In this document: in pieces, positions 1-64,000 of the stretch
Layout: each line of letters opens with the position of its first letter
Numbering within the stretch: the first letter of the stretch is position 1
Notes under the pieces: model-generated
Databases searched by the model: none
What the model was told of the DNA's origin: nothing
What the model saw: the letters and a program-made list of their open reading frames with translations, nothing else
Position numbers and translations under genes: made by a program
NCBI RefSeq assembly: GCF_029688865.1
Contig: NZ_JARUKV010000020.1
Location: 1 to 64,000, forward strand
Source of the DNA: Natronococcus sp. A-GB7
GTDB taxonomy: Archaea; Halobacteriota; Halobacteria; Halobacteriales; Natrialbaceae
Direction: 5' to 3'
DNA: 64,000 bases

Positions 1-1905
1 AGACTGTGTCTTTGGGAACTCATCAACAAACAGCACTTCTCGCGGACGAAACGGCTTGCCGTGCTCCCGGCCGACCATCGCCCGAATTTCCTCGCGCAGC
101 TCATCGGTTTCCTTGAATCCGTCCTCAACGACGACATAGAGGACTACTGCCGTCCCCGTCGTGTCATCGGGGACACCGACGGCCGCGGCCTGGTTCACTC
201 CATCGTGTTCCATTGCGGCGCTTTCTACCTCTGCCGGGCCGACCTTTCGGCCGGCGACGTTGAGGGCATCGTCGGCGCGCCCGTGGAGGAACCAGAGACC
301 GTCCTCGTCTTTCTGTGCCCAGTCACCGTGGTCCCACAGCGGCGGGTCCTCGAACGATGACCAGTACTCCTCAAGATAGCGCTCGTCACCGCACCAGAGC
401 GATTTCGTCATCGACGGACAGGAGTCACGAGCCACCAGATACCCACGCTCGTAGTCACCCTTGATGCTGTTACCGTCGTCATCAACAACGTCGATGTCCA
501 TGCCGAGGCCAGGACCGCCGAGCGTGCCGGGTTTGAGCGGCTGGATTGGCATCGGCATGAGGAAGCAGCCCATGATTTCGGTGCCCCCGCTGATGTTCAC
601 GATGGGCGTCTCGCCGCCGCCGACGTTCTCATAGAACCAGCGCCAAGACTCGGGGTCCCAGGGTTCACCCGTCGAACCGAGCATACGGAGCGAGGAGAGA
701 TCGTAGCCATCAACCCACTCATCTCCCTGTTTGCGAAGGGCCCGAATCGCCGTGGGAGAGATACCGAACTGGGTGAGTTTGTGGCGGTCGATCAGCTGCC
801 AGAACCGATCCGGCTGGGGGTGGTCCGGCGCACCTTCGTACATGAAGATGGTTCCGCCGAAGGCGTGGTTGCCGATGAGCGTCCAGGGACCCATCATCCA
901 GCCTATATCCGATACCCAAAAAAAGCGGTCCGAGGGCTTGAGATCGAACCCGAAATGGAGTTCCTTGGCGGCTTGCACCAACGCACCGGCGTGGGTGTGG
1001 ACGATGCCCTTGGGTTTGCCAGTGGTGCCCGACGAGTACAGAAGCATTGACTCCTGGTCTGACGGAAGCTCCGTGGTGTCGTAATCGTCGTCCTGGGCTT
1101 TGACCGCGTCGGTCCAGCGTTCGTCGCGGTTGTCGTTCCACGGGATCTCACCCTCGCTGACGAGCCCGAGTCGATCGAAGACAATAGTATGCTCGACGTG
1201 ACCGGCCTGCTGGATGGCGTTGTCGGCCGCTCCCTTCAGCATGATTTCCCCGCCCCGGCGCTGAAAGCCGTCACCGGTGAACAGGACGCTACACTCGGAG
1301 TCCTCAATGCGTGTCGCAGCGGCGTCGACGCCGAAGCCCGAGAAAATGGGGACTGCGATCGCGCCGACCTTGAAGCAGCCGTAGAGGATGGATATGACCT
1401 CGGGGACCATCGGCATGTACAGGCCGACGGTGTCGCCGGTCTCGACACCGCGCGCCTCGAGAGCGTTCGCGACCTGATTGGCCTGACGGTACAGTTCGTG
1501 GTAGGTCACCTCACGGATCTCGCCGTCCTCAGCTTCCCAGATACAGGCGACCTTGTTCCGGCGTTCGTTGTCGGAAGCGGCATGTCTGTCAAGGACGTTG
1601 TGAGCGATGTTGAGTTCGCCACCAGGGTACCAGTTGGTGAACTGCGGTCCTCTGGTGTTGTTTCGTACCTGATTATAGTCCGCGTAGAACTCTATATCGA
1701 GATAGTCGACGAGTTCGTCCCAGAACCACTCGACGCCCGAATCGGGGATGCCGTCGATCTCAGTCGTTGTGCGTTCGATGAGGTCGTCGTAGTCGTCGAT
1801 GTTGTATGCCCGCATGAACTGCCAGACGTTCGTCGACTCGACGAATTCCTGGCTTGGCTCATGGACAATATCTGTCTCTGTCAATGACTCCTCTTGCTCC
1901 GCCAT
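1..1905 (-). CDS. AMP-forming acyl-CoA synthetase (acetyl-/propionyl-CoA synthetase-like), 3' end off the left edge
   Basis: Adenylate-forming ligase: carboxylate + ATP + CoA gives acyl-CoA + AMP + PPi. The reading frame is open for 635 codons from ATG at 1905 to the window edge. Seen motifs are the P-loop-like SSGTTGKPKG near residue 290, STGEPWDPESW near 410, and the hinge region HGRADDALNVAGRKVGPAE. The last residues visible are FPKTQS, which is where the family's PKTxSGK motif with its catalytic lysine begins, so only the extreme C-terminus is missing. The N-terminal ACS-type extension (about 100 residues, with WFWDELVDYL) separates it from medium/long-chain ligases. It lies at the edge of a beta-oxidation island and may activate the same acid or free acetate/propionate. 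The exact substrate cannot be read from sequence. Confidence 0.9.
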   Translation of the reverse strand, partial: MAEQEESLTETDIVHEPSQEFVESTNVWQFMRAYNIDDYDDLIERTTTEIDGIPDSGVEWFWDELVDYLDIEFYADYNQVRNNTRGPQFTNWYPGGELNIAHNVLDRHAASDNERRNKVACIWEAEDGEIREVTYHELYRQANQVANALEARGVETGDTVGLYMPMVPEVISILYGCFKVGAIAVPIFSGFGVDAAATRIEDSECSVLFTGDGFQRRGGEIMLKGAADNAIQQAGHVEHTIVFDRLGLVSEGEIPWNDNRDERWTDAVKAQDDDYDTTELPSDQESMLLYSSGTTGKPKGIVHTHAGALVQAAKELHFGFDLKPSDRFFWVSDIGWMMGPWTLIGNHAFGGTIFMYEGAPDHPQPDRFWQLIDRHKLTQFGISPTAIRALRKQGDEWVDGYDLSSLRMLGSTGEPWDPESWRWFYENVGGGETPIVNISGGTEIMGCFLMPMPIQPLKPGTLGGPGLGMDIDVVDDDGNSIKGDYERGYLVARDSCPSMTKSLWCGDERYLEEYWSSFEDPPLWDHGDWAQKDEDGLWFLHGRADDALNVAGRKVGPAEVESAAMEHDGVNQAAAVGVPDDTTGTAVVLYVVVEDGFKETDELREEIRAMVGREHGKPFRPREVLFVDEFPKTQS

Positions 1906-2081
1906 AGTCGCCTATACATGTGCGCGCCTACAAGGTATAATTGCCGGTCATCAGTGCTCGAACGCAGCTGGTAGGACCCACCCGTCAGTCGAAGTAATAT
2001 TCATCCTGTGATCAATGTACTATGAAGCAGGAATAGATATTCTGTTTGTCCTCGAACACACCCAGCTCGCATTCCTGGAGT

Positions 2082-2579
2082 CTACTCCAGCCCAGCCTCC
2101 TTGTAGATCTCGGCGTGGTTCACGTAGAGTTCTTGCACGCGAGCGAGTTCCTCGAGATGTGCGTCCTCAATCGGTCGTGTCTCTGCGGGAGCGCCGTACG
2201 CAAGGTGGCCCTCCGAGATCGTTTGCCCCTCGGTCACCAGACTACCCGCAGCAACGAGGCAGTTTGACTCGACAATGGCATCTCTTTGGATGGTACTGGA
2301 CATTCCGATGAGCGAATCATCTTCGACAGTCGCGTAGTCAATGATGACGTTGTGCCCGATAGTTACACCGTCACCGATGGTCGCGCCGTGCAACATCGAG
2401 AACTCCTGAACATTTGTTTCGCTGCCGACGATGATCGGTCCGCCGTCGCCGCGAAGACAGACAAACGGCCAGAGACTCGATCGTTCGCCTACAGTGACGT
2501 CACCCACTGCGTACGCCAGTTCCGAAACAAATGCCGAGTCCGCAATCTCTGGAATTGAACCGAGTACTGATCGTTCCAT
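2082..2579 (-). CDS. Gamma-carbonic-anhydrase-fold (hexapeptide repeat) protein, PaaY/CaiE-like
   Basis: 165 residues of left-handed beta-helix hexapeptide repeats (VGDVTVGERSSLW, TIGDGVTIGHNVII), followed by a C-terminal helix. This is the usual size of the YrdA/PaaY/CaiE group. The frame is open further upstream, but the start at 2579 (MERSVLGSIPEIADSAFV) matches the family N-terminus; the preceding 67 codons look non-coding. Two of the three metal-binding histidines of gamma-carbonic anhydrases are present (His64, His76). The third position holds Asp81 (IIDYATV instead of the usual LHGCTI). PaaY, a family member, is a thioesterase in phenylacetate catabolism, and CaiE sits in carnitine operons, so a CoA-thioester-related role beside the acyl-CoA genes is plausible. 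Carbonic anhydrase activity is doubtful. Confidence 0.8.
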   Translation of the reverse strand: MERSVLGSIPEIADSAFVSELAYAVGDVTVGERSSLWPFVCLRGDGGPIIVGSETNVQEFSMLHGATIGDGVTIGHNVIIDYATVEDDSLIGMSSTIQRDAIVESNCLVAAGSLVTEGQTISEGHLAYGAPAETRPIEDAHLEELARVQELYVNHAEIYKEAGLE

Positions 2580-2772
2580 GCAACACCCGTACAGTGGGGC
2601 GTGATTTAGCAGTACCGGACGCTCCGCGTGCGGAGAATCCCGAACAATCATTCGGCCGTGAACTCTCGACATGCTCTGGTGGCTTCGGAAGGCGTACTCG
2701 ATTCCCGAGAGACGAATAGCAATCAGAGACGGATATTTTCCAGATACGGTCTCGTATGGGCCGTACCATTGA

Positions 2773-2988
2773 TTCGCCATTCAATTCAATCCAGAATCGG
2801 ATTTCGGATCTGTGGCTCTTGTGAGGGCGCTCTTCGGCAGTCTGGCGAAAGACACTGACAGCGAAACAATCAGTGAGGCCGTGAATCAGGTTCAGCGACC
2901 GGAGGAACTCGTAGATACGAGCGTCCCACTCCGAGCCTTGCTTGAAGAGGTCGCGGAACTTCGCCAACCATGGATAGAGCAGGACTAG
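2773..2988 (+). pseudogene. Unidentified 3' gene fragment
   Basis: A 71-codon open stretch with haloarchaeal acidic composition (ends LEEVAELRQPWIEQD then TAG at 2986-2988). It has no convincing start; the nearest in-frame start-like codon is GTG at 2821. An in-frame TGA at 2770 bounds it upstream. It looks like the C-terminus of a destroyed gene. I do not recognise the family. Confidence 0.35.
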
Positions 2989-2999
2989 AGGCACTCTGC

Positions 3000-3173
3000 T
3001 TAGTTGGTATAGTCGCTGTCTTCTGAGACGTATTCCTTGTCGTAGAGCATAGTTCGGTGATCATGCTCTATTGCTTGTTGAGACAATAACTCGTCAGTCA
3101 AGACCACTTCCAGCGGCTGGGAGAAGTCATCAACTCCCATGATTACCGGTCCAAATTCTTCGTCGTAATCAGT
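3000..3173 (-). pseudogene. Unidentified acidic C-terminal fragment or 46-residue miniprotein
   Basis: On the minus strand a frame runs from just after a TGA (3174-3176) to TAA at 3000-3002 and reads like coding sequence (DYDEEFGPVIMGVDDFSQP, ending YVSEDSDYTN). An ATG at 3140 would give 46 residues. The acidity and lack of compositional noise suggest a real protein end, convergent with the fragment at 2773-2988. Family not recognised. It is probably a remnant, but a small intact gene cannot be excluded. Confidence 0.35.
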
Positions 3174-3782
3174 TCATTCTTCGGCTGAGACGATCTGACG
3201 ATCGCTACCCTGCTCTCCTGTCCATCACGTTCGGCCGCCTTCTGGCGGCCCGCCGCGGTCAAGGCCTTCCCGCGGCAGATTTCGATCTTTCTATCAGATA
3301 TACCTGCTGGGTTTCATTGACTTGCGTTGGTCCATCGACTGTTTAAGAGATTCGCGAGCAGAGAATTATATATTGTCCGCATCCGACTGTGGAGGAGGTG
3401 TTTGCGGTCGAAGAAAATAAACGCGGTCTGAGCATATTCGGTCGTCGAAAAACAATTCTCTCTACATTGAATTACCGCTAGAACCCTTCTATGAGGGTCT
3501 GCTCGAATTCCACCGGGAGTCGAAGGCGAATCGCCGAAAAGGATGCCATACGAGAACGGGCAGAGTGAATTATGAATTCTTCAGGCACACACAGTACCGT
3601 TCTTCGGACAATTCCTCCCCGTCGTCTGGTGAGCAAAACCGATCGTCTGGAAGAACTACTCCGCCCCGACCCATATTACAGCAATACTAATGTAAAACAG
3701 TCGATGACCGCTTTGTTCAACCCTCCCGAACGGTTTGATCGAGACCTCAATGCTTTATGTACTGAAGTATTCAGAGGCCGGT
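3174..3782. other. Gene-poor decayed stretch
   Basis: No intact gene seen. It holds a perfect hairpin GGCCGCC-TTCT-GGCGGCC at 3233-3250 without a following T-run, several short frames with mixed codon use, and lower GC than its neighbours. A +strand frame of 82 codons starting at 3572 has a composition (many Arg, Ser, Pro) typical of non-coding reading and is not called. Confidence 0.5.
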
Positions 3783-3930
3783 ATGGACGACAAGAACGGA
3801 CGATCGATCAAGTCTGTTGAACACTCGATACCATCATTGAACACCTACGAGAACGGGGACCGATCGGCGTCTCGTTGATCAAGCGCACGCTCGGCTCTGC
3901 CGTACGTATGCGAAGGTGACAGTCCGAGTT
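3783..3930 (+). pseudogene. IclR-family regulator, N-terminal remnant (frameshifted)
   Basis: From ATG at 3783 the frame reads MDDKNGRSIKSVEHS, the usual opening of haloarchaeal IclR proteins (KSVExSxxIL). The continuation appears in a shifted frame as LDTIIEHLRERGPIGVSLI, corresponding to the first helix and turn of the winged HTH. After about residue 45 the similarity is lost. It is therefore a broken copy of the same family as the intact regulator at 4276-5040, but on the opposite strand. Confidence 0.55.
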
Positions 3931-4275
3931 TCGAGGCCGATGCCCAAATCTATTGTCTACAATCTTCGGTAAACAGGACGAATCCGTAGAATTGATCACA
4001 GTATCAGTGATCCTTCCCACTGACGCAATGAGTGGAAAAAGTCAAGAACCATCTAGCAACCTCACGGTGGAATTACACTAATACATTTGTAATCCGCATG
4101 TTGAAAATCGTCCCGTACACTGAACGACCCGACTCAAAACCAGGCGTTATAATGTGACGTTCCGCACTGATTTGGCTACTATTGGTCTCAAATCGAGCAG
4201 TATCGGCCGCCATTTCGCATGGTAGAATGCCACTGTATAATCCACCGGGCTCGATGACAGTGGACAGATGTCGTC
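3931..4275. other. Intergenic region
   Basis: No gene seen. It contains one GTTCCGCA half-site around 4152-4159, the inverse of the TGCGGAAC half-sites found upstream of the IclR gene. Confidence 0.45.
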
Positions 4276-5040
4276 TCAGCCGTACGCCAGCGTCACCTTG
4301 ATCTCGCCAGCCTTGTCTCGGAGTCGATCGACAAGTTCGTTCCGAACAGATTTATCCTTGAACCGACTAGCGGGACCAAACAGACCAAGTCCTCCAAGCA
4401 GATCATCATCCGGTGTATAGACCGGGACGGCTACGCCACAGAGTCCGCTCATATACTCCTCGTTGTTGATCCCATATCCCTGGTCGCGAATCTGATCGAG
4501 TTCCTCGTAGAGGGCATCCGGGTCTGTAATCGTGTTTGCTGTGTGCCGTTCGAGGTCCGTTTCTTCGATGTACCGGTCGATCTCGTCATCGTCCCAATCT
4601 GCGAGAATGACCTTCCCCGAAGCCAGCGAATATAACGGTCGACGCTTCCCGATCATCGTATCCGAGAGACTTCCATACCGGTGGAGGTAGACGCCTTCGT
4701 ACTCCTCCTCCACTAGGAACACGGCCCGCTCGTCGGTCTCCTGACCAAGTTCGAACACTTTGCGTTTCGCAGCCGTGTATCCCGCCTCGCGGTTCCGTGT
4801 CTTCTCGCTGATTTCAAGCAGTCCCAGGCCGATGTAATATCCACCATCAGTTTCGATGATGTACCCCATGTCGGTAAGCGTCGCGAGGTGACGATAGACT
4901 GTACTCTTCGAGAGGTTCGTTCGTTCGGTGATTTCAGTGATGGAGAGCCCCTCTTCGGTCTTCAGTGCTTCAAGGATCTCGAATGATTTTTTCGTCGTCG
5001 AGACACCCACATCGGTTCGGCCGTCCTGTTCTGTAGTCAT
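4276..5040 (-). CDS. IclR-family transcriptional regulator
   Basis: 254 residues: N-terminal winged HTH (about residues 15-75; recognition region LSKSTVYRHLATL) and C-terminal ligand-binding GAF-like domain with the family signatures YSLASGKVILA and YGINNEEYMSGLCGVAVPV. The start at 5040 (MTTEQDGRTDVG) is chosen over an in-frame ATG at 5136, because the intervening 32 codons are rich in Cys/Trp/Arg and unlike the family. IclR proteins in this setting usually sense an aromatic or organic acid and control the adjacent catabolic genes. The likely targets are the flanking acyl-CoA dehydrogenase and TRAP transporter. A candidate operator lies 101 bp upstream. Confidence 0.92.
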   Translation of the reverse strand: MTTEQDGRTDVGVSTTKKSFEILEALKTEEGLSITEITERTNLSKSTVYRHLATLTDMGYIIETDGGYYIGLGLLEISEKTRNREAGYTAAKRKVFELGQETDERAVFLVEEEYEGVYLHRYGSLSDTMIGKRRPLYSLASGKVILADWDDDEIDRYIEETDLERHTANTITDPDALYEELDQIRDQGYGINNEEYMSGLCGVAVPVYTPDDDLLGGLGLFGPASRFKDKSVRNELVDRLRDKAGEIKVTLAYG

Positions 5041-5140
5041 ATCTACCCATTCACCGATATAACAATCAATGTTCCGGAAGGCAAAACGGAGATACCACTG
5101 TGCGGAACAAGCGTAATCCAATCTGATCATCGGCACAAGT

Positions 5141-5157
5141 GTTTCACTATGCGGAAC
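5141..5157. promoter_or_regulatory. Candidate IclR operator upstream of the iclR gene
   Basis: GTTTCACTATGCGGAAC is a near-palindrome (arms GTTtC/GgAAC about a central CTATG). A second TGCGGAAC half-site is at 5101-5108. The core TTCACTATG recurs in the promoter region between the acyl-CoA dehydrogenase and TRAP genes at 6592-6604. Confidence 0.45.
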
Positions 5158-5296
5158 TCGAGGCAGAGTTCCAGGTCAGTCCCTCGAGTAGCGTTTTACC
5201 GATTCCAGTGATGAGTACTCTTGGTCACGAAGGCGTAGCTATTCAAGGATCAAAGAAAACGGAATAATCGATTCAGTATCGCTTCGAGCGACGATC

Positions 5297-6460
5297 CTAT
5301 TGGTAAGCCTGGAGACCGGTAAGCTCCTCGCCAAGGACGAGCGTGTGGATGTCGTGGGTACCCTCGTAGGTGTAGACGGTTTCCATGTTCGCCATGTGGC
5401 GCATCGGAGAGTAGTCGGTCGTAATACCGTTTCCGCCGAGCATTTCGCGGGCGACCTTGGACTGCTCCCGGGCCATCCTGACGTTGTTGCGCTTGGACAT
5501 CGAAACGTGCTGTGGCTGCATCTCGCCGCGCTCTTTGAGCTCCGCGAGCCGGTAGGCAAGCAGCTGGGCAAGGGTGATCTGAGTTGCCATCTCGGCAAGT
5601 TTCTGCTGTTGAAGCTGGAACCGGCCGATCGGGCCACCGAACTGTTCGCGATCGGTCGCGTACTGGCGGGCCTCCTCGAAGCAATCCCGTGCCGCACCGA
5701 CGGCTCCCCAAGCGATTCCGTAGCGAGCTTGGGTAAGACACGACAGCGGCCCCTTCATGCCCGACACACCCGGTAAGACGTTCTCCTCAGGCACGTGCAC
5801 GTCATTGAGTCCAATCTCGCCCGTGATCGACGCCCGCAGGGAGAGCTTCTCGGTGATCTTGTTCGTCGAGACGCCATCCCGATCGGTCTCTACGAGGAAC
5901 CCCCGAACAGGATCGTCCTCGGCAGAGCGATCGCGCGCCCAGACAACGGCGACGTCGGCAATTGGTGAGTTCGTGATCCACGTCTTGGCGCCGTTCAGCA
6001 CGTAGCCGTCATCGTCGCGTTCGGCGTACGTCGTCATTCCGGAGGGGTTCGAGCCGTGCTCGGGTTCGGTGAGTCCAAAGCAACCGATCGCTTCGCCTCG
6101 TCCCATCGCTGGAAGCCATTCCTCTTTCTGCTCCTCACTCCCGTACGCATGGATCGGATACATCACGAGTGCGCCCTGGACCGAGGCCATCGATCGGAGT
6201 CCCGAGTCGCCCGCTTCAAGTTCTTGCATTAGCAGGCCATAGGCGGTTTCGGAAACGTTGGGAGAGCCGTACCCCTCGAGGTTCGGCGCGTAAAAGCCGA
6301 GTTCACCCATTTCGGTAATGAGTTCCTCCGGGAAGGTCCCGGCTTCAAAGTGGTCGCCAATGTCGGGTTTGACGTGTTCCTCGACGAACTCCCGGGCAGT
6401 GTCCCGAATCATTCGCTCTTCCTGGTCGAGATCTGCCTCGAGCTGCACGAAATCCAGCAT
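5297..6460 (-). CDS. gcdH: Acyl-CoA dehydrogenase, glutaryl-CoA dehydrogenase type
   Basis: 387-residue FAD enzyme. It carries the acyl-CoA dehydrogenase signatures CFGLTEPEHGSNPSGM and a C-terminal YEGTHDIH, whose Glu is the catalytic base. KLSLRASITGEIGLNDV and LGGNGITTDYSPMRHMANM are typical of glutaryl-CoA dehydrogenases, which oxidise and decarboxylate glutaryl-CoA to crotonyl-CoA, passing electrons to ETF. The start at 6460 (MLDFVQLEADLDQEE) is preferred over an upstream ATG at 6508. It is divergent from the TRAP transporter and next to the IclR regulator; its ETF partner is encoded at 18.4-20.2 kb. A different short-chain acyl-CoA substrate remains possible. Confidence 0.9.
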   Translation of the reverse strand: MLDFVQLEADLDQEERMIRDTAREFVEEHVKPDIGDHFEAGTFPEELITEMGELGFYAPNLEGYGSPNVSETAYGLLMQELEAGDSGLRSMASVQGALVMYPIHAYGSEEQKEEWLPAMGRGEAIGCFGLTEPEHGSNPSGMTTYAERDDDGYVLNGAKTWITNSPIADVAVVWARDRSAEDDPVRGFLVETDRDGVSTNKITEKLSLRASITGEIGLNDVHVPEENVLPGVSGMKGPLSCLTQARYGIAWGAVGAARDCFEEARQYATDREQFGGPIGRFQLQQQKLAEMATQITLAQLLAYRLAELKERGEMQPQHVSMSKRNNVRMAREQSKVAREMLGGNGITTDYSPMRHMANMETVYTYEGTHDIHTLVLGEELTGLQAYQ

Positions 6461-6591
6461 ACCACCTAGTATGCTAAGGGAGCAATAGGCGTTGTGGTCT
6501 CCTATCACCGCAGACGACCGTACTCAGCGTTCTACCCTGCGGGAATCCCATCGATTTCTGGCAATTGATCGATCGATTCCGATGGTCGCAA

Positions 6592-6604
6592 TTCACTATG
6601 TGAA
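6592..6604. promoter_or_regulatory. Palindromic operator candidate between gcdH and the TRAP genes
   Basis: TTCACTATGTGAA is a palindrome with five-base arms around TAT. It shares TTCACTATG with the site upstream of the iclR gene (5141-5157). It lies in the divergent promoter region, 132 bp before the gcdH start and 168 bp before the binding-protein start. Confidence 0.45.
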
Positions 6605-6740
6605 ACGGCGTGACAACTCCCAGCTCGGTGCCTAACTTGTCAACACCGATCCAGGATATTCGAGCACAGACCGATTTCTCGTGGCACAAAAAACGATACG
6701 AGTGGCTCGCTGCGAACCAATACCGATACCAAGCGGTACT

Positions 6741-6750
6741 ATTATATATT
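6741..6750 (+). promoter_or_regulatory. TATA box of the TRAP operon
   Basis: ATTATATATT is followed about 27 nt later by ATG at 6772. That is the spacing expected for a leaderless haloarchaeal transcript and is the main reason for choosing 6772 as the start of the binding protein. Confidence 0.55.
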
Positions 6751-6771
6751 ATCACTATGGATTACCTTACC

Positions 6772-7815
6772 ATGCCGATCAGAGAACATTACAGCCGCCA
6801 GACTCGTCGTTCGTTGCTTGCTGGGGCTGGAATCGGGGCCGCTGCAGCGACCGCCGGCTGTCTCGATGATATCCAGGGTAGTCTCGAGGACGATGAACAA
6901 CACGACATCCGAATGCGTACTTCAGGGTCTGAAACGGCAGCTTACGGCGCTAATGAGGGAATTGCAAGTGTCGTTAACGATAATACCGATGCCGTGTACG
7001 TTGAGGCTCAAACGAGTTCGGGGACAGAGGCTAATATCGGCGCGCTCGACGACGAGAGCGCCGAGATGGTGTACATCCAGAACTGGTCTGCCAGGGAGGT
7101 CGCCGAGGGCGTCGAGCCGTTTGACGACCTCAGCTTCGAGATGGCCCAGGTGTTTCACTTTTATGACCTGCCGTGGTTCTTCTGTACGCCTGATGAGAAC
7201 CTCGAGACCCTCTCGGACATCGATGAAGGGACGACAATCTCGCCGACACCGGAGGGATCGGGAACCGCGCCCGCCCTTGAACACGCACTAGAACAGGTTG
7301 CGGGATACGATCGTGTTAGCTATGACTTCGGGGAGCAGGGTAACGCGATGAATGAGGGCCAGCTTGACGTTGGCGTCGGTACCTACATGAATTTCCAGAT
7401 CATCCCGGGCTGGATCCAGGAGATGATGGGGACAGTCGATCTGCACGTCCTCGGTGTCGACGACGAGATGCTCGAGGCATGGGAGGGCGACGACCAGCTG
7501 CTGATCGAATCGTTCGACGGCACCGAACTCGAGGGCGCCGCTTCGACGCCCGACGACGTTCACTGCCCGACGTTCGCCTACAATTTCGTCTGTCGGGACG
7601 ACCTTGATTACGATGCCGTCTACTCGTTCCTTGAGACGATGTACGATAACCGCGAGACGCTCCAGGAGTACAGCGCGTTACTCGAACGGCTTGAGGACGA
7701 CCAGTTCTGGGTCGAGAATATGTATGATGAGGTCCCGTTCCACGCCGCCGCCGCTGACTTCTACGAGGAGATCGGCGTCTGGTCCGACGAGTTCGAACGA
7801 GCGGACGGCGAGTAA
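6772..7815 (+). CDS. TAXI-family TRAP transporter solute-binding lipoprotein
   Basis: 347 residues. A twin-arginine signal (TRRSLLAGAG, Arg12-Arg13) leads to a lipobox ending TAGC with Cys30, so the protein is exported folded and anchored outside the membrane. The body matches TAXI-type TRAP binding proteins (SETAAYGANEGIASVVND, then DVGVGTYMNFQIIPGWIQEM). The fused permease follows after six bases, forming the usual two-gene TAXI TRAP system. Substrates of TAXI systems are generally small organic acids or amino acids; the setting suggests the acid degraded by the neighbouring enzymes. Upstream in-frame ATGs at 6610 and 6757 are less likely because the TATA box at 6741-6750 lies downstream of, or immediately before, them. 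Confidence 0.9.
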   Translation: MPIREHYSRQTRRSLLAGAGIGAAAATAGCLDDIQGSLEDDEQHDIRMRTSGSETAAYGANEGIASVVNDNTDAVYVEAQTSSGTEANIGALDDESAEMVYIQNWSAREVAEGVEPFDDLSFEMAQVFHFYDLPWFFCTPDENLETLSDIDEGTTISPTPEGSGTAPALEHALEQVAGYDRVSYDFGEQGNAMNEGQLDVGVGTYMNFQIIPGWIQEMMGTVDLHVLGVDDEMLEAWEGDDQLLIESFDGTELEGAASTPDDVHCPTFAYNFVCRDDLDYDAVYSFLETMYDNRETLQEYSALLERLEDDQFWVENMYDEVPFHAAAADFYEEIGVWSDEFERADGE

Positions 7816-7821
7816 CTAACG

Positions 7822-9915
7822 ATGGATGCTACCAGTCAGTCCGACAAACACGACAACGCACCTCGGGTGCTAAACGGTGCCGTCTACGCGTTCGGGGCGC
7901 TGTTGACGCTATTGACGATCGGCTACGCGACAGTGCTCGCGTTCGGCCTGCCGCGGGTCGGTATCTACCGCCAGTCGGAGTTGTACGTGAACGTCTTCCT
8001 CGGGCTCGGGCTGGCGACGTACTACGTCGACTGCGCGCGTACGACGTACCAGAGTAACCCCAACTCGGCGGCGGCCGCCGACGCGGGATCGAAGGGGTTG
8101 CGTGGTCGGCTCGGAGCCGTATACGCGCGGATCGATCCCGTAATTGTCATCGGCCTGGCAATCGCATCCCTCGCCTCGACCGCGTACGTTCATGTCAACT
8201 TTAATCGACTGTTTGAGGACGCCCACCTCGTCGGCTACACGACCGTCGACATTCTGGTCGGAACCGTCCTCATCGTTCTGGCCATCGACGCCACGCGACG
8301 CGCGTTCGGCTGGGTGATCGCGGCTGTCGCCATTGGCTCGGTGTTGTACGCTCACTGGCTGACGATCGGGCTTGTTTTCCTCGCTTCGAACGCAGTGCCC
8401 GTCGTCGACGTTCCCGAGGTATTCCGCCACACGGGAATGAGTTGGACCGAAATCGCTCGCGACGGCGCGATCAGTATCAACGGCGTCTACGACTCGACGC
8501 TGATGGGGATCGGCTCAACCTGGGTTGCGATCTTTATCATGTTCGCCGGCATCGCAAAGGCGTTCGGGTTGATGGAGTTCGTCCTCGACATCGGTCGCGA
8601 GTTTGGCTCTAGTCTCCGGACCGGTGTCGTTCAGGTCGCGGTCATCTCTAGTATGATTATGGGATCGATTACCGGCAGCGCCGCCGCGAACACGGCGACC
8701 ACGGGGAGTTTCACGATCCCTATGCTCCAAGAACAGGGCATTCGTGACGATTTCGCCGCCTCGATCGAGGCTGTCGCTTCGGCCGGCGGACAGATGCTCC
8801 CCCCGGTAATGGGTGTTGCCGCGTTTCTGATGGCAGATCTCTTGGGCGTCAGTTACGTCCAAGTCGTCCAAGCAGGTGTGATTCCGGCCGCGTTGTTTTA
8901 TTTCTCGGTCTGCGTTGCGGTTCACTTCGCCGTCCTCAAGTTCGGGTGGACGTCGGTCGAACTAACCTCATTCGACTGGCGGCTCCTGCTCAGTGGACTC
9001 CACTTTGTGGTCCCCCTGTTCGTGTTGCTGTACACGTTGATCTACCTCCGGTACACACCGCTGTCGGCAGGATTGTATACGATCCTCACGATCGTCGGCG
9101 TGATGGTCGTCAAAAACTTCTATGACGCTGGTATCGGACTCAACACCGCGCGATCCACAGGGAAACAGACACTCGACGGCGTCTCCCGTGGCGGTCTCGA
9201 GATGGCGCCGCTGGTCGGCGTCCTCGCTGCGATGGGTCTGATTGTCGAACTGCTCGAAGGGACAGGCCTGACCCAGGGAATCGCCACGACGATCATCGGG
9301 TTAGGCGGTGGATTGCTCATTGTCGTTCTGGTACTGGCGATGATCACCAGCATCTTGTTCGGCCTAGGGATGCCGACGCCAGCGGCGTACATCCTCGTCG
9401 TCGTTCTCGTCGCCCCCGGCGTCATTCAGATGGGGGTTCCTGAACTGACGACTCACATGTTCGTTTTCTACTTTGCGATGCTGTCGGCAATTACACCACC
9501 GGTCGCCATCTCGGTAGCCATCGGCTCGCGTATCGCCGGGACAAGCTTCATGAAATCATGCTTACAGGCGCTGCGGATCGGTGCGCCCGGATTCGTTATC
9601 CCGTTCGCCTTCGTCGCGAACAACAGCCTCATTTACTGGTCGACGGAGACGATGGTTGCATTCCCTCTCGTCCTTTTAGGGACAGTCGGGCTCATCGTGG
9701 CCACCGTTGGCTTTGACGGCGCACACGACCTCAGCTACCCGATCAGAGTCGGCTACGTGGCCGCAGCGTTCGCTGCGATGTTCGGCTCGCTCGGTCACTT
9801 CGGCCTTCAACTCGCCGGTGCCGGGCTCGTCGCCGCTGGGCTGGTCTACGCAAACCTGGTCGTCGGCTACAACGCCGAGGCTCGACGGGGAACCGAACCG
9901 TCGACGGCCGAGTGA
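7822..9915 (+). CDS. TRAP transporter 4TM/12TM fused permease
   Basis: 697 residues, almost entirely hydrophobic helices. The N-terminal four-helix DctQ-like part (to about residue 200) is fused to a DctM-like transport domain with MGSITGSAAANTATTGSF near residue 280 and SILFGLGMPTPAAYILVV near residue 515, both hallmarks of TRAP large subunits. It would couple import of the substrate delivered by the upstream binding lipoprotein to a cation gradient, presumably Na+. Translationally close to the upstream gene and likely co-transcribed. Confidence 0.93.
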   Translation: MDATSQSDKHDNAPRVLNGAVYAFGALLTLLTIGYATVLAFGLPRVGIYRQSELYVNVFLGLGLATYYVDCARTTYQSNPNSAAAADAGSKGLRGRLGAVYARIDPVIVIGLAIASLASTAYVHVNFNRLFEDAHLVGYTTVDILVGTVLIVLAIDATRRAFGWVIAAVAIGSVLYAHWLTIGLVFLASNAVPVVDVPEVFRHTGMSWTEIARDGAISINGVYDSTLMGIGSTWVAIFIMFAGIAKAFGLMEFVLDIGREFGSSLRTGVVQVAVISSMIMGSITGSAAANTATTGSFTIPMLQEQGIRDDFAASIEAVASAGGQMLPPVMGVAAFLMADLLGVSYVQVVQAGVIPAALFYFSVCVAVHFAVLKFGWTSVELTSFDWRLLLSGLHFVVPLFVLLYTLIYLRYTPLSAGLYTILTIVGVMVVKNFYDAGIGLNTARSTGKQTLDGVSRGGLEMAPLVGVLAAMGLIVELLEGTGLTQGIATTIIGLGGGLLIVVLVLAMITSILFGLGMPTPAAYILVVVLVAPGVIQMGVPELTTHMFVFYFAMLSAITPPVAISVAIGSRIAGTSFMKSCLQALRIGAPGFVIPFAFVANNSLIYWSTETMVAFPLVLLGTVGLIVATVGFDGAHDLSYPIRVGYVAAAFAAMFGSLGHFGLQLAGAGLVAAGLVYANLVVGYNAEARRGTEPSTAE

Positions 9916-9988
9916 GCGGCCGAGCGAACCCCTCTTCAACACGATTCAGAGTGACAACGCTTTTGTAGTGTTCACAGGACTCATACAT

Positions 9989-11545
9989 ATGACGAATCTC
10001 GTGACAGCGGTCGCCGACACCGTCGACTCAAACTCGGAGGCACCAGCTATCGCGTTCGATGGCCGGGAGGTGAGCTACGAGACGTTCTGGGAGCGTGCCG
10101 GGCAGTTCGCGCGGGCGCTCGACGACCGCGGGATTGGTGAAGGAGACCGCGTCGGGATCTACCTACCGAACCTTCCCCAGTTCGTGACGGCCTTTTATGG
10201 TACGCTGCGGGCCGGCGCCATCGTCGTCCCGATGAACCCTCAATACAAAGCCCGAGAAATCAGTCACCTACTCGGCGACAGTGGGGCGAAAGCGGTTGTC
10301 TCGCTTGCCGAGAAGGTTTCCGAGGTCGTCGACGTCATCGACGACACCGACGTCGAGCACGTGATCTCGGTCGGCGATGGCGCTGGCTCGGACAAGCCTG
10401 TCGACTTCGAGGTCTTTCTCGCCGACGAGACACTCGATATCGTTGATCGTGCCAACGATGACATCGCCGTCCAGCCCTACACATCGGGAACCACTGGAAC
10501 GCCGAAGGGTGTCCTGTTGACACATCATAACATCGCGTGGACAACGCGGGCGAACGCGGACGTTCCACCGGGTGGCTTTCAGGCCTCGGATCGGCTCATC
10601 GGCACCCTGCCTCTGTTCCATATCTACGGTATGTCCGTCGTCATGAACGGCGCGATGTATAGCGGCGGCACCTACTACCCGGTTTCCTCCTGGGATGCCC
10701 CAGCAGTAATGGACCAACTCGAGAACGACGAAATCACCATTATGTTCGGTGTACCAGCGATGTTCAACGACATGATCAACCAGCCGGACGCCGCCGAGTA
10801 CGAGTTTGAGGCGCTGCGGTTCGTCAACTCCGGCGGTGCGAGCCTCCCGACCGAGGTGCTCGAACGGTTCGAGTCACTGTATGATATCCAGCTCAACGAG
10901 GGTTACGGGTTAACCGAGACTAGTCCTGTCACTCACGCCAACACGTCCGATGCCCGTCGGAAGGGCAGTATCGGTCGACCGCTGGAGGGCGTACGGGCGA
11001 AGGTCGTCAACGAGGAGTTCGAAGAGGTGCCCCGTGTCAACGAAGGGCCCGTCGACGAGGAGGAGGCAGCGCTCCAAGAAATCACTGGAGAACTCGTCGT
11101 AGCCGGGCCGAACGTGATGAAAGGGTACTACGGCTTGCCGGAGGCCAACGAGGAGGTATTCACCGAGGTGGAGGGAACCCGCTGGTTCCATACGGGCGAT
11201 ATCTGCTACTGGGACGAGGACGATTTCTTTTTTGTCGTCGACCGCGAGAAGCACATGATCGTCACAGGCGGCTATAACGTTTACCCGCGCGAAGTTGAGG
11301 AACTCCTGTTCGAACACGAGGCTGTCGCCGACACCGCCGTTGTCGGCGTCCCCGATGAGCGGCGAGGTGAGACTGTCAAGGCGCTCGTGGTCCCGACGTC
11401 GGACGCTGAAGCAACACCTGAGGAAATCAAGCAGTACTGTCTCCGGAACATGGCGGAGTACAAACACCCACGCGAGGTAGAGTTCGTCGAGGAGCTCCCA
11501 CGAACAACGACCGGTAAGGTCCAGAAGTTCAAAATTCAGGATTAA
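9989..11545 (+). CDS. Acyl-CoA ligase (long-chain fatty acid-CoA ligase/aryl-CoA ligase type)
   Basis: 518 residues. Adenylate-forming motifs in order: YTSGTTGTPKGVLLTH near 162, NEGYGLTETSP near 303, FHTGDICYWDEDDFFFVVDR near 400, GGYNVYPREVEE near 427, and the C-terminal TTTGKVQKFK whose Lys is catalytic. It lacks the ACS-type N-terminal extension, so it resembles medium/long-chain or aromatic-acid ligases. The start at 9989 is the ATG directly before MTNLVTAVADTVDS; the frame is open upstream only by overlap with the permease gene. It is placed straight after the TRAP genes, which suggests that it activates the imported acid. Confidence 0.92.
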   Translation: MTNLVTAVADTVDSNSEAPAIAFDGREVSYETFWERAGQFARALDDRGIGEGDRVGIYLPNLPQFVTAFYGTLRAGAIVVPMNPQYKAREISHLLGDSGAKAVVSLAEKVSEVVDVIDDTDVEHVISVGDGAGSDKPVDFEVFLADETLDIVDRANDDIAVQPYTSGTTGTPKGVLLTHHNIAWTTRANADVPPGGFQASDRLIGTLPLFHIYGMSVVMNGAMYSGGTYYPVSSWDAPAVMDQLENDEITIMFGVPAMFNDMINQPDAAEYEFEALRFVNSGGASLPTEVLERFESLYDIQLNEGYGLTETSPVTHANTSDARRKGSIGRPLEGVRAKVVNEEFEEVPRVNEGPVDEEEAALQEITGELVVAGPNVMKGYYGLPEANEEVFTEVEGTRWFHTGDICYWDEDDFFFVVDREKHMIVTGGYNVYPREVEELLFEHEAVADTAVVGVPDERRGETVKALVVPTSDAEATPEEIKQYCLRNMAEYKHPREVEFVEELPRTTTGKVQKFKIQD

Positions 11546-11702
11546 GCGCGAACCGAACGGAGCTAAGCCGTTCTCGGCCACTGGGCCCTCACGCCGATCG
11601 AATAGCGACGCTTTTGTTTACAATTTTAACAAAATAGTAGATATTCCTTCCACTGTTTGTCAGAACCGAAGTTGTTTTGTAACCGGGTAACGTTATAGAG
11701 GT

Positions 11703-12842
11703 ATGGCATTCGCCCTGTCCGACGAGCACCGGGCAATCCGTGACGCCGTTCGCGAGTTCGGCGAGAACGAAATAAAGCCGGTGGCGGAGGAGTATGACCG
11801 AGAAGGAAAGTATCCCGAAGAGATCCGCAAGGAGGCGGCGAAATACGATTTCGTTGCGCCAGGAATACCCTTGGAATACGACGGAGCCGGGATGGATAAG
11901 ATTTCCTCGACTATCGTTACTGAGGAACTGTGGCGCGCCGACCCCGGCATCGGCTCCGCCGTCGGCTCCGCCGGCTTCGGAACGAACATGATCATGGAGT
12001 TCGGCGACGAGTGGATGAAAGAGGAGTGGTTACCGAAGATCGCTAACGGCGAGACCGCCTCTTGTTCGATGATCTCCGAGCCCGCACACGGTTCGAACGT
12101 CGCGGGCATCGAAACGATCGCCGAGAAGGAGGGTAACGGTTACGTCCTAAACGGCAACAAGATGTGGATCACGAACGGGACGGTTGCCGACGTCGGCGTT
12201 TTAATGGCCAAGACCAGTCCGGACGAGGGTCATCGTGGTATTACCGCTTTCCTCGTCGAGATGGACACCGACGGTATCTCAACCGAAAAGATCGATAACA
12301 AGCTTGGGATCCGTGCGTCAGACCTTGCGGAGGTCGTCGTGGACGACGTTCGCGTCCCCGAGGAAAACGTCATTGGCGAGGTCGACAAGGGGTTCTATCA
12401 GCTTATGGAGTTCTTTGCCTCCGGCCGAACGAGTGTCGCCTCGCAGGCGGTCGGTGCCGCACAGGGTGCACTCGACGCCGCGATCGACTACGCTGGCGAG
12501 CGCGAGCAGTTCGGCCAGAAGATCAAGGAGTTCCAGGCCATCGAGCACAAACTCGCCGAGATGGCGACCCGCGTCGAAGCGGCCCGCTCGCTGACCTACC
12601 GTGCCGCGACCGAAGTCGAGCAGAACAACCAGGACGTTGCCGCGCAGTTCTCGAGTATGGCGAAGCTTTTCGCCAGCGAAATCGCGGTCGAGGTCGCAGA
12701 CGAGGGCATTCAGGTTCACGGCGGCTCGGGCTACGTCACGGACTACCCAGCCGAGCGCTACTACCGTGACGCCCGCATCACGAAGATCTACGAGGGGACC
12801 TCGGAAATCCAGAAGAATATCATCGCGGATCAACTGCTGTAA
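11703..12842 (+). CDS. Acyl-CoA dehydrogenase (short/medium-chain type)
   Basis: 379 residues with the FAD/substrate signatures SCSMISEPAHGSN near 119 and HGGSGYVTDYPAERYYRD near 340, plus the C-terminal catalytic-Glu motif IYEGTSEIQ. It introduces the alpha,beta double bond and delivers electrons to ETF. Unlike the gene at 5297, it lacks the glutaryl-CoA-specific motifs, so the island carries two distinct dehydrogenases. It is probably expressed from its own promoter in the 157-bp gap after the ligase, which contains an AT-rich stretch around 11620-11645. Confidence 0.92.
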   Translation: MAFALSDEHRAIRDAVREFGENEIKPVAEEYDREGKYPEEIRKEAAKYDFVAPGIPLEYDGAGMDKISSTIVTEELWRADPGIGSAVGSAGFGTNMIMEFGDEWMKEEWLPKIANGETASCSMISEPAHGSNVAGIETIAEKEGNGYVLNGNKMWITNGTVADVGVLMAKTSPDEGHRGITAFLVEMDTDGISTEKIDNKLGIRASDLAEVVVDDVRVPEENVIGEVDKGFYQLMEFFASGRTSVASQAVGAAQGALDAAIDYAGEREQFGQKIKEFQAIEHKLAEMATRVEAARSLTYRAATEVEQNNQDVAAQFSSMAKLFASEIAVEVADEGIQVHGGSGYVTDYPAERYYRDARITKIYEGTSEIQKNIIADQLL

Positions 12843-12857
12843 GCAGCGGTTCGGTCG

Positions 12858-12863
12858 TTTTTT
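12858..12863 (+). terminator. Oligo-T terminator after the acyl-CoA dehydrogenase
   Basis: A run of six T (TCGGTCGTTTTTTG) begins 16 bases after the stop codon, in the 36-bp gap between two convergent genes. Archaeal termination commonly occurs at such T-runs. Confidence 0.5.
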
Positions 12864-12878
12864 GTTCGTGTCCTCCAC

Positions 12879-14021
12879 TCAGGGACTGGGTACGCGGAAC
12901 TCCACCGCAGCACCCTGCCCGTAACCGACGCACATCGTCGATAGGCCGAGGCCGCCGCCGCGTTTCCGAAGTTCGTGGATCAACGTGACGGGGAGGCGAG
13001 CGCCCGACGCACCGAGCGGATGCCCCAGCGCGATTGCACCGCCGTTGACGTTGAACACGTCGTCGTCAAAACCGAGTTCGTCCCGACAGTACAGCGTCTG
13101 ACTGGCAAAGGCCTCGTTGAGTTCGACGAGGTCGTAGTCGGTTGCGGAGCGGCCGTTTCGGTTCCACATACCCTGTACGGCTGGAACGGGTCCGATCCCC
13201 ATCACTTCGGGGTCGACGCCGGCAACTTCGTGGTCGCCGACTTCGGCCATGATCTCGAGTCCTCGTTCTTCGGCAAAGGCCTTGCTCGTGAGCATGACGG
13301 CCGCCGCCCCGTCGGAAATCTGAGAGGCGTTGGCAGCGGTGACAGTTCCATCTTCTTCAAAAGCCGGTGGCAGCCCCGAAATCTTCTCCTGGGTCGTGCC
13401 AGGACGGAGACCCTCGTCTTCCTCGACGACCTTCTCGTCAGTTTCGATGGGAACGATTTCGTCGTCGAAGCGGCCCTCATCGCTGGCCTCACAGGCGCGC
13501 TGCTGGCTGCGTGCACCGTAGGCGTCCTGTTCCTCTCGGCTGATGTCGTACCGCCGAGCAACCGTCTCGGCTGTCTGGCCCATCTGGAGGTCCGCGGCGT
13601 TGTACTGCTCCGCAATGGCGTCGTAGGACCCAATTCCCTTCTGGCGTTCAGTTCGGCTCATGTTCTCGACGCCACCCGCGACGATGACCGTCCGCTGCCC
13701 TGCACGGATGGAGTCGCTGGCGCTCATGATCGCCTCGGCAGAGGAAGCACAGAGCCGATCGATGGTAGTCCCAGGTACGTCCTCGCCGAGTTCGGAGCAG
13801 AGTGCGATCACGCGAGCGATGTTGTTGCTCTGTTCGTCAACCTGCATCGCACAGCCCCACCGAACGTCATCTACGTCATCACTCGTCAAGCCGGTGCGCT
13901 CAAGCATCGTGTCGACTAGCGGTACGGAAAGTTCTGCGCTGCCGGTTTCAGCGAAGGCGCCGTCGTGTTTTCCTTGTGGCGTTCGAACGGCTTGGACAAC
14001 TACTGGCTGGATATCACTCAT
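12879..14021 (-). CDS. Thiolase (acetyl-CoA acyltransferase)
   Basis: 380 residues. Catalytic Cys91 lies in TIDRLCASSAEA, the His in GGAIALGHPLGASG, and the second Cys in STMCVGYGQGAA. This complete triad of a degradative or biosynthetic thiolase cleaves 3-ketoacyl-CoA with CoA to acetyl-CoA and a shortened acyl-CoA. It is transcribed toward the acyl-CoA dehydrogenase and divergent from the 3-hydroxyacyl-CoA dehydrogenase, completing the beta-oxidation set. Confidence 0.94.
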   Translation of the reverse strand: MSDIQPVVVQAVRTPQGKHDGAFAETGSAELSVPLVDTMLERTGLTSDDVDDVRWGCAMQVDEQSNNIARVIALCSELGEDVPGTTIDRLCASSAEAIMSASDSIRAGQRTVIVAGGVENMSRTERQKGIGSYDAIAEQYNAADLQMGQTAETVARRYDISREEQDAYGARSQQRACEASDEGRFDDEIVPIETDEKVVEEDEGLRPGTTQEKISGLPPAFEEDGTVTAANASQISDGAAAVMLTSKAFAEERGLEIMAEVGDHEVAGVDPEVMGIGPVPAVQGMWNRNGRSATDYDLVELNEAFASQTLYCRDELGFDDDVFNVNGGAIALGHPLGASGARLPVTLIHELRKRGGGLGLSTMCVGYGQGAAVEFRVPSP

Positions 14022-14190
14022 CGGTTGTCACGATGTTTCAGGGGGAGGGGTAAAGTCGCTCCGTTCTCGGCAGGCGTCACGTTGCCCTATATCTCGCCTC
14101 GTCCCGTTCCGCCGACCGTACTGGTCACCACCAGCACGTAGAGTGCGCGAACAGGAACGCTTTTCATCGGTTCGCTTGTGGGTTTCGACC

Positions 14191-15078
14191 ATGCAAGTCA
14201 CGGTACTCGGAGCCGGCAGTATGGGTCACGGAATCGCACAGGTATCTGCGATGGCGGGCTACGATGTTGTCCTTCGAGACATCGAAGAAGAACTCGTCGA
14301 AGACGGACTCGAGGGCATCCGACAGAATCTCCGTGGGGGTGTCGACCGGGACAAAGTCAGTGAAGACGAGATGGAAGCAACGCTCGAGCGCATCGAAGGC
14401 ATGACCGACCTCACCGCTGCTGTCGACAACGCCGAACTCGTCATCGAGGCCGTCCCAGAGGACATGGATTTGAAGAAGGATGTACTCTCAGAAGTGGAGA
14501 GAAAAACAGACAAAGAGACGGTGATCGGCTCGAATACCTCCTCGCTCTCCGTCACGGAGATGGCGAGCACGCTCGAGTCGCCCGAACGAGTTATCGGCCT
14601 GCATTTCTTCAACCCGCCGCACCTGATGGACTTAGTCGAGATCGTAATTGCCGAGCAGACGAACGATCAAACCGAGAGGATTGCGACCGACTACGTCCGT
14701 GAGATCGGAAAAGAAGACGTCGTCGTCCGCGATAGCGCCGGTTTCGCGACTTCACGACTCGGCCTCGTGACGGGACTTGAGGCGATCCGAATGGTCGAGG
14801 AAGGCGTCGCTAGCCCAAACGACATCGACGAGGCGATGAAGATCGGCTACGGTTATCCGATGGGTCCGATCGAACTCGGGGACCACGTCGGACTCGACGT
14901 CCGCCTACACATCGCGGAGCATCTCCGCGAAGAGCTCGGCGAGCGGTTTAGGCCGCCTCAGGCACTACGCCGGAAGGTCCGTGCGGGCAAACTCGGCAAG
15001 AAGTCGGGTGAGGGATTCTACGTCTGGGAGGACGGCGAGCGCGTCGGAACGAGCGGCGACTGGGGTGAGGAGGAATGA
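14191..15078 (+). CDS. 3-hydroxyacyl-CoA dehydrogenase
   Basis: 295 residues. N-terminal NAD-binding Rossmann motif VTVLGAGSMGHGIAQ, catalytic His in GLHFFNPPHLMDLVEIV, and a C-terminal helical dimerisation domain with GYGYPMGPIELGDHVGLD. It oxidises 3-hydroxyacyl-CoA (for example 3-hydroxybutyryl-CoA) to 3-ketoacyl-CoA. The start at 14191 is set by the Rossmann N-terminus; upstream in-frame codons are antisense to the thiolase. The stop overlaps the following enoyl-CoA hydratase start by four bases, indicating translational coupling. Confidence 0.94.
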   Translation: MQVTVLGAGSMGHGIAQVSAMAGYDVVLRDIEEELVEDGLEGIRQNLRGGVDRDKVSEDEMEATLERIEGMTDLTAAVDNAELVIEAVPEDMDLKKDVLSEVERKTDKETVIGSNTSSLSVTEMASTLESPERVIGLHFFNPPHLMDLVEIVIAEQTNDQTERIATDYVREIGKEDVVVRDSAGFATSRLGLVTGLEAIRMVEEGVASPNDIDEAMKIGYGYPMGPIELGDHVGLDVRLHIAEHLREELGERFRPPQALRRKVRAGKLGKKSGEGFYVWEDGERVGTSGDWGEEE

Positions 15079-15896
15079 GCGAGACCGGACTGGCTGCGCT
15101 CGGCGACGAACTCGAACTGGTTTCCGTCTCGGTTGGCGACCATGCTGAAAGTGTCGCAACGATTGCGATCGAGCGCCCCGACGCGCGCAACGCGCTCAAC
15201 GGACAGGTTCGGAGCGAACTGAAGGAGGCCGTTGCCGCCGCGGACGACGACGACGGGGTCCGGGTACTCGTTCTCACCGGCAGCGAGGGCTCGGGCGCGT
15301 TCGTCGCTGGCGCGGACGTGACCGAGTTTAAGGATCGCGGATTAGTCGAGCAGCGCGAGGCCAGCGAGCACCCACGGGTCTACGAAACCGTCGACGACGC
15401 CTCGATTCCGATCATCGCCCGAATCAACGGTCACGCGCTCGGCGGCGGCTGTGAACTCGCACAGGCCTGCGACGTTCGCATCGCGGCTGCAGGAGCGAAG
15501 CTCGGTCAGCCCGAAATCAATCTCGGACTCATTCCAGGTGGCGGTGGCACACAACGGTTGACCCGCCTCGTCGGTGAGGGACAGGCAATGCGACTCGTCC
15601 TCTCCGGCGAACTCATTGACGCCACGGAAGCCGAAGAGATTGGCCTCGTCGATCAGGTATGCGACGAAGGCAACCTCGATGACACCGTCTACGAACTTTC
15701 AGCGTCGATGGCAGAGAAAAGCCCTCTCGCGCTCGAGTTCGCCAAGAAGGCCATCAAGGCGGGCTCGCGCATGGGAATCGAGGAGGGCCTTGAGTACGAG
15801 TCAGAGCTATTCGTCCAACTCTTCGCGACCGAGGACAAGGATGAGGGAATCGAGGCGTTCCTCGAGGGGCGTGAGCCGGAGTTCGATGGGAAGTAA
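15075..15896 (+). CDS. Enoyl-CoA hydratase/isomerase
   Basis: 273-residue crotonase-fold protein. The oxyanion-hole and active-site region read RINGHALGGGCELAQACDV and EINLGLIPGGGGTQRL. One catalytic Glu is in the GQPEINLG segment, while the other usual position can be matched only approximately. It hydrates trans-2-enoyl-CoA (crotonyl-CoA from glutaryl-CoA would fit) to the substrate of the gene it overlaps. Confidence 0.92.
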   Translation: MSETGLAALGDELELVSVSVGDHAESVATIAIERPDARNALNGQVRSELKEAVAAADDDDGVRVLVLTGSEGSGAFVAGADVTEFKDRGLVEQREASEHPRVYETVDDASIPIIARINGHALGGGCELAQACDVRIAAAGAKLGQPEINLGLIPGGGGTQRLTRLVGEGQAMRLVLSGELIDATEAEEIGLVDQVCDEGNLDDTVYELSASMAEKSPLALEFAKKAIKAGSRMGIEEGLEYESELFVQLFATEDKDEGIEAFLEGREPEFDGK

Positions 15897-16097
15897 GAGC
15901 CCGATATTCATTTGGAGATGCCTTCACCGCTCTCTCGGATCGTCCTCCTAACGCACGCACTCAACAGGTCCGATACATCGAAACAATTCGGCTATTCAGT
16001 GGTGTTGAGATGGTTCGACGGAGACATCTTCGGAAAGCGGATTCCGAAAGGCTGCTACTGAACAAGAACTAAGTCGCGGCCCCTCGCCTAATTGAAC

Positions 16098-18299
16098 ATG
16101 AACGTCCTCGCGCAGACGGAGGTGACGAGGGAGACCTACTGGGGGCTCAGCAGCACGGAGTACGCGCTGTTCTATCTCCTGGCGACCGTCACGATCCTCG
16201 TCTTCCTCTACGGGGTGTACAGCCGGTTTACGCGGTACACGGCCGGTGACGACGACCCGTTCGCCCGCCTCGACAACCTCGCAAGCCGGATCGTCTCGAG
16301 TACGAAGATCGTGCTCTCGAACGAGAAGCAGTTCGACAGGGACCTCTACGGCGGACTGATGCATGCCTTCATCATGTGGGGTTTTCTGACCCTACTGATC
16401 GCGACCACGATCCTCTTCATCGACGGCTACTTCTGGGAACCGTTCCAGGGCTCGTTCTGGGTCGGCGACTTCTACCTCGCCTACCAGTTCATCGTCGACG
16501 CGATGGGGCTGCTGTTCGTCGTCGGGATCGGGATGGCGATGTATCGGCGCTACTGGGTCCGCAACGAGCGCCTCTGGGACCGCCACACGTCGAGCGAGGA
16601 CGACATCTTCATCTGGACGCTGTTCGCGCTGGGCGTCGGCGGCTTCCTCCTCGAGGGACTGCGCATCTACGCGACGGGGATGCCCGATCACGAGATCGTC
16701 AGCTTCGTCGGCTGGGGGCTCGCCCTGCTGTTCCAGACGATCGGCCTCCCCGTCGTCGAAGGGACTGCCACGGATCCGAACTACACTGCACTCGGCGTCC
16801 TCGGCTTCAACGCCGAGACCTTCCACTGGCTGGCCTGGTGGTCTCACTCGCTGATCGCCTTTTTCTTCATCGCGTGGATCCCCTACGCCAAGCCGTTCCA
16901 CATGCTCTCCTCGTTCGCCAACGTCGTCACCCGCGACGAGAACGCCGGCAAGCGCCTGCCGAACGTTCCCGCCGATCTGGACGCCACGAACGCCGAGTCC
17001 ATCGAGGATTTCACCTGGAAGGAGATGCTCGACCAGGACGCCTGCACCAAGTGCGGGCGCTGTTCGTCCGTCTGTCCCGCCAAGGCCTCGGGCCGACCGC
17101 TCGATCCGCGCAACGTCATCCTCGATCTCAAAAAGTACCGCGAACACCGCGCCGAGGGCGGCGAACAGCAGCCGATCATCGCCGACGGCGGCACCAGCGT
17201 GATCGACACCGAGACGATGGAGTCCTGCATGGCCTGTATGGCCTGCATGGACGCCTGCCCGGTCGAGATCGAACATCTTCAGTCCTTTACCCGCCTCAAC
17301 CGCCAGATGACCGATCAGGGCGACGTCGACCCGGGGATGCAGGACGTCTTCCAGAACGTCATGCAGAACGGCAACACCTTCGGCGACAGCCAGCGCTCTC
17401 GTGGAGAGTGGGCCGACGACCTCGAGTTCGACGTCGCCGACGCCCGCGAGCAGGAGGTCGACTACCTCTGGTACGTCGGCGACTACCCCAGCTACGACGA
17501 CCGTAACAAGAAGGTCGCCCGCTCGCTGGCGACCATTCTGCAAGAGGCCGACGTCAGCTTCGGCATCCTCTTCGACGACGAAAAGTACGACGGCAACGAC
17601 ATCCGCCGCGTCGGCGAGGAGTTCCTCTACGTCGAACTCGCCGGCCACCACGTCGAAACCTGGGACGACTGCGAGTTCGACAAAATCGTCTGTACCGACC
17701 CCCACTCGTACAACACCTTCAAGAACGAGTATCCGGAGGTCGACTTCGAGGAGTTCGCCGACGACCCGATGATGCCCTTTGACTACGAACAACGGTGGAA
17801 CAAAGACGGCGAGATCGACGTCTACCACTGGACCCAGGCCGTCGAGGAACTCGTCGACGAGCGCCGACTCGAGCTATCTGGTACCGAACTCGACTACACC
17901 GTCACCTACCACGATCCCTGTCACTTGGGCCGGTACAACGACGAGTACGAGGCCCCCCGCGAGATCATCAAAGCCACCGGCTGCGAACTCGACGAGATGC
18001 CCCGCAACCGCGCCGATTCCTTTTGCTGTGGTGGCGGCGGCGGCGGCCTCTGGATGGAGTTCGACGAGGAACCAAAGCCCAGCGAGGAACGGCTTCGGGA
18101 GGCCTTAGAGGACACCGACGCCGGCTCGAGCATCGAGAAGTTCGTCGTCGCCTGCCCGATGTGCATGACGATGTACGAGGACGGCCGCAAGACCGGCGGC
18201 TTCGAGGACGATATCGAGGTCGTCGACGTCGCCGAACTGCTCGTCGAGGCGATCGACGCTCAGGAGAAGGCGGGCCTCAAGATTGCGGCAGCCGACTAA
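16098..18299 (+). CDS. Membrane Fe-S ETF:quinone oxidoreductase-like protein (HdrD/DUF224 with NarI-like membrane domain)
   Basis: 733 residues. The first ~260 residues have about six membrane helices and resemble cytochrome b/NarI-type subunits. Two [4Fe-4S] motifs follow: CTKCGRCSSVCPAKASG near 315 and CMACMACMDACPVEI near 376. The C-terminal CCG (heterodisulfide-reductase-like) region has YHDPCHLGRYN near 607, FCCGGGGGG near 642 and ACPMCMTMYEDG near 685. Proteins of this build next to etfAB are proposed ETF:(mena)quinone oxidoreductases that carry electrons from acyl-CoA dehydrogenases to membrane quinones. EtfB and EtfA follow directly. The ATG at 16098 is preferred to a TTG two codons earlier. 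Confidence 0.88.
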   Translation: MNVLAQTEVTRETYWGLSSTEYALFYLLATVTILVFLYGVYSRFTRYTAGDDDPFARLDNLASRIVSSTKIVLSNEKQFDRDLYGGLMHAFIMWGFLTLLIATTILFIDGYFWEPFQGSFWVGDFYLAYQFIVDAMGLLFVVGIGMAMYRRYWVRNERLWDRHTSSEDDIFIWTLFALGVGGFLLEGLRIYATGMPDHEIVSFVGWGLALLFQTIGLPVVEGTATDPNYTALGVLGFNAETFHWLAWWSHSLIAFFFIAWIPYAKPFHMLSSFANVVTRDENAGKRLPNVPADLDATNAESIEDFTWKEMLDQDACTKCGRCSSVCPAKASGRPLDPRNVILDLKKYREHRAEGGEQQPIIADGGTSVIDTETMESCMACMACMDACPVEIEHLQSFTRLNRQMTDQGDVDPGMQDVFQNVMQNGNTFGDSQRSRGEWADDLEFDVADAREQEVDYLWYVGDYPSYDDRNKKVARSLATILQEADVSFGILFDDEKYDGNDIRRVGEEFLYVELAGHHVETWDDCEFDKIVCTDPHSYNTFKNEYPEVDFEEFADDPMMPFDYEQRWNKDGEIDVYHWTQAVEELVDERRLELSGTELDYTVTYHDPCHLGRYNDEYEAPREIIKATGCELDEMPRNRADSFCCGGGGGGLWMEFDEEPKPSEERLREALEDTDAGSSIEKFVVACPMCMTMYEDGRKTGGFEDDIEVVDVAELLVEAIDAQEKAGLKIAAAD

Positions 18300-18449
18300 C
18301 GGTAAATCAATCAGTTGAGCCGGGCGGTACTCGAGCATCGATACTGTATATACACTTCGCTAAAGTTGCTGGATAGACTCGCTCAACTGGGGCGACACGT
18401 GCCGAAGCACCTACATTTATTCTCACTATCTTCACAGTCTAACCAACGA

Positions 18450-19241
18450 ATGAAGATTCTAGTCACGGTCAAGGAAGTCTCGACTGTCGAAGACGAGTTC
18501 GAGATCGAAGGCACGACCATCGCCGACCAGTATCTTGGCGCCGATCTCAACGAGTGGGACGATTACGCCATCGAGGAGGCCGTCCAGCTCCAGGAAGCGG
18601 GCATCGCCGACGAAGTCGTCACCGTGACGATCGGCCCCGAGGAGTGCGAGCAGACGATCCGCCAGGCGCTCGCGAAGGGCGCCGACCGTGCGATTCGCGT
18701 CTGGGACGACGCCCTCGAGGACGTCGACCTGCTCGACGTCGGCGCCAAGACCGCGATCCTGCGGACGGTCGTCGAGGCCGAGGAGCCCGACCTCGTGCTG
18801 ACGGGCGTCCAGTCCGGCGACGACAACTGGGGCGGCACCGGCGTCTCCCTGGCCGAGGAGCTCGGCTTCGAGTGGGGCGCCGTCGTCAACCACCTCGAGC
18901 ACGACCTCGAGGACGGCACCGCCTCGGTCCGGCGAGAGCTCGAGGGCGGGGTCGAGGAGCTGACCGAGATCGAACTCCCGGCGGCGCTGACGATCCAGAC
19001 GGGGATCAACGAGCCCCGGTACGCCAGCCTGCGGGGCATCCGACAGGCCCAGCGGAAGGAACTCGACGTCCACACGCTCGGCGACCTCGGCGTCGACGAG
19101 GGTGCGGTCGAGGGCGCAGTAACGGTCACGGACATGTACGAACCCGAAAGCGAGACCGACGCGACGGTCTGGGAGGGCAGCCCCGAGGAGACCGCCTCGG
19201 AGCTCGGTGAACTGCTCCGCGAGAAGGGGGTGGCACCATGA
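18450..19241 (+). CDS. etfB: Electron transfer flavoprotein beta subunit
   Basis: 263 residues opening MKILVTVKEVSTVEDEFEIE. It contains the AMP-binding-type segment VLTGVQSGDDNWGGTGVSLAEE and the EtfB signature ALTIQTGINEPRYASLRGI. It forms a heterodimer with EtfA, accepts electrons from acyl-CoA dehydrogenases and passes them to the membrane Fe-S protein encoded upstream. A TATA-like CATTTATTC lies about 30 nt upstream of ATG 18450, supporting a leaderless start. Its stop overlaps etfA by four bases. Confidence 0.95.
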   Translation: MKILVTVKEVSTVEDEFEIEGTTIADQYLGADLNEWDDYAIEEAVQLQEAGIADEVVTVTIGPEECEQTIRQALAKGADRAIRVWDDALEDVDLLDVGAKTAILRTVVEAEEPDLVLTGVQSGDDNWGGTGVSLAEELGFEWGAVVNHLEHDLEDGTASVRRELEGGVEELTEIELPAALTIQTGINEPRYASLRGIRQAQRKELDVHTLGDLGVDEGAVEGAVTVTDMYEPESETDATVWEGSPEETASELGELLREKGVAP

Positions 19242-20191
19242 CGGATATTCTGGCGGTAACCGACCACCGCCGGGGCGAACTGCGCGATGTCAGCTACGAG
19301 ACGATCACTGCGGGTCGCCAGCTGGCCGACGAGACCGGCGGCGACCTCCACGTCGCCGTCGTCAGCGGCCCCGTCGGGGACTTCGCCGAGAAACTCAACC
19401 GGGAGGGCGTCGACGTCGTCCACACCGTCGAGTACGGCGAGGAGTTCAATCACGACGTCTACACGCAGGTCGTCACCCAGCTCTACGACGAGCTCGCACC
19501 CCAGTACGTGCTGGCACCAAACAGCGTCAACGGCCTCGGCTACGCCCCCGCCGTCGCCAACGCGCTCGATCTCCCGCTCGTCACCGACACCGTCGGCCTC
19601 GAGACCGACGGCGAGACGCTGACCGCAACCCGCGAGATGTACGGCGGCAAAGTCGAGACGGCCAACGAGCTGACGGGCAACGCCGTCGTCACCATCCGCG
19701 GCGCCGAGTGGGCCGGCGCGGACGGCACCGGTGACGCCGAGATCCGGGAGTTCCACGCCGAGATCGACGAGGACGCGATCCGCTCGAGCGTCACGGGCTT
19801 CGAGGAGGTCGGCGGCGGCGACGTCGACATCAGCGAGGCCGACGTCCTCGTCTCCGTCGGCCGTGGGATCGAAGAGGAGGAAAACCTCGAGCTCATCGAG
19901 GAGCTGGCCGACGCCCTCGACGCGACGGTCTCCTCGTCCCGACCGATCGTCGACAACGGCTGGCTCCCCAAGAACCGCCAGGTCGGCCAGTCGGGTAAGG
20001 TCGTCACGCCCGACGTCTACATCGCGATCGGCATCTCCGGGGCCGTCCAGCACGTCGCCGGCATGAAAGGGTCCGAGACGATCGTTGCGATCAACACCGA
20101 TCCCAACGCCCCGATCATGGACATCGCCGACTACGCCATCCACGACGACCTCTTCGACGTCGTTCCCGCGCTCACCGAAGAGTTCCAGTAA
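19238..20191 (+). CDS. etfA: Electron transfer flavoprotein alpha subunit
   Basis: 317 residues with the C-terminal FAD-binding signature of EtfA ([20 protein letters not shown], then [19 protein letters not shown]). The N-terminal domain reads [19 protein letters not shown]. It is translationally coupled to etfB. It closes the catabolic island: downstream DNA switches to an integrase and mobile-element debris. Confidence 0.96.
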
Positions 20192-20343
20192 ATCAACTAT
20201 TCATATTTAGTATAGACGGTCTCGATGAGTTCATTGATCGATGTGTCAAATAAGCACCATCCAATCTTCCGGCGACAAAAGCTGTTGCTCCCCACTTTTT
20301 ATCGGTTCTGGAAGAAGATTAACGAGTGATATCTCAGATTGAC

Positions 20344-21570
20344 TTATGGGTCAATTTCAAATACGTCTGCTAATCGCTCACGCATGAACTCACGTCGGTA
20401 CTTCCGGCGCTCGGCTTCCGAGAGGTAGTTTTCCAGTACAACGTTCGCATCGGAACTGCCCTGGTCGCCTGCGATTACGTCGAGATTCTCGAGCAGTTGC
20501 TTCTGCGCCTCCATGTACGTCGTATACCAGAAACGCCGGCCCATCTTCGAGGTCGGCGCCTCGCCACGAACGGTAACGCCAGCACGGTTTGCAAGCCGCT
20601 GAAACCGTGATTGGACTGTCTCACCAACGATATGGCCACTCGAGGACGCCGTCGAGGAAAATAGATACCCGTTCCACTCGTCGTCTCGAGCACCAAGCGT
20701 GTCGATGTGATCCGTCAGTTGCTCGCGGCCATAGACCAGCGCAACCGTTCCCGGACCGTTCTTTCGCTCCTCGAAGTAGATATGTGGATCCTCTCTCTCG
20801 AGTACCACCTGAGACACGTGCAACGACGCGACCTCGTTCCGTCGAAGGCCCCACGCACACAGCGCGAGCACGAGTAGTTCCTCCTCAGGACTTTCGGCAA
20901 CCATGTACAGCTGCTGGACGTCCTCGCTCGAGAGCGGTTGGTTGTCTTTCTCCTCGCGGTTCCAGTTGTACTCCTCGCTGATTCTCGAGGACGGGTTGAA
21001 GGCGGCGATCGCCCGACGCTCGAGGTGGCTGTAGAACTGATTGACGTCGCTTAGATACCGTTGCTTCGACGCGTCAGTCCCGAGATCGGCATCGAGTTCG
21101 TCGAACACCGCAAGGACGCGTCGAATCTCGGCAGCCCGTTCGGCGGTGTCGACGACGCGGTCCACGAGATTGGCCTGGCCGTGGAGTTCATCGTACAGTT
21201 GCGCGTAAGTCGCAAGCCGGGACCGCTTCGTAGCGACCGTGGTGTCGGCGAGGCCTTGCCGGCGTTCAAGCGTCCGGATGAACGACTCGAGTTCCTCAAT
21301 AGTGGTTTCATCATCGATACCCCATGGATAGCCCTCTTCAGACTCCTCTACGTAGCCTACAGATTCGAGAAACTCTGAAAGGGTCATCTCGTGGTGCTCT
21401 CGAAGCGTGTAAGTGAGCCCGCCGTAGCCGACGTCGAGTAGGTCCTGGTAGGTGGGTTTGTCCTCGAGATCGTGGCCAGCACGTTGCATCTCGAGTTCGA
21501 TTTCGGTGTTCCAGAACTCGCGGAGTTCCTCCAGAGATTTGTGCGACCACTGGATCTGCTCGCTACTCAC
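20344..21570 (-). CDS. Tyrosine recombinase (phage integrase family) with variant active site
   Basis: 408 residues. The N-terminal SAM-like core-binding domain (about 90-190) precedes the catalytic domain. Candidate catalytic residues are Arg243 in WGLRRNE, Lys270 in EERKNG, Arg345/346 in SKMGRRFWYTTY and the nucleophile Tyr382 in VLENYLSE. The canonical His of the HxxR box is replaced (K/M before GRR), and the second His/Trp box reads AGDQGSSDANV. It sits at the junction between the catabolic island and a transposon graveyard. That placement suggests it integrated an element here, but no tRNA or direct-repeat att site was found nearby. Confidence 0.85.
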   Translation of the reverse strand: MSSEQIQWSHKSLEELREFWNTEIELEMQRAGHDLEDKPTYQDLLDVGYGGLTYTLREHHEMTLSEFLESVGYVEESEEGYPWGIDDETTIEELESFIRTLERRQGLADTTVATKRSRLATYAQLYDELHGQANLVDRVVDTAERAAEIRRVLAVFDELDADLGTDASKQRYLSDVNQFYSHLERRAIAAFNPSSRISEEYNWNREEKDNQPLSSEDVQQLYMVAESPEEELLVLALCAWGLRRNEVASLHVSQVVLEREDPHIYFEERKNGPGTVALVYGREQLTDHIDTLGARDDEWNGYLFSSTASSSGHIVGETVQSRFQRLANRAGVTVRGEAPTSKMGRRFWYTTYMEAQKQLLENLDVIAGDQGSSDANVVLENYLSEAERRKYRREFMRERLADVFEIDP

Positions 21571-21918
21571 GCGAGATCCCCTCGAGTAACCCGTTTGCTC
21601 CGGATTGTGGTGATTCTAAGAGTGTCATTTTCGTACGGTTCGCTACTCATGGCACTCACTAAAACATATCGTATATTTGGTTGTCGCAAGCCGGACAACC
21701 AAAATACACAGTATAGCTCTACTGGCGCATAGAAGTGCCATAAACCATGTATGACTATATAGAATTTTCTCCCCGGAGGAAGTTTCGGAGGAAACGGTAG
21801 AGGTAGGCTTCGTAGCGAACAAGGTTAGCACTTCTACGGAGTTCGTTCTCGTTCGAACCCTGGCAATGACTGGTAGCGATATAGTGTACGAACGGATACG
21901 GAGTATCGTATAGCGCTC

Positions 21919-22060
21919 GAGCGGATCGAAACCCTCGAATGTACGCTCTGCGGAGCGACGTACGACCCCGGCCAGGTCAATTACACCCGTCCAGAACACG
22001 ACGAGATTGCCAGCACCCCCGAGGTCGGTTACGACTATGACGTCCTCGCCCGCCCCAAAG
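21919..22060 (+). pseudogene. thrC: Threonine synthase N-terminal remnant
   Basis: About 47 codons read ERIETLECTLCGATYDPGQV and, after NYTRPEH, DYDVLA. This is the N-terminal lid of haloarchaeal threonine synthases, whose CxxC...YxCPxH pattern is visible here with one Cys changed to Arg. The PLP domain is absent, so the remnant cannot be functional. Confidence 0.6.
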
Positions 22061-22229
22061 CGCGGAGCTTCCTACGATGGAAGCCTCGCATCGGAGGTTT
22101 CAGGACTCGAAGGCTGCAAGCGACGTCTGTCGGAATCGCCGACTCAGCGTGCGGTGTCCTATGGCCGTGTCACAACGGCTCCCATTCCGTGGCATCGAAA
22201 ATCGGAGTTTTCGGGCCGTTAGAAGACGG

Positions 22230-22850
22230 AGCCTTCCAAGAAGTCATGTCGTTCCGGAAGTGGTCAAAGCGTTCGTCCACGCGCACTCGACGGCACCATG
22301 CTCTTAGAGGCGCTTCAGTGTCGTGTACAGATCCTTACGGAGTGCTCGCGCACGACCGCCATCGTAGACGTATGGCTGGGTCGAAGTATCGTTCTGATAG
22401 ACACAGCCCGTCAGCAGTTTGGAGTCGCTGATATCGAAACCGATTCGAATCGGGTCGTCCGGCGTTTCCGGTTCGGCTACCTCGGACTCGGCAGTGATGT
22501 TTTTTGCGGTGCTGTTAGAGTCGGAGCTCACCGGCTCTCGCGTTTCGTCGAGCAGGCCGAACCAGAGCGATTCCTGCTCGGGGTTGACCCGGAGCGGAAT
22601 CCAGAACGCATTGCCACATCATGCTTGAAGAGACGCGCCGGCAGGACTCGTGCATTCGCTCGTCAGAGCGATCGATCCGGAAGCCGCGGTTCGTGAACCG
22701 GGTGGCCATCAGCCAGCTCCGACGCGTTGTACGTATCCCGAAGCTTCGGGACTTGGGATAGGGGGTGAGTGTGTACGGCGTGACGGCATCGATCACCGCC
22801 GATGGCGTGTCAGTGCGACTCTCGAACGGGACATCGAGATCAAGCCACTG
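22230..22850 (-). pseudogene. TnpB (IS200/IS605 OrfB) remnant
   Basis: On the minus strand, one 75-codon open piece reads IRIGFDISDSKLLTGCVYQN followed by DGGRARALRKDLYTTLKRL. This corresponds to the RuvC-I segment (catalytic Asp) of haloarchaeal TnpB-type RNA-guided nucleases. Upstream, in a shifted frame, NAFWIPLRVNPEQESLWFGL matches the preceding beta-rich domain. Downstream, VDERFDHFRNDM matches the following helix. Stops and frameshifts separate the parts, and the RuvC-II/III and zinc regions are missing. Confidence 0.55.
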
Positions 22851-22979
22851 TCGGTTCGCGATTGCAGAGGGGATTGCTCACCCACTCAACTCCTCATCCG
22901 TTGATCGAAGCTACATCACAGCAGGATCGAAGGACGGTGAATTCGCTCGTTACCGCCCGTGCAATCAGGATGGCACTGT

Positions 22980-23715
22980 CTAGTTTAGTACCTCCGCAGG
23001 CGCTTGTCCGTTGAGTGATTAATGCAGTCGTTGTATGTTATAATAGTGTATGAACTGTCCAAGTCATTTCCTGACGCTCGCCCGGCTGCCTTCCCATGAG
23101 TTGTGGAAGCGGTCAACTCGCATCTCGAGAATATGAAACCACTTTTCGATCAGGTTTCGATCAACGTAGTCAAGCTGATCGCTCGTCCTAATCGAAAGAG
23201 GAGAGTTAGATACCACAGCCATCGACGAGAAACACCGTTCCATCAAGGTCGTGTTTCTCGGTCAACTGATGCAGGAACGCAGCGGCTGGATCGGTGCCTC
23301 GTCGTCCGAACACTGCGACGTCAGGGGTTAGCCGTGAGTGTAGATTTATTGCAACATGTGCCCAAGACCAATCGAGGTTAATTTTGACAGCAGTCTTACC
23401 AACTGCGACCCGCGACGGTGAAGCCGTCCTCAGAACGTGAGGCGTTCTGATGGGCCACACGAAAGCGAAGCTCTCGTTGGCGTCGGCGGGTCTGGCGAGC
23501 TATAAACTTCCCGATATATAGTGCCAGATAGCCTGATGAGTGCGTTCTACGCCGATCAAGCGAAGAGTTGCTTGTGTCTCTCGGAGTGAACAACCGGTCG
23601 CGTAGAGACGGACGGCAAACACCCTAACGGGTGTCGCCGTCCGCTCACGCTCCCAAGGTTCATCAAATTCCGCCGCGTATCACTCGCTAAGCAGGCCTGC
23701 GGGATTATTTCAAAC
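22980..23715 (-). mobile_element. Decayed insertion sequence: near full-length DDE transposase pseudogene
   Basis: Reading the minus strand across three frames reconstructs a haloarchaeal DDE transposase of about 230 residues. Pieces are RVFAVRLYATGCSLRETQ and LIGVERTHQAIWHYISG, then SRVAVGKTAVKINLDWSW, VFGRRGTDPAAAFLHQL, HDLDGTVFLVDGCG, YVDRNLIEKWFHILEMRVDR and APAEVLN followed by TAG. At least three in-frame stops (a Trp and a Gln codon changed to stop) and two frameshifts are present. The first catalytic Asp of the DDE triad appears as Gly (VAVGKT); the second Asp (LVDG) and the Glu (LIEKW) remain. Clearly inactive. Terminal inverted repeats were not identified. Confidence 0.7.
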
Positions 23716-24063
23716 TAACCTCACGACCTGCTCGTTCCTCAAACTGCGCACTAAGCGGTGCCCCCGATTAGGAACTAACATGAGTGGTACGTGAGCCACC
23801 TATACTGACCACAGCTTCACAGACAATTCTGAATAAAGAACCCGTACTTCCAACTACTGTAAACCATCGTATTCAAGATACTTATTCGGGTTTCGCTTCT
23901 GAATCAGCCACTCGATAAGAAAATAGACTGCGTATCCGTTCCTCTCTATTTCTGAATAACGAAACCGCGCTACTATCTACCGTTATAGATCGAAACTCAC
24001 AGCCGGCACCGCTGTCTCGTCTTCTGGTCTTGTGGTTTCCCTCGTTCGGACAGTGCCTGCCAG
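23716..24063. other. Intergenic, no gene recognised
   Basis: AT-richer DNA between the dead insertion sequence and the uS14 paralog. Short frames only, none with haloarchaeal coding character. Confidence 0.5.
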
Positions 24064-24234
24064 TCAGTCGTACTTTCGAAAGCCCATGTCACGGGCCATC
24101 TCTCGAAACGACTGTCGACACAGCCAGATCTCGTACTTGCCGATCAAGCCCTGTTCTCGTCCGGTGTCTCTACAGACGTGTTCGTTTCCGGTACGTTCGC
24201 CGTTCGTGTCGGTACTGTCGGTTGTTTCGTTCAT
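24064..24234 (-). CDS. Small ribosomal subunit protein uS14 paralog with altered zinc-binding cysteines
   Basis: 56 residues from ATG at 24234. The C-terminal half ([20 protein letters not shown], then DMGFRKYD) matches archaeal uS14 almost residue for residue. Normal archaeal uS14 binds zinc through two CxxC pairs. Here the second Cys of each pair is replaced: C21-R-D-T24 and C39-R-Q-S42. The reading frame is intact, the length is normal for the family and the conserved C-terminus is preserved. It looks like a functional alternative subunit rather than junk. It overlaps the stop of an upstream COG0523 remnant by four bases (ATGA), indicating a former operon. In bacteria, zinc-free ribosomal paralogs paired with COG0523 GTPases are made during zinc starvation; the same role here is inferred. 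Confidence 0.85.
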
Positions 24235-24462
24235 AGACTCGGTCGATAGTCCGTCAGTCGTTCGAACGTCTGCTCGGCCGCTTCGTCCGCCGGGATATCG
24301 GCGGACTCGACGACGAGATCCGCGCTGACGGTCATCTTACCGGTATCGCTGACGAAGGCGGCACAGTCTCGGTCGCCGCTCCCGTGAACTGCATGATCGA
24401 GCGCGGTCGTCTTTCCGGACCAAACGTCCCGGAACGCACGGGCACGGGGATCGTCTGTCCAC
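24231..24462 (-). pseudogene. COG0523 (CobW/ZNG1-type) GTPase remnant
   Basis: The minus strand first reads TIPVPVRSGTFG and then, one base out of frame, SGKTTALDHAVHGSGDRDC followed by [17 protein letters not shown]. This is the P-loop, linker and VNDxGxxxxDxxLV region of COG0523 metallochaperone GTPases. The frame then jumps to a short tail ([14 protein letters not shown]) ending in TGA that overlaps the uS14 paralog start. The P-loop is split by a frameshift and most of the protein (GCICC motif, C-terminal domain) is deleted. Inactive as a GTPase, though the promoter and downstream gene may still be expressed. Confidence 0.6.
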
Positions 24463-24477
24463 CTGCGTGTTGCTAAT

Positions 24478-24516
24478 TTATAGTAGCTAGGTAATACAAG
24501 TTGTTATTCTATTCAG
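24478..24516. promoter_or_regulatory. Divergent promoter region with imperfect inverted repeat
   Basis: AT-rich block between the uS14/COG0523 unit (minus) and the FAD protein (plus). On the minus strand CTACTATAAATTAG gives a TATA box. GTAATACAAGTTGTTATTC is an imperfect inverted repeat that could be an operator for a metal- or redox-responsive repressor. Confidence 0.35.
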
Positions 24517-24570
24517 TGCTTTTATTAACTTTCGGCGGTTGCCTTCGGGCACCGACGCGACGGATCTCAT

Positions 24571-25839
24571 ATGACGACACACGACTCCACTCGAAAATTC
24601 GGCTGTACCGTCGTTGGAGGAGGGATTCATGGAACGTACCTCGCCCAGCGGCTCGTCGAAGATACTCCGCTCGACAGCTCCGACGTTCTCGTCGTAGATC
24701 CTCACGACCGATTGCTGACGTCGTTCCGTGAGAAGGCCAGAGCCTGCGGTATGGATACCCTGCGATCGACGTTCGTCCACCACATCGGAACCGAATCGTT
24801 CGATCTCGAGAACTTTGCCGAAGCAAACGATCGGGAAGACGAACTCGTTTCGACGGTCGACTATCCGCCCCGGCCGTCTCTCGATCTGTTCGTAGATCAT
24901 GCCGAGTATGTGATCGAGCAAAAGAATCTCGACTCGCTGCATTGTCAGGCAGCCGTCGATGCTATCCGGGAGCGTCCCGATACGGCGGGGCTTCGGCTCG
25001 AAACAACGGTGGGAGCCATCGATACCGAACACTGCGTTCTGGCGATCGGTCACGGTGGTCGATACCGGCGACCCGACTGGGGAGTCGAGCTCGATGGAGT
25101 CGAACACGTCTGGGGCGAGTTCGACCCCGACGCGTCCGCCGACCGAACCATCGTCGTCGGTGGGGGGATCACCGCCGCACAGCTCGCGTGTGAGTTGAGC
25201 GATACCCAGTCGGTCACGTTGTTCTCACGGCACCCCCTCGAGTGGGAAGTCTCCGAGGCGAATCCGCCGTGGATCAACTGGTCGCACATCGAAGCGAATC
25301 TCCACGTACACCCACCAGGGTCGAGCGACCGATTCGACGTGATCTCGGATGCTCGGCACACTGCAACGGTTCCACCGTCTCTCTACACAGCACTCATGAA
25401 CCGAATCGACGACGGTGACCTCACGCTCACGCAGGGAACGGTTGATTCGGCGACGAACGAAGACGGCTCGGTTCGACTGTCCCTCGATCACGGGCTGCAA
25501 CTCCTCGGAGACCGCGTTGTCCTCGCAACCGGCTTCGAACCGGTGTTCGACCATCCGTTCGTCGAGCGGATCGCCGACGAACTCGAGTTGACACGGGGGT
25601 ATCGAGGGATGCCAGTTCTCGACGACGGGACGCTTGCCTGGCGATGCGACGACGGACGAACCGTTCCGCTGTACGTTTCGGGAGCGCTCGCCGTTGAAAC
25701 GGTCGGGCCGTACGCGCCCAACGTTCCCGGAGCTCGACGAGCCGGCGATCGGATTGCGGCTGCTATCGCGCAGCACCATCGCCCGTCCGGAACGGATACA
25801 GCACGAGAACAGGTCGACGGAGCGGAAGTGTCCGACTGA
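24571..25839 (+). CDS. FAD/NAD(P)-binding oxidoreductase-like protein, copy A
   Basis: 422 residues with two dinucleotide-binding motifs: VVGGGIHG at residues 14-21 (FAD) and IVVGGGITAAQLACEL near 190 (NAD(P)). ATGFEPV near residue 322 is a further flavoprotein ATG motif. The organisation resembles N-hydroxylating monooxygenases and other two-Rossmann flavoproteins, but the substrate is unknown. It is a clear paralog of the protein at 25879-27132 (shared SFREKARACGM/SFRRNCQQCGM, FVHHIGT/FVHHVAT and YRGMPVLDDGTLAWR/YYGAPLLDDGTLRWR blocks), with which it is arranged tail to tail. Start ATG 24571. Confidence 0.8.
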   Translation: MTTHDSTRKFGCTVVGGGIHGTYLAQRLVEDTPLDSSDVLVVDPHDRLLTSFREKARACGMDTLRSTFVHHIGTESFDLENFAEANDREDELVSTVDYPPRPSLDLFVDHAEYVIEQKNLDSLHCQAAVDAIRERPDTAGLRLETTVGAIDTEHCVLAIGHGGRYRRPDWGVELDGVEHVWGEFDPDASADRTIVVGGGITAAQLACELSDTQSVTLFSRHPLEWEVSEANPPWINWSHIEANLHVHPPGSSDRFDVISDARHTATVPPSLYTALMNRIDDGDLTLTQGTVDSATNEDGSVRLSLDHGLQLLGDRVVLATGFEPVFDHPFVERIADELELTRGYRGMPVLDDGTLAWRCDDGRTVPLYVSGALAVETVGPYAPNVPGARRAGDRIAAAIAQHHRPSGTDTAREQVDGAEVSD

Positions 25840-25878
25840 TCAGACCCAGCACGGATTCAGCCGAGACGACGGCTCGAT

Positions 25879-27132
25879 TCACAGCTCGGCCGGTTGGTTC
25901 TGGGCGTTCAGTCTCGATTCGAGAAATCCAACGATTTGCGCTCCCGCTCGTCTAGCACCGATGACGTTGCGAGCGAACGGACCGAGAACCTGCTGTGCAG
26001 CGACGCCCGAAACCGCAACGCGAGAGAGTGTTCCGTCCTCCCGTCTCCAGCGAAGCGTGCCGTCGTCCAGGAGCGGCGCCCCGTAGTAGCCCGTCTGGAG
26101 TGACGATTGGTGGCGTATACGCCGGAACAGATCGCCGTCGTACGGCGATCCGAAACCCGTGGCACAGATCAGTTCGTCGAAACAGAACGAACTGCCGTCG
26201 CGGCAGGTGACGACGACCGTTCCGCCGGCTTCGGTTGCGACCGTGATCTCCGATCGTTCGAGTTCGACCCGCTCTCGCTCGAGCGCTCGCTGTAGTCGAC
26301 GAAACACGTACGGTGGCATCGTTCCACTGTATCGTGCCTCGGCTACCAGGTTCTCGCGGCTCCCTGATGCCGGTGGACGTGCGTGGAGCTTCTCGATATC
26401 CCCCGAGAAGTGCATCCAGTCGGTACTCGCCTCGAGCGTCTCCACACGAAACGGGCTTCGAGCGAACAAGACCACGTCCCGACCCGGCGGCTGGGCGACC
26501 TCCGTCGCAAGCTGTGCGGCGGTGATCCCGCCGCCGACGATTCCGACTGACGACGTCTCGCCGATCGCGTTGGGATCGAACGAGGGGTCCCAGACGTGGG
26601 TTACCGACCCTGTCGAGGCCAGCTCGGTCGCCCACTCCGGATACGCAACCGAGCCGCCGTGTCCGACGGCGAGGAGGCACCATCGAGTGGAGACGTGGTC
26701 CTCCCCGGTTTCGATCTCGACCGTCTGCCGATTCTCCCGGATACCGGTTACTCGAGCCTTCGTGTGACACGATTCGAGATCGTATCGATCACAGATCCAG
26801 TTGGCGTGATCGAAAAACAGCGAGACGGTCGGTCGCTCTGCACCGACCGTACTCGGAACGAGTTCGTCCTCGCGACCGCGTGCTCGAGCGAAATCCCTGA
26901 GCGAGAACGGATCGGTAGCGACGTGATGGACGAACGGTGATCTGAGCTCGATCATTCCGCACTGTTGACAATTCCGACGAAACGAATCGAGGAGTCCGAC
27001 CGGATCGATGAGACGGAGCTCACACGGGTCGATCAGATCCTCCTGAAGCAGCCGAACCGCCAGGTGAACGCCGTGGACACCGCCGCCGACGATCGCAACG
27101 AGAGCGTCGGTTTCCGGGCCGGTTCGTCTCAT
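25879..27132 (-). CDS. FAD/NAD(P)-binding oxidoreductase-like protein, copy B
   Basis: 417 residues. FAD motif IVGGGVHGVHLAVRLL at the N-terminus; second Rossmann motif SVGIVGGGITAAQLATEV near 195; ATGFGSPYDGD near 318. Same architecture as copy A and about the same length. The conserved FRRNCQQCGM block near residue 50 holds two Cys. It is transcribed away from the ATPase gene at 27201, with a gap of 68 bp between them and both on the minus strand, so the two probably form an operon (ATPase first). Function unknown; flavin-dependent oxidation or reduction is the safe statement. Confidence 0.8.
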   Translation of the reverse strand: MRRTGPETDALVAIVGGGVHGVHLAVRLLQEDLIDPCELRLIDPVGLLDSFRRNCQQCGMIELRSPFVHHVATDPFSLRDFARARGREDELVPSTVGAERPTVSLFFDHANWICDRYDLESCHTKARVTGIRENRQTVEIETGEDHVSTRWCLLAVGHGGSVAYPEWATELASTGSVTHVWDPSFDPNAIGETSSVGIVGGGITAAQLATEVAQPPGRDVVLFARSPFRVETLEASTDWMHFSGDIEKLHARPPASGSRENLVAEARYSGTMPPYVFRRLQRALERERVELERSEITVATEAGGTVVVTCRDGSSFCFDELICATGFGSPYDGDLFRRIRHQSSLQTGYYGAPLLDDGTLRWRREDGTLSRVAVSGVAAQQVLGPFARNVIGARRAGAQIVGFLESRLNAQNQPAEL

Positions 27133-27200
27133 CGTCGTACCGAAACCCTCCGGAGAAAACGCTGTACTCGATTCGGAGTGAGGCGAGCGTCAGCGTCCAT

Positions 27201-27944
27201 TCAGTTCGATTGCCGACGCGCTAGCACGTGCCCGTCGTGACAGCGGCAATTGCACTCGAAGTAAGCCGCACTGTGCCCGACCGTTTCGAACGAGTCGATG
27301 AGCGAATCGGCGTCGTCTCGCTTCTCGACCTCGACGTTGACGATCGATCGGCCGCCGCGTTCGAGCCCCTCGAGTGCTCGCTTGGGACCCTGTCGTTCGG
27401 GTTGGAGGGCCTCGACGAGTATCGCTTCGACGGTCCGGTTTGGAAGTACCGGTACCCGACCCTCAGCAATCGCCGACGAAACGTCCTCATCGTAATAAAA
27501 GTACTCGGCGAGTTCCGGACCGTCGAACGATTGAAGCTGAGCCCTCGTCGACTCTCGAAACCGGTTGACCAGGAGATAGCAGTCGACCTCGCACTCGCGG
27601 GCGAGACGCTCGTAGGCTACCGTAGTTTCGATCGTCTCGGGGGTGGCGACGACGAACACTGTATCCGGCCGTTCGGCACGCGCACCGATTGCCTCCGGGC
27701 CCGACGGACAGTCTTCGACCGTCCATTCGATCCCGAGCGTGCCGTCGGTTCCAGCATCACGACCGTCCACTAACTGTCCTGCCTCTCCAGCAACTCGTAC
27801 ACCCGTTCGCTCGTTCAATCGAGCTGCAACGAGTGCAGCGAGTGTCGTCTTACCGACACCCGGATCGCCGACGAACGCGATGTGGAGTGTTTCCGACTCC
27901 CGTTCGTCCTCGACTACCCCGATTTCTGTTAGCTTCGTCGACAC
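27201..27944 (-). CDS. CooC/MinD-like P-loop ATPase with a cysteine/histidine tail
   Basis: 247 residues. Walker A FVGDPGVGKTTLAAL near residue 25 and a SIMIBI-type fold with VFVVATPETIETTVAYERLA and CYLLVNRF, as in CooC/NifH-like maturation ATPases. The C-terminus FECNCRCHDGH supplies Cys231, Cys233, Cys235, His236 and His239, a possible metal site reminiscent of the metal-binding tails of metallochaperones. The GTG at 27944 is chosen because TAAATAT at 27969-27975 is a TATA box about 28 nt away; TTG at 27956 is an alternative. The neighbours suggest metal or cofactor insertion, but the client is unknown. Confidence 0.75.
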   Translation of the reverse strand: MSTKLTEIGVVEDERESETLHIAFVGDPGVGKTTLAALVAARLNERTGVRVAGEAGQLVDGRDAGTDGTLGIEWTVEDCPSGPEAIGARAERPDTVFVVATPETIETTVAYERLARECEVDCYLLVNRFRESTRAQLQSFDGPELAEYFYYDEDVSSAIAEGRVPVLPNRTVEAILVEALQPERQGPKRALEGLERGGRSIVNVEVEKRDDADSLIDSFETVGHSAAYFECNCRCHDGHVLARRQSN

Positions 27945-28069
27945 AATTGTTGACAACTACACACTGCTAAATATTCAAAGTTATTATTTTGTGTTCTATT
28001 TTAATAATACCGCTGCACATCGACGTAGCTCCGGCTTCTGCAACGGTCCGTCGGCAGAATCGCTGTCGA

Positions 28070-28171
28070 AACGAACGCTATATAAACTCCATAGCAGCCT
28101 CCGGCGGGACGGAGGTACGCCTCGACCTCGTGGTGCTCGTCCGACGCGGCACGGATCCGACGGCCGCGTCG
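28070..28171 (+). pseudogene. DDE transposase fragment
   Basis: About 30 codons in one frame read YINSIAASGGTEVRLDLVVL then VRRGTDPTAASL. They match the central YAAIDxxxxxLLDVxxxGRRGTDPAAAFL block of the same transposase family as the dead element at 22980-23715. Nothing else of the element is left. Confidence 0.4.
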
Positions 28172-28420
28172 CTAATCCTCTTCCCAGTAGTACAGTTCCT
28201 CCTTCGGACTTCCACACTCGGGACACACGTCCGGAAGATTCCCGCTGAACCGTCCCATCTCGCCACATTCCCGACACCGCCACATACTGTGACCTCGGTT
28301 CTCGGGCTCTCGCGGTTCGCCGATCGGAATCTCCGTCTCCTCCTTGTTCCGGAGTTCGCTGTCGGCGAACGGGGTGTCTTGGTCGGGGCTCATTCCAGGC
28401 ATCGGTACGGCCCGAGTCAT
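28172..28420 (-). CDS. Rubredoxin-like zinc-ribbon protein
   Basis: 82 residues. The acidic N-terminus is followed by a compact metal-binding domain with Cys49-x2-Cys52 and Cys66-x2-Cys69 (WRCRECGE...VCPECGSPKEELYYWEED), the spacing of small rubredoxin-like domains common in haloarchaea. It may bind Zn or Fe. The start could be at 28420 or at one of two nearby in-frame ATGs (M7, M10). It is separated by 43 bp from the deacetylase gene upstream on the same strand. Confidence 0.75.
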   Translation of the reverse strand: MTRAVPMPGMSPDQDTPFADSELRNKEETEIPIGEPREPENRGHSMWRCRECGEMGRFSGNLPDVCPECGSPKEELYYWEED

Positions 28421-28463
28421 GTTAAAACATACCGCTAGTGAACGCCGTTCGAACGGTCTTCGA

Positions 28464-29801
28464 TCAGTGACCGTTGCGTCGCATCGTCCAGAGGTCGTCG
28501 AAGTCGATAACCTCGAGCGAGTCGCCCTTGCTATCGATGTGCTCGAGCAGCGTTTCGTACTCGTCGGCGTCGATCGTATTATCCAGGTCGAACGCGTGGA
28601 AGTTCAGGATCGTACACTGGCGGTGCCGTGCAGCGAGGTCGACACACCGCATCGCGATGCCGAGATCGTGACCGATCGTTCGCGGAAGGACGAGCGGATC
28701 GAAGCCGTGGACACCGGTGAGATTGACGTCGCCAGCCTGGTTGAACCCGCCGGCGTAGTAGTATTCCGAGACGACGTCTAGAACCGTCTGGTCGAAGCTG
28801 TTGTGCGGATAGACGATGTAGTGTCCGCCCTGGAAATCGTTCTGGACCGCCCAGTTCTTGTCTCGTCGAAGGCTGTCCCGAAGCGACTCCTCGTCCATCT
28901 GGGCGAGGTAGGTGTGAGTCCCGTGGGCGACGATCTGGTCGCCAGCCTCCTGACGCTCCCGGAGCTGTTCGGCGGTCATGATCCCGTCGCGCTGTCCCCT
29001 CGTCCACTGGCGAACCGCGGCCTGCACCGCGTTGACACCGTACTCGTCGTGGAGCGGGCTCGCCACGTCGTAGTAGTCGTCGAGCCCGTCGTCCCAGCAG
29101 AGCACGACATACCCCTTCTCGGGCTTGTCGTGGATGCGGAGGTCGTCGACCCACACCTCCGCCTCGTCGGTGTTGTAGACGATAATCTGGATCTCGTCGA
29201 CGACGTCACGCTCGAGCGGAGTCGTACTCTCCTCGAAGACGCCGGGATTCGTCCGGAACCACCCGATATCCGGCGTTCGGTAGGTGACACTCCGAAGTTG
29301 GTGGTGGGCGTACCCCCCGTAGATATCGATGAGGCGAATATCGACCGCTACGTTTCCTGGGGTAGACGTTCGCACGGCAAGCGAGAACTCCCGGTCGGTC
29401 AGGTCGGCCGTCTCGATGCTCCGTTCGACGATGACGTTCTCGCCGTCCTCGGCGGTGAGTTTGAGGCTCTGGGAGCCCTCGAAGGCGACATCCTCGTCGA
29501 CCTCCGCGGATCCCTGAACCGTCTCCCAGACGTCGGGTTCTTCGAAGTCGTCGAACGCCTCCCCGGGTTGGCCGAACTCCTCGCGACTGTTGTACTCCGT
29601 CTCGACTGCCAGCGCCGGTGATTCGTAGCTGTTCGCCTCGCTCTGTTCGGTGGTCCCGGAGGTCGATTCGTTCGACGATCCGCTGCCGTTTTCTTCGGAC
29701 GCTTCCGAGCTGAATCGGTCCGTGCAACCGGCGAGCCCCGCGAGCGTCGCCGACCCCGATAGTGCGAGAAACCGTCGCCGCGTGTTATTACTGCCTGTCA
29801 T
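28464..29801 (-). CDS. Secreted polysaccharide deacetylase-like lipoprotein
   Basis: 445 residues. Tat signal RRRFLALSGSATLAGLAGC with lipobox Cys26, then a Ser/Glu-rich linker to about residue 65. A jelly-roll carbohydrate-binding-like domain (70-225) ends in IIVYNTDEAEVWVDDLRIHD. The NodB-type domain starts with VVLCWDDGLDDYYD, where the Asp pair corresponds to the metal/base Asp motif. AHGTHTYL and LNFHAFDL supply candidate metal His residues. The protein is likely to act on an extracellular or cell-surface glycan. The HxxxH spacing is not perfectly canonical, so hydrolase activity on another bond is possible. Confidence 0.82.
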   Translation of the reverse strand: MTGSNNTRRRFLALSGSATLAGLAGCTDRFSSEASEENGSGSSNESTSGTTEQSEANSYESPALAVETEYNSREEFGQPGEAFDDFEEPDVWETVQGSAEVDEDVAFEGSQSLKLTAEDGENVIVERSIETADLTDREFSLAVRTSTPGNVAVDIRLIDIYGGYAHHQLRSVTYRTPDIGWFRTNPGVFEESTTPLERDVVDEIQIIVYNTDEAEVWVDDLRIHDKPEKGYVVLCWDDGLDDYYDVASPLHDEYGVNAVQAAVRQWTRGQRDGIMTAEQLRERQEAGDQIVAHGTHTYLAQMDEESLRDSLRRDKNWAVQNDFQGGHYIVYPHNSFDQTVLDVVSEYYYAGGFNQAGDVNLTGVHGFDPLVLPRTIGHDLGIAMRCVDLAARHRQCTILNFHAFDLDNTIDADEYETLLEHIDSKGDSLEVIDFDDLWTMRRNGH

Positions 29802-29820
29802 CCGTGATCTATAGGAGATA

Positions 29821-29840
29821 CAGTAATAAAACTATTACAG
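29821..29840. promoter_or_regulatory. Inverted repeat in the deacetylase promoter
   Basis: GTAATA-AAAC-TATTAC (29823-29838), flanked by CA/AG, lies 20 bp upstream of the deacetylase start (29801). That is where a repressor would block transcription initiation. No second copy was found next to the divergent EamA gene. Confidence 0.4.
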
Positions 29841-29973
29841 TCATAAGATATTATCTGTCGGAGAGGCGAGGGTCGAGCGAGAGCTAGTGGGGAGATTACC
29901 AGCCGAAAGATGGGAACGCCCGATCGGCGACCGATCGAACGACTGATAGCCCGGGCATTCCTCCGCCCGAACG

Positions 29974-30846
29974 ATGGATACCGGACTCGGATTTGCGATC
30001 GTCGCCGCTTTCGTCTGGGGATTCTACGTCTACGTGTTGAAGCGCTCGTTTTCGCGATACCCTCCTGCCGCATTGACCGTCCTCATCAACGCCTTCGCTA
30101 TCGCGTGGTACCTGCCGATCCTGCTCACGCGAACCGAACGCTCCGCGGTCGCGTTCGACGGGTTCGGCCTCTTCGAGGTCGGCGTGATCGTCCTGACGAT
30201 CGTGTCGACCGCCGCCGCGTTCGTGCTGTTTCTACGAGCGATCGCACAGGGGGACGTCTCGTACGTGACACCGATCAACAAGATCGTCCCGATGTTCGTC
30301 CTTCCGCTCGAGATCCTGTTTCTCGGGCAGTTACTGACGCCGTTACAGGTCACCGGAGTCGTCGTCGCGACGCTCGCAGTGTATGTGGCGAACTACGACC
30401 CGGGTGGATTCTTCCGACCGTTCGTCAAGGCGGCGCGGTCGCGGCCCGCACAGCTCGCGCTAGTGAGCGCGATGTGTTACGCGATTAGTGACCTCGGAAA
30501 GCGTGTTTCGTTGCAGGAACTCGCTATTCCGGAGACGCTCTGGGTTCCGCTGTTGCTATCCGGGGTTGCCGTCGTTCTCCTCCCGAGTGCGGTCCGAAAC
30601 CCACCGACCGAGATCCGAGCGGATCTCCCCACGCTAGCTGTCGGAGGGGCGATGGTCGCGCTCGGAGAGCACCTCACGACGCTGGCGTTCGCCCTGTTGC
30701 CGGCGAGTATCGCCTCGCCCGTGATCAACACGCAGGCGATTATCGTCGTCGTCCTCGGCGGAATCCTCCTCGGAGAGCGTTACTTTCGGATTCGGCTCGT
30801 TGCAGCCGTGTTGGCGGTCGTCGGGGTCACGCTCATTGCGATCTGA
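29974..30846 (+). CDS. EamA/DMT-family transporter
   Basis: 290 residues forming about ten hydrophobic helices in two EamA repeats (repeat 1 from residue 1, repeat 2 from about residue 150). The conserved end-of-repeat segments FVLPLEILFLGQLLTPLQV and VVVLGGILLGERYFRIRLVA are characteristic of drug/metabolite transporters. Inner-membrane permease; substrate unknown. Starts at ATG 29974, 172 bp from the divergent deacetylase gene. Confidence 0.88.
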   Translation: MDTGLGFAIVAAFVWGFYVYVLKRSFSRYPPAALTVLINAFAIAWYLPILLTRTERSAVAFDGFGLFEVGVIVLTIVSTAAAFVLFLRAIAQGDVSYVTPINKIVPMFVLPLEILFLGQLLTPLQVTGVVVATLAVYVANYDPGGFFRPFVKAARSRPAQLALVSAMCYAISDLGKRVSLQELAIPETLWVPLLLSGVAVVLLPSAVRNPPTEIRADLPTLAVGGAMVALGEHLTTLAFALLPASIASPVINTQAIIVVVLGGILLGERYFRIRLVAAVLAVVGVTLIAI

Positions 30847-30960
30847 GCCTTACGCGTACGCGGAAGAAGACGAGACACTCAAGTTTCGATGCCGTTGAAA
30901 CGCTCCCTTTGCGATCGGTCGGACGTCGGCACAGGAGAGAAAGGGGGGCGATCGTCGTCT

Positions 30961-31926
30961 CTAGTCGTGAATTCCCATCGCGCTGATCTGCTCCTGGTAC
31001 CGGTTTCGAATCGTGACCTCGGTTACCTGAGCGACGTCGGCGACCTCTCGCTGGGTCTTCTTCTCGTTACAGAGGAGCGCACTCGCGTAGATCGCGGCCG
31101 CGGCGTACCCGGTGGGCGACTTGCCCGACAGCATCCCCTGTTCGGCCGTCGTGTTGATGATCTCGTTGGCCTTGAGCTGGACTTCTTCGGGGAGGTCGAG
31201 CTCCGAGCAGAACCGTGGGACGTACTTCTTCGGATCGACGGGCTCCATCTCGAGGCCGAGCTCCTGGGAGATGTAGCGGTACGTGCGCCCGATCTCCATG
31301 CGATCGACCCGCGAGACCGCCGCGACCTCGTCGAGCGAGCGCGGAATGCCCTCCATCCGACAGGCGGCGTACAGGGTGCTCGTCGCGACGCCCTCGATCG
31401 ACCGCCCGCGGATGAGGTCCTCGTCGAGCGCGCGCCGGTAGAGCACACTGGCTACCTCTCGCACTGAGCGAGGAACGCCCAGTGCGGATGCCATTCGGTC
31501 GGTCTCGGAGAGGGCGAACTGCAGGTTCCGTTCGCCGGCGTCCTTCGTTCGGATCCGTTCCTGCCACTTCCGGAGCCGACTCATCTGGTTTCGTTTCTCC
31601 GAGGACAGCGAACGACCGTAGGCGTCCTTGTTCTTCCAGTCGATCGTCGTGGTCAACCCCTTGTCGTGCATCGTCTGGGTCGTCGGCGCCCCGACTCGGG
31701 ACTTGCTGTCCCGTTCCGACTGGTTGAACGCTCGCCACTCGGGTCCGTGATCGATGCCGTCCTCCTCGAGAATGAGCCCACAGTCCTCACAACTGACCTC
31801 GCTTCCGTCCGAACTCCGGACGAGTGCCGTCGAATCGCACTCCGGACACGCCCGAACGCCCTCCTGTTCAGTCGTGTTGTTCTTCGTCTGCTCGTCACGT
31901 TGTTTCTGACGGGTCGGGCGTTTCAT
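30961..31926 (-). CDS. tfb: Transcription initiation factor IIB
   Basis: 321 residues. Zinc ribbon Cys27-x2-Cys30 ... Cys46-x2-Cys49 (CPEC...CEDC), the B-reader/linker region with GLTTTIDWKNKDAYGR, then two cyclin-like repeats each closing with a TxxTIRxRYQE/MEIGRTYRYI-type helix. TFB recruits RNA polymerase to TBP-bound promoters. Haloarchaea encode several TFBs with partly specialised regulons, and extra copies are often on secondary replicons. Monocistronic. Confidence 0.96.
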   Translation of the reverse strand: MKRPTRQKQRDEQTKNNTTEQEGVRACPECDSTALVRSSDGSEVSCEDCGLILEEDGIDHGPEWRAFNQSERDSKSRVGAPTTQTMHDKGLTTTIDWKNKDAYGRSLSSEKRNQMSRLRKWQERIRTKDAGERNLQFALSETDRMASALGVPRSVREVASVLYRRALDEDLIRGRSIEGVATSTLYAACRMEGIPRSLDEVAAVSRVDRMEIGRTYRYISQELGLEMEPVDPKKYVPRFCSELDLPEEVQLKANEIINTTAEQGMLSGKSPTGYAAAAIYASALLCNEKKTQREVADVAQVTEVTIRNRYQEQISAMGIHD

Positions 31927-32063
31927 CAGTCGAGTAGAGAGAGTGACCCAAGAAGGTTAAACGCTGGGAGTGATCGGAGCGAAACGGGCCGAAAAGAAGT
32001 CGCGAAAATAACCGGTTTCGCTCATCGCACGTCTTGATAAGACATGCGTCCGTCGCTGTTCCT

Positions 32064-33575
32064 ATGAAAGCACTCGTCGGAATCGACGCCGGAACGACCG
32101 CTATCACGGCTGTCGCGTACGATACGAGCGGATCCACTCTCGCGACCGCGACGGAAACGCAGTCCGTCGACCGTCCGAACACCGGTCAGGCCGAACTGGA
32201 TATGGGGGCGGTCTGGGACCGAACCAGGGAAACGATCACACGAGTGGTCACGAGCCTGGACGAACACGTCGAGATCGCCGGCGTCGGCATTACGGGACAG
32301 GGCGATGGCTGCTGGCTGATCGATACGAACGGAGAGCCCGTTCGAGACGCCGTCCTGTGGTCCGATAGTCGAGCAGCATCGATCCTCGAGAGCTGGACAG
32401 AGGACGGGACGATGGACGCGCTGGTCGAAACGTGTGGCTCACCCGTATATCCGGGAATGTGCCTGCCGATTTTGACGTGGCTCGCCGAACACGAGCCGGA
32501 AACGCTCGAGCGGGCGACGACCGCGTTCTCGTGTAAGGACTGGCTCGGCTACAACCTGACCGAAACTCGAGCGACCGATTACACCGAAGCGACGGTGCCG
32601 TTTCTCGACCGCGAAACGGGCGAGTTCGAGCCGGCGGTGTTCGAGTGGGCCGGTATTCCGGAGCGGAGCAACCTCGTCCCGGACGTTCGCTCCGGGACTG
32701 ACGTGATCGGAGCGGTCACGAGCGACGCCGCCTCGGAGACGGGGCTCCCCGAAGGGACGCCGGTGGTAGCCGGAACGATCGACGTCGTCGCCTCGGCGGT
32801 CGGCGCCGGTGCGGTCGTGCCGGGCGACGGGGCGGTTTCGCTCGGAACGTCACTGTTTGCCCAGACGATTACCGAGGGACCCGGAGCCGACGGCCGGGGG
32901 ATCGGGATGGCGTTCGGAATCGACGATCGCTGGACGACGGCGATCGGTTCGAACGCGGGGACGCCGAGCCTCGAGTGGGTGTGCGAGGAGCTGCTCGAGA
33001 TAAAAGAGATCGAGACCCTCGAATCGATCGCCACGTCGGCGGCGGCGGGGTCGGGAGGAGTACTGTTTCTCCCCTATCTCAGTACGACCGGGGAGCGAGG
33101 ACCGTTCACCGATCCGAACGCTCGGGCCGGATTCGTCGGACTGACCCCAGAGCACACTCGAGCGCACGTCGTCCGCAGCGTCTACGAAGGGCTCAGCCTT
33201 GCAGTCCGGGATTGTATCGAACATCTTCCTGCGACGCCGAATCGAGTGTACCTCACCGGTGGGGGGAGCCGATCGGCGTTCTGGTGTGAACTCCTCGCGG
33301 ACTGTCTCGGGATCGAGTTGTTCGTTCCGGAGGCGGAGTACCCCGCGGCGAAGGGGGCGGCGACGTTACTCGCGGTCGGGCTCGGGATCGAATCTTCCCT
33401 CGAGCAGGCCGGTTCCCGACTCGGCGAAACGGAGCGGCGTTACGAGCCGGACGGAGACGTCGCGGAAACGTACGACGAACTGTACGAACACTACCGTCGA
33501 ACGCGTCTCGATATGCAGCCGATCTGGCAACGACGGGCCGAGTTGCGATACGTCTACGATAACGATCAGGGATGA
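32064..33575 (+). CDS. FGGY-family carbohydrate kinase
   Basis: 503 residues. N-terminal phosphate-binding motif VGIDAGTTAITAVAYDT and hinge GVGITGQGDGCWLID. The second domain has DGAVSLGTSLFAQ and the FGGY-signature region RVYLTGGGSRSAFWCELLAD. The ATP-dependent phosphorylation of a sugar or polyol (xylulose, ribulose, glycerol or erythritol type) cannot be narrowed further. The start ATG 32064 (MKALVGIDAG) fits the family; an upstream in-frame ATG at 32034 is less likely. No sugar transporter or isomerase is adjacent. Confidence 0.9.
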   Translation: MKALVGIDAGTTAITAVAYDTSGSTLATATETQSVDRPNTGQAELDMGAVWDRTRETITRVVTSLDEHVEIAGVGITGQGDGCWLIDTNGEPVRDAVLWSDSRAASILESWTEDGTMDALVETCGSPVYPGMCLPILTWLAEHEPETLERATTAFSCKDWLGYNLTETRATDYTEATVPFLDRETGEFEPAVFEWAGIPERSNLVPDVRSGTDVIGAVTSDAASETGLPEGTPVVAGTIDVVASAVGAGAVVPGDGAVSLGTSLFAQTITEGPGADGRGIGMAFGIDDRWTTAIGSNAGTPSLEWVCEELLEIKEIETLESIATSAAAGSGGVLFLPYLSTTGERGPFTDPNARAGFVGLTPEHTRAHVVRSVYEGLSLAVRDCIEHLPATPNRVYLTGGGSRSAFWCELLADCLGIELFVPEAEYPAAKGAATLLAVGLGIESSLEQAGSRLGETERRYEPDGDVAETYDELYEHYRRTRLDMQPIWQRRAELRYVYDNDQG

Positions 33576-33655
33576 GTTGGACACCGACGAAGAGAACGAT
33601 CAGTAGTGAACGATCCGAACCCGGTAGCTAATGAGCGCTCCGAACTCGGTAACGA

Positions 33656-34105
33656 GTGGCAAACTCCACAGTGGGAGATCCGAACGCAGCCGAATTCGTC
33701 GGTTCGAGTCCGACTTCGGTCGAGATCCGAGAACGGTCGAGCGGCACGCTTTTGAGAGGCGGCAGTGACGGTGGCGGTGTGGGACGATATCAGCCGGGAC
33801 GACACGATTCGTTCATCAAGTGCGACGCACCTCGGTGCGGAGCGAGCAACGCTCCGGAAGGATCCGCGGAGTACGACGCCGAGTGTTGGCGGTGCGGGGA
33901 ACCCCTCGGCGGAAAACCCGAACCGGGCGACGAGGTGACTGTCGACATCGTCGACGAGAAAGCCGACGGGACACTCGTTTGCAAGACCGAGAGCGGGTTC
34001 GTACTCTTTCTCGAGGCGGATATCGCGGCGATCGAGGCGATAGTCCGGGTTACGACGGTCGACGAGACCTACGGCGAGGCGGAACTCGTCGAAGCGAACC
34101 CGTAA
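33656..34105 (+). CDS. Zinc-ribbon plus TRAM-domain protein
   Basis: Up to 149 residues. A metal-binding segment with KCDAPRCGASNAP and ECWRCGEPL (four Cys) precedes a C-terminal TRAM-like beta-barrel (PGDEVTVDIVDEKADGTLVC ... GFVLFLEADIAAI ... YGEAELVEA). TRAM domains bind RNA. The first ~40 residues have weak coding character, so the true start may be GTG near 33779. It is the last gene before the origin region. Confidence 0.65.
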   Translation: MANSTVGDPNAAEFVGSSPTSVEIRERSSGTLLRGGSDGGGVGRYQPGRHDSFIKCDAPRCGASNAPEGSAEYDAECWRCGEPLGGKPEPGDEVTVDIVDEKADGTLVCKTESGFVLFLEADIAAIEAIVRVTTVDETYGEAELVEANP

Positions 34106-34306
34106 CTGAACTGTCCGATTTGCGACGACCTGGGTTTACACAGTTCATCGTACAAACGCTCGACAGGATACCCTACGTCCTAACCAAATTTTTCAAGAGA
34201 GGCAGTCGGAAAGGTAGTCGGAAGAGCTGTTGCAAACGACGAACTTGGGAAGGGTTCCCAGAGGAAGGAAGCCGAAGTTCGAGAAGGGAATCGCTGGATC
34301 GCACAC

Positions 34307-34328
34307 ACACACCACGTTTCCGGTGAAA
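34307..34328 (-). repeat. Origin recognition box 1
   Basis: Reads TTTCACCGGAAACGTGGTGT followed by GT on the minus strand, identical over 22 bases to box 2 but inverted relative to it. The CACC/GGTG arms form the internal dyad expected of an Orc1-binding site. Confidence 0.8.
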
Positions 34329-34478
34329 CGGCTCGAGAGGGACGTGGGAGAAGACGTGTTTCGTGACAACTTACTGGAATATATAGCTCGTTGTCCTAGA
34401 TTTCTTGACCCACTCTACTGGTGGTTTTATTACCTATTAGGACGTAAAGTCCATTGACTAGATCACTTCATAGGAAAG

Positions 34479-34494
34479 GTGACTATAGTCACCG
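34479..34494. repeat. Perfect 16-bp palindrome inside the origin
   Basis: GGTGACTATAGTCACC equals its own reverse complement. It is located between the AT-rich unwinding stretch and box 2. About one such palindrome is expected by chance in 64 kb, so only its position is suggestive. Confidence 0.5.
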
Positions 34495-34647
34495 TAGGGA
34501 TCGTCTTCTCGAGCCGAATCTGCTGCCTCTCACGTTCGAATTGGAGAATCGGATCCGGCTGCGCCTCAGCCTTTCCCCTTCGGTAACTGGCTCTCGTCCC
34601 ATCTTCAACCCCCGTTTCCCCTCCACCCCACCCACCTTCGGAGCCGA

Positions 34648-34669
34648 TTTCACCGGAAACGTGGTGTGT
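34648..34669 (+). repeat. Origin recognition box 2
   Basis: TTTCACCGGAAACGTGGTGT plus GT, plus strand. It is followed by GTGTGCGG, mirroring the GT-rich extension of box 1. Confidence 0.8.
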
Positions 34670-34711
34670 GTGTGCGGCCGGCCGATCTCGCTCGCCGAAA
34701 CCCTCAAGTCG

Positions 34712-34733
34712 ATTCACCGGAAACACGGTGTCT
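34712..34733 (+). repeat. Origin recognition box 3
   Basis: ATTCACCGGAAACACGGTGT plus CT, ending six bases before the orc1 start codon. Orc1 binding here could also repress its own gene. Confidence 0.75.
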
Positions 34734-34739
34734 GAATCA

Positions 34740-35954
34740 ATGCCCGAGTCCGATGACCTGTTCGTCCGGGAGGATCCGATCTTCGTCAACAAGGAACTCC
34801 TCGAGATCAGTCACCTCCCGGACGAGGGTCGTATCGTCGGTCGGGACGAGGAGATCAGCCACCTCGCTAACGCGGTCAATCCGGCGATCTTCGGCCAGAG
34901 TCCGAGCAACGTCCTAATCTACGGAAAGACCGGGACCGGAAAGTCCCTCTGTGCGAAGTACATCTCGAGACGACTCGTCGAAACCGCGAAGGAAGAAGAC
35001 ATCAACGCAGTCTTCGCGTACGTCGACTGCGCACAGGATACCACCGAGACCCAGGCCGTCCAGACGATCGCGAGCTCGGTCAACACCGATGGGACCGATA
35101 TCTACATTCCGGATAAGGGGATCAGCACAGCGACCTACTACAAACGACTCTGGCGTCTGCTCAACGAGGAGTACGACGTTGCGCTCATCATCCTCGACGA
35201 GATCGACAAACTCGAGGACGACGCGATCCTAATGCAGCTTTCCCGAGCGGGCGAGGCTGGAAAAGTCAGAGACTGCAAGATCGGTGTCATGGGAATCAGC
35301 AACAAAATCAAGTACAAGGATCGGATGGACGAGCGGGTCAAATCGAGCCTCTGTGAACGGGAGTTCGTCTTCCCGCCGTACAACGCGAGTCAGCTCAACA
35401 AGATCATGACCGCCAGAAGCGATGCGTTCCGAGAGGGTGTATTGGAGGACGCGGTAATTCCACGGGCCGCTGCGCTGGCGGCCCGCGAGCACGGCGACGC
35501 GCGCAAGGCGATCGACATCCTCCGGTACGCCGGCGAGATCGCTCAGACTCGAGGCACGGAGACCGTTCGCGAGGAGTTCGTCGTTCAGGCACGGGAACGC
35601 GCGGAGGTTGATCGATTCCGCGAACTCATCCGCGGTTCGACCCCTCACTCCCGGTACGTTCTGCAGGCACTAACGGTGCTCTCGCTCGACCAGCAACGCG
35701 AGGACGAGGGCGTCGAGAACAGCGGGTTCAGAACCACGCGCATCTACGACGTCTACGAACAGATCTGTCGACAGGAGGGAACCGATGCGCTCTCGCTTCG
35801 CCGCGTCCGCGACCTCCTGAAAGAACACGCCTTCCTCGATATCCTCGAGCAGACCCGCCACAGCGGCGGGAGCGCGGAGGGTAGTTACACCGAACACACG
35901 CTCCTCGAGGATCCCAAAGTGGTCAAAAACGTTCTCGAGGACACCGTTGAGTAG
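34740..35954 (+). CDS. orc1: Orc1/Cdc6 replication initiator
   Basis: 404 residues. AAA+ domain: Walker A LIYGKTGTGKS at 59-69, Walker B ALIILDEIDKLED near 148, sensor-1 IGVMGISNKIKY, sensor-2 EHGDARKAIDILRYAGE. The C-terminal winged helix (about 310-400) reads RIYDVYEQICRQEG and LSLRRVRDLLKEHAFLDIL. It binds the ORB repeats on both sides and loads the MCM helicase. The ATG at 34740 directly follows box 3; the frame is open upstream but through the repeat itself. Confidence 0.96.
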   Translation: MPESDDLFVREDPIFVNKELLEISHLPDEGRIVGRDEEISHLANAVNPAIFGQSPSNVLIYGKTGTGKSLCAKYISRRLVETAKEEDINAVFAYVDCAQDTTETQAVQTIASSVNTDGTDIYIPDKGISTATYYKRLWRLLNEEYDVALIILDEIDKLEDDAILMQLSRAGEAGKVRDCKIGVMGISNKIKYKDRMDERVKSSLCEREFVFPPYNASQLNKIMTARSDAFREGVLEDAVIPRAAALAAREHGDARKAIDILRYAGEIAQTRGTETVREEFVVQARERAEVDRFRELIRGSTPHSRYVLQALTVLSLDQQREDEGVENSGFRTTRIYDVYEQICRQEGTDALSLRRVRDLLKEHAFLDILEQTRHSGGSAEGSYTEHTLLEDPKVVKNVLEDTVE

Positions 35955-36018
35955 TTCTCGAACGACCGTTCCGATCGATCGTGATGGAACCGTCCGTTTG
36001 CGGAAAGAAAACGGCCTG

Positions 36019-36040
36019 ATTCACCGGAAACGTGGTGTGC
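36019..36040 (+). repeat. Origin recognition box 4
   Basis: ATTCACCGGAAACGTGGTGT plus GC, 64 bp behind the orc1 stop; opens a second ORB cluster. Confidence 0.75.
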
Positions 36041-36042
36041 TC

Positions 36043-36064
36043 CTCCACCGGAAATTCGGTGTGT
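36043..36064 (+). repeat. Origin recognition box 5
   Basis: CTCCACCGGAAATTCGGTGT plus GT, in direct tandem with box 4 with two bases between. Confidence 0.65.
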
Positions 36065-36174
36065 CTTCGTCCGTCGTACAAGTTCGATTCGACCGACCGA
36101 ACTTCTGCTGATTCTCGGTTCTGAAATCCCCGGCTACAGCGCACTTATGTCCAATCTAACCACCCCGTCCAGCA

Positions 36175-36196
36175 TTCCACCGGAAAGATGGTGTCT
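36175..36196 (+). repeat. Origin recognition box 6
   Basis: TTCCACCGGAAAGATGGTGT plus CT; the CACCGGAAA...GGTGT core is conserved. Confidence 0.65.
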
Positions 36197-36222
36197 TCGT
36201 CGACGACAACGTTCCCCCGTCG

Positions 36223-36244
36223 ACACACCGGGGTTCCGGTGAAA
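36223..36244 (-). repeat. Origin recognition box 7
   Basis: Minus strand TTTCACCGGAACCCCGGTGT plus GT; faces box 6 across 26 bp. Confidence 0.65.
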
Positions 36245-36300
36245 CTCCGTCTGACCGGTGGTTTCTGGTTCCCTCGGAAACTGACCTTCGCGAGGGTCGA

Positions 36301-36322
36301 TTTCACCGGAAACGAGGTGTGT
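36301..36322 (+). repeat. Origin recognition box 8
   Basis: TTTCACCGGAAACGAGGTGT plus GT. Box 7 and box 8 are oriented away from each other, around a 56-bp spacer that holds a partial match (CCGGTGGTTTCTGGTT). Confidence 0.75.
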
Positions 36323-36408
36323 CTGACTAGTATTTTTGGATTGACTACTTCTCGGGAATGAGATCCAGCTGGTGACGGTTCGCAGAGGGATTCAGACAGC
36401 CCCAATCT

Positions 36409-36424
36409 GTATATCGCGATATAC
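36409..36424. repeat. Perfect 16-bp palindrome downstream of the partition operon
   Basis: GTATATCGCGATATAC equals its own reverse complement. It lies 80 bp past the stop of the ParA-partner gene, between it and the second ORB cluster. Possible partition-protein or regulator site; position is the only support. Confidence 0.4.
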
Positions 36425-36503
36425 GGTACATTGGTTTTGGATTCGAATCACTGCTCCGACCGCTGATCCATCGAACTCCGAGCTGGTCTCGGCTCGAGAG
36501 CGT

Positions 36504-36929
36504 TCACTCGAAGTCGTAGCCCCAGTCGCGTAGTACGTCGGCGACCTCGTCGACGCGAGTCATTCCGACGAGAAGAGCGGCCTCCCGGAGATCGGCCTTC
36601 TTGACGGACTCACCGAGTTCGCCCTCGAGACTTCGGCGGGTCTCGCGCTGGTGGTCGAGCGTCGACTCTTGAAGGTGTAGCTGGACCGTCTTCGGTCGGT
36701 CGTCGGAGATGCTATCACGTCTGTAGATCCACGGCAATCCACCGACCGACGAGCCACCAGCCGACTCACTGACGTTCGAGTCGCGATCGGCCTCCGACCT
36801 AGCCGTTGACTCGGGAGACAGTCGTTCGGAGTCGGAGTCCGTGCTGGATGACTCGTTGTCTTCACCGCCGCCCTCGTTATCGCTGCCGAACGGATCGTCG
36901 CTGCTCGCACCGCTTTTGAACCCGCTCAT
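36504..36929 (-). CDS. ParA-associated partner protein (putative partition adaptor)
   Basis: 141 residues starting at ATG 36929, overlapping the parA stop by four bases. The N-terminal half (1-75) is a Ser/Asp/Glu/Gly-rich disordered region. The C-terminal half (RPKTVQLHLQESTLDHQRET, then ALLVGMTRVDEVADVLRDWG) looks helical and resembles the small RHH/HTH partner proteins found behind haloarchaeal parA genes. No ParB nuclease-like or CTP-binding motif is seen. It probably binds the centromere-like repeats upstream and ParA; this is inferred from position. Confidence 0.75.
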   Translation of the reverse strand: MSGFKSGASSDDPFGSDNEGGGEDNESSSTDSDSERLSPESTARSEADRDSNVSESAGGSSVGGLPWIYRRDSISDDRPKTVQLHLQESTLDHQRETRRSLEGELGESVKKADLREAALLVGMTRVDEVADVLRDWGYDFE

Positions 36930-37801
36930 GCAGTCGTCACCTCCTCGAGCGCGCCCGGCTCCGGCGGGTTCGGCGCGTCGATCCCGGCCTGGTCCTCGAG
37001 GTAGCGGGCGAGGCGATCGAACTGCGCCAGCGTCTCGAGTTCGTAGTCGCGACGGCGGTCGCGGTGTTCGCGAACGAACTCGAACGCGGAGCACTGTTCC
37101 TTCCAGCAGCCCTCCATCAAGGAGGTTCGGTCGGGGAGCACCTCCGGGGTGGGGAACTCGATCTCCTCGATCAGCGCCGTCTGGTCGTTCGTCCGTTTGA
37201 ACCCGTTCGGAACGGCCGCCAGCACGCCGACCTCGATCCCCATCTGGTCGGCGAAGTTGCTGGCGAGTTCCTCGAGGCCGTCGACGGAGGCTCGCCCCTT
37301 CGCACTGGGTTCGACCGGGAGCACGAGGTTTCGAGTCGCGTAGATCGCGTTGTAGAGGTGGTCGGACTCGGTTGCCGGCGGATCACAGATCAAGACGTCG
37401 TACTCCTCGGCGACCCCGCCCTCCTGGAGTACCCGTTGGAGCTGTGCGTAGATATTGTACGCGTCGCCGAGCTCCTCGGCTTTCTGTTTCTCGCGTGCGA
37501 GGTGGTTCGACAGATCCGAGAGCATGTTGTGCTCCGGAACGATGTCGACGCTCTCCGCCGATCGGATCAATCCGTCGAACGATCCCTTTCCGCTACCGAC
37601 GAGGTGACGAACGAGGTTGTCGACGTCCCGGTCCGCGCGCCCCTCGTCGACGCCGAGCAGTCGACTGAGGTCGCCGTCCTGGGGGTCGAGCGGGACGACG
37701 AGCACGTCGAGTCCCGCTCGAGCGTGCGCGACGGCGAGGTTCGCCGCCAGCGACGACTTCCCGACGCCCCCCGCTTCGGAGTAAACCGTGTACGAGAGCA
37801 T
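36926..37801 (-). CDS. parA: ParA-family partition ATPase
   Basis: 291 residues. Deviant Walker A YSEAGGVGKSSLAANLAV at residues 7-24, Walker A' PLDPQDGDLSRLLG near 37 and Walker B VLICDPPATESDHL. This is the order of MinD/ParA ATPases; the signature-lysine position in the deviant Walker A is not clearly filled. It segregates the replicon together with the partner it overlaps. The upstream gap of about 350 bp holds the repeat cluster described separately. Confidence 0.92.
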   Translation of the reverse strand: MLSYTVYSEAGGVGKSSLAANLAVAHARAGLDVLVVPLDPQDGDLSRLLGVDEGRADRDVDNLVRHLVGSGKGSFDGLIRSAESVDIVPEHNMLSDLSNHLAREKQKAEELGDAYNIYAQLQRVLQEGGVAEEYDVLICDPPATESDHLYNAIYATRNLVLPVEPSAKGRASVDGLEELASNFADQMGIEVGVLAAVPNGFKRTNDQTALIEEIEFPTPEVLPDRTSLMEGCWKEQCSAFEFVREHRDRRRDYELETLAQFDRLARYLEDQAGIDAPNPPEPGALEEVTTA

Positions 37802-37901
37802 ACTTCCTGAAAGTCACTACTCAGATATGAAAGTACGTCAGACAACTAATCTACGACTGACAGGTAAGTCACGTATCTTTCGAACTCGTCTGCGAACCTA
37901 A

Positions 37902-38106
37902 TCTAAGACTCTTAGCTAAGACACTTAGATAAGTGGCTCCGAAGAGTTCGGCTCACGGTGTACGCCCTCGAGTGGGGCGATCTCCGCGGATCGACGTGAT
38001 CGACCGTCGCTTCGGTTTCGGCCCTGTTCTCCGTAGCTCACCCGAGTCGTTTCACTACGAACTCGATCTATGGTCGAGATCTAAGATAGATGTCTAAGAC
38101 ACTCAT
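37902..38106. repeat. Candidate centromere/par operator: clustered CTAAG/CTTAG inverted repeats
   Basis: Upstream of parA: CTAAGA-C-TCTTAG (37903-37915), immediately followed by CTAAG-ACA-CTTAG (37916-37928) and ATAAG. After a gap come GATCTAAGATAGAT and GTCTAAGACAC around 38079-38102. The same heptamer in both orientations, concentrated between parA and the next gene, is the expected look of a partition site or ParA/partner operator. There is no other gene in 37802-38149. Confidence 0.55.
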
Positions 38107-38149
38107 CCACGAACGTACAGTATCGGTCTAACGTGTCTGTGATGGTTCG

Positions 38150-38773
38150 CTACGACGGCTCGTCCGTTTCGGTGAGATTCGGATACGACTGCGCCCCGCC
38201 GCTCGAGTTTCGCGCGATCAGCGTTACGACCGCCGCGGTTCCGTCGGTGACGGTTCGCACGCGCTCCTCGTAATGAAGGATCGTCAGATCGAGACACGCG
38301 CGAAGCAGGTCGTTCGAACGGTACCGGTGGCGCTTGCTCGACGGTCCGATATCGACGTCGTCGGCCGAGCGCAGGTGGTGTTCGTAGACCAGGACTCCAC
38401 CCGGTGCGAGCGCCTCCTTCAGATCGGGGAGGTACTCGAGCGCGGCGAAGAAACTCACGGTGATCACGTCGTAGGTGTCGGGTTCGGGATCGAACTCCTC
38501 GAGATCGACGCGGATCCAGTCGACGTCGACGCCCCGCTCCGCGGCCCGCTTCCGTGCTAGCTCGAGGGCTTCGTCGGAGACGTCGACCGCGTCGACGTCG
38601 TACCCCTGCTCGGCGAGATAGAGCGCGTTGCGACCGGTCCCGGTCGCGATGTCGAGGCCGCGACCGTTCGGCAGCGTCTCGATCCAGCGCTCGAGTTCGG
38701 GGATCGGATCCTCGGGCAGTTCGAACTCGGGATCGCCGTACTTCTCGTTCCAGCGACTGCGGTCGTCGGTCAT
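38150..38773 (-). CDS. Class I SAM-dependent methyltransferase
   Basis: 207 residues from ATG 38773 (MTDDRSRWNEKYGDPEFELP). SAM-binding motif I GLDIATGTGRNALYLAEQGY, motif II VDAVDVSDEALELARKRA, motif III YDVITVSFFAALEYLPDLKE and motif IV LAPGGVLVYEHHL. It is similar to TehB/UbiE-like small-molecule methyltransferases; the substrate is unknown. An upstream in-frame ATG (38833) is less likely. It lies 87 bp behind the VOC gene on the same strand and may be the last gene of that operon. Confidence 0.88.
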   Translation of the reverse strand: MTDDRSRWNEKYGDPEFELPEDPIPELERWIETLPNGRGLDIATGTGRNALYLAEQGYDVDAVDVSDEALELARKRAAERGVDVDWIRVDLEEFDPEPDTYDVITVSFFAALEYLPDLKEALAPGGVLVYEHHLRSADDVDIGPSSKRHRYRSNDLLRACLDLTILHYEERVRTVTDGTAAVVTLIARNSSGGAQSYPNLTETDEPS

Positions 38774-38860
38774 ACGGACCCAGTCGAAACCGACCGTCTT
38801 GGAGGTCCCGGTCGCGGTCGGCATCCGTCCCACCCTGCGGTCCCGTCTCGAAGCTGGGAC

Positions 38861-39295
38861 TCACGTCACGTCGTCGTGCGTGAGCAACTCCCGACCGCGT
38901 CCGTCCGCCGGGGAGCCGTAGGTAATCACCTCGAGCAGGTTCCCGTCCGGATCCAGGAAGTAGAACCCCTCGAACTCGCCCCAGTCGTAGGGACCCTGAT
39001 TGGGGAACTGATCGTCGAGATCGTCGACGTAGTCGTCGTAGCTCGCCCGATCGGTCTCGAACGCGAGGTGGGCCTTGTCCAGCGGGTGCTCGAGATCGGC
39101 GGGGTTCCAGCCGCCGGCTCGCCCCGTCTCGGCGAGCGTGACGACGGTGTCACCCACTTCGAACATGGCGTGCTCGCCATCGAACTCTTCCGGCGGTCGC
39201 CGAACCGACAGTCCGAGTTCGTCGCGGTAGAACGGGTACGTCGCCTCGAGGTCGTCGACGTCGACGTTGATGTGATCGACGGCCCGCATCGTCAC
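38861..39295 (-). CDS. VOC-family (glyoxalase/dioxygenase fold) protein
   Basis: 144 residues with the paired beta-alpha-beta-beta-beta units of the vicinal oxygen chelate fold. His8 in AVDHINVDVDDLE, His74/Glu79 in DKAHLAFE and Glu122 in DPDGNLLEVITY are the usual metal-ligand positions, so a divalent-metal enzyme is likely. Its ATG overlaps the stop of the upstream NMT1-like gene by four bases, tying it to the three-gene binding-protein-fold operon. Substrate unknown. Confidence 0.85.
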   Translation of the reverse strand: MTMRAVDHINVDVDDLEATYPFYRDELGLSVRRPPEEFDGEHAMFEVGDTVVTLAETGRAGGWNPADLEHPLDKAHLAFETDRASYDDYVDDLDDQFPNQGPYDWGEFEGFYFLDPDGNLLEVITYGSPADGRGRELLTHDDVT

Positions 39296-40263
39296 CGTCC
39301 CACCCGTTCGGCGTACTCGCGGACGATTCGGGCCTCGCTATCGAGGTAGTCGTTCGTCCACGCGGCGTCGGGTTCGATCTCGCCCTCGAGGAGGTCGGTT
39401 TCGGCGAGGGCGCTCGCGAGGCGTCGCCAGCGTGCCCCGTCGTGGTTCCCCCATCCCGCCTCCTCGACGTGCGGGCTGAACTGGAGATCCCGAGCGGCCG
39501 TCTCGAACTTTTCGCGCTCGATCCGGCGACGTCGCTCGAGGGTCGCGTTCCGCGCGACCAGGGAGTCGATCGCGGCCTCCGGATCTGCCGTCGCCTCGGC
39601 CCAACCGCGAGCGGTCGCCCGGAGGAACGCGCTCACGGTCCCGGATTCCTCGTCGGCGAAGGTTGGGTTCGTGACCAGCATCATCCCGTAGACGGGGAGG
39701 TGGTCCCCGATCGGAAGCTCGTCGGCGACCCGGTCGTGCTCGTACTCGAGTTCGAGGCCGTTAGTGACGACGCCGACGGCCGCGTCGACGCTGCCGTCGA
39801 GCACCTGGTGTTGGACGCGGTGGTGGGTGTGGGGATCGACCTCGAGCAGGTCGACCTCCTCGCGGATGCCGACGTCCTCGAGGAGTTGGGCGGTCAGGAT
39901 TCGGGTCTTCGTCGCTGAGGGGGCGACGGTGCGACCGACCAGCTGTTCGGGCTCCTCGAGGGGTTCGCCGAAGACGTCCCGGAGCGTGTAGATCGCCGCC
40001 GGCGTCTTCGCGGTCACCGCCGCGACGGCAAGCGGATCGTAGCCCTGGCTCTGCACCGAGAGGACGGCGCTGGCGCCGGCGAGGGCGATATCGGCCTCGG
40101 CCTCGTCCTTGGCCGCCTGCTCGGCGGCAAAGGGTGAGCCGTGGCCCTCGAGGAAGGCGACGTCCAGTCCCTCCTCCTCGTAGAACCCGCGCTCACGGGC
40201 GAGGAAGTATGGCGCCTGGAACCCGTTGGGTTCCCAGTTGAGCTGGAAGGTGAGCGTCTCCAT
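39292..40263 (-). CDS. NMT1/THI5-like periplasmic-binding-fold protein 1 (no signal peptide)
   Basis: 323 residues. It opens METLTFQLNWEPNGFQAPYF and LARERGFYEEEGLDV, the NMT1/THI5 domain signature (NWxPN...GxYxAxxxGxYxxxGLDV), but with no Tat/Sec signal or lipobox. A His-rich DPHTHHRVQHQV occurs near 143. The family includes ABC-transporter binding proteins as well as cytosolic enzymes of the same fold (THI5 pyrimidine synthase, dihydroxyphthalate decarboxylase). No ABC permease or ATPase is adjacent, so a cytoplasmic enzyme or ligand-binding role is inferred. It is third in a tight operon. Confidence 0.8.
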   Translation of the reverse strand: METLTFQLNWEPNGFQAPYFLARERGFYEEEGLDVAFLEGHGSPFAAEQAAKDEAEADIALAGASAVLSVQSQGYDPLAVAAVTAKTPAAIYTLRDVFGEPLEEPEQLVGRTVAPSATKTRILTAQLLEDVGIREEVDLLEVDPHTHHRVQHQVLDGSVDAAVGVVTNGLELEYEHDRVADELPIGDHLPVYGMMLVTNPTFADEESGTVSAFLRATARGWAEATADPEAAIDSLVARNATLERRRRIEREKFETAARDLQFSPHVEEAGWGNHDGARWRRLASALAETDLLEGEIEPDAAWTNDYLDSEARIVREYAERVGR

Positions 40264-40266
40264 CCG

Positions 40267-41268
40267 TCACACCTCCAGCCGGAACATGTCGTCGGGCACG
40301 TGATCGACGCCGAGCGCGTCGGCGCCCGCGACCTCGAGTAAGTGGTCGAACAGCCGATCCATCCCGTCGATCGTCTCCTCGTCCCAGTCGGCGACGACCA
40401 TGTCCCGCCAGCCGTCCCGAACGGCACGGACGATCTCGGGGTCGTCCTCGTACATCAGGCGCTCGCCGATGTCCTTCCAGAGCTCGTCGTCGCTCGTCAG
40501 CCGGTCGACGGCGTCACGGTAGGCGCCCTTGAATCCGCGTACCGCGTCGGGGTTCTCCGAGAGATACTGTTCGCTGGTCAGGAACGTCGAGATCGGGAGC
40601 TTCCGGTCAGTCTCGGAGAGATCCTGGACGAGTTCGGCCATCGGCAACACCTCACGATACGGCCCGGTCTCGGTGATCTCGGGGACGATCGGCCAGAACT
40701 GGAGGATCCCGTCGACCTCGCCGTCCTGGAGCATCCGTGTGAGCTCGACCTTCGAGCCCGCTTCGACGGGCGTCGCCTCCTCGTCGGGGTCGAACCCGTG
40801 GCGCTCCCGGCACGCGGCCCGCACGAGGATCCAGTTCTTGTCGAGGCGGCGAACGACGCCGATCCGACGGCCGCGGAGGTCGGTCAGGTCTTCGATCGGG
40901 GAGTCCTCGGGAGTGACGAGCCCGCCGACGGTCCGTCCGTACGGGTGGACCGCCACGATCGGCGCCCCGTCGGCGCGCTCGCGGGCCGTCGAGATGTAGT
41001 CGATGTCGATCAGGTCGGCGTCGCCCTCTTGCAGTTTCGCCTCGACGGTCTCGACCCCACCCTCGAGCGAGTCCGAGACGAGTTGCACGTCGAGGTGAAA
41101 GCCGTGCTCGTGGTCCAGCCCCAGCCGCTTGATCGTGTACAGCATGTACCGCGGGCTCCCGTTGTGCTCGAAGCGGGCCCGAAGAACGGGTCGATCGCCG
41201 GGTTCGTCGTGGTGGGCGTCGAGTTCGGCCTGCTGGCTCTCGATGTCGACGGCAGTTGATTCCGACAT
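40267..41268 (-). CDS. NMT1/THI5-like periplasmic-binding-fold protein 2 (no signal peptide)
   Basis: 333 residues from ATG 41268 (MSESTAVDIESQQAELDAHH). The frame is open far upstream only by overlap with the preceding gene. Ligand-binding-fold segments are DLIDIDYISTARERADGAPI, DLRGRRIGVVRRLDKNW and DGEVDGILQFWPIVPE. There is no export signal. Three bases separate it from the next gene, so it is co-translated with it. Divergent from proteins 1 and 3, suggesting three non-redundant functions or subunits. Confidence 0.78.
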   Translation of the reverse strand: MSESTAVDIESQQAELDAHHDEPGDRPVLRARFEHNGSPRYMLYTIKRLGLDHEHGFHLDVQLVSDSLEGGVETVEAKLQEGDADLIDIDYISTARERADGAPIVAVHPYGRTVGGLVTPEDSPIEDLTDLRGRRIGVVRRLDKNWILVRAACRERHGFDPDEEATPVEAGSKVELTRMLQDGEVDGILQFWPIVPEITETGPYREVLPMAELVQDLSETDRKLPISTFLTSEQYLSENPDAVRGFKGAYRDAVDRLTSDDELWKDIGERLMYEDDPEIVRAVRDGWRDMVVADWDEETIDGMDRLFDHLLEVAGADALGVDHVPDDMFRLEV

Positions 41269-41273
41269 CTCGG

Positions 41274-42170
41274 TCACCCCAGCGAGGCGACGATGGCGTC
41301 GATCTCGGCCTCGTCGTCGATCAGTTCGCGCTCTTTCATCCACTCGAGTTGCGTCCCGAGATCCTCTCGGTCGGCGAGCTCCGGCACCTCGTATCGCGGC
41401 ACCGTCACCCGCTCTCGAAGGGCGTCCATGTCGATGTCCTCGAAGAGATCGGGTGCGACGCGGGCATCCTTCTCGAGCATCTCGAGGTACTCCTCGCGGA
41501 ACGCCTCCGGAGCCTCGTTGATATCCCGAACGGCCCGGCCGTAGGCCGCGACGTACGCCTTGAGCAGGTCGGAGTCGACGTCGTCGCCGCCGACGATCCC
41601 CATGTGGTTCTCGAACTCGAGGACGGGCTCGAACCCCAGCTGCTCGGCCAGCGTGGACTGGGGATCCAGCAGCGTGACGGCGTCGACCTCGCCGTCCCGT
41701 AGCGCCCGCAGTCGATCGGTCGGCATCCCGTAGTGGACGAGCGAGACGTCCTCGGGAGCGACGTGTTCCTCGAGGGCTCGCATCGCGGTGTACTCCTGGC
41801 CGGTGCGGCGGTTGACGGCGACGTCGATCCCGGCCAGATCGGTCGGCGACTCGATCGCGGTTTCCGGCCGGGTGAACACGGTGTAGGGCTGGTCGGCGAA
41901 GGTGCCGTTCGCGACGACCTCGCCGTCGCCCATCCCCCACGTTCGCTTCAGGCTCTCCCACTTGCAGACGGGGTAGAGATCGACCTCGTAGTCGCCGGTT
42001 AGCGTCTCCTCGGCGGGGATATACTTGATCTCGACGGACCCGCGGTCGCGCTCGATCAGGTCGACGTCGAGTCCCTCGGCCTCGAAGTACCCCCGTTCGA
42101 CCGCTACCCGCTGTGGCAACACGAACGAGAACGGGAGGTGAAACAGCTTGAGCGTGTTATTGTCTGCCAT
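41274..42170 (-). CDS. NMT1/THI5-like periplasmic-binding-fold protein 3 (no signal peptide), first gene of operon
   Basis: 298 residues, start MADNNTLKLFHLPFSFVLPQ at ATG 42170. The core reads RVAVERGYFEAEGLDVDLIE, then GIDVAVNRRTGQEYTAMRAL and DGEVDAVTLLDPQSTLAEQL. The arrangement is reminiscent of cytosolic decarboxylases of this fold. There is no signal peptide or lipobox. On the minus strand a TATA-like GGTTTATC lies about 30 nt before the start, indicating a leaderless transcript. It leads the unit 41274-40267-39292-38861. Confidence 0.78.
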   Translation of the reverse strand: MADNNTLKLFHLPFSFVLPQRVAVERGYFEAEGLDVDLIERDRGSVEIKYIPAEETLTGDYEVDLYPVCKWESLKRTWGMGDGEVVANGTFADQPYTVFTRPETAIESPTDLAGIDVAVNRRTGQEYTAMRALEEHVAPEDVSLVHYGMPTDRLRALRDGEVDAVTLLDPQSTLAEQLGFEPVLEFENHMGIVGGDDVDSDLLKAYVAAYGRAVRDINEAPEAFREEYLEMLEKDARVAPDLFEDIDMDALRERVTVPRYEVPELADREDLGTQLEWMKERELIDDEAEIDAIVASLG

Positions 42171-42174
42171 GCAA

Positions 42175-42245
42175 TCACAATGATCACGAATTCACTGATA
42201 AACCTTTCTCGTCAACTTTTATAAGAGGTGTTGTGGTTGTGTGTC
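42175..42245. promoter_or_regulatory. Divergent promoter between the NMT1-like operon and the cupin gene
   Basis: TTTATAAG at 42217-42224 (plus) sits 22-29 nt before the cupin ATG 42246, and GGTTTATC (minus, about 42199-42206) serves the operon starting at 42170. The two TATA boxes nearly abut, so both transcripts could be controlled from one site. AATCACAATGATCAC at 42174-42188 is an imperfect inverted repeat around TGATCA. Confidence 0.5.
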
Positions 42246-42602
42246 ATGGGTCGTGATATCATGGAAACGGTGAACACCGGTGACGCGGGTTTCGAGGAGG
42301 TCCACGATGGCGTCTACCTCGCGGACCTCGCGACGGGACGAGAGGCGAGCGTGAAGTACTGGCGCATCGATCCGGGGGCAACCCTCCCGGTTCACGAACA
42401 CGACAACGAACAGATCGGCTACATGCTCGAGGGGACGCTGGTCGCGATAGCCGACGGCGAGGAGGTACGGCTCGAGCCCGGGGACTGCTATCACTTTCGG
42501 AGCCGGGAACGTCACGGGGCCGAGAACCGATCGTCGAGCCCCGCTGTCGGAATCGGCGTTCTCGCTCCGCCGCGGGAACGGCCCGACTGGGGTGATCGGT
42601 GA
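42246..42602 (+). CDS. Single-domain cupin protein
   Basis: 118 residues. Cupin motif 1 is partly recognisable as LPVHEHDNEQIGYMLEGTLV (His, His, Glu ligands) and motif 2 as LEPGDCYHFRSRERHG (His). The metal set H-x-H...E...H is complete. A leaderless start at 42246 fits the TATA box; ATG 42261 (METVNTGDAG) is an alternative. It is divergent from the NMT1-like/VOC operon, so a regulatory or enzymatic link is likely. Function could be a sugar- or acid-binding sensor or a dioxygenase/isomerase. Confidence 0.82.
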   Translation: MGRDIMETVNTGDAGFEEVHDGVYLADLATGREASVKYWRIDPGATLPVHEHDNEQIGYMLEGTLVAIADGEEVRLEPGDCYHFRSRERHGAENRSSSPAVGIGVLAPPRERPDWGDR

Positions 42603-42684
42603 CCGTCGTCCACACCCACCGGACCGTCGCCGTCGTCCTCGAAGCCCGGTCCGAGTCGGAGCCCGTGCCGAAGCTCCCGGTAGT

Positions 42685-42831
42685 TCACCACTCGTACCGA
42701 GCGATCTCGTTCGATTCACATCGGGGACACTCGATCGTCTCCGTCGAGAACGTCGTCCCGCACCTGCGACACTCGTACAGGACGACGTCGTCGCCGTCGA
42801 GCAGTTCCCGGAGTGACTCGAGTGCGTTCAT
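42685..42831 (-). CDS. 48-residue zinc-ribbon miniprotein
   Basis: MNALESLRELLDGDDVVLYE then CRRCGTTFSTETIECPRCES, ending NEIARYEW. Two CxxC knuckles (Cys21/Cys24 and Cys35/Cys38) make a classic rubredoxin-type zinc ribbon. Start ATG 42831, stop TGA at 42685-42687. Small zinc-finger proteins of this type are abundant in haloarchaea and often regulatory. It sits nine bases behind the large repeat protein on the same strand, so it may be its downstream partner. Confidence 0.75.
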   Translation of the reverse strand: MNALESLRELLDGDDVVLYECRRCGTTFSTETIECPRCESNEIARYEW

Positions 42832-42840
42832 TCTGCGCGT

Positions 42841-45291
42841 TTACGCCGATGAGCCTTCGGGCAGGTCGTCCTCCAGTTCCGCGTCGTCTCCGAGCCCCGA
42901 TCCGGTATCTTCACCGTCGACGGATGCGTCGTCATTACCTTCCGCTTCGGGTCCCGCGCCGTCGCCCGGGGGATCGTCCGTTTCGCTCGGCGGTTCCTCG
43001 TCCGGCTCCTCGGGCTCGTCGCCGTCGGAGGTGGGATCGTCGTCGTCCTCCTCGGGTGGATCGTCCGCTTCAGTCGGTGGATCATCGTCGTCCTCGTCGA
43101 TCGGTTCCTCCTCGGTCGGTGGGTCGTCGTCGTCGGTCGGCGGCTCCTCGATCGGCTCGTCTCCGTCCTCGAGGGGATCCTCGTCCGTTTCGTCGGCGGG
43201 GGGCTCCTCGTCCGTTTCGTCGGCGGGGGGATCCTCGTCCTCTTCGACCCCGGACACCGGCACGGTTCGTTCGTCGACGTCGTCCTCGCTTTCGACCCGG
43301 ATCGCGAGCTCCCGATCGTCCTCTGCAGGCTCGGTCTCGTACTCGAAGTCGACCGTCTCCACCTCGCCGCCGGAAAGCGTCACTGACTCGGTGTCCTCGA
43401 GCGCGTCGTCGACGAAGAACTCGAGCTCCTGGGTCGCTTCCTCGTCACCGGTGTTATCGACCTCGACGACCACCGCGAGGGTCTCTCCGGCCTCGAGGGA
43501 TTCGTCGGCCTCGACGATCTCGACCGCGAATTCGGCGGGTGCGGCGTCGTCGCTCACCTCGACGGTCGCGCTCGCCTCGTCGTCGTCGGTCCGAGCCGCG
43601 ACCTCGAGGTCGCCGAGGTCGTCGTCGGTCGTCTCGTAGGCGAACTCGACGGTGTCCTCGCTTTCGGCGTCGACTTCCACCGATTCGGTCTCGATCTCCT
43701 CCCCGTCGATCTCCAGGACGACGTCCTCGGTGACCGTCTCGTCGCCGAGGTTCCGGAGCCCGACGGTCACCTCGACCTCCTCGCCGACGGTGACCGCGTC
43801 GTCGACGTCGAACGCGGCGATTTCGAGTTCGTCCGGTTCCTCGAACTCCTCCTCGTCCTCGAGTTCGTCGGGTTCCTCCGGGCGGTCCTCGGGCTCCTCG
43901 AGCTCCTCCGGATCGTCGAACCCCTCCTCGGCCGACTCGCTCGCTCGCTCCTCGAGTTCGTCCTCGTCGTCGGTCTCGGTCTCGACGGCGTGTTCTACCG
44001 TCTCCCCCGCGGTGTGAGTCGCGATCGCCTGTAGCTCCTCGTCGGAGACGGGCCGATCGCGGACGAGTTCGCCGACCGTCCGATCCGTTACTAGGGCAGC
44101 TGACCTGAGTTGCTCCGGCGTGGCATCAGCCGCGCGCGAGACGACGCCGCTCGAGGTGCCGAAGGCCATCGACTGGACCTGCCGTACGTCGACCTCCTGG
44201 ATCTGTACCGCGCCCTGTGCGGCCCCCTGGGTGGCGTACTGGACCTGCCGCACGTCGACCGTCTGGCGCTGGACGACGCCGCTGGCGGCTCCCTGAGTCG
44301 TCCCCACTGCGGCGTACTGGAGCTGTTCGACGGTCACTTCCTGATGCTGGACGACGCCCGTGAGACAACCCCACGCGGCGCCACCGGTCAGATACTGGAC
44401 CTGCTCGACGCTGACTTCCTGATACTGGAAGGCGGCCGAGATCCCACCCTGCGCGACGCCGGAGGCGACGGCCTGAACCTGTCGAACGGTCACCCGCTGG
44501 TGCTGGACGACGCCAGTGAGACAACCCTGTACGGCGCCGTCGGCGACGTACTGGATCTGCTCGACGGTCACCTCCTGGTACTGGACGATCGAACGGACGC
44601 AGCCTCGCGCGGCGCCGAACGCGGCTACCTGTACCTGTCGGACGGTTACGCGCTGTCGCTGGACGACCGCGCCGCCACAGACGCCCCTCGTCACGTACTG
44701 GAGCTGTTCGACGGTCACCTCCTGGTACTGGGAGAGCCCGCCCGCTACGGCGCCGGTTACGGCGGGTCCGATCGCCTCGACGGGCGTCGCCGTCCGGGGC
44801 TGAGCCGAGCCGCGAGCCGTCGAAAGCGTCGTCAGTAGCGCTTCGTCCCCCTCGTCCGCCTCGAGCGGTTCCGAGGGAAGCAACGCGCCCTCCGCCGCGC
44901 CGGCCGTCGCCGCCCGGATCGCGTCCGGATCCGCGTCCGGGTACCGGGCCGCCGCCTCGAGGGCGCTCTCCTCGAGTGCGGCCTCCTGTTCCGGGCTCGC
45001 TTCGACACCTTCCGCCCGTGCGGTTTCGATCCCCTCCGCGACGCCGTCCTCGATCGCGGCTACCGCGTCGGCGGGAACCGCTTCGCTTCCACCGGCTGCG
45101 TCGCTCTCGCCGGGTTCGTCGTCCGCCTGCGCGAGCGCGGACGGGAGCTGTGCGGCCGCGACCGTCCCGGCGCCCAACCGGAGTACCGTCCGTCTCCCCA
45201 CCGTCAGGGTCCGGCTGTCCGAAGGTCTCGTTCGATCCTTCGGGAGCCCGTTTCGGCGCGGCTCGCTCTCCCCGTAGTCGGTATCAGTCAT
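42841..45291 (-). CDS. Large secreted acidic protein with 26-residue repeats and CARDB-like domains
   Basis: 816 residues from ATG 45291. A Tat signal (VGRRTVLRLGAGTVAAAQL, predicted cleavage after AQA near 56) and an acidic helical segment (57-185) come first. About eight repeats of roughly 26 residues follow (188-377), each with QxQxVxVxQxQ and a Gly-rich turn. Helical acidic segments (378-465) lead to two CARDB/APHP-like beta-sandwich domains: ELEIAAFDVDDAVTVGEEVE and PAEFAVEIVEADESLEAGET. The last ~150 residues are a disordered Asp/Glu/Pro tail. No archaeosortase signal, transmembrane anchor or lipobox is visible. Likely a cell-surface or matrix protein. Codon use and acidity match the host. 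I do not recognise the repeat family. Confidence 0.82.
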   Translation of the reverse strand: MTDTDYGESEPRRNGLPKDRTRPSDSRTLTVGRRTVLRLGAGTVAAAQLPSALAQADDEPGESDAAGGSEAVPADAVAAIEDGVAEGIETARAEGVEASPEQEAALEESALEAAARYPDADPDAIRAATAGAAEGALLPSEPLEADEGDEALLTTLSTARGSAQPRTATPVEAIGPAVTGAVAGGLSQYQEVTVEQLQYVTRGVCGGAVVQRQRVTVRQVQVAAFGAARGCVRSIVQYQEVTVEQIQYVADGAVQGCLTGVVQHQRVTVRQVQAVASGVAQGGISAAFQYQEVSVEQVQYLTGGAAWGCLTGVVQHQEVTVEQLQYAAVGTTQGAASGVVQRQTVDVRQVQYATQGAAQGAVQIQEVDVRQVQSMAFGTSSGVVSRAADATPEQLRSAALVTDRTVGELVRDRPVSDEELQAIATHTAGETVEHAVETETDDEDELEERASESAEEGFDDPEELEEPEDRPEEPDELEDEEEFEEPDELEIAAFDVDDAVTVGEEVEVTVGLRNLGDETVTEDVVLEIDGEEIETESVEVDAESEDTVEFAYETTDDDLGDLEVAARTDDDEASATVEVSDDAAPAEFAVEIVEADESLEAGETLAVVVEVDNTGDEEATQELEFFVDDALEDTESVTLSGGEVETVDFEYETEPAEDDRELAIRVESEDDVDERTVPVSGVEEDEDPPADETDEEPPADETDEDPLEDGDEPIEEPPTDDDDPPTEEEPIDEDDDDPPTEADDPPEEDDDDPTSDGDEPEEPDEEPPSETDDPPGDGAGPEAEGNDDASVDGEDTGSGLGDDAELEDDLPEGSSA
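44160..44735 (-). repeat. Protein-coding tandem repeat array (about 78-bp units)
   Basis: About eight degenerate units encode variants of QYQEVTVEQLQYVTRGVCGG or QRQRVTVRQVQVAAFGAARG. Four units carry a Cys in the Gly-rich turn (GVCGG, ARGCV, VQGCL, AWGCL). Units alternate loosely between VxVEQ and VxVRQ, giving stripes of opposite charge. Confidence 0.75.
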
Positions 45292-45558
45292 CGTGATCGT
45301 TCCCGATGCGTGCTCTCGAGCGAGCGTCCCGCGGCGTTGTCTCGTCGCTTGCCGTCTGCCGCCGAGGAACCTGCCACTCGATCCACTGGGGGCCGTCCGT
45401 CCGGGTCGTGCGCTCCCTCCTTTGACAAAGCATGGCATTTGCTATCTCACAACACGCAAAAGTTGTATTCGGTGTTCCGCGAACACCCCCTGATCGAAGA
45501 ACGGGGGATATTCCGTGCGCCCTTCGCCCGGTGGCTCAGAGGGGTGCCAGCGTACGGT

Positions 45559-46347
45559 TCAGGGCATCAAGGGGTCGGCTCGGGTTCGGTAGCGGTCGTA
45601 GGTCCGCTCGGCCCACTCGCGGACTTCCTCGGCGTCGGTCTCGACGAGGGCCCGAGGAACGCCGTCGTCGTTCTCGACGCCGAGCTGGACGCCGTCCTCG
45701 AAGAGGCCGAGGTAGAACTCGACCCCGCGGTCCGCGACGTACAGGTCGCAGTTCCCGGACTCGAGCATCTCGTCGATCAGTCGCCCGTACTCCGGCTGAC
45801 TCCGAACCGTCGCCGCGATCTCGCGACCGTAGATCAGTTCGTGTCTGCTCCCGCCGTCGACGACACGGTCGCGTGCCACCGTCATCGCCGGCAGCCCGAC
45901 TGCCGGAAGCAGACATCGGAACCGATCGGCACGCTCCATTGCCTCGATGTGGCGGTTCACGGGCGCGTACGGATCGCTCGAGTCCGCGGCGACGACCGTC
46001 GCGTCCTCGAGCGCCCGGAGATCGAACTCGAGCTCGTCGTCGGGAAACCACCGCACGAACGGCCGTAGCCGTTCGACAACGTCGACCAGCGATAGCGCGG
46101 GAAGCACGTCCTCGACGACGAGCTCCCCCAGCGACGTGATCTCGCAGGTCCGTCCCGTCACCTCGATCAAGTCACGCTCCTCGAGCGCGCCGACGTTGCG
46201 CCGAACCGTCACGCGAGAGGCGTCGAACCGTTCCCGCAACTCCCGCTTCCGGAGCCGTCGCTCGTCGTACAACGTCTCGAGCAGCCGGATCCGAACGGAC
46301 GACTGCGTCAGAAAGCACATTCCGTCGACCCCCGCTGTAGTGGACAT
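45559..46347 (-). CDS. Winged-helix transcriptional regulator, haloarchaeal ArsR/MarR-like with C-terminal sensor domain
   Basis: 262 residues from ATG 46347. The N-terminal wHTH (FLTQSSVRIRLLETLYDERR, then ASRVTVRRNVGALEERDLI) is followed by a C-terminal domain with RHIEAMERADRFRCLLPAVG and DRGVEFYLGLFEDGVQLGVE, as in the common haloarchaeal/methanogen regulators with a DUF1724-type effector domain. It is upstream of the large repeat protein on the same strand (268 bp gap) and may control it. Effector unknown. Confidence 0.8.
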   Translation of the reverse strand: MSTTAGVDGMCFLTQSSVRIRLLETLYDERRLRKRELRERFDASRVTVRRNVGALEERDLIEVTGRTCEITSLGELVVEDVLPALSLVDVVERLRPFVRWFPDDELEFDLRALEDATVVAADSSDPYAPVNRHIEAMERADRFRCLLPAVGLPAMTVARDRVVDGGSRHELIYGREIAATVRSQPEYGRLIDEMLESGNCDLYVADRGVEFYLGLFEDGVQLGVENDDGVPRALVETDAEEVREWAERTYDRYRTRADPLMP

Positions 46348-46513
46348 GTATGAACTCACCCCGACACTGATAGCTTTGCCGGGAACACAGTTTACTCTAG
46401 TCAACACGATCCGAACCGAACCGGCTGAAAAATTGTTCTATCGGCGACGAGGGGACGCAATCGCTCGCGATACGGGAGCAAGTGGTGGGCCGGGTGAGTC
46501 GTACGGTGGCGCC

Positions 46514-46936
46514 TCACCCGCGGTGTGCGATTCCGACGTTGAGCGCGGAACTCGAACAGGAGAGTCCGACGATCCGCCCGGTGAACCAGAGGGTATCGCG
46601 CTGGCCCGCCGACACGAACAGCGTCTCACTCGAGGGCAACAGTCGCGGATCCTGCACGTAGCGTTCCGTGGCGACGTTGCCGGTAACGTCGAGGGTCACC
46701 TCGCCGCCGCTCCCCTCGCAGGCGCGAACGGTCATCGCGCCGGTCGACCAGTCCTCGGGCGTGAGATCCTCGTCGCCACAGCCTCGAGTCTCGACCCGAC
46801 CACCGTCCTGTTGTGCCATCGCCGTTCCGGAACCGATCGCCGTTGCCCCCGTCAGCGCGCTCAGCGCCGCGAGTACCGTTCGCCGGCGCGGCGCCGTCTC
46901 CGAACCGTCCTCCGTAGCCGAATCCGCCGTATGCAT
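46514..46936 (-). CDS. Small Tat-exported protein of unknown function
   Basis: 140 residues. Twin-arginine signal APRRRTVLAALSALTGATAI with predicted cleavage after AMA (~41). The mature part of about 100 residues is beta-rich and contains four Cys (GCGD, RACEG, LSCSS), which could form disulfides outside the cell. No domain recognised. Monocistronic. Confidence 0.6.
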   Translation of the reverse strand: MHTADSATEDGSETAPRRRTVLAALSALTGATAIGSGTAMAQQDGGRVETRGCGDEDLTPEDWSTGAMTVRACEGSGGEVTLDVTGNVATERYVQDPRLLPSSETLFVSAGQRDTLWFTGRIVGLSCSSSALNVGIAHRG

Positions 46937-47159
46937 GGCTGGATACCTCCGGCGGGTCGTACCGTCGACGTCGCCATCAAACTAACACGCGTTCGTCGAA
47001 CACCCCTCGCCGATCGAACGACCCCTGTTCGCCGGATTGCCCTTCCCGCGCGTTCGTCGGCCGTCATGCCACCCTCGCTCGAGAGCCGCCTTCGGTCGCG
47101 TTGCTGGAGGGAGCGAGCTCCGTCGAAACCGGCCACGTCAGTGGGTCCGAAATCACTGC

Positions 47160-47378
47160 TCAGTCGTCGGCGGCGGCCTCCGTCGAGTCGACGACTTCGA
47201 ACGACGTTTCGCCGCACTCACACCCCGTTCGCTGTCCGATCGGCTGGACGGTTCCGTCGGATCGCTGCTCGGAGGCGTAGGCTTTCCCGCAGGTGGTACA
47301 GATCGCTGCGACTTTCCGCGTCGTCTCCGTGTCAGCGTCCGAATCGGCCGCCATGTCGCGGCCGGAACGATCGTTCAT
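47160..47378 (-). CDS. Zinc-ribbon small protein
   Basis: 72 residues with CTTCGKAY and GCECGETSFEV (two Cys-x2-Cys/Cys-x-Cys knuckles) between acidic tails. A TATA-like CATATAAATA is found on the minus strand about 60 nt upstream of the ATG at 47378. Function unknown; DNA/RNA or protein binding is usual for this size class. Confidence 0.6.
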   Translation of the reverse strand: MNDRSGRDMAADSDADTETTRKVAAICTTCGKAYASEQRSDGTVQPIGQRTGCECGETSFEVVDSTEAAADD

Positions 47379-47455
47379 TTACTGATCCAAGACGACGCTC
47401 GTCGAAACCCACTCTGCATTGAAGTCGAGAGTATTTATATGGGGAGTGGTACACA

Positions 47456-48127
47456 TCAGTTCGCGTCGGGCAGGCCTTTCGGAGTCGAGACGGTGAGTGT
47501 GTTCCTGACGAGGTTGTCCGTCGCCCGACGCAGTCGCTGGGAGACCGAGTTCGTCGAGATGTCGAGCTCCGCGGCCAGCTCCTCGATCTGGGTCTCGCGA
47601 GGAACGTCGAAGTAGCCCATCTCCTGGGCGGTCGTGAGCACCTCCCGCTGTTCCGGCGTGAGGTCGTACCGCCGTTCCTTCGGTTCGATCCCCCGGTACA
47701 AGCGCTGGAGTTCGAACGCGTGACCCCGATCGCGAAAGTGCGCCTGAAACTCCTCGAGGACGCTCTCGTCGACGAACTTCAGCTTGAGGTACCAGCGTCC
47801 GTCCTTTGCTTCGGCCTCCTGTACGATCCCGTGCTGGTCGACGACCTCGTCGATCAGGCGCTGGAGCTCCTCGCTCCAGTGAACGTTGAAGTAGCCGATG
47901 CCGTCGGCGAGGTTGAGCGTTCGAACCCCCTCGATATCGGGATCGGCCTCGAGGGCGTGTTTTACGGCCTCGAGATCGTCGCTCCTCACCCACAGGAACG
48001 GCATCACCCACTCGCGGCTGTGGGTCGCGAGGCGTTCGATCTCGACCGTCGCGTCGGGTACGGTATCGAACGTGTGTTCCAGCGCGAACGCGTCGGCGGG
48101 AATCGTGAACTCGGCGACGACGCTCAT
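47456..48127 (-). CDS. Bat-type HTH-10 transcriptional regulator
   Basis: 223 residues from ATG 48127. The N-terminal sensor-like domain has MSVVAEFTIPADAFALEHTF. The C-terminal HTH_10 domain reads YDLTPEQREVLTTAQEMGYF, RETQIEELAAELDIS and NSVSQRLRRATDNLV. It is the bacterio-opsin-activator family, which is expanded in haloarchaea. Upstream in-frame codons (to 48310) are Cys/Arg-rich and not family-like. Targets unknown. Confidence 0.9.
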   Translation of the reverse strand: MSVVAEFTIPADAFALEHTFDTVPDATVEIERLATHSREWVMPFLWVRSDDLEAVKHALEADPDIEGVRTLNLADGIGYFNVHWSEELQRLIDEVVDQHGIVQEAEAKDGRWYLKLKFVDESVLEEFQAHFRDRGHAFELQRLYRGIEPKERRYDLTPEQREVLTTAQEMGYFDVPRETQIEELAAELDISTNSVSQRLRRATDNLVRNTLTVSTPKGLPDAN

Positions 48128-48317
48128 ACACGTTTCGTTCGGCTCGAGACACTGAAAACCGGCACCTGCGACTGCAACAACGCGTTCCGGGCCTCCGACC
48201 TCCATTGCGGTACGACTCTCAACACCACTAATTTCACAGAAGGAGCAGTAGACATACCGTCGATCAGCGACGGAAGTAAACCCGTCGCGACGGTCCGTCA
48301 CCGTTGACACGTTCGTC

Positions 48318-48800
48318 TCAGTGCTTCCGTTTTCGCTCGCGGAACTCCTGCATCTTCCGCAGCGCGGATTCGGCTTCGGACCGATTCTGCTCGAGCCGAC
48401 TCACCACCGGTTCGGGGTGATCGAGGTTCTCGGCCAACAGAACCAGCCGATCGAGCAGCGTGATCTCGATCCGCTCGTTGATCGTGCCGACCCCGATCGC
48501 GTCGAGATCGCGCAGCTCGGCGCTCTCGACCTCGCTGATGAACTCGTCTTTTTCGGCGAGCAGTCCCTCCATGATCGGACTGCCACGCTCCTCGAGGGGA
48601 AGCTCGGCCAGCTCGAAGATCTCCTCGATCCGGGTGATCTGTGCGACCGTATCCTCCCTGTGGTCGGCGAACAGCTCCCGAATCTCCTCGCTGGCGGCCG
48701 CCTCCGAGAGGTCGCCGTTCAGATCGAGGATCTCGAGTTCCGCGTGGTACAGCTTCTGTAGCTCCCGCTCGAACATGTCCGCTTCAGTTCTGATGCTCAT
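48318..48800 (-). CDS. DUF892/YciE-type ferritin-like protein
   Basis: 160 residues, all-helical. It contains the family features MFERELQKLYHAELEILD and FADHREDTVAQITRIEEIFE. The Glu/His residues in the first two helices are suited to a di-metal ferritin-like site. Members are associated with stress response, and their metal-binding role is inferred from structure. It ends 63 bp before and on the same strand as the gene at 48864, suggesting co-transcription. Confidence 0.82.
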   Translation of the reverse strand: MSIRTEADMFERELQKLYHAELEILDLNGDLSEAAASEEIRELFADHREDTVAQITRIEEIFELAELPLEERGSPIMEGLLAEKDEFISEVESAELRDLDAIGVGTINERIEITLLDRLVLLAENLDHPEPVVSRLEQNRSEAESALRKMQEFRERKRKH

Positions 48801-48863
48801 AATGGTTTCTCGCGTGGTGCGTACGGATGTCGGTCGTATAGCTCTGCTCGCCGCCGCAGTCGT

Positions 48864-49430
48864 TCACTCCGCATCGACGACCAGCTCCCTGAGACAGTCC
48901 CGCGCGGCGTCGGTGTCGACCGCCTCGCTCTCCAGCAGGAGACACAGCTCCGCCGTCGACACCTCGTTTCCCGCCCGTAACTCCTCCAGAATCGACGCGA
49001 TCGGCGCGCGGGTCGCATCGATCGAGAGCTCGAGGTCCTCGACGAGGATCTCGTCTCGCTTCCCGGCCGCGTACACGGCCTCCCGGAGGAGCCGTTCCGC
49101 CGTCGACTCGGTTCGGTCCGAGTGCGCTTCGAGCATCGCCTCCGTGATCCCCGTGTTGTACAGGATGAAGGCCAGCCCGTCCCGGAGCCCCGCCGTGAAC
49201 TCGTCGTCCTCGTCGCCGTCCGCGAGGCGCTCGAAGAGCTTCTCCCGTTCGGCCTCCTCGAGGTGCTCGAACAGGATCGTGAAATCGAGAATCGTGTTGT
49301 GGACCCGCTTGCGGATGTCGCGTCGGCGCTGGTAGCGTTGCTGTTTGGCGTGCTCACCCTCGTAGGACTTCTCCCCGGTGAGCCACCGACGATCCTCGGT
49401 CGTCAACATCGCGTTCTTTCGGTCCGTCAT
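48864..49430 (-). CDS. Conserved haloarchaeal protein of unknown function
   Basis: 188 residues. The N-terminus MLTTEDRRWLTGEKSYEGEH followed by AKQQRYQRRRDIRKRVHN recalls a domain I associate with many uncharacterised haloarchaeal proteins. The rest is helical and acidic. There is no catalytic motif. The promoter side carries CCTATAAATAGG near 49489, which could serve both this gene and the divergent transporter. It precedes the DUF892 gene on the same strand. Confidence 0.7.
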   Translation of the reverse strand: MTDRKNAMLTTEDRRWLTGEKSYEGEHAKQQRYQRRRDIRKRVHNTILDFTILFEHLEEAEREKLFERLADGDEDDEFTAGLRDGLAFILYNTGITEAMLEAHSDRTESTAERLLREAVYAAGKRDEILVEDLELSIDATRAPIASILEELRAGNEVSTAELCLLLESEAVDTDAARDCLRELVVDAE

Positions 49431-49627
49431 GGTTGCGTCGTGTTCGTTCGGCTCCGGTCCGCCAGCAATGACACTATATTCAACATACCCTATAAATAGG
49501 AATATATTTACCCGAACATCGTGACGTCATCTCATGCGTCGAGATGACACCCCGATCGGCATGAAGATTGTGCCATCCACGAGCGCAAGACGGCCGACCG
49601 CCGGCGATCGATCGACCGCCGAGAGCG

Positions 49628-51028
49628 ATGGTTGACGCGACGGCCGACGCGGCGAAGACGGAGTACCGTGGCCGCGCTACCCCCGCCAAACTCCTCGAGG
49701 TCGCCAAGTACTACCTCTTCATCGGGATCGTCGGCTTCGGCGGTCCGATGGTCCACATCGCGATGATGGAGGACGACCTCGTCGGTGAGGACAGCAAGGA
49801 GTGGACCGATCAGTCGGTGTTCATGGAGGGGCTCGCGATCTGTAACATGCTCCCGGGGCCGGCCTCGACCCAGCTCGGAATCTTCATGGGCTGGATCTAC
49901 GCCGGGACGAAGGGCGCGCTCGTTGCCGGCTTCTTCTTCATGCTGCCGACGTTCGTTCTCGTCGTCTTCTTCTCGTGGCTCTACTTCGCCTACCAGCAGG
50001 TTCCCGCGGTCGAGGCGGTGTTCTACGGGATCAACCCTGTCGTCATCGGCCTCATCGTCGGCGCCTGCTACTCGATGATCCGAAGCGCCTTCGAGGAGGG
50101 GCGAACGGACACCGAGTTCGAGGTCCGGGGTGAATCGTGGAACGTCGACTACCTGCTCGTCGTCCTGCTCGTCGCGACCACGGTCGTTCAGGCCGTCCTC
50201 GGTCCGAACCCGGTGTTGCTGTTCATCGCGTCCGGGCTCGTCGGCGTCGCGGTCTACCGCTCCGACTGGGTCCGAACGAACGCGCGCCGACTGGCGCCGT
50301 GGGCGATCCTCGGCGCCGTCGCAGGACTCCTGTTCGTCCTCCGCGATTGGGTCCTCGAGGCTCTCGGTCCCGCCGTTCGCGGCGCGCTCGAGACCAGTCC
50401 GATCTGGGGTGCGTTGATCGCGCTCTGGGCCAACCCCTGGATCCAGCTGTTCGCGTTCATGATTTACACCGGCTCGTTCATCTACGGCGGCGGGCTCGTA
50501 TTGATCCCCTTTATCGAGACCTACGTGGTCAGCGAGTTCGGCTGGATGACCGGACGCGAGTTCGTCGACGGGATCGCGATCGGACAGCTCTCGCCCGGCC
50601 CGGTCGTGATGACGACGGCGTTCGTGGGGTACAAGCTCATACTCGACGTCTCCGGTGGGATCGTCGCCCTCGCGGTGATCGGCGCGCTCGTAGCGACGAT
50701 CGGCGCGTTCGGCCCCTCCTTCGCGTTCATCATCGGCTTCTTCCCGTACTTCGCGAAGGTCCGCGAGAACGAACTCGTCCAGACCGCTCTGGTCGCCGTC
50801 AACGCGGCCGTCATCGGGGCGATCCTCGGTGCGACGGTCATCCTCGCCGAGGAGTCGTTTTTCGTCGAGCAGCCGACCGTTCCGATCCCGGCCGCCGGAG
50901 CGGTCCTCGATCTGTTCGCCGTCTTGCTGGCGGTCGTCACCTACTGGCTGTTCGTCCGCGGTGTCCACGCCGCGTACCTCATCGCCGCCGGCGGCGCGAT
51001 CGGTGTCGGCGCCTTCTTCCTCGTTTAG
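49628..51028 (+). CDS. chrA: ChrA-family (chromate ion transporter superfamily) membrane protein
   Basis: 466 residues in two homologous CHR domains. The signature KYYLFIGIVGFGGPMVHIAM and NMLPGPASTQLGIFMGW (domain 1) is mirrored by YGGGLVLIPFIETYVVSEFG and GQLSPGPVVMTTAFVGY (domain 2). About 10-12 helices. Typically exports chromate, though native substrates of many members are unknown. Start ATG 49628 (MVDATADAAKTEYRG). An MFS transporter follows after 105 bp. Confidence 0.9.
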   Translation: MVDATADAAKTEYRGRATPAKLLEVAKYYLFIGIVGFGGPMVHIAMMEDDLVGEDSKEWTDQSVFMEGLAICNMLPGPASTQLGIFMGWIYAGTKGALVAGFFFMLPTFVLVVFFSWLYFAYQQVPAVEAVFYGINPVVIGLIVGACYSMIRSAFEEGRTDTEFEVRGESWNVDYLLVVLLVATTVVQAVLGPNPVLLFIASGLVGVAVYRSDWVRTNARRLAPWAILGAVAGLLFVLRDWVLEALGPAVRGALETSPIWGALIALWANPWIQLFAFMIYTGSFIYGGGLVLIPFIETYVVSEFGWMTGREFVDGIAIGQLSPGPVVMTTAFVGYKLILDVSGGIVALAVIGALVATIGAFGPSFAFIIGFFPYFAKVRENELVQTALVAVNAAVIGAILGATVILAEESFFVEQPTVPIPAAGAVLDLFAVLLAVVTYWLFVRGVHAAYLIAAGGAIGVGAFFLV

Positions 51029-51092
51029 CTCCGTCGCTGGAGTAATTTCTGCCCGGTTCGGAACCGTCGACGCCCGAGACTGCTATCCGGTA

Positions 51093-51111
51093 TAGTAAAA
51101 TGTATTTACTA
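51093..51111. promoter_or_regulatory. Inverted-repeat operator candidate in the MFS promoter
   Basis: TAGTAAA-ATGTA-TTTACTA is a perfect 7-bp inverted repeat with five-base spacer, ending 22 bp before the MFS start codon. It overlaps the expected TATA/initiation zone, so a bound protein would repress. Confidence 0.45.
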
Positions 51112-51133
51112 CGCTGTTCAATCCGATCGGTAG

Positions 51134-52465
51134 ATGGGCACGGAACGCGAAACCGCCGACCTCCTCGGACCGTTTCGCCAGTTCTTCTCGCTGCAGCGGG
51201 ACGTCCTGGTGCTCTCGCTGGCGATGTTCGCGTTCAGTCTCGGGTTCCAGATGACGAACCGGTTCCTGCCGGATTATCTGGTCTACCTCGGCGCTGGCGG
51301 GTTCGTGGTCGGCCTGTTCGCCACGCTGGGCAACGTCATCGGCGCCGTCTACCCCTACTACGGCGGAGTCATCTCCGATCGGGTGGGATCACGGTACGCG
51401 CTGACCGTCTTCGGCTTCCTCTCGACGTTCGGCTTCGCGATCTGGCTCGGCTCCGCCTACGTACCCGCGATCGATCTCGGCGCCGTCGTCCTCGAGCCGT
51501 GGGTGTGGGTGTTCGTCGGTCTACTATTAGCGCAGTGCTGGAAGTCCTTCGGGATCGGCGGCCACTACGCCATCGTCAAACAGGCGACCGAACCGAGCCG
51601 ACTGGCACAGGGGTTCGCTAGCACGGAGACGTTTCGTCGGACCGCCTTCCTGATCGCGCCGCTGATCGTCGCCGTTCTCGTCGCCGACGAGCTTATGCCC
51701 GGCTTCCTCTGGGTGCTCGCTATCGGAATCGTCTTCGCCGTCCTCGGAACGATCGCCCAGCACCTGCTGTACGAGGCCGACGAGGACTCGGTGGGCAAGG
51801 AGTTCGAGGGCGTCGGTCAGATCGTTGACGACCTGCGGGCGCTGCCGGATCCCCTGCGACCGCTGCTGGTCGCCGACACGTTCGTCCGCTTCGCCAACGG
51901 GATGGTGTACGCCTTCTTCATCCTCGTGATCACCCAGCTGCTCGAGATCGGACTGACGCTCTCCCTCCCCGTCGTCGGTACGATCGACCTCTCGCCCGCG
52001 GCCTTTTTCGGGCTCCTCCTGAGTATCGAGATGCTGGTCGCGTTGCTGACGATGGCGCCGGCGGCGAAGATCGCCGAGTACGTCGGCCTCAAACCGGTCG
52101 TCGGGCTGGGATTCTTCGTCTACGCGATCTTCCCGGTACTGCTGATCTTCGGTCCCCAGTATCTCGGCGGAGTCGACGAAACGTGGCTCTTGATCGCGCT
52201 GTTTGCCTTCTCGGGGCTGCGGTTCGCCGGCCTGCCGGCTCACAAGGCGCTCGTAGTCGGGCCCGCCGAGAAGGGCGCAGGCGGCCGCGTAACGGGATCG
52301 TACTACCTGATCCGCGGTGCGATCGTCATCCCTAGCGGCGCCCTGGGCGGATTCCTCTGGCAGTTCGTTAGCCCAGAACTCTCCTTTACGATCGCGACGG
52401 TCGTCGGCATGATCGGCGTCGTCTACTTCGCGATCTTCGGCCAGGAGTTCGAGGCCTATCGGTAG
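51134..52465 (+). CDS. MFS transporter
   Basis: 443 residues with about 12 predicted helices. The inter-helix 2-3 loop GGVISDRVGSRYAL is the MFS motif A; the central loop around residues 210-235 (YEADEDSVGKEFEGVG) divides the two halves. Substrate unknown. The N-terminus METERETA-like start is cytoplasmic, and ATG 51134 follows the inverted repeat. Confidence 0.88.
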   Translation: MGTERETADLLGPFRQFFSLQRDVLVLSLAMFAFSLGFQMTNRFLPDYLVYLGAGGFVVGLFATLGNVIGAVYPYYGGVISDRVGSRYALTVFGFLSTFGFAIWLGSAYVPAIDLGAVVLEPWVWVFVGLLLAQCWKSFGIGGHYAIVKQATEPSRLAQGFASTETFRRTAFLIAPLIVAVLVADELMPGFLWVLAIGIVFAVLGTIAQHLLYEADEDSVGKEFEGVGQIVDDLRALPDPLRPLLVADTFVRFANGMVYAFFILVITQLLEIGLTLSLPVVGTIDLSPAAFFGLLLSIEMLVALLTMAPAAKIAEYVGLKPVVGLGFFVYAIFPVLLIFGPQYLGGVDETWLLIALFAFSGLRFAGLPAHKALVVGPAEKGAGGRVTGSYYLIRGAIVIPSGALGGFLWQFVSPELSFTIATVVGMIGVVYFAIFGQEFEAYR

Positions 52466-52547
52466 CCCGTGGATCGCGTTCGCGCCGTTTCGAGGACCTC
52501 GAGCCCGCGCCCTCGACGGCGCTCGATCGAGACGCGGAGCACGGATT

Positions 52548-53099
52548 TCACTCGAGGGCTCCCAGCTCCTCCCACGAGCTGACTGCGCCGCCGTGCTCGT
52601 CGGCGAACGCCGACGCCTCTTCCCGATCGGAGAACGGTAGAAACTCCTCGCCCATCGCCCCCTCGACCGCGCTGTCGACGACGTAGACCAGTTCGGTCGC
52701 GTCGGCGAACGCCGACACCTCGGCGTGGGTCGAAATGTACTGCGTGCCCTCACGCTCCTCGAGGCGGTAGTCGACGCTCGAGTAATCGGTGGCGAAGGCC
52801 GCGCGGTGCTCGTCGCCCCGAACTTCGCGTTCCTCGTGGACGGCGACGAGTTCGCGGAGACTGTCGAACGCTGCGGGACCCTCGTCTTCGTCGGCGTAGA
52901 GGAGCTGCCCGGCGGGACCGTGGTGGTCCGCGATCACCATTCCGCAGGCGTCACACGTCGCCCCGTCGTCGAGGGCGATCGGCTCGGCCGACTCCTCCGT
53001 GGTCGTCTCGTCGTCCTCGAGACAGCCAGCCAGTCCGACCGTCGCTGCCGTCGCGAGCGTTCCAGCGCCGACGAGGACGTGGCGTCGCGGACAGCTCAT
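52548..53099 (-). CDS. nosL: NosL copper-delivery lipoprotein
   Basis: 183 residues from ATG 53099. A Tat-like signal with RR at 5-6 leads to lipobox LAGC (Cys26). The NosL metal motif is CDACGM (Cys49, Cys52, Met54), and YISTHAEVSAFADATELVYV follows in the second NosL domain. NosL binds Cu(I) and supplies NosZ. Its start overlaps the nosY stop by four bases; it is last in the nos operon. Confidence 0.92.
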   Translation of the reverse strand: MSCPRRHVLVGAGTLATAATVGLAGCLEDDETTTEESAEPIALDDGATCDACGMVIADHHGPAGQLLYADEDEGPAAFDSLRELVAVHEEREVRGDEHRAAFATDYSSVDYRLEEREGTQYISTHAEVSAFADATELVYVVDSAVEGAMGEEFLPFSDREEASAFADEHGGAVSSWEELGALE

Positions 53100-54028
53100 A
53101 GCCGTCGCCTCCGTATCGCGAGCGTCGCAAGGACGGTCGGAACGACGATCCAGGCGACGAGCGCTCCCAGGAGCACCCCCGTCGAGAGGCCGGACTCGGC
53201 GAGCACCGTAGCGAAGCCGGCGTCGCCGGCCGCACCCAGCGTCCCGAGGACGAGCGCGCGGAAGATCCCCGTCGGGTTCGCGAGCAACATCGCGGAGACG
53301 GCGGTCCCCGAGAGGTCGAACGCCGCGACGAGACCGAGCCCGAGCAGGTCGTGGACGAGGACGAACCAGGCCCAGATCAGCAGGGCGATCCCGAGCGCGT
53401 GGGTCTTCTCGCGAGCGAGCGTCGAGACGAGGACGGCGACCGCGAGGAAGGCAAGCCCCAGGCCAACGGTCGCGAGCAGGAACGTCGCGTAGGCGTCGAA
53501 GCCGGCGAGGCCGAACTCGAGCAGCAGGAAACCCCCGGCGATCCCGAACCCGAGGATCGTCGCGCTCGCGAGGACGACCGCCCGTCCGAGCAGGGTTCCG
53601 ACGACGATCCAGGCCCGCTCGACGGGCAGCGCGAACAGGGTCCGGAGCCAGCCGCTCTCCTCGCGGCCGACGACGGCGTCGTAGCCGAACGCGAGCGCGA
53701 CCAGCGGGACGAGGTAGACCGCGAGCACGGCGAGGCTCGCGACGGTGCGTTCGAACCCCTCCGGGCTGACGCTCGAGCCGCTGAACGTCGTCAGCCCGAG
53801 CGCGAACGCGGCGAAGACCGCGGTGAGCGCGATCGCCCACCGTCCCCGGATCGCCAGTCGGTACTCGGTTTCGGCGACGACCAGCAGCTGCCGGTACCAG
53901 TCGCCCGACTCGCTGGAGCGACCGAGTTCGGCGTCGGCTACCGTCCCGTAGCCGCCGTCGGCTCTCGGGCGTGGCTCGTCGCCCCCGTCCGTCGGCTGCC
54001 GCGGATTCGACCGCCTCGGATCGCTCAT
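53096..54028 (-). CDS. nosY: NosY ABC transporter permease
   Basis: 310 residues, six membrane helices typical of ABC-2 permeases. The cytosolic N-terminal ~45 residues are acidic/Pro-rich and unusually long. The conserved LAFGYDAVVGREESGWLRTL loop follows helix 2. With NosF and NosD it forms the transporter/chaperone complex needed to mature the CuZ sulfide-copper site of NosZ. Overlaps nosF and nosL by four bases each. Confidence 0.92.
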   Translation of the reverse strand: MSDPRRSNPRQPTDGGDEPRPRADGGYGTVADAELGRSSESGDWYRQLLVVAETEYRLAIRGRWAIALTAVFAAFALGLTTFSGSSVSPEGFERTVASLAVLAVYLVPLVALAFGYDAVVGREESGWLRTLFALPVERAWIVVGTLLGRAVVLASATILGFGIAGGFLLLEFGLAGFDAYATFLLATVGLGLAFLAVAVLVSTLAREKTHALGIALLIWAWFVLVHDLLGLGLVAAFDLSGTAVSAMLLANPTGIFRALVLGTLGAAGDAGFATVLAESGLSTGVLLGALVAWIVVPTVLATLAIRRRRL

Positions 54029-54996
54029 CGCGCGCTCATCTCCGTTCCACCAGCGGACTCGCCGTCGACAGGCGTCCCACCCGATCCGCTCTCGGCCCCC
54101 GCAAGCGCCTCGTGGAATGCCGCCTCGAGCCCGGGCTCACGAACTTCGAAGCGATCGACCAGGTCGGCCTCGAGCGCCCCCGAGAGCTCGAGGGCGGCCT
54201 CGCGGTCGCAGGCGACCCCGATCTCCCCGTCGGAGTCGGTCACCTCGCCGTACCCCCGGACGGTCTCGAGGACCCGCGTCCGATCCCGCTCGCTCGCGGG
54301 CCGGACGGCGACGGTGACGCGCCCGTCGCCCGCCGCCCGCAGCTCGTCGACGGCCCCGACCGCGCGGAGCTGGCCGTCCTCGAGGACGGCGACGGCGTCG
54401 CAGAGCCGCTCGACCTCGCTCAGGACGTGCGAGGAGAGCACGACCGTCGCATCGGTCTCGCGATCGATCCGTTCGACGATCTCGTGGAACGTCGCAACGC
54501 CGCGGGGGTCGAGCCCGGCCGTCGGCTCGTCGAGGACGAGCACGGGCGGCTCGGCCAGCAGCGCCGACGCGAGCCCGAGTCGTCGTCCCATTCCGTTGGA
54601 GTACCCCTCTACGGGCCGGTCGGCCGCGTCGGCCAGGCCGACCGTCTCGAGGGCGTCGTCGATGCGCTCCTTGCGGCCATCGATGCCACGAATTCGGGCG
54701 TGGACGTCGAGCACTTCCCGCCCGGTCATCGACGGCGGAAAGCCGGCGTGTTCGGGCAGGAACGCGATCCGCTCGCGAACGCGGTGGCCAGCCCGCTCGA
54801 CGTCGATCCCGCCGACTTCGATCCGTCCCGCGTCAGGGGTGTCGTGGCCGACCAGCAGCTCGAAGAGCGTCGTCTTTCCCGCGCCGTTCGTCCCGAGGAC
54901 GCCGAACGTCGACCCGGACGGGATCTCGAATGTCGGCCCGTCAAGGGCGACGACGTCGCCGTAGCGTTTGTGAACGTCAGTGATCGTGATTTGCAT
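54025..54996 (-). CDS. nosF: NosF ABC transporter ATPase
   Basis: 323 residues. Walker A GTNGAGKTT at 35-43, signature VEGYSNGMGRRLGLASALL, Walker B PPVLVLDEPTAGLDP, H-loop SSHVLSEVERL. The C-terminal ~90 residues form the usual extra domain of NosF/DrrA-type ATPases. ATG 54996 lies within the 3' end of nosD (20-bp overlap). Confidence 0.94.
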   Translation of the reverse strand: MQITITDVHKRYGDVVALDGPTFEIPSGSTFGVLGTNGAGKTTLFELLVGHDTPDAGRIEVGGIDVERAGHRVRERIAFLPEHAGFPPSMTGREVLDVHARIRGIDGRKERIDDALETVGLADAADRPVEGYSNGMGRRLGLASALLAEPPVLVLDEPTAGLDPRGVATFHEIVERIDRETDATVVLSSHVLSEVERLCDAVAVLEDGQLRAVGAVDELRAAGDGRVTVAVRPASERDRTRVLETVRGYGEVTDSDGEIGVACDREAALELSGALEADLVDRFEVREPGLEAAFHEALAGAESGSGGTPVDGESAGGTEMSAR

Positions 54997-56377
54997 AGTA
55001 CTCCCTCCAGTCGTCGTGTGGCGGTTCGGCGAGCGGCCGGTGATCGACCACGCCGGGCGATTCGATGACGGGGAACGAGCTCTCGGCCATCCGGACCGCG
55101 TCGAACGCCGGGCTCTCGGCGAAGACGGCGACCTGGGGCTGCTCGCGGACGAGGATCTCAACGGTTCCCGCCGGCTGGTGGCGGGTTTCGCCGGTACCGT
55201 CGCCGTCGAGATCGACCGCCCGGGCGTCGGACCAGTAGTTGCCCCGTTCGGAGTCGTTCCAGGTGATCTGTGCGGTCGTCGGCGCATACGCCGACTGGTC
55301 GTTCGCGACGAAGCTGTTGCCGACGACCAGCTCGTCGGAGCTGCCCGCGGTGAACTGGACGCCGACCTCGTTCTCGAGGACGAGGTTATCGACGATCTCG
55401 TTGCCGTGGGCGTTGTAGACGTAGAACCCGTTCCGATTGGCCACGACGGCGTTGTCGCGGATCTCGGTGCGGTCGACGTCCTTGACGAGGATTCCCTGGC
55501 CGCTCGGGCCGTCGTTGTTCACCGCGACGTTGTCGACGACGGTGAGGTTCTCCGAGACCATGATCGCGAACCCGACGTCGTTGTCGAAGGCGACGTTGCT
55601 CTCGAGGCGGTTGTCGTCGGAGTACATGTAGTGGACGCCGTAGCGCAGCTCCCACACCGCGTTATCCGCGGCGACGACGCCGTCGGACCACGAGAAGTAG
55701 ATCCCGTCCCGAACGGTCGTGATCTCGTTGTCCCGGAGCTCGGCCCCGTCGGCCCGGTCGAGGTGGATCCCGTTACCCCGCTCGGACTCGGGGACGTCCT
55801 CGCGGCCGGCGATCGTCGCGTCCGCGACGGTGACGTCCTCGGCCTCGCCGATCCAGATGCCGTACGTCGTGTCGGTGATCCGAACGTCCTCGAGGCTCGA
55901 GCCCGATCCGTTGACGAGAACGCCCGCGTCCTCGTTACCCCGGTCGTGACCCGACTCGCGGATCCACAGCTCTTCGAGGGTCACGTTCTCGGCCGCGACG
56001 TGGACGACGGTGTCCTCGCCGCCGCCGTCGATCAGCGCCCCCTCGCCTGCGGCCTCGAGCGTGAGTCCTTCGGTTTCGATCGTCACGCGCTCCTCGAAGG
56101 TCCCCTCGAGGACGACGGTGTTGCCGGGTTCGGCGGCGTCGACGGCGTCCTGGACGGAGTCGAACTCATCGTCGCCGACGGTCGCGACGCCGGGCTCCGC
56201 GGGCGGCTCCGCGTCGCGGGGGTCCGAGACGTCGGGCGTCCAGCCCTCGACGGTCGCCTCGCGGTCGTCGGAGCCGTCGGTCGCCGCGACGGCGGCCGCC
56301 GCCAGCGAGACGACGAGCACCGCGACGGCGGCGACGACGAACCACGTTTCGCGGTCGACCCTCGCGCGGTCAGTCAT
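54977..56377 (-). CDS. nosD: NosD periplasmic-type copper/sulfur maturation protein
   Basis: 466 residues. One N-terminal hydrophobic signal-anchor (VVAAVAVLVVSLAAAAVAA) precedes a right-handed parallel beta-helix of repeated NxxxxN/GIxV units (residues 70-370; e.g. ERGNGIHLDRADGAELRDNE). The conserved ITWNDSERGNYWSDARAVD near the C-terminus is the NosD hallmark. It acts outside the membrane with NosFY. The start overlaps the preceding membrane-protein gene by eight bases. Confidence 0.94.
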   Translation of the reverse strand: MTDRARVDRETWFVVAAVAVLVVSLAAAAVAATDGSDDREATVEGWTPDVSDPRDAEPPAEPGVATVGDDEFDSVQDAVDAAEPGNTVVLEGTFEERVTIETEGLTLEAAGEGALIDGGGEDTVVHVAAENVTLEELWIRESGHDRGNEDAGVLVNGSGSSLEDVRITDTTYGIWIGEAEDVTVADATIAGREDVPESERGNGIHLDRADGAELRDNEITTVRDGIYFSWSDGVVAADNAVWELRYGVHYMYSDDNRLESNVAFDNDVGFAIMVSENLTVVDNVAVNNDGPSGQGILVKDVDRTEIRDNAVVANRNGFYVYNAHGNEIVDNLVLENEVGVQFTAGSSDELVVGNSFVANDQSAYAPTTAQITWNDSERGNYWSDARAVDLDGDGTGETRHQPAGTVEILVREQPQVAVFAESPAFDAVRMAESSFPVIESPGVVDHRPLAEPPHDDWREYYANHDH

Positions 56378-57134
56378 CGCGGCTCACCTCCGCGTCGGCG
56401 TCGTCCGCGGCCGGCCGGGGCGCGTCGTCCCGCCCGCGTCGGTTTCGGATCCACGTCCGGGTCCGCTCGAGTCGGTACGAGACGATCGTCGGCACGTCGC
56501 CGACGGTCGCCGTCGAGTTCCGGAACGCGTAGGCCGCGACCAGCAGCGCGATCGCGATCAGCGTAAGGTAGCCGCCGGGACCGAACCAGGCGAGGCCGCT
56601 GATGTTGGCGATCTCGTAGGTGCCGAGCAGCGGCGGCGTGAACCCGTCGATGCCGCGCATCGGCGCGTCGGGATCGAGCGAGTGGCCGGCCTGGTGGAGT
56701 CGGTACTGGATGAGCGCGAACATCGTGACGAACACCGTTATCGTTCCAGCGAGCTGGCAGGTCAGCCCGAGCTTCAGCTTGTGGACCGTCGGCGCGAGCG
56801 CGACGAACACACCCGCTGCAGCGACGGCGACGAACGCGAGCGGTCCGACCGACCACTCGGGTACCTCGATCGCGTTCGGACTGACGTCGTAGTTGGGATC
56901 GAGGTAGACGGGATCCGGGTAGTAGAACCCGACGTACCGGTTGAGCCCCTGCGTTTCGGCGACGTCGCCCTCGAGGCGCGGGTAGGCGTATAGCTCGACG
57001 AACAGCCCGTCGGGGTACTGCGGGGCCTCGAGCGTGATCCGCCACATCGGAAGCGCGATCGCGACGAGCAACAGCGCCGCCGCTGCGAGCGGGAGCGCGC
57101 GACGGAGTTCGGTGAGCTTGTCGAATTTTGACAT
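56370..57134 (-). CDS. Nos-cluster integral membrane protein of unknown function
   Basis: 254 residues with about four membrane helices (near 14-30, 108-125, 135-150, 188-205). A conserved extracytoplasmic stretch contains LNRYVGFYYPDPVYLDPNYD and WSVGPLAFV; LHQAGHSLDPDAPMRGIDGF is the second conserved loop. Located between nosZ and nosD, exactly where non-proteobacterial nos clusters encode an uncharacterised membrane protein (often called nosB). It may replace NosR in electron transfer or maturation, but there are no Cys or heme/flavin motifs to support electron transfer. Confidence 0.78.
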   Translation of the reverse strand: MSKFDKLTELRRALPLAAAALLLVAIALPMWRITLEAPQYPDGLFVELYAYPRLEGDVAETQGLNRYVGFYYPDPVYLDPNYDVSPNAIEVPEWSVGPLAFVAVAAAGVFVALAPTVHKLKLGLTCQLAGTITVFVTMFALIQYRLHQAGHSLDPDAPMRGIDGFTPPLLGTYEIANISGLAWFGPGGYLTLIAIALLVAAYAFRNSTATVGDVPTIVSYRLERTRTWIRNRRGRDDAPRPAADDADAEVSRDD

Positions 57135-57157
57135 GGCGGATGGGTGGGAGTGTGTGG

Positions 57158-59065
57158 TCAGTCGGCCGGTTCGACCAGCAGCCGCGAGCGCATCTCGAGG
57201 TGGAGCGCGCTACAGAAGTACGCGCAGTACATCCAGTAGACGCCCGGCTCGTCGGCGGTGAACGTCACCTCTCGAGTCTCCTGCGGGGCGAGCTTGACGT
57301 TGACGTCGTGCTGTGGGATCGCCAGCGAGTGGATGATGTCCTCCTCGCTCTCGATGTTGGTCGACCTGATGGTGACCTCGTCGCCCTCCTGGACGGTGAT
57401 GTCCTCGAAGCCGAAGTGGTTGCGCTGGTTGTACATCTCGACGTGAACCCGGTCGCCGTCGCGGTCGACGAAGTTCTCGTCGTCGTCGGGCGAGATGAAA
57501 TCCAACTCGAGATCGTCGGGATCGTACACCGAGGCGGGATCGAGGCGGTCGGCCCGGACGATCGAGGCGTCGTGGGGCTCGGGGTAGGTGGGGGTGTCCT
57601 TGACCAGCTCCATTCCGGCGTCGTCGTCGCCGATGTAGAACAGCTGGTCGTTCTCGGGGAACACCGGCCCGACCGGAAGGAACCGGTCCTTCGAGAGCTT
57701 GTTGAGCACGATCAGCCAGTCGCCCTGGGCCTCGCCGGTGTAGGACTCGGCGGCGATCAGGTGACCCGGGCTGTAGTGGACGTCGTGTTTCTCGATAACC
57801 GGGTCCTCGGAGCCCAGCTCGGCGTCGACGGCGGCCTCGATGTCCCACTTGACGACCTGGGAGTCGACGAACAGCGTCGTGTAGGCGTGGCCCCGACCGT
57901 CGTAGGCCGTGTGCAGCGGCCCGTTCCCGACGTTGACTCGGCCGACGACGGCGTCGTTGGGATCGTCGACCTCGTTCAGTCGATCGATCTCGATGACCGT
58001 ACACGTCGGGTCGAGTTTGCCCGAGGCGATCGCGTACCGTCCGTCCGGCGTGACGCTGACGCCGTGGGGGTTCGTCGGGACGTCGATGTACCGGACCAGG
58101 GGCTCGTCGCCGTCGTTGAGGGAACTGTCCTCGGTGCCGTCGACGACCGGGACCCCGTTGATCTCCTCGTACTCGCCGGCGTCGACCGCGTCCTCGATAC
58201 GGGGGATGTTGAAGGCGACCACGTAGTCGGTGTCGGCCGCCGTCATCTCCCGTTCGGTGACGCCCTCCTCGCTGTTGTAGCTGGTCGTAAAGAACCACTC
58301 GCCGTCCTTGCCCGAGTCGCCGTTATCGAGGTTACAGTCGACGCGAACGTCCCACTCGTGGTCGAACGGGTCCGGCGACATCGCCGAGAGCGTCGAGCCG
58401 TACTCGCTCGGATCGTCGAGGTCGCGACCGTCGTTGGGGATCGGGACGCGGAGTTCGCCGACGCCGAAGACGTACCGGCTGTCGGGCAACAGCATACACG
58501 CGCCGTGGGTCCCCTGGTGGTTCGGCAGGTCGATGATCGCGTCCGTCTCGAAGTACTTCAGATCGATCCGGGCCATCCGACCGTTGGCCTTGTCGTTGAC
58601 GAACAGCCACTCGCCGTCGTACTCGTTGTCAGTCTGACTGACTCGGGGGTGGTGGGTGTCGCCCCACGTGTAGCCGCCAGAGTTCTGCAGCATCTCGTGG
58701 GTTTCGTCGTCGAACCCGTACCCTCGAGCACTCTCGACGTTGAACACTGGAATCCGCATGAGCTGGCGCATCGAGGGGACCCCGTAGACGCGAATGTCGC
58801 CGGAGTGGCCACCCGAGAGGAACGCGTAGTAATCGTCGTGTTCGCCCGGTGGAACCTCGGTGTCGACGTCGGCCGCCGAGGTCTGCTCGTCGCCGCTGAG
58901 CAGTCCGGTACAGCCCGCGAGCGACCCCATCATCCCGGTGGCGGCGCCCGCGATCATGAAGTCACGACGCGGAATTCGAGCGAAGAGCGGATCTCTGTCG
59001 GCTACTGCGGTCGTGCTGGTCGGTTCTTCGGAGGCTGTCGGTTCGGACGCGTGTGATCTTGTCAT
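57158..59065 (-). CDS. nosZ: Nitrous oxide reductase
   Basis: 635 residues. Reduces N2O to N2 outside the membrane using a CuZ cluster in a seven-bladed propeller and a C-terminal CuA cupredoxin domain. Seen: Tat motif PRRDFMIAGA (Arg33-Arg34) with lipobox-like SLAGC (Cys52), CuZ His region GDTHHP (His138, His139), and further His in NHQGTHGACM, DVPTNPHGVSV, GPLHTAYD, HDVHYSPGHL and PEPHDAS. The CuA site C614-x3-C618-x3-H622-x2-M625 (MYCAYFCSALHLEM) is complete. First gene of the operon nosZ-membrane protein-nosD-F-Y-L, with 23 bp to the next gene. Confidence 0.96.
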   Translation of the reverse strand: MTRSHASEPTASEEPTSTTAVADRDPLFARIPRRDFMIAGAATGMMGSLAGCTGLLSGDEQTSAADVDTEVPPGEHDDYYAFLSGGHSGDIRVYGVPSMRQLMRIPVFNVESARGYGFDDETHEMLQNSGGYTWGDTHHPRVSQTDNEYDGEWLFVNDKANGRMARIDLKYFETDAIIDLPNHQGTHGACMLLPDSRYVFGVGELRVPIPNDGRDLDDPSEYGSTLSAMSPDPFDHEWDVRVDCNLDNGDSGKDGEWFFTTSYNSEEGVTEREMTAADTDYVVAFNIPRIEDAVDAGEYEEINGVPVVDGTEDSSLNDGDEPLVRYIDVPTNPHGVSVTPDGRYAIASGKLDPTCTVIEIDRLNEVDDPNDAVVGRVNVGNGPLHTAYDGRGHAYTTLFVDSQVVKWDIEAAVDAELGSEDPVIEKHDVHYSPGHLIAAESYTGEAQGDWLIVLNKLSKDRFLPVGPVFPENDQLFYIGDDDAGMELVKDTPTYPEPHDASIVRADRLDPASVYDPDDLELDFISPDDDENFVDRDGDRVHVEMYNQRNHFGFEDITVQEGDEVTIRSTNIESEEDIIHSLAIPQHDVNVKLAPQETREVTFTADEPGVYWMYCAYFCSALHLEMRSRLLVEPAD

Positions 59066-59230
59066 CGTCTTGGGGTCGTCGCGGTGGCGGTCACTGCACC
59101 TGTACGGGTCGTACTCGGTCGGACACGACGTTAGCCCTGTTTCAAATTCCCGTCAGGTGGTAACGCACGGGAACCGGTTCGGCCGAACAGACAGGTATAC
59201 TGGCGCTGTAGTTCCTCTATCGCTGATAAC

Positions 59231-59944
59231 TTATGTCTGAAGACACAGGTACGAAATATTATAGAGTGAGGGAGTGACACCGTCTATCACCCCTCCGAAT
59301 CCGCTCGCCGCTCGGTTCCTCGAAGACTCGCTCGGTGTGTTCGATTCCGATAATCCCGTTCTCGAGAAGCACGGCGAGTTTCCGCCGACGAACGACCGGC
59401 TACCGGGAACGGACGGTTGCGTCGGAGTGTCCGTCGTCTCGTCCTCGAGGCGTTCCGCCGATGACGTGTCGTGGATCGATTCCCGTCGGTGCATCGCGTC
59501 CCTGCCGTCGGGACTGAGCGTCTGACCCGTAGAGTAGTCGCCGCCGTCTCCGGCGAGCAAGACTGCTGTCTGCACGGCGTCGTCGACGGCTCCGATCCGA
59601 CCGAGGAGGACCTCCGCTTCCCTGCGCTCGCGCCACTCCTCGGTCGTGTCGTCGAGCATGTCGGTTTCGATGGGTCCGGGTGCGATAGCGCCGACCTGCA
59701 CGTCCGGTGGGACCTCTCGAGCGAGTGCGCGGGTGAACGAGATCCCCCCGCTCTTTGCAGCCGAATAGTGTGTCAGCTCTGCGGCGCCCTTGATACCCAG
59801 CTGCGACGCGACGTCGATCACTCGACCGCTGCCTCGCTCGAGCGTTCTGTCGATGTCGAACCGCGTCACCGGGAACGTCCCGCGGAGTTCGCTTTCAGCC
59901 GAACCCGTGGCTGGTATTCTCTCGGAGAGATCAGGGACAAACAC
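59231..59944 (-). pseudogene. 5'-truncated short-chain dehydrogenase/reductase
   Basis: The segment 59887-59489 encodes a recognisable SDR C-terminal two-thirds: GSGRVIDVASQLGIKGAA with the catalytic Ser, HYSAAKSG with Tyr-x3-Lys, AIAPGPIETDML, and GQTLSPDGRDAMH, which resembles the normal C-terminus. The N-terminal Rossmann NAD(P)-binding part (about 75 residues with GxxxGxG) is missing and replaced by unrelated sequence. The frame runs past the expected end by 85 codons into non-family sequence. Probably non-functional. Confidence 0.65.
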
Positions 59945-59971
59945 TAAACCACAGCTACCGAATGGTGGCAG

Positions 59972-60163
59972 ATGGTAACCGTGCTCGAAACGCTGGGATC
60001 AACCCAGGTTGTCACGGGTGTCTTGCTCGCCGCTGCCGCCGCAGCTTCGCTCGTACTGCTCGACGTCCTGCCGAACACCGTTCTCTGGGTCTCGCTGATC
60101 GCCGCGCTGTTCATGATCCTCGTGGAGTTCTCCCTGCTGGTCCGCACGAAACTCGCGGTTTGA
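59972..60163 (+). CDS. Small two-helix membrane protein
   Basis: 63 residues: two hydrophobic segments (about 12-31, AAAAAASLVLLDVL; 36-57, TVLWVSLIAALFMILVEFSL) joined by a short turn and ending RTKLAV. Unknown family; plausible but small, so confidence is limited. It is divergent from the truncated SDR. Confidence 0.45.
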   Translation: MVTVLETLGSTQVVTGVLLAAAAAASLVLLDVLPNTVLWVSLIAALFMILVEFSLLVRTKLAV

Positions 60164-60846
60164 GTGACCCGTCACGAAACTCGATTCGACGGATCTATAG
60201 ACACTCTCAGAAGCTGGTCTTTCACGGATCACACGGAATAGGCGACGCGAACTCGGTGTCCTCCCGGTGGGACAGTACGAAGAACGAACGCAGTTTCGAC
60301 AGCGACTCTCCGAAACCACTGCTTCCGACCGACTGTCGTCCGGGGTGAACTTTACACTCCCTCTCGTGGCAGCCACCGGGCACGTGGGGGATCGTTCCCC
60401 GCCGGAGACGACCGCGTCCACCGGTGCTCTTCGGCGCCCCCGAGACTCGCCCGGTTAGCTCGACTGCACGTTCGTTGCCGTACTTTCGACGCTCTCGGCA
60501 CGGCGTCGCTGCAGGCTCCCCGTCATCGCTCCCTCGCTCGAGGGACGGCGTTCGAACAGCAACCCGACCGACCGAACAACGACCGTCCTCTTCGTCCGCG
60601 ATGACCTCGACGCGGCCGGAAGCCGGAACTTCGCGCACTGTCCCGAGACGTACTGGAACCGTTACCCGGCCCGCTGGTGGCAGCAACGGTTCGCTCCCTG
60701 CCGTCAAAACGAATACCACTCGACACGAGTATCGCACCCGTTGCCTTCCGACTCCAATCGTGGATGGAACGGATAGTCACCGAGAAACGAGTAGCCACTC
60801 AAGGGGAAATTATACGGTAATTGTCCTCCCAGTTCGAACCGGGATT
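60164..60846. other. Intergenic region, no supported gene
   Basis: Frames on both strands are open over parts of this stretch, but their translations are Arg/Ser/Pro-rich and lack haloarchaeal acidity. An AT-rich ATTATACGG near 60808 is a possible TATA element for the gene at 60847. Confidence 0.5.
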
Positions 60847-61833
60847 ATGGTTTCACCAGGGGAGCTTCGACTGATCGATACACTGCTCGAGGACGAGGCG
60901 TTCGAGCCCGACATTTCCGACGACGGGTCGGTGAACTACTCGGCCGCCGCGGATCTGCTCGACGAGATCGACGGCGACCCGGCCGCCGTGCTCGAGCGGT
61001 TCGCCACTCGGGGGGTACTGGCCGACGAGTTCGTCTCGAAGGTGTACGTCTGTCCCGAGTGTACGACCGAGGGGTTACAGTACACGACCGTCTGCCCGGC
61101 CTGCGGGGATCCACAGGCTATCGAGACGACCGTACTCGAGCACGTCTGTGGCTACACCGGTCCCGAATCGGAGTTCGAGTCCGAGGCCGGCTACCGGTGT
61201 CCCGACTGCGAGCAGGACCTCGAGTCCGTCGACATCGAGAAGAAACTCCGGTACAGCTGCCAGGAGTGTACCGAGTCGTTCGACGTCCCGGACGACCGAC
61301 TTCGGTGTCGGGAGTGCTCGTCGATGTTCCCCCCGCTGGAGACGATCGAACGGGTACTGTACCGGTACACGCTCACTCCGGAGGGCGAGACGTGGCTCGA
61401 CCGCCAGAAGGCGGCCCGTCGAACGGCTGCGGAGGCGTTAGAGGAGCGTCGCTTCGAGACCGAGATCGACGCCACTGTCGACGACGGAGAGTCCCGACGC
61501 GTTCACGTCCTCGCCGAGGACGGTCTGATGGGCGAACGACGAATCGTTAGCATCCACGAGACGCCCGACACCGAACGCGTCGACGAGTTCCGCGCGTTCG
61601 CGGAGTCGGTCGGCGCACACCCGGTCGTCGTGACGACCTCGGGAACCGTCGAGACCGACGTCGCGAGGCAGGCGGAGAGTTCGGAGCTGACGGTGCTGAC
61701 GTTCGACGAGGACGGAGAGGGCACGCTCGAGTCCGAGTACGACACGACCGAGAGCGTCGGCGCCCATCGACCCGGACTGTTCGAACGTCTCACCGCCGCG
61801 CTCGAGGTGCCCGGCCGAAACGGCCGTCAGTAA
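60847..61833 (+). CDS. TackOD1-type multi-zinc-knuckle protein
   Basis: 328 residues. A helical N-terminus (1-65) leads into a cysteine-rich module with CxxC pairs at 69/72, 83/86, 118/121, 138/141 and 154/157 and a single Cys101. It closes with YRYTLTPEGETWLDRQ, the organisation I associate with the thaumarchaeal output domain 1 (TackOD1). The C-terminal acidic domain (200-328) has a Rossmann-like pattern (HPVVVTTSGTVETDVARQ) that could bind a ligand. Suggested to be a signalling/output protein; partners unknown. Start at ATG 60847 (MVSPGELRLIDTLLED). Confidence 0.72.
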   Translation: MVSPGELRLIDTLLEDEAFEPDISDDGSVNYSAAADLLDEIDGDPAAVLERFATRGVLADEFVSKVYVCPECTTEGLQYTTVCPACGDPQAIETTVLEHVCGYTGPESEFESEAGYRCPDCEQDLESVDIEKKLRYSCQECTESFDVPDDRLRCRECSSMFPPLETIERVLYRYTLTPEGETWLDRQKAARRTAAEALEERRFETEIDATVDDGESRRVHVLAEDGLMGERRIVSIHETPDTERVDEFRAFAESVGAHPVVVTTSGTVETDVARQAESSELTVLTFDEDGEGTLESEYDTTESVGAHRPGLFERLTAALEVPGRNGRQ

Positions 61834-62258
61834 CACGTTCCGGTTCGCATCCGCTTCTCCGGGGCGGGAGCATCGGCTGTGAAACGATCCGCTGCCCACC
61901 CCGTACGCTCGAAGCCATCACGTCGAACGAACGGGTTCTCTCCGCGCCGATTGCTTCGTCTTTGCCCCGGGGACTACTGCGTCGTTCGAACCGAACAGCG
62001 ACCGACGTCGACCGCTCAGATCCGTGTAGGCGACCGTCGCTCCCCACCCTCGGAAATAATGATAGATATGTTATGGTATGGTGATGAAAACCATATCTCG
62101 TATGCCGATTTTCCAATAGTCCGTAGACTGAAACGAACGGCACAGATTTATAGCCGTGGCTCGCTAGAGTATCGACTAGTTACTCGAGGTACGTCGGGAG
62201 AGAATCCCGGCCCGCTGCGCCAACAGCGGACCTCGTGTCCTCCGGGATCTCAGAGAAC
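61834..62258. other. Intergenic region, no gene recognised
   Basis: Contains an AT-rich island (about 62055-62120, ATAATGATAGATATG and TATGGTATGGTGATG) that may hold a promoter. No coding frame of haloarchaeal character. Confidence 0.5.
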
Positions 62259-62660
62259 ATGAATACGAAAACGAGAGACAGTAATAAACGTACCGCCGGT
62301 AGCGCCCCCGATCGAGACGTCGCGCTGATCGACGAGCCGACGATCCGCCGGCTCGAGGACGCCGATACCGAGCGATCGGGATGTCGGTTCGCCGCCGTCG
62401 CCCGCTCGCTCGAGGAGGTCTCGGTTCCGAACACGCGGTTGGATCTCCCGGTGACTCGCGTCGCCTACGTCGACGAGAGCGGCCGGTACGGGATCGAACG
62501 GGAGTTCTTCGGCCATCGCGAGGACTGGCAGGGAATTCCGCGAACGGTCGTCGTTTCGGAGGACAGCTACGACGTCGTCCGCGAGCTTCCCGACAGTCAC
62601 CGCGACCGATACCACCCGGTCCTGGACCTGTACGAGCGCGTCCTCGAGAGCGAGCGGTAG
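62259..62660 (+). CDS. Hypothetical acidic protein
   Basis: 133 residues from ATG 62259 (MNTKTRDSNKRTAGSAP). Mixed alpha/beta appearance with RVAYVDESGRYGIEREFFGH and RTVVVSEDSYDVVRELPDSH. No known motif; codon use and acidity fit the host. Convergent with the ATP-grasp gene. Confidence 0.6.
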   Translation: MNTKTRDSNKRTAGSAPDRDVALIDEPTIRRLEDADTERSGCRFAAVARSLEEVSVPNTRLDLPVTRVAYVDESGRYGIEREFFGHREDWQGIPRTVVVSEDSYDVVRELPDSHRDRYHPVLDLYERVLESER

Positions 62661-62816
62661 AGACGGAGGAGCGCGAACCGACGACACCCCGTCGACGCTT
62701 TTCGATGCCCTCGAAGCGGCTACGCCAGTGTCTCGTCGAACCACTCCGCTGCCGCGTCGGTGACGACCTCCTCGACGACGACGCTGCGTTCCAGCGACCG
62801 TCCAAAACGTAACTCC

Positions 62817-64000
62817 TTACTCTTCGAGGGAATCGGCAATCCGACCGCCGTACCTGCTGGCGACATCGATCCGGAACTCGGCGAGCACGTCGCGCCCGAG
62901 CAGGAGCGGGTAGGGGTCTCCGGCCCGGTCCTCGACGATTGCGTCGACGGTTCGCTCGGTTCCGGCGACGCCGACGACGACGTCGACGACGGGCCGCCGA
63001 CGGTGGCCGTTCTCGACAGAGCCGGTGGTTCCGACCTGGATCGGGCCCGCGCCGATCGCGGCCGCGAGCTGCAGGTCGATCCGGGTTCGCGCGTTAATCG
63101 GTTCGGCCCGGCCCGCCACTGACTTCGTGTCGGTCGTACCGCTGACGACGACGCGCTCGGTGAGCCCGACGACCGGTGCGTCGCTGCCGAACGGCTCGAC
63201 GTCGCTCGGGACACACGACGGAACCGAGTCGTCGAGCGTTGCCTGTAACCGCTCGACCAGTTCGTCGTCGACCGATCCCCCGGCGCGTTCGATCGCGACC
63301 TTCGCGATAATGGGCGCCGGACTCCGCCCCGTCGCGCGGAACAGCCCCCTAAATCCGGCGGTCGGGTTGACCTCGAGAACGTACCACCCATCCTCGCCCT
63401 CGATGAGGTCTACGCCGGCACAGTCCAGTCCGACCGCGGACGCCGCAGCCGTCGCGATCCCCGCGACGGCGTCGGGGAGCGCGTCGGTCGCGTCCTCGAC
63501 GGATCCGCCGCGTGCGACGTTCGTCCGCCACTCCTCGTCGTCGGCGTAGCGGTACATCGCGCCGACGACGCGTCCGTCGACGACGTAGACGCGGAGGTCC
63601 CGCGTTCGCTCGCGGTCCGTGCGAACGAGTTCCTGCAGGAACGCACGACGTGTGCCCACGGTCCCGGTGAGCAGATCGTTCTGGCGGACCTTCCACGCAC
63701 CGCCGCCGTGGGTTCCGACGATCGTCTTGTAGACGAACTCCTCGCCGAACGTCGGGCTGATCCGTCCGACCGTCGTCGTTCCCATCGCCAGCGCCGTCTC
63801 CGGGACCGGAACGCCCGCTGCGACCATCGCCGCGGCGGCGGCGATCTTGTGGGAGGCGAGGGCAGCGGCGTCGGGATCGTTCACCATCGGCCGGAAGCGG
63901 GCGATCGCGTTCGCGATTCCGACGGCCTCGACGGGCTGGGTCGCCGTCGACAGCAGCAGGCGGTTGATCACTACGTCCACGTCCGGCTCGAGGACGAACG
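62817..64000 (-). CDS. RimK-like ATP-grasp ligase fused to a C-terminal RimK-associated (retropepsin-like) domain, 5' end off the right edge
   Basis: At least 394 codons; the frame stays open to the window edge and the ATP-grasp N-terminal domain is incomplete, so the start lies beyond position 64000. ATP-grasp features: HKIAAAAAMVAAGVPVPET, EFVYKTIVGTHGGGAWKV (phosphate loop), RDLRVYVVDGRVVGAMYRY, and metal-binding DLIEGEDGWYVLEVNPTAGF. The last ~130 residues (VVGLTERVVVSGTTDTKSVA, then INARTRIDLQLAAA) resemble the RimK-associated domain usually annotated as an ATP-dependent zinc protease. Likely ligates an amino acid to a peptide or cofactor; the substrate is unknown. Confidence 0.85.
   Translation of the reverse strand, partial: FVLEPDVDVVINRLLLSTATQPVEAVGIANAIARFRPMVNDPDAAALASHKIAAAAAMVAAGVPVPETALAMGTTTVGRISPTFGEEFVYKTIVGTHGGGAWKVRQNDLLTGTVGTRRAFLQELVRTDRERTRDLRVYVVDGRVVGAMYRYADDEEWRTNVARGGSVEDATDALPDAVAGIATAAASAVGLDCAGVDLIEGEDGWYVLEVNPTAGFRGLFRATGRSPAPIIAKVAIERAGGSVDDELVERLQATLDDSVPSCVPSDVEPFGSDAPVVGLTERVVVSGTTDTKSVAGRAEPINARTRIDLQLAAAIGAGPIQVGTTGSVENGHRRRPVVDVVVGVAGTERTVDAIVEDRAGDPYPLLLGRDVLAEFRIDVASRYGGRIADSLEE

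What the first reader, a model, noticed from the sequence alone, without database searches (positions are those of the whole stretch)
38861..42602. Three signal-less NMT1/THI5-fold proteins in one operon with a VOC enzyme, divergent from a cupin, and no transporter
Seen: genes at 41274, 40267 and 39292 encode periplasmic-binding-type proteins that start directly with the mature fold and have no Sec/Tat signal or lipobox. They are joined by gaps of 3-5 bases, and the last overlaps a VOC protein by four bases. A cupin is transcribed from an abutting divergent promoter. There is no ABC permease or ATPase. Known: THI5, dihydroxyphthalate decarboxylase and the futalosine-pathway MqnA/MqnD show that this fold can be a cytosolic enzyme. 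Inference: a multi-component cytoplasmic pathway (aromatic acid or cofactor/pyrimidine chemistry) using three non-identical PBP-fold proteins plus metal enzymes, possibly with the downstream methyltransferase.
Basis: partly seen in the sequence, partly recalled or inferred. Interest (0 to 1): 0.78.

Follow-up and report, generated by a model that had tools for sequence, protein, structure and literature searches.

The report
Archaeal PQQ-cofactor gene cluster, likely
A salt-loving archaeon carries a five-gene cluster of three intracellular 'binding-protein-fold' proteins and two metal enzymes; across haloarchaea it travels with rare-earth-type, PQQ-using alcohol dehydrogenases in genomes where the standard PQQ-making genes were not found, so it is probably how these archaea handle or make that cofactor.

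Summary
Three signal-less NMT1-fold genes (g1 41274-42170, g2 40267-41268, g3 39292-40263, minus strand) run into a VOC gene, divergent from a cupin, with no transporter beside them.

The best lead is not thiamine, phthalate or menaquinone but PQQ. The g2 model's three best PDB matches are PqqT with bound PQQ (TM 0.92). g2 shares the LDK[N/S]W motif with bacterial PqqT homologues, and all ten bacterial homologues inspected lie beside PQQ dehydrogenase, quinoprotein-relay or pqq genes.

Among 292 haloarchaeal genomes, 41 have g1 and the same 41 have g2. Of these, 40 encode a PQQ alcohol dehydrogenase of the PedH/XoxF kind; only 10 of the other 251 do (Fisher p = 1e-38, not corrected for phylogeny). 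In 21 genomes the two lie within 12 kb. All 28 dehydrogenases read carry the WDYD lanthanide signature. No match to PqqC, and none over cut-off to PqqE, was found. Every dehydrogenase genome has this cluster, a DH-linked ABC importer, or both.

Best explanation: a cytoplasmic PQQ supply/handling module with a PqqT-family protein that lost its export signal and transporter. Whether it makes PQQ or only binds and reconditions it is undecided.

The parts
41274..42170 (-). g1: signal-less NMT1-fold protein, 298 aa, first gene of the operon
   Evidence: PF09084 2e-12; about 100 invariant residues in 20 orthologues; AlphaFold pLDDT 88; SBP/THI5-like fold, no close relative
40267..41268 (-). g2: signal-less PqqT-family protein (PQQ-binding SBP family), 333 aa from ATG
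   Evidence: 9b1u E 8e-27; Foldseek top three hits PqqT, TM 0.92; 100/99 clade with bacterial PqqT homologues, LDK[N/S]W motif
39292..40263 (-). g3: signal-less NMT1/ThiY-like protein, 323 aa; sister group of the SBP of the dehydrogenase-linked ABC importer
   Evidence: (PF09084 2e-28)
38861..39289 (-). VOC (glyoxalase-fold) protein with an intact 2-His-1-Glu metal site (ATG start; a GTG at 39295 is possible)
42261..42602 (+). Cupin_2 protein, divergent; His/His/Gln/His metal positions invariant (starts at 42228 or 42246 are possible)
42196..42224 (.). conserved 29-bp near-palindrome with TATA-like ends in the shared divergent promoter
   Evidence: present between g1 and cupin in 23 aligned loci

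Best explanation
The five genes form a cytoplasmic supply or handling module for the quinone cofactor PQQ, serving lanthanide-type PQQ alcohol dehydrogenases of haloarchaea. g2 is a PqqT-family protein that has lost its signal peptide and transporter and holds PQQ, or its last precursor, inside the cell. g3, a cytoplasmic sister of the importer SBP, and g1 hold related precursors or adducts. The VOC and cupin metal enzymes act on the bound compound to finish, repair or recondition it, and the product is loaded into the signal-less dehydrogenase. Shown here by computation: operon conservation, absence of export signals, membership of g2 in the PqqT family, physical and phylogenetic linkage to PQQ dehydrogenases, no PqqC match and no PqqE or PqqB match over cut-off in the carriers tested, and complementarity with a DH-linked ABC importer. 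Inferred: ligand identity, catalysis by VOC and cupin, order of steps. My estimates: PQQ-linked at all 0.85; cofactor supply/handling rather than a substrate pathway 0.6; real synthesis of PQQ from non-PQQ precursors about 0.3.
For: g2: best PDB sequence match PqqT; Foldseek top three are PqqT structures at E about 4e-23, next hit 1.8e-14; starred clade with bacterial PqqT homologues, LDK[N/S]W found only in that clade. Ten of ten bacterial homologues with annotation lie beside PQQ-dehydrogenase, quinoprotein-relay and/or pqqABCDE genes. Co-occurrence: operon in 41 of 292 genomes, PQQ-DH in 40 of those and in 10 of the other 251, p = 1.3e-38; at genus level 12 of 13 versus 6 of 64, p = 6e-9. 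Within 12 kb of a PQQ-DH in 21 genomes. Operon present with quite different DH subgroups (7 genomes with only divergent DHs), which argues for the cofactor rather than one substrate. Every PQQ-DH genome has the operon (17), the importer (10) or both (23), none neither. PqqC 0 of 51 haloarchaeal genomes and PqqE none over cut-off in the same 51, each with a positive control in S. meliloti that rings far over cut-off; PqqB none over cut-off in the 23 tested. VOC and cupin metal ligands invariant.
Against: Ten genomes have a closely related PQQ-DH but no operon, so it is not strictly required. One genome (G037) has the operon without a recognised PQQ-DH. No gene of the operon resembles a known PQQ-biosynthesis enzyme. 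Binding of PQQ is not shown; pocket residues other than the LDK[N/S]W lysine could not be compared, and its equation with the PQQ-contacting K142 of PqqT is my numbering inference. Haloarchaeal genomes are phylogenetically related, so the p-values overstate the evidence, and the bit-score thresholds were chosen after seeing the natural gaps. The complementarity alone has p of about 0.009. The PqqB search had no positive control.
Confidence: 0.6

Rival explanations
1. Substrate pathway: the operon degrades or activates an alcohol-derived compound oxidised by the PQQ dehydrogenase and then by the neighbouring aldehyde ferredoxin oxidoreductase; g1-g3 act as decarboxylase-like enzymes (as Pht5 or DszB do in this fold) with VOC and cupin oxygenases.
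For: AOR-family genes lie next to the operon in 8 loci; an aldehyde dehydrogenase is next to it in Haloterrigena turkmenica; the fold has catalytic members (DszB, dihydroxyphthalate decarboxylase among the weaker Foldseek hits).
Against: The operon occurs with several dehydrogenase subgroups that share only about 34-47% identity; g2 is specifically PqqT-like; the complementarity with an importer is harder to explain.
Confidence: 0.22
2. Lanthanide handling: the module binds or chelates rare-earth ions, or a PQQ-lanthanide complex, for metal insertion into the DxD-type dehydrogenase.
For: All 28 haloarchaeal dehydrogenases read carry WDYD; PqqT was solved with PQQ and Gd3+.
Against: No lanmodulin-like or acidic metal-binding motif was noticed in g1-g3 (not systematically searched); VOC and cupin sites are ordinary mononuclear metal sites.
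Confidence: 0.1
3. THI5/ThiY-type pyrimidine (thiamine) chemistry.
For: g3 matches the formylaminopyrimidine-binding protein 3ix1 and THI5; the window genome itself gave no ThiC hit.
Against: THI5 catalytic Lys/His and the CCCFC motif are absent from g3; ThiC is present in 13 of 19 carriers; does not explain the PQQ-DH linkage.
Confidence: 0.03
4. Orphan ABC substrate-binding proteins that are exported by an unrecognised route and shared with a transporter encoded elsewhere.
For: An NMT1-type importer exists in 23 of 41 carriers.
Against: About 29 orthologues each of g1-g3 have no signal; the importer has its own Tat-lipoprotein SBP; 18 carriers lack the importer.
Confidence: 0.05

Closest known systems
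PqqT (periplasmic PQQ-binding protein of Methylobacterium extorquens; PDB 9b1u/9b1v/9ooz; PMC12124388, PMC12828617)
   Same: g2: same fold (TM 0.92), same family by tree, LDK[N/S]W motif, always near PQQ enzymes
   Different: g2 has no signal peptide, no ABC permease/ATPase partner, and sits in an operon with two further SBP-fold proteins and two metal enzymes, in archaea
ThiY/THI5 and NMT1-type ABC binding proteins
   Same: g3 and g1 share the fold; g3 is closest to ThiY-like SBPs and to the SBP of the quinoprotein-linked haloarchaeal importer
   Different: no export signal; THI5 catalytic residues missing
XoxF/PedH lanthanide-type PQQ alcohol dehydrogenases (the linked enzyme, not in this window)
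   Same: PF01011/TIGR03075-type propeller, DxD metal signature, mostly with the Cys-Cys pair
   Different: haloarchaeal, no signal peptide of its own, below the TIGR03075 cut-off (352 of 480 bits), paired with an unknown ~300-aa partner
Canonical PQQ biosynthesis (pqqABCDE)
   Same: serves the same class of enzyme; co-located with bacterial g2 homologues
   Different: no PqqC match and no PqqE match over cut-off in the carriers; none of the five genes is homologous to pqqA-E

Membership tests
PqqT family (g2) | closest fold and sequence relative is PqqT rather than other NMT1/SsuA proteins | tested here: met
PqqT family (g2) | LDK[N/S]W ligand-loop motif (lysine probably K142 of PqqT) | tested here: met
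   invariant in 21 orthologues
PqqT family (g2) | signal peptide / periplasmic location | tested here: not met
   bacterial homologues have one
PqqT family (g2) | ABC permease and ATPase partners | tested here: not met
   present in bacterial homologues
PqqT family (g2) | binds PQQ with high affinity | not testable with these tools
   needs purified protein
THI5 HMP synthase (g3) | active-site Lys62/His66 and CCCFC motif | tested here: not met
   alignment: Ala at both positions, no cysteines
MqnA/MqnD | match to the MqnA/MqnD profile families in Pfam or NCBIfam | tested here: not met
   (no hit at E<=0.1)
Dihydroxyphthalate decarboxylase (Pht5) | close structural relative and catalytic site | tested here: inconclusive
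   only TM about 0.5 to 9jp7; residues not compared
ABC transporter SBP | export signal or lipobox plus linked permease | tested here: not met
Canonical PQQ biosynthesis | PqqC and PqqE over curated cut-off | tested here: not met
   with positive control W01
Lanthanide-type PQQ dehydrogenase (linked gene) | PF01011 propeller and DxD at the metal site | tested here: met
   (28 of 28 WDYD)
Lanthanide-type PQQ dehydrogenase (linked gene) | PQQ and Ln3+ bound, activity | not testable with these tools
   needs enzyme

The most novel reading that the evidence does not exclude
The operon encodes a second, non-peptide route to PQQ (or a PQQ-like quinone) that works in the archaeal cytoplasm: small-molecule intermediates are carried by three repurposed binding-protein-fold proteins and oxidised by a VOC and a cupin enzyme, replacing pqqABCDE.
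Probability: 0.28. Interest if true: 0.92.

Novelty: new variant of a known kind. Interest (0 to 1): 0.72.

Why it matters
PQQ and lanthanide-dependent alcohol oxidation are treated in the literature as bacterial; a 2026 review states that XoxF is suspected to have emerged in Bacteria after the split from Archaea (PMC12997859). Here a sizeable group of haloarchaea carries lanthanide-signature PQQ dehydrogenases in genomes where no PQQ-making genes were found, and a conserved five-gene cluster that tracks them. If the link is right, it shows where to look for how archaea obtain PQQ and gives a case of transporter binding proteins turned into intracellular cofactor carriers. The question is directly testable with one deletion strain and a PQQ assay.

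Tried and rejected
Thiamine-pyrimidine role (THI5 residues absent, ThiC common in carriers). MqnA/D (no profile hit). Canonical PQQ biosynthesis (PqqC, PqqE and PqqB searches; PqqC and PqqE with S. meliloti as positive control). Methyltransferase as part of the unit (only 4 loci). Shared regulon of operon, importer and dehydrogenase: the 29-bp promoter palindrome scores high at 5 of 6 importer-SBP promoters, but for the importer the signal vanishes when the TATA-like ends are left out, so I do not claim it. g1 homologues outside haloarchaea (25-33% identity) have mixed contexts and gave no clue. Literature searches for haloarchaeal PQQ or lanthanide enzymes found nothing; subscription papers are not covered.

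Full report
What is there. g1 (298 aa), g2 (333 aa) and g3 (323 aa) pass the NMT1 cut-off of Pfam; VOC and cupin are confirmed. No permease or ATPase lies next to them. Starts are solid: in the window the open frames of g1 and g3 leave 7 and 1 residues upstream, and about 29 or more orthologues of each gene begin with the mature fold.

Conservation. Of 292 haloarchaeal genomes, 41 encode g1 above 400 bits (the next hits are at about 110 bits) and exactly the same 41 encode g2. In the fetched loci the order g1-g2-g3 is fixed; VOC follows g3, or lies divergently beside the cupin, or lies a few genes away; the cupin is divergent from g1. A scan of 84,980 bacterial and archaeal species with the g1 profile returned only Halobacteria and haloarchaeal MAGs: Natronococcus, Natribaculum, Natrialba, Natrinema, Halopiger, Halalkalicoccus, Halolamina, Halorientalis, Halogranum, Haloplanus, Halomarina and others. 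The window itself is from Natronococcus, judged by its same-genus relatives.

The lead. g2 has an unexpectedly strong PDB match, 9b1u (E 8e-27). The AlphaFold model of g2 (pLDDT 88.9) has as its three best Foldseek hits the PqqT structures 9b1v, 9b1u and 9ooz, with PQQ (and in 9b1v also Gd3+) bound (E 4e-23, TM 0.92), about nine orders of magnitude ahead of SsuA and THI5. [quoted passage not shown]). A maximum-likelihood tree places g2 with PqqT and its bacterial homologues (100/99), and the motif LDK[N/S]W occurs in that clade only. The lysine is probably K142, the residue engineered in PqqT; this rests on my numbering (a 27-residue signal peptide) and is an inference.

Bacterial homologues. 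tblastn finds 171 plasmid records, mostly alphaproteobacteria, at about 30% identity. I opened ten annotated neighbourhoods. All ten have the homologue as SBP of an ABC transporter beside PQQ-dependent dehydrogenases, quinoprotein-relay genes or pqqABCDE: Sinorhizobium meliloti, Qingshengfaniella, Sagittula, Phaeobacter, Ruegeria, Azospirillum, Mameliella, Pseudosulfitobacter, Sulfitobacter, Phyllobacterium. So the family is PQQ-linked in bacteria, and the haloarchaeal branch has lost signal and transporter.

Haloarchaeal dehydrogenases. The gene most often found near the operon is a methanol/ethanol-type PQQ dehydrogenase (PF01011; TIGR03075 at 352 bits, below its cut-off of 480; best PDB match a PedH-type quinoprotein ethanol dehydrogenase, 6zcv). 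All 28 copies read have WDYD, the extra aspartate of lanthanide enzymes; most have the Cys-Cys pair; none has an own signal peptide. Its ~300-aa partner of unknown family carries a twin-arginine motif in divergent relatives only, so location is open.

Co-occurrence. A PQQ dehydrogenase (above 250 bits; G163 counted from three adjacent pieces) is present in 40 of 41 operon genomes and in 10 of the other 251 (p = 1.3e-38; by genus 12 of 13 versus 6 of 64, p = 6e-9). In 21 genomes they lie within 12 kb. Seven operon genomes have only divergent dehydrogenase subgroups, which favours a role at the level of the cofactor over one substrate. These p-values ignore relatedness, but 13 genera in four families are involved.

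Two supplies. A second NMT1-type cassette (Tat-lipoprotein SBP, two permeases, ATPase, and an HTH protein fused to an NMT1 domain) sits within 16 kb of a PQQ dehydrogenase in 30 of the 35 genomes that have it, including the window's own genome (locus L009). Every one of the 50 dehydrogenase genomes has the operon (17), the cassette (10) or both (23); none has neither (the chance that all ten operon-free ones have the cassette is about 0.009). I read the cassette as an importer of PQQ or a precursor and the operon as an intracellular supply or handling system. g3 is the sister group of the cassette's SBP, so its ligand should be related.

No standard synthesis found. PqqC was found in none of 51 haloarchaeal genomes and PqqE in none over cut-off, while both ring strongly in S. 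meliloti. PqqB-like hits are below cut-off in the 23 genomes tested, without a positive control. The VOC 2-His-1-Glu site (H6, H74, E120) and the cupin H45/H47/Q51/H85 site are invariant, so chemistry is likely, but which reaction is unknown. g1 has no informative relative.

Limits. No ligand, location or activity has been measured. The ten dehydrogenase genomes without the operon show that it is dispensable when another source exists. G037 has the operon without a recognisable dehydrogenase. A substrate pathway with AOR-type enzymes remains the main rival.

Noticed in passing
L009:2853-10597 (window genome, contig C2): Lanthanide-signature PQQ dehydrogenase, its ~300-aa partner, and an NMT1-type ABC cassette with a Tat-lipoprotein SBP and an HTH-NMT1 fusion regulator: candidate PQQ importer and sensor.
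   Followed up: partly
L128:7026-7967, L129:10097-11032, L130:7784-8695, L131:6789-7736 versus L009:4578-5480: The unknown ~300-aa partner of the PQQ dehydrogenase has a twin-arginine motif in divergent clades but not in the main clade, suggesting a switch between hitch-hiker export and the cytoplasm.
   Followed up: partly
L052-L055 (for example L055:8914-9867): A 30%-identical, signal-less homologue of g1 lies next to a complete ABC transporter with its own exported SBP in other haloarchaea: another cytoplasmic SBP-fold protein paired with an importer.
   Followed up: no
window:42196-42224: Conserved near-palindromic 29-bp element with back-to-back TATA-like ends in the divergent promoter; similar elements before importer SBP genes, but not separable from TATA content.
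   Followed up: partly
L065:4301-6478, L136:8944-11109, L132:5765-7924, L133:3138-5462, L135:6151-8319, L126:11309-13456: A CDC48-type AAA ATPase paralogue is repeatedly next to the PQQ dehydrogenase pair, possibly a maturation factor.
   Followed up: no
G090 contig C18:267690-268415 and G280: Importer permease without a recognisable PQQ dehydrogenase; in G090 it has an internal TGA, consistent with decay after loss of the dehydrogenase.
   Followed up: no
L056:9891-12062, L076:6832-8994: g2 is duplicated in tandem, with a diverged first copy, in genus g54 genomes (L056, L076).
   Followed up: no
window:42841-45201: Long Tat-type secreted protein with many repeats of a V-x-QVQ-like unit and an acidic proline-rich tail.
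   Followed up: no
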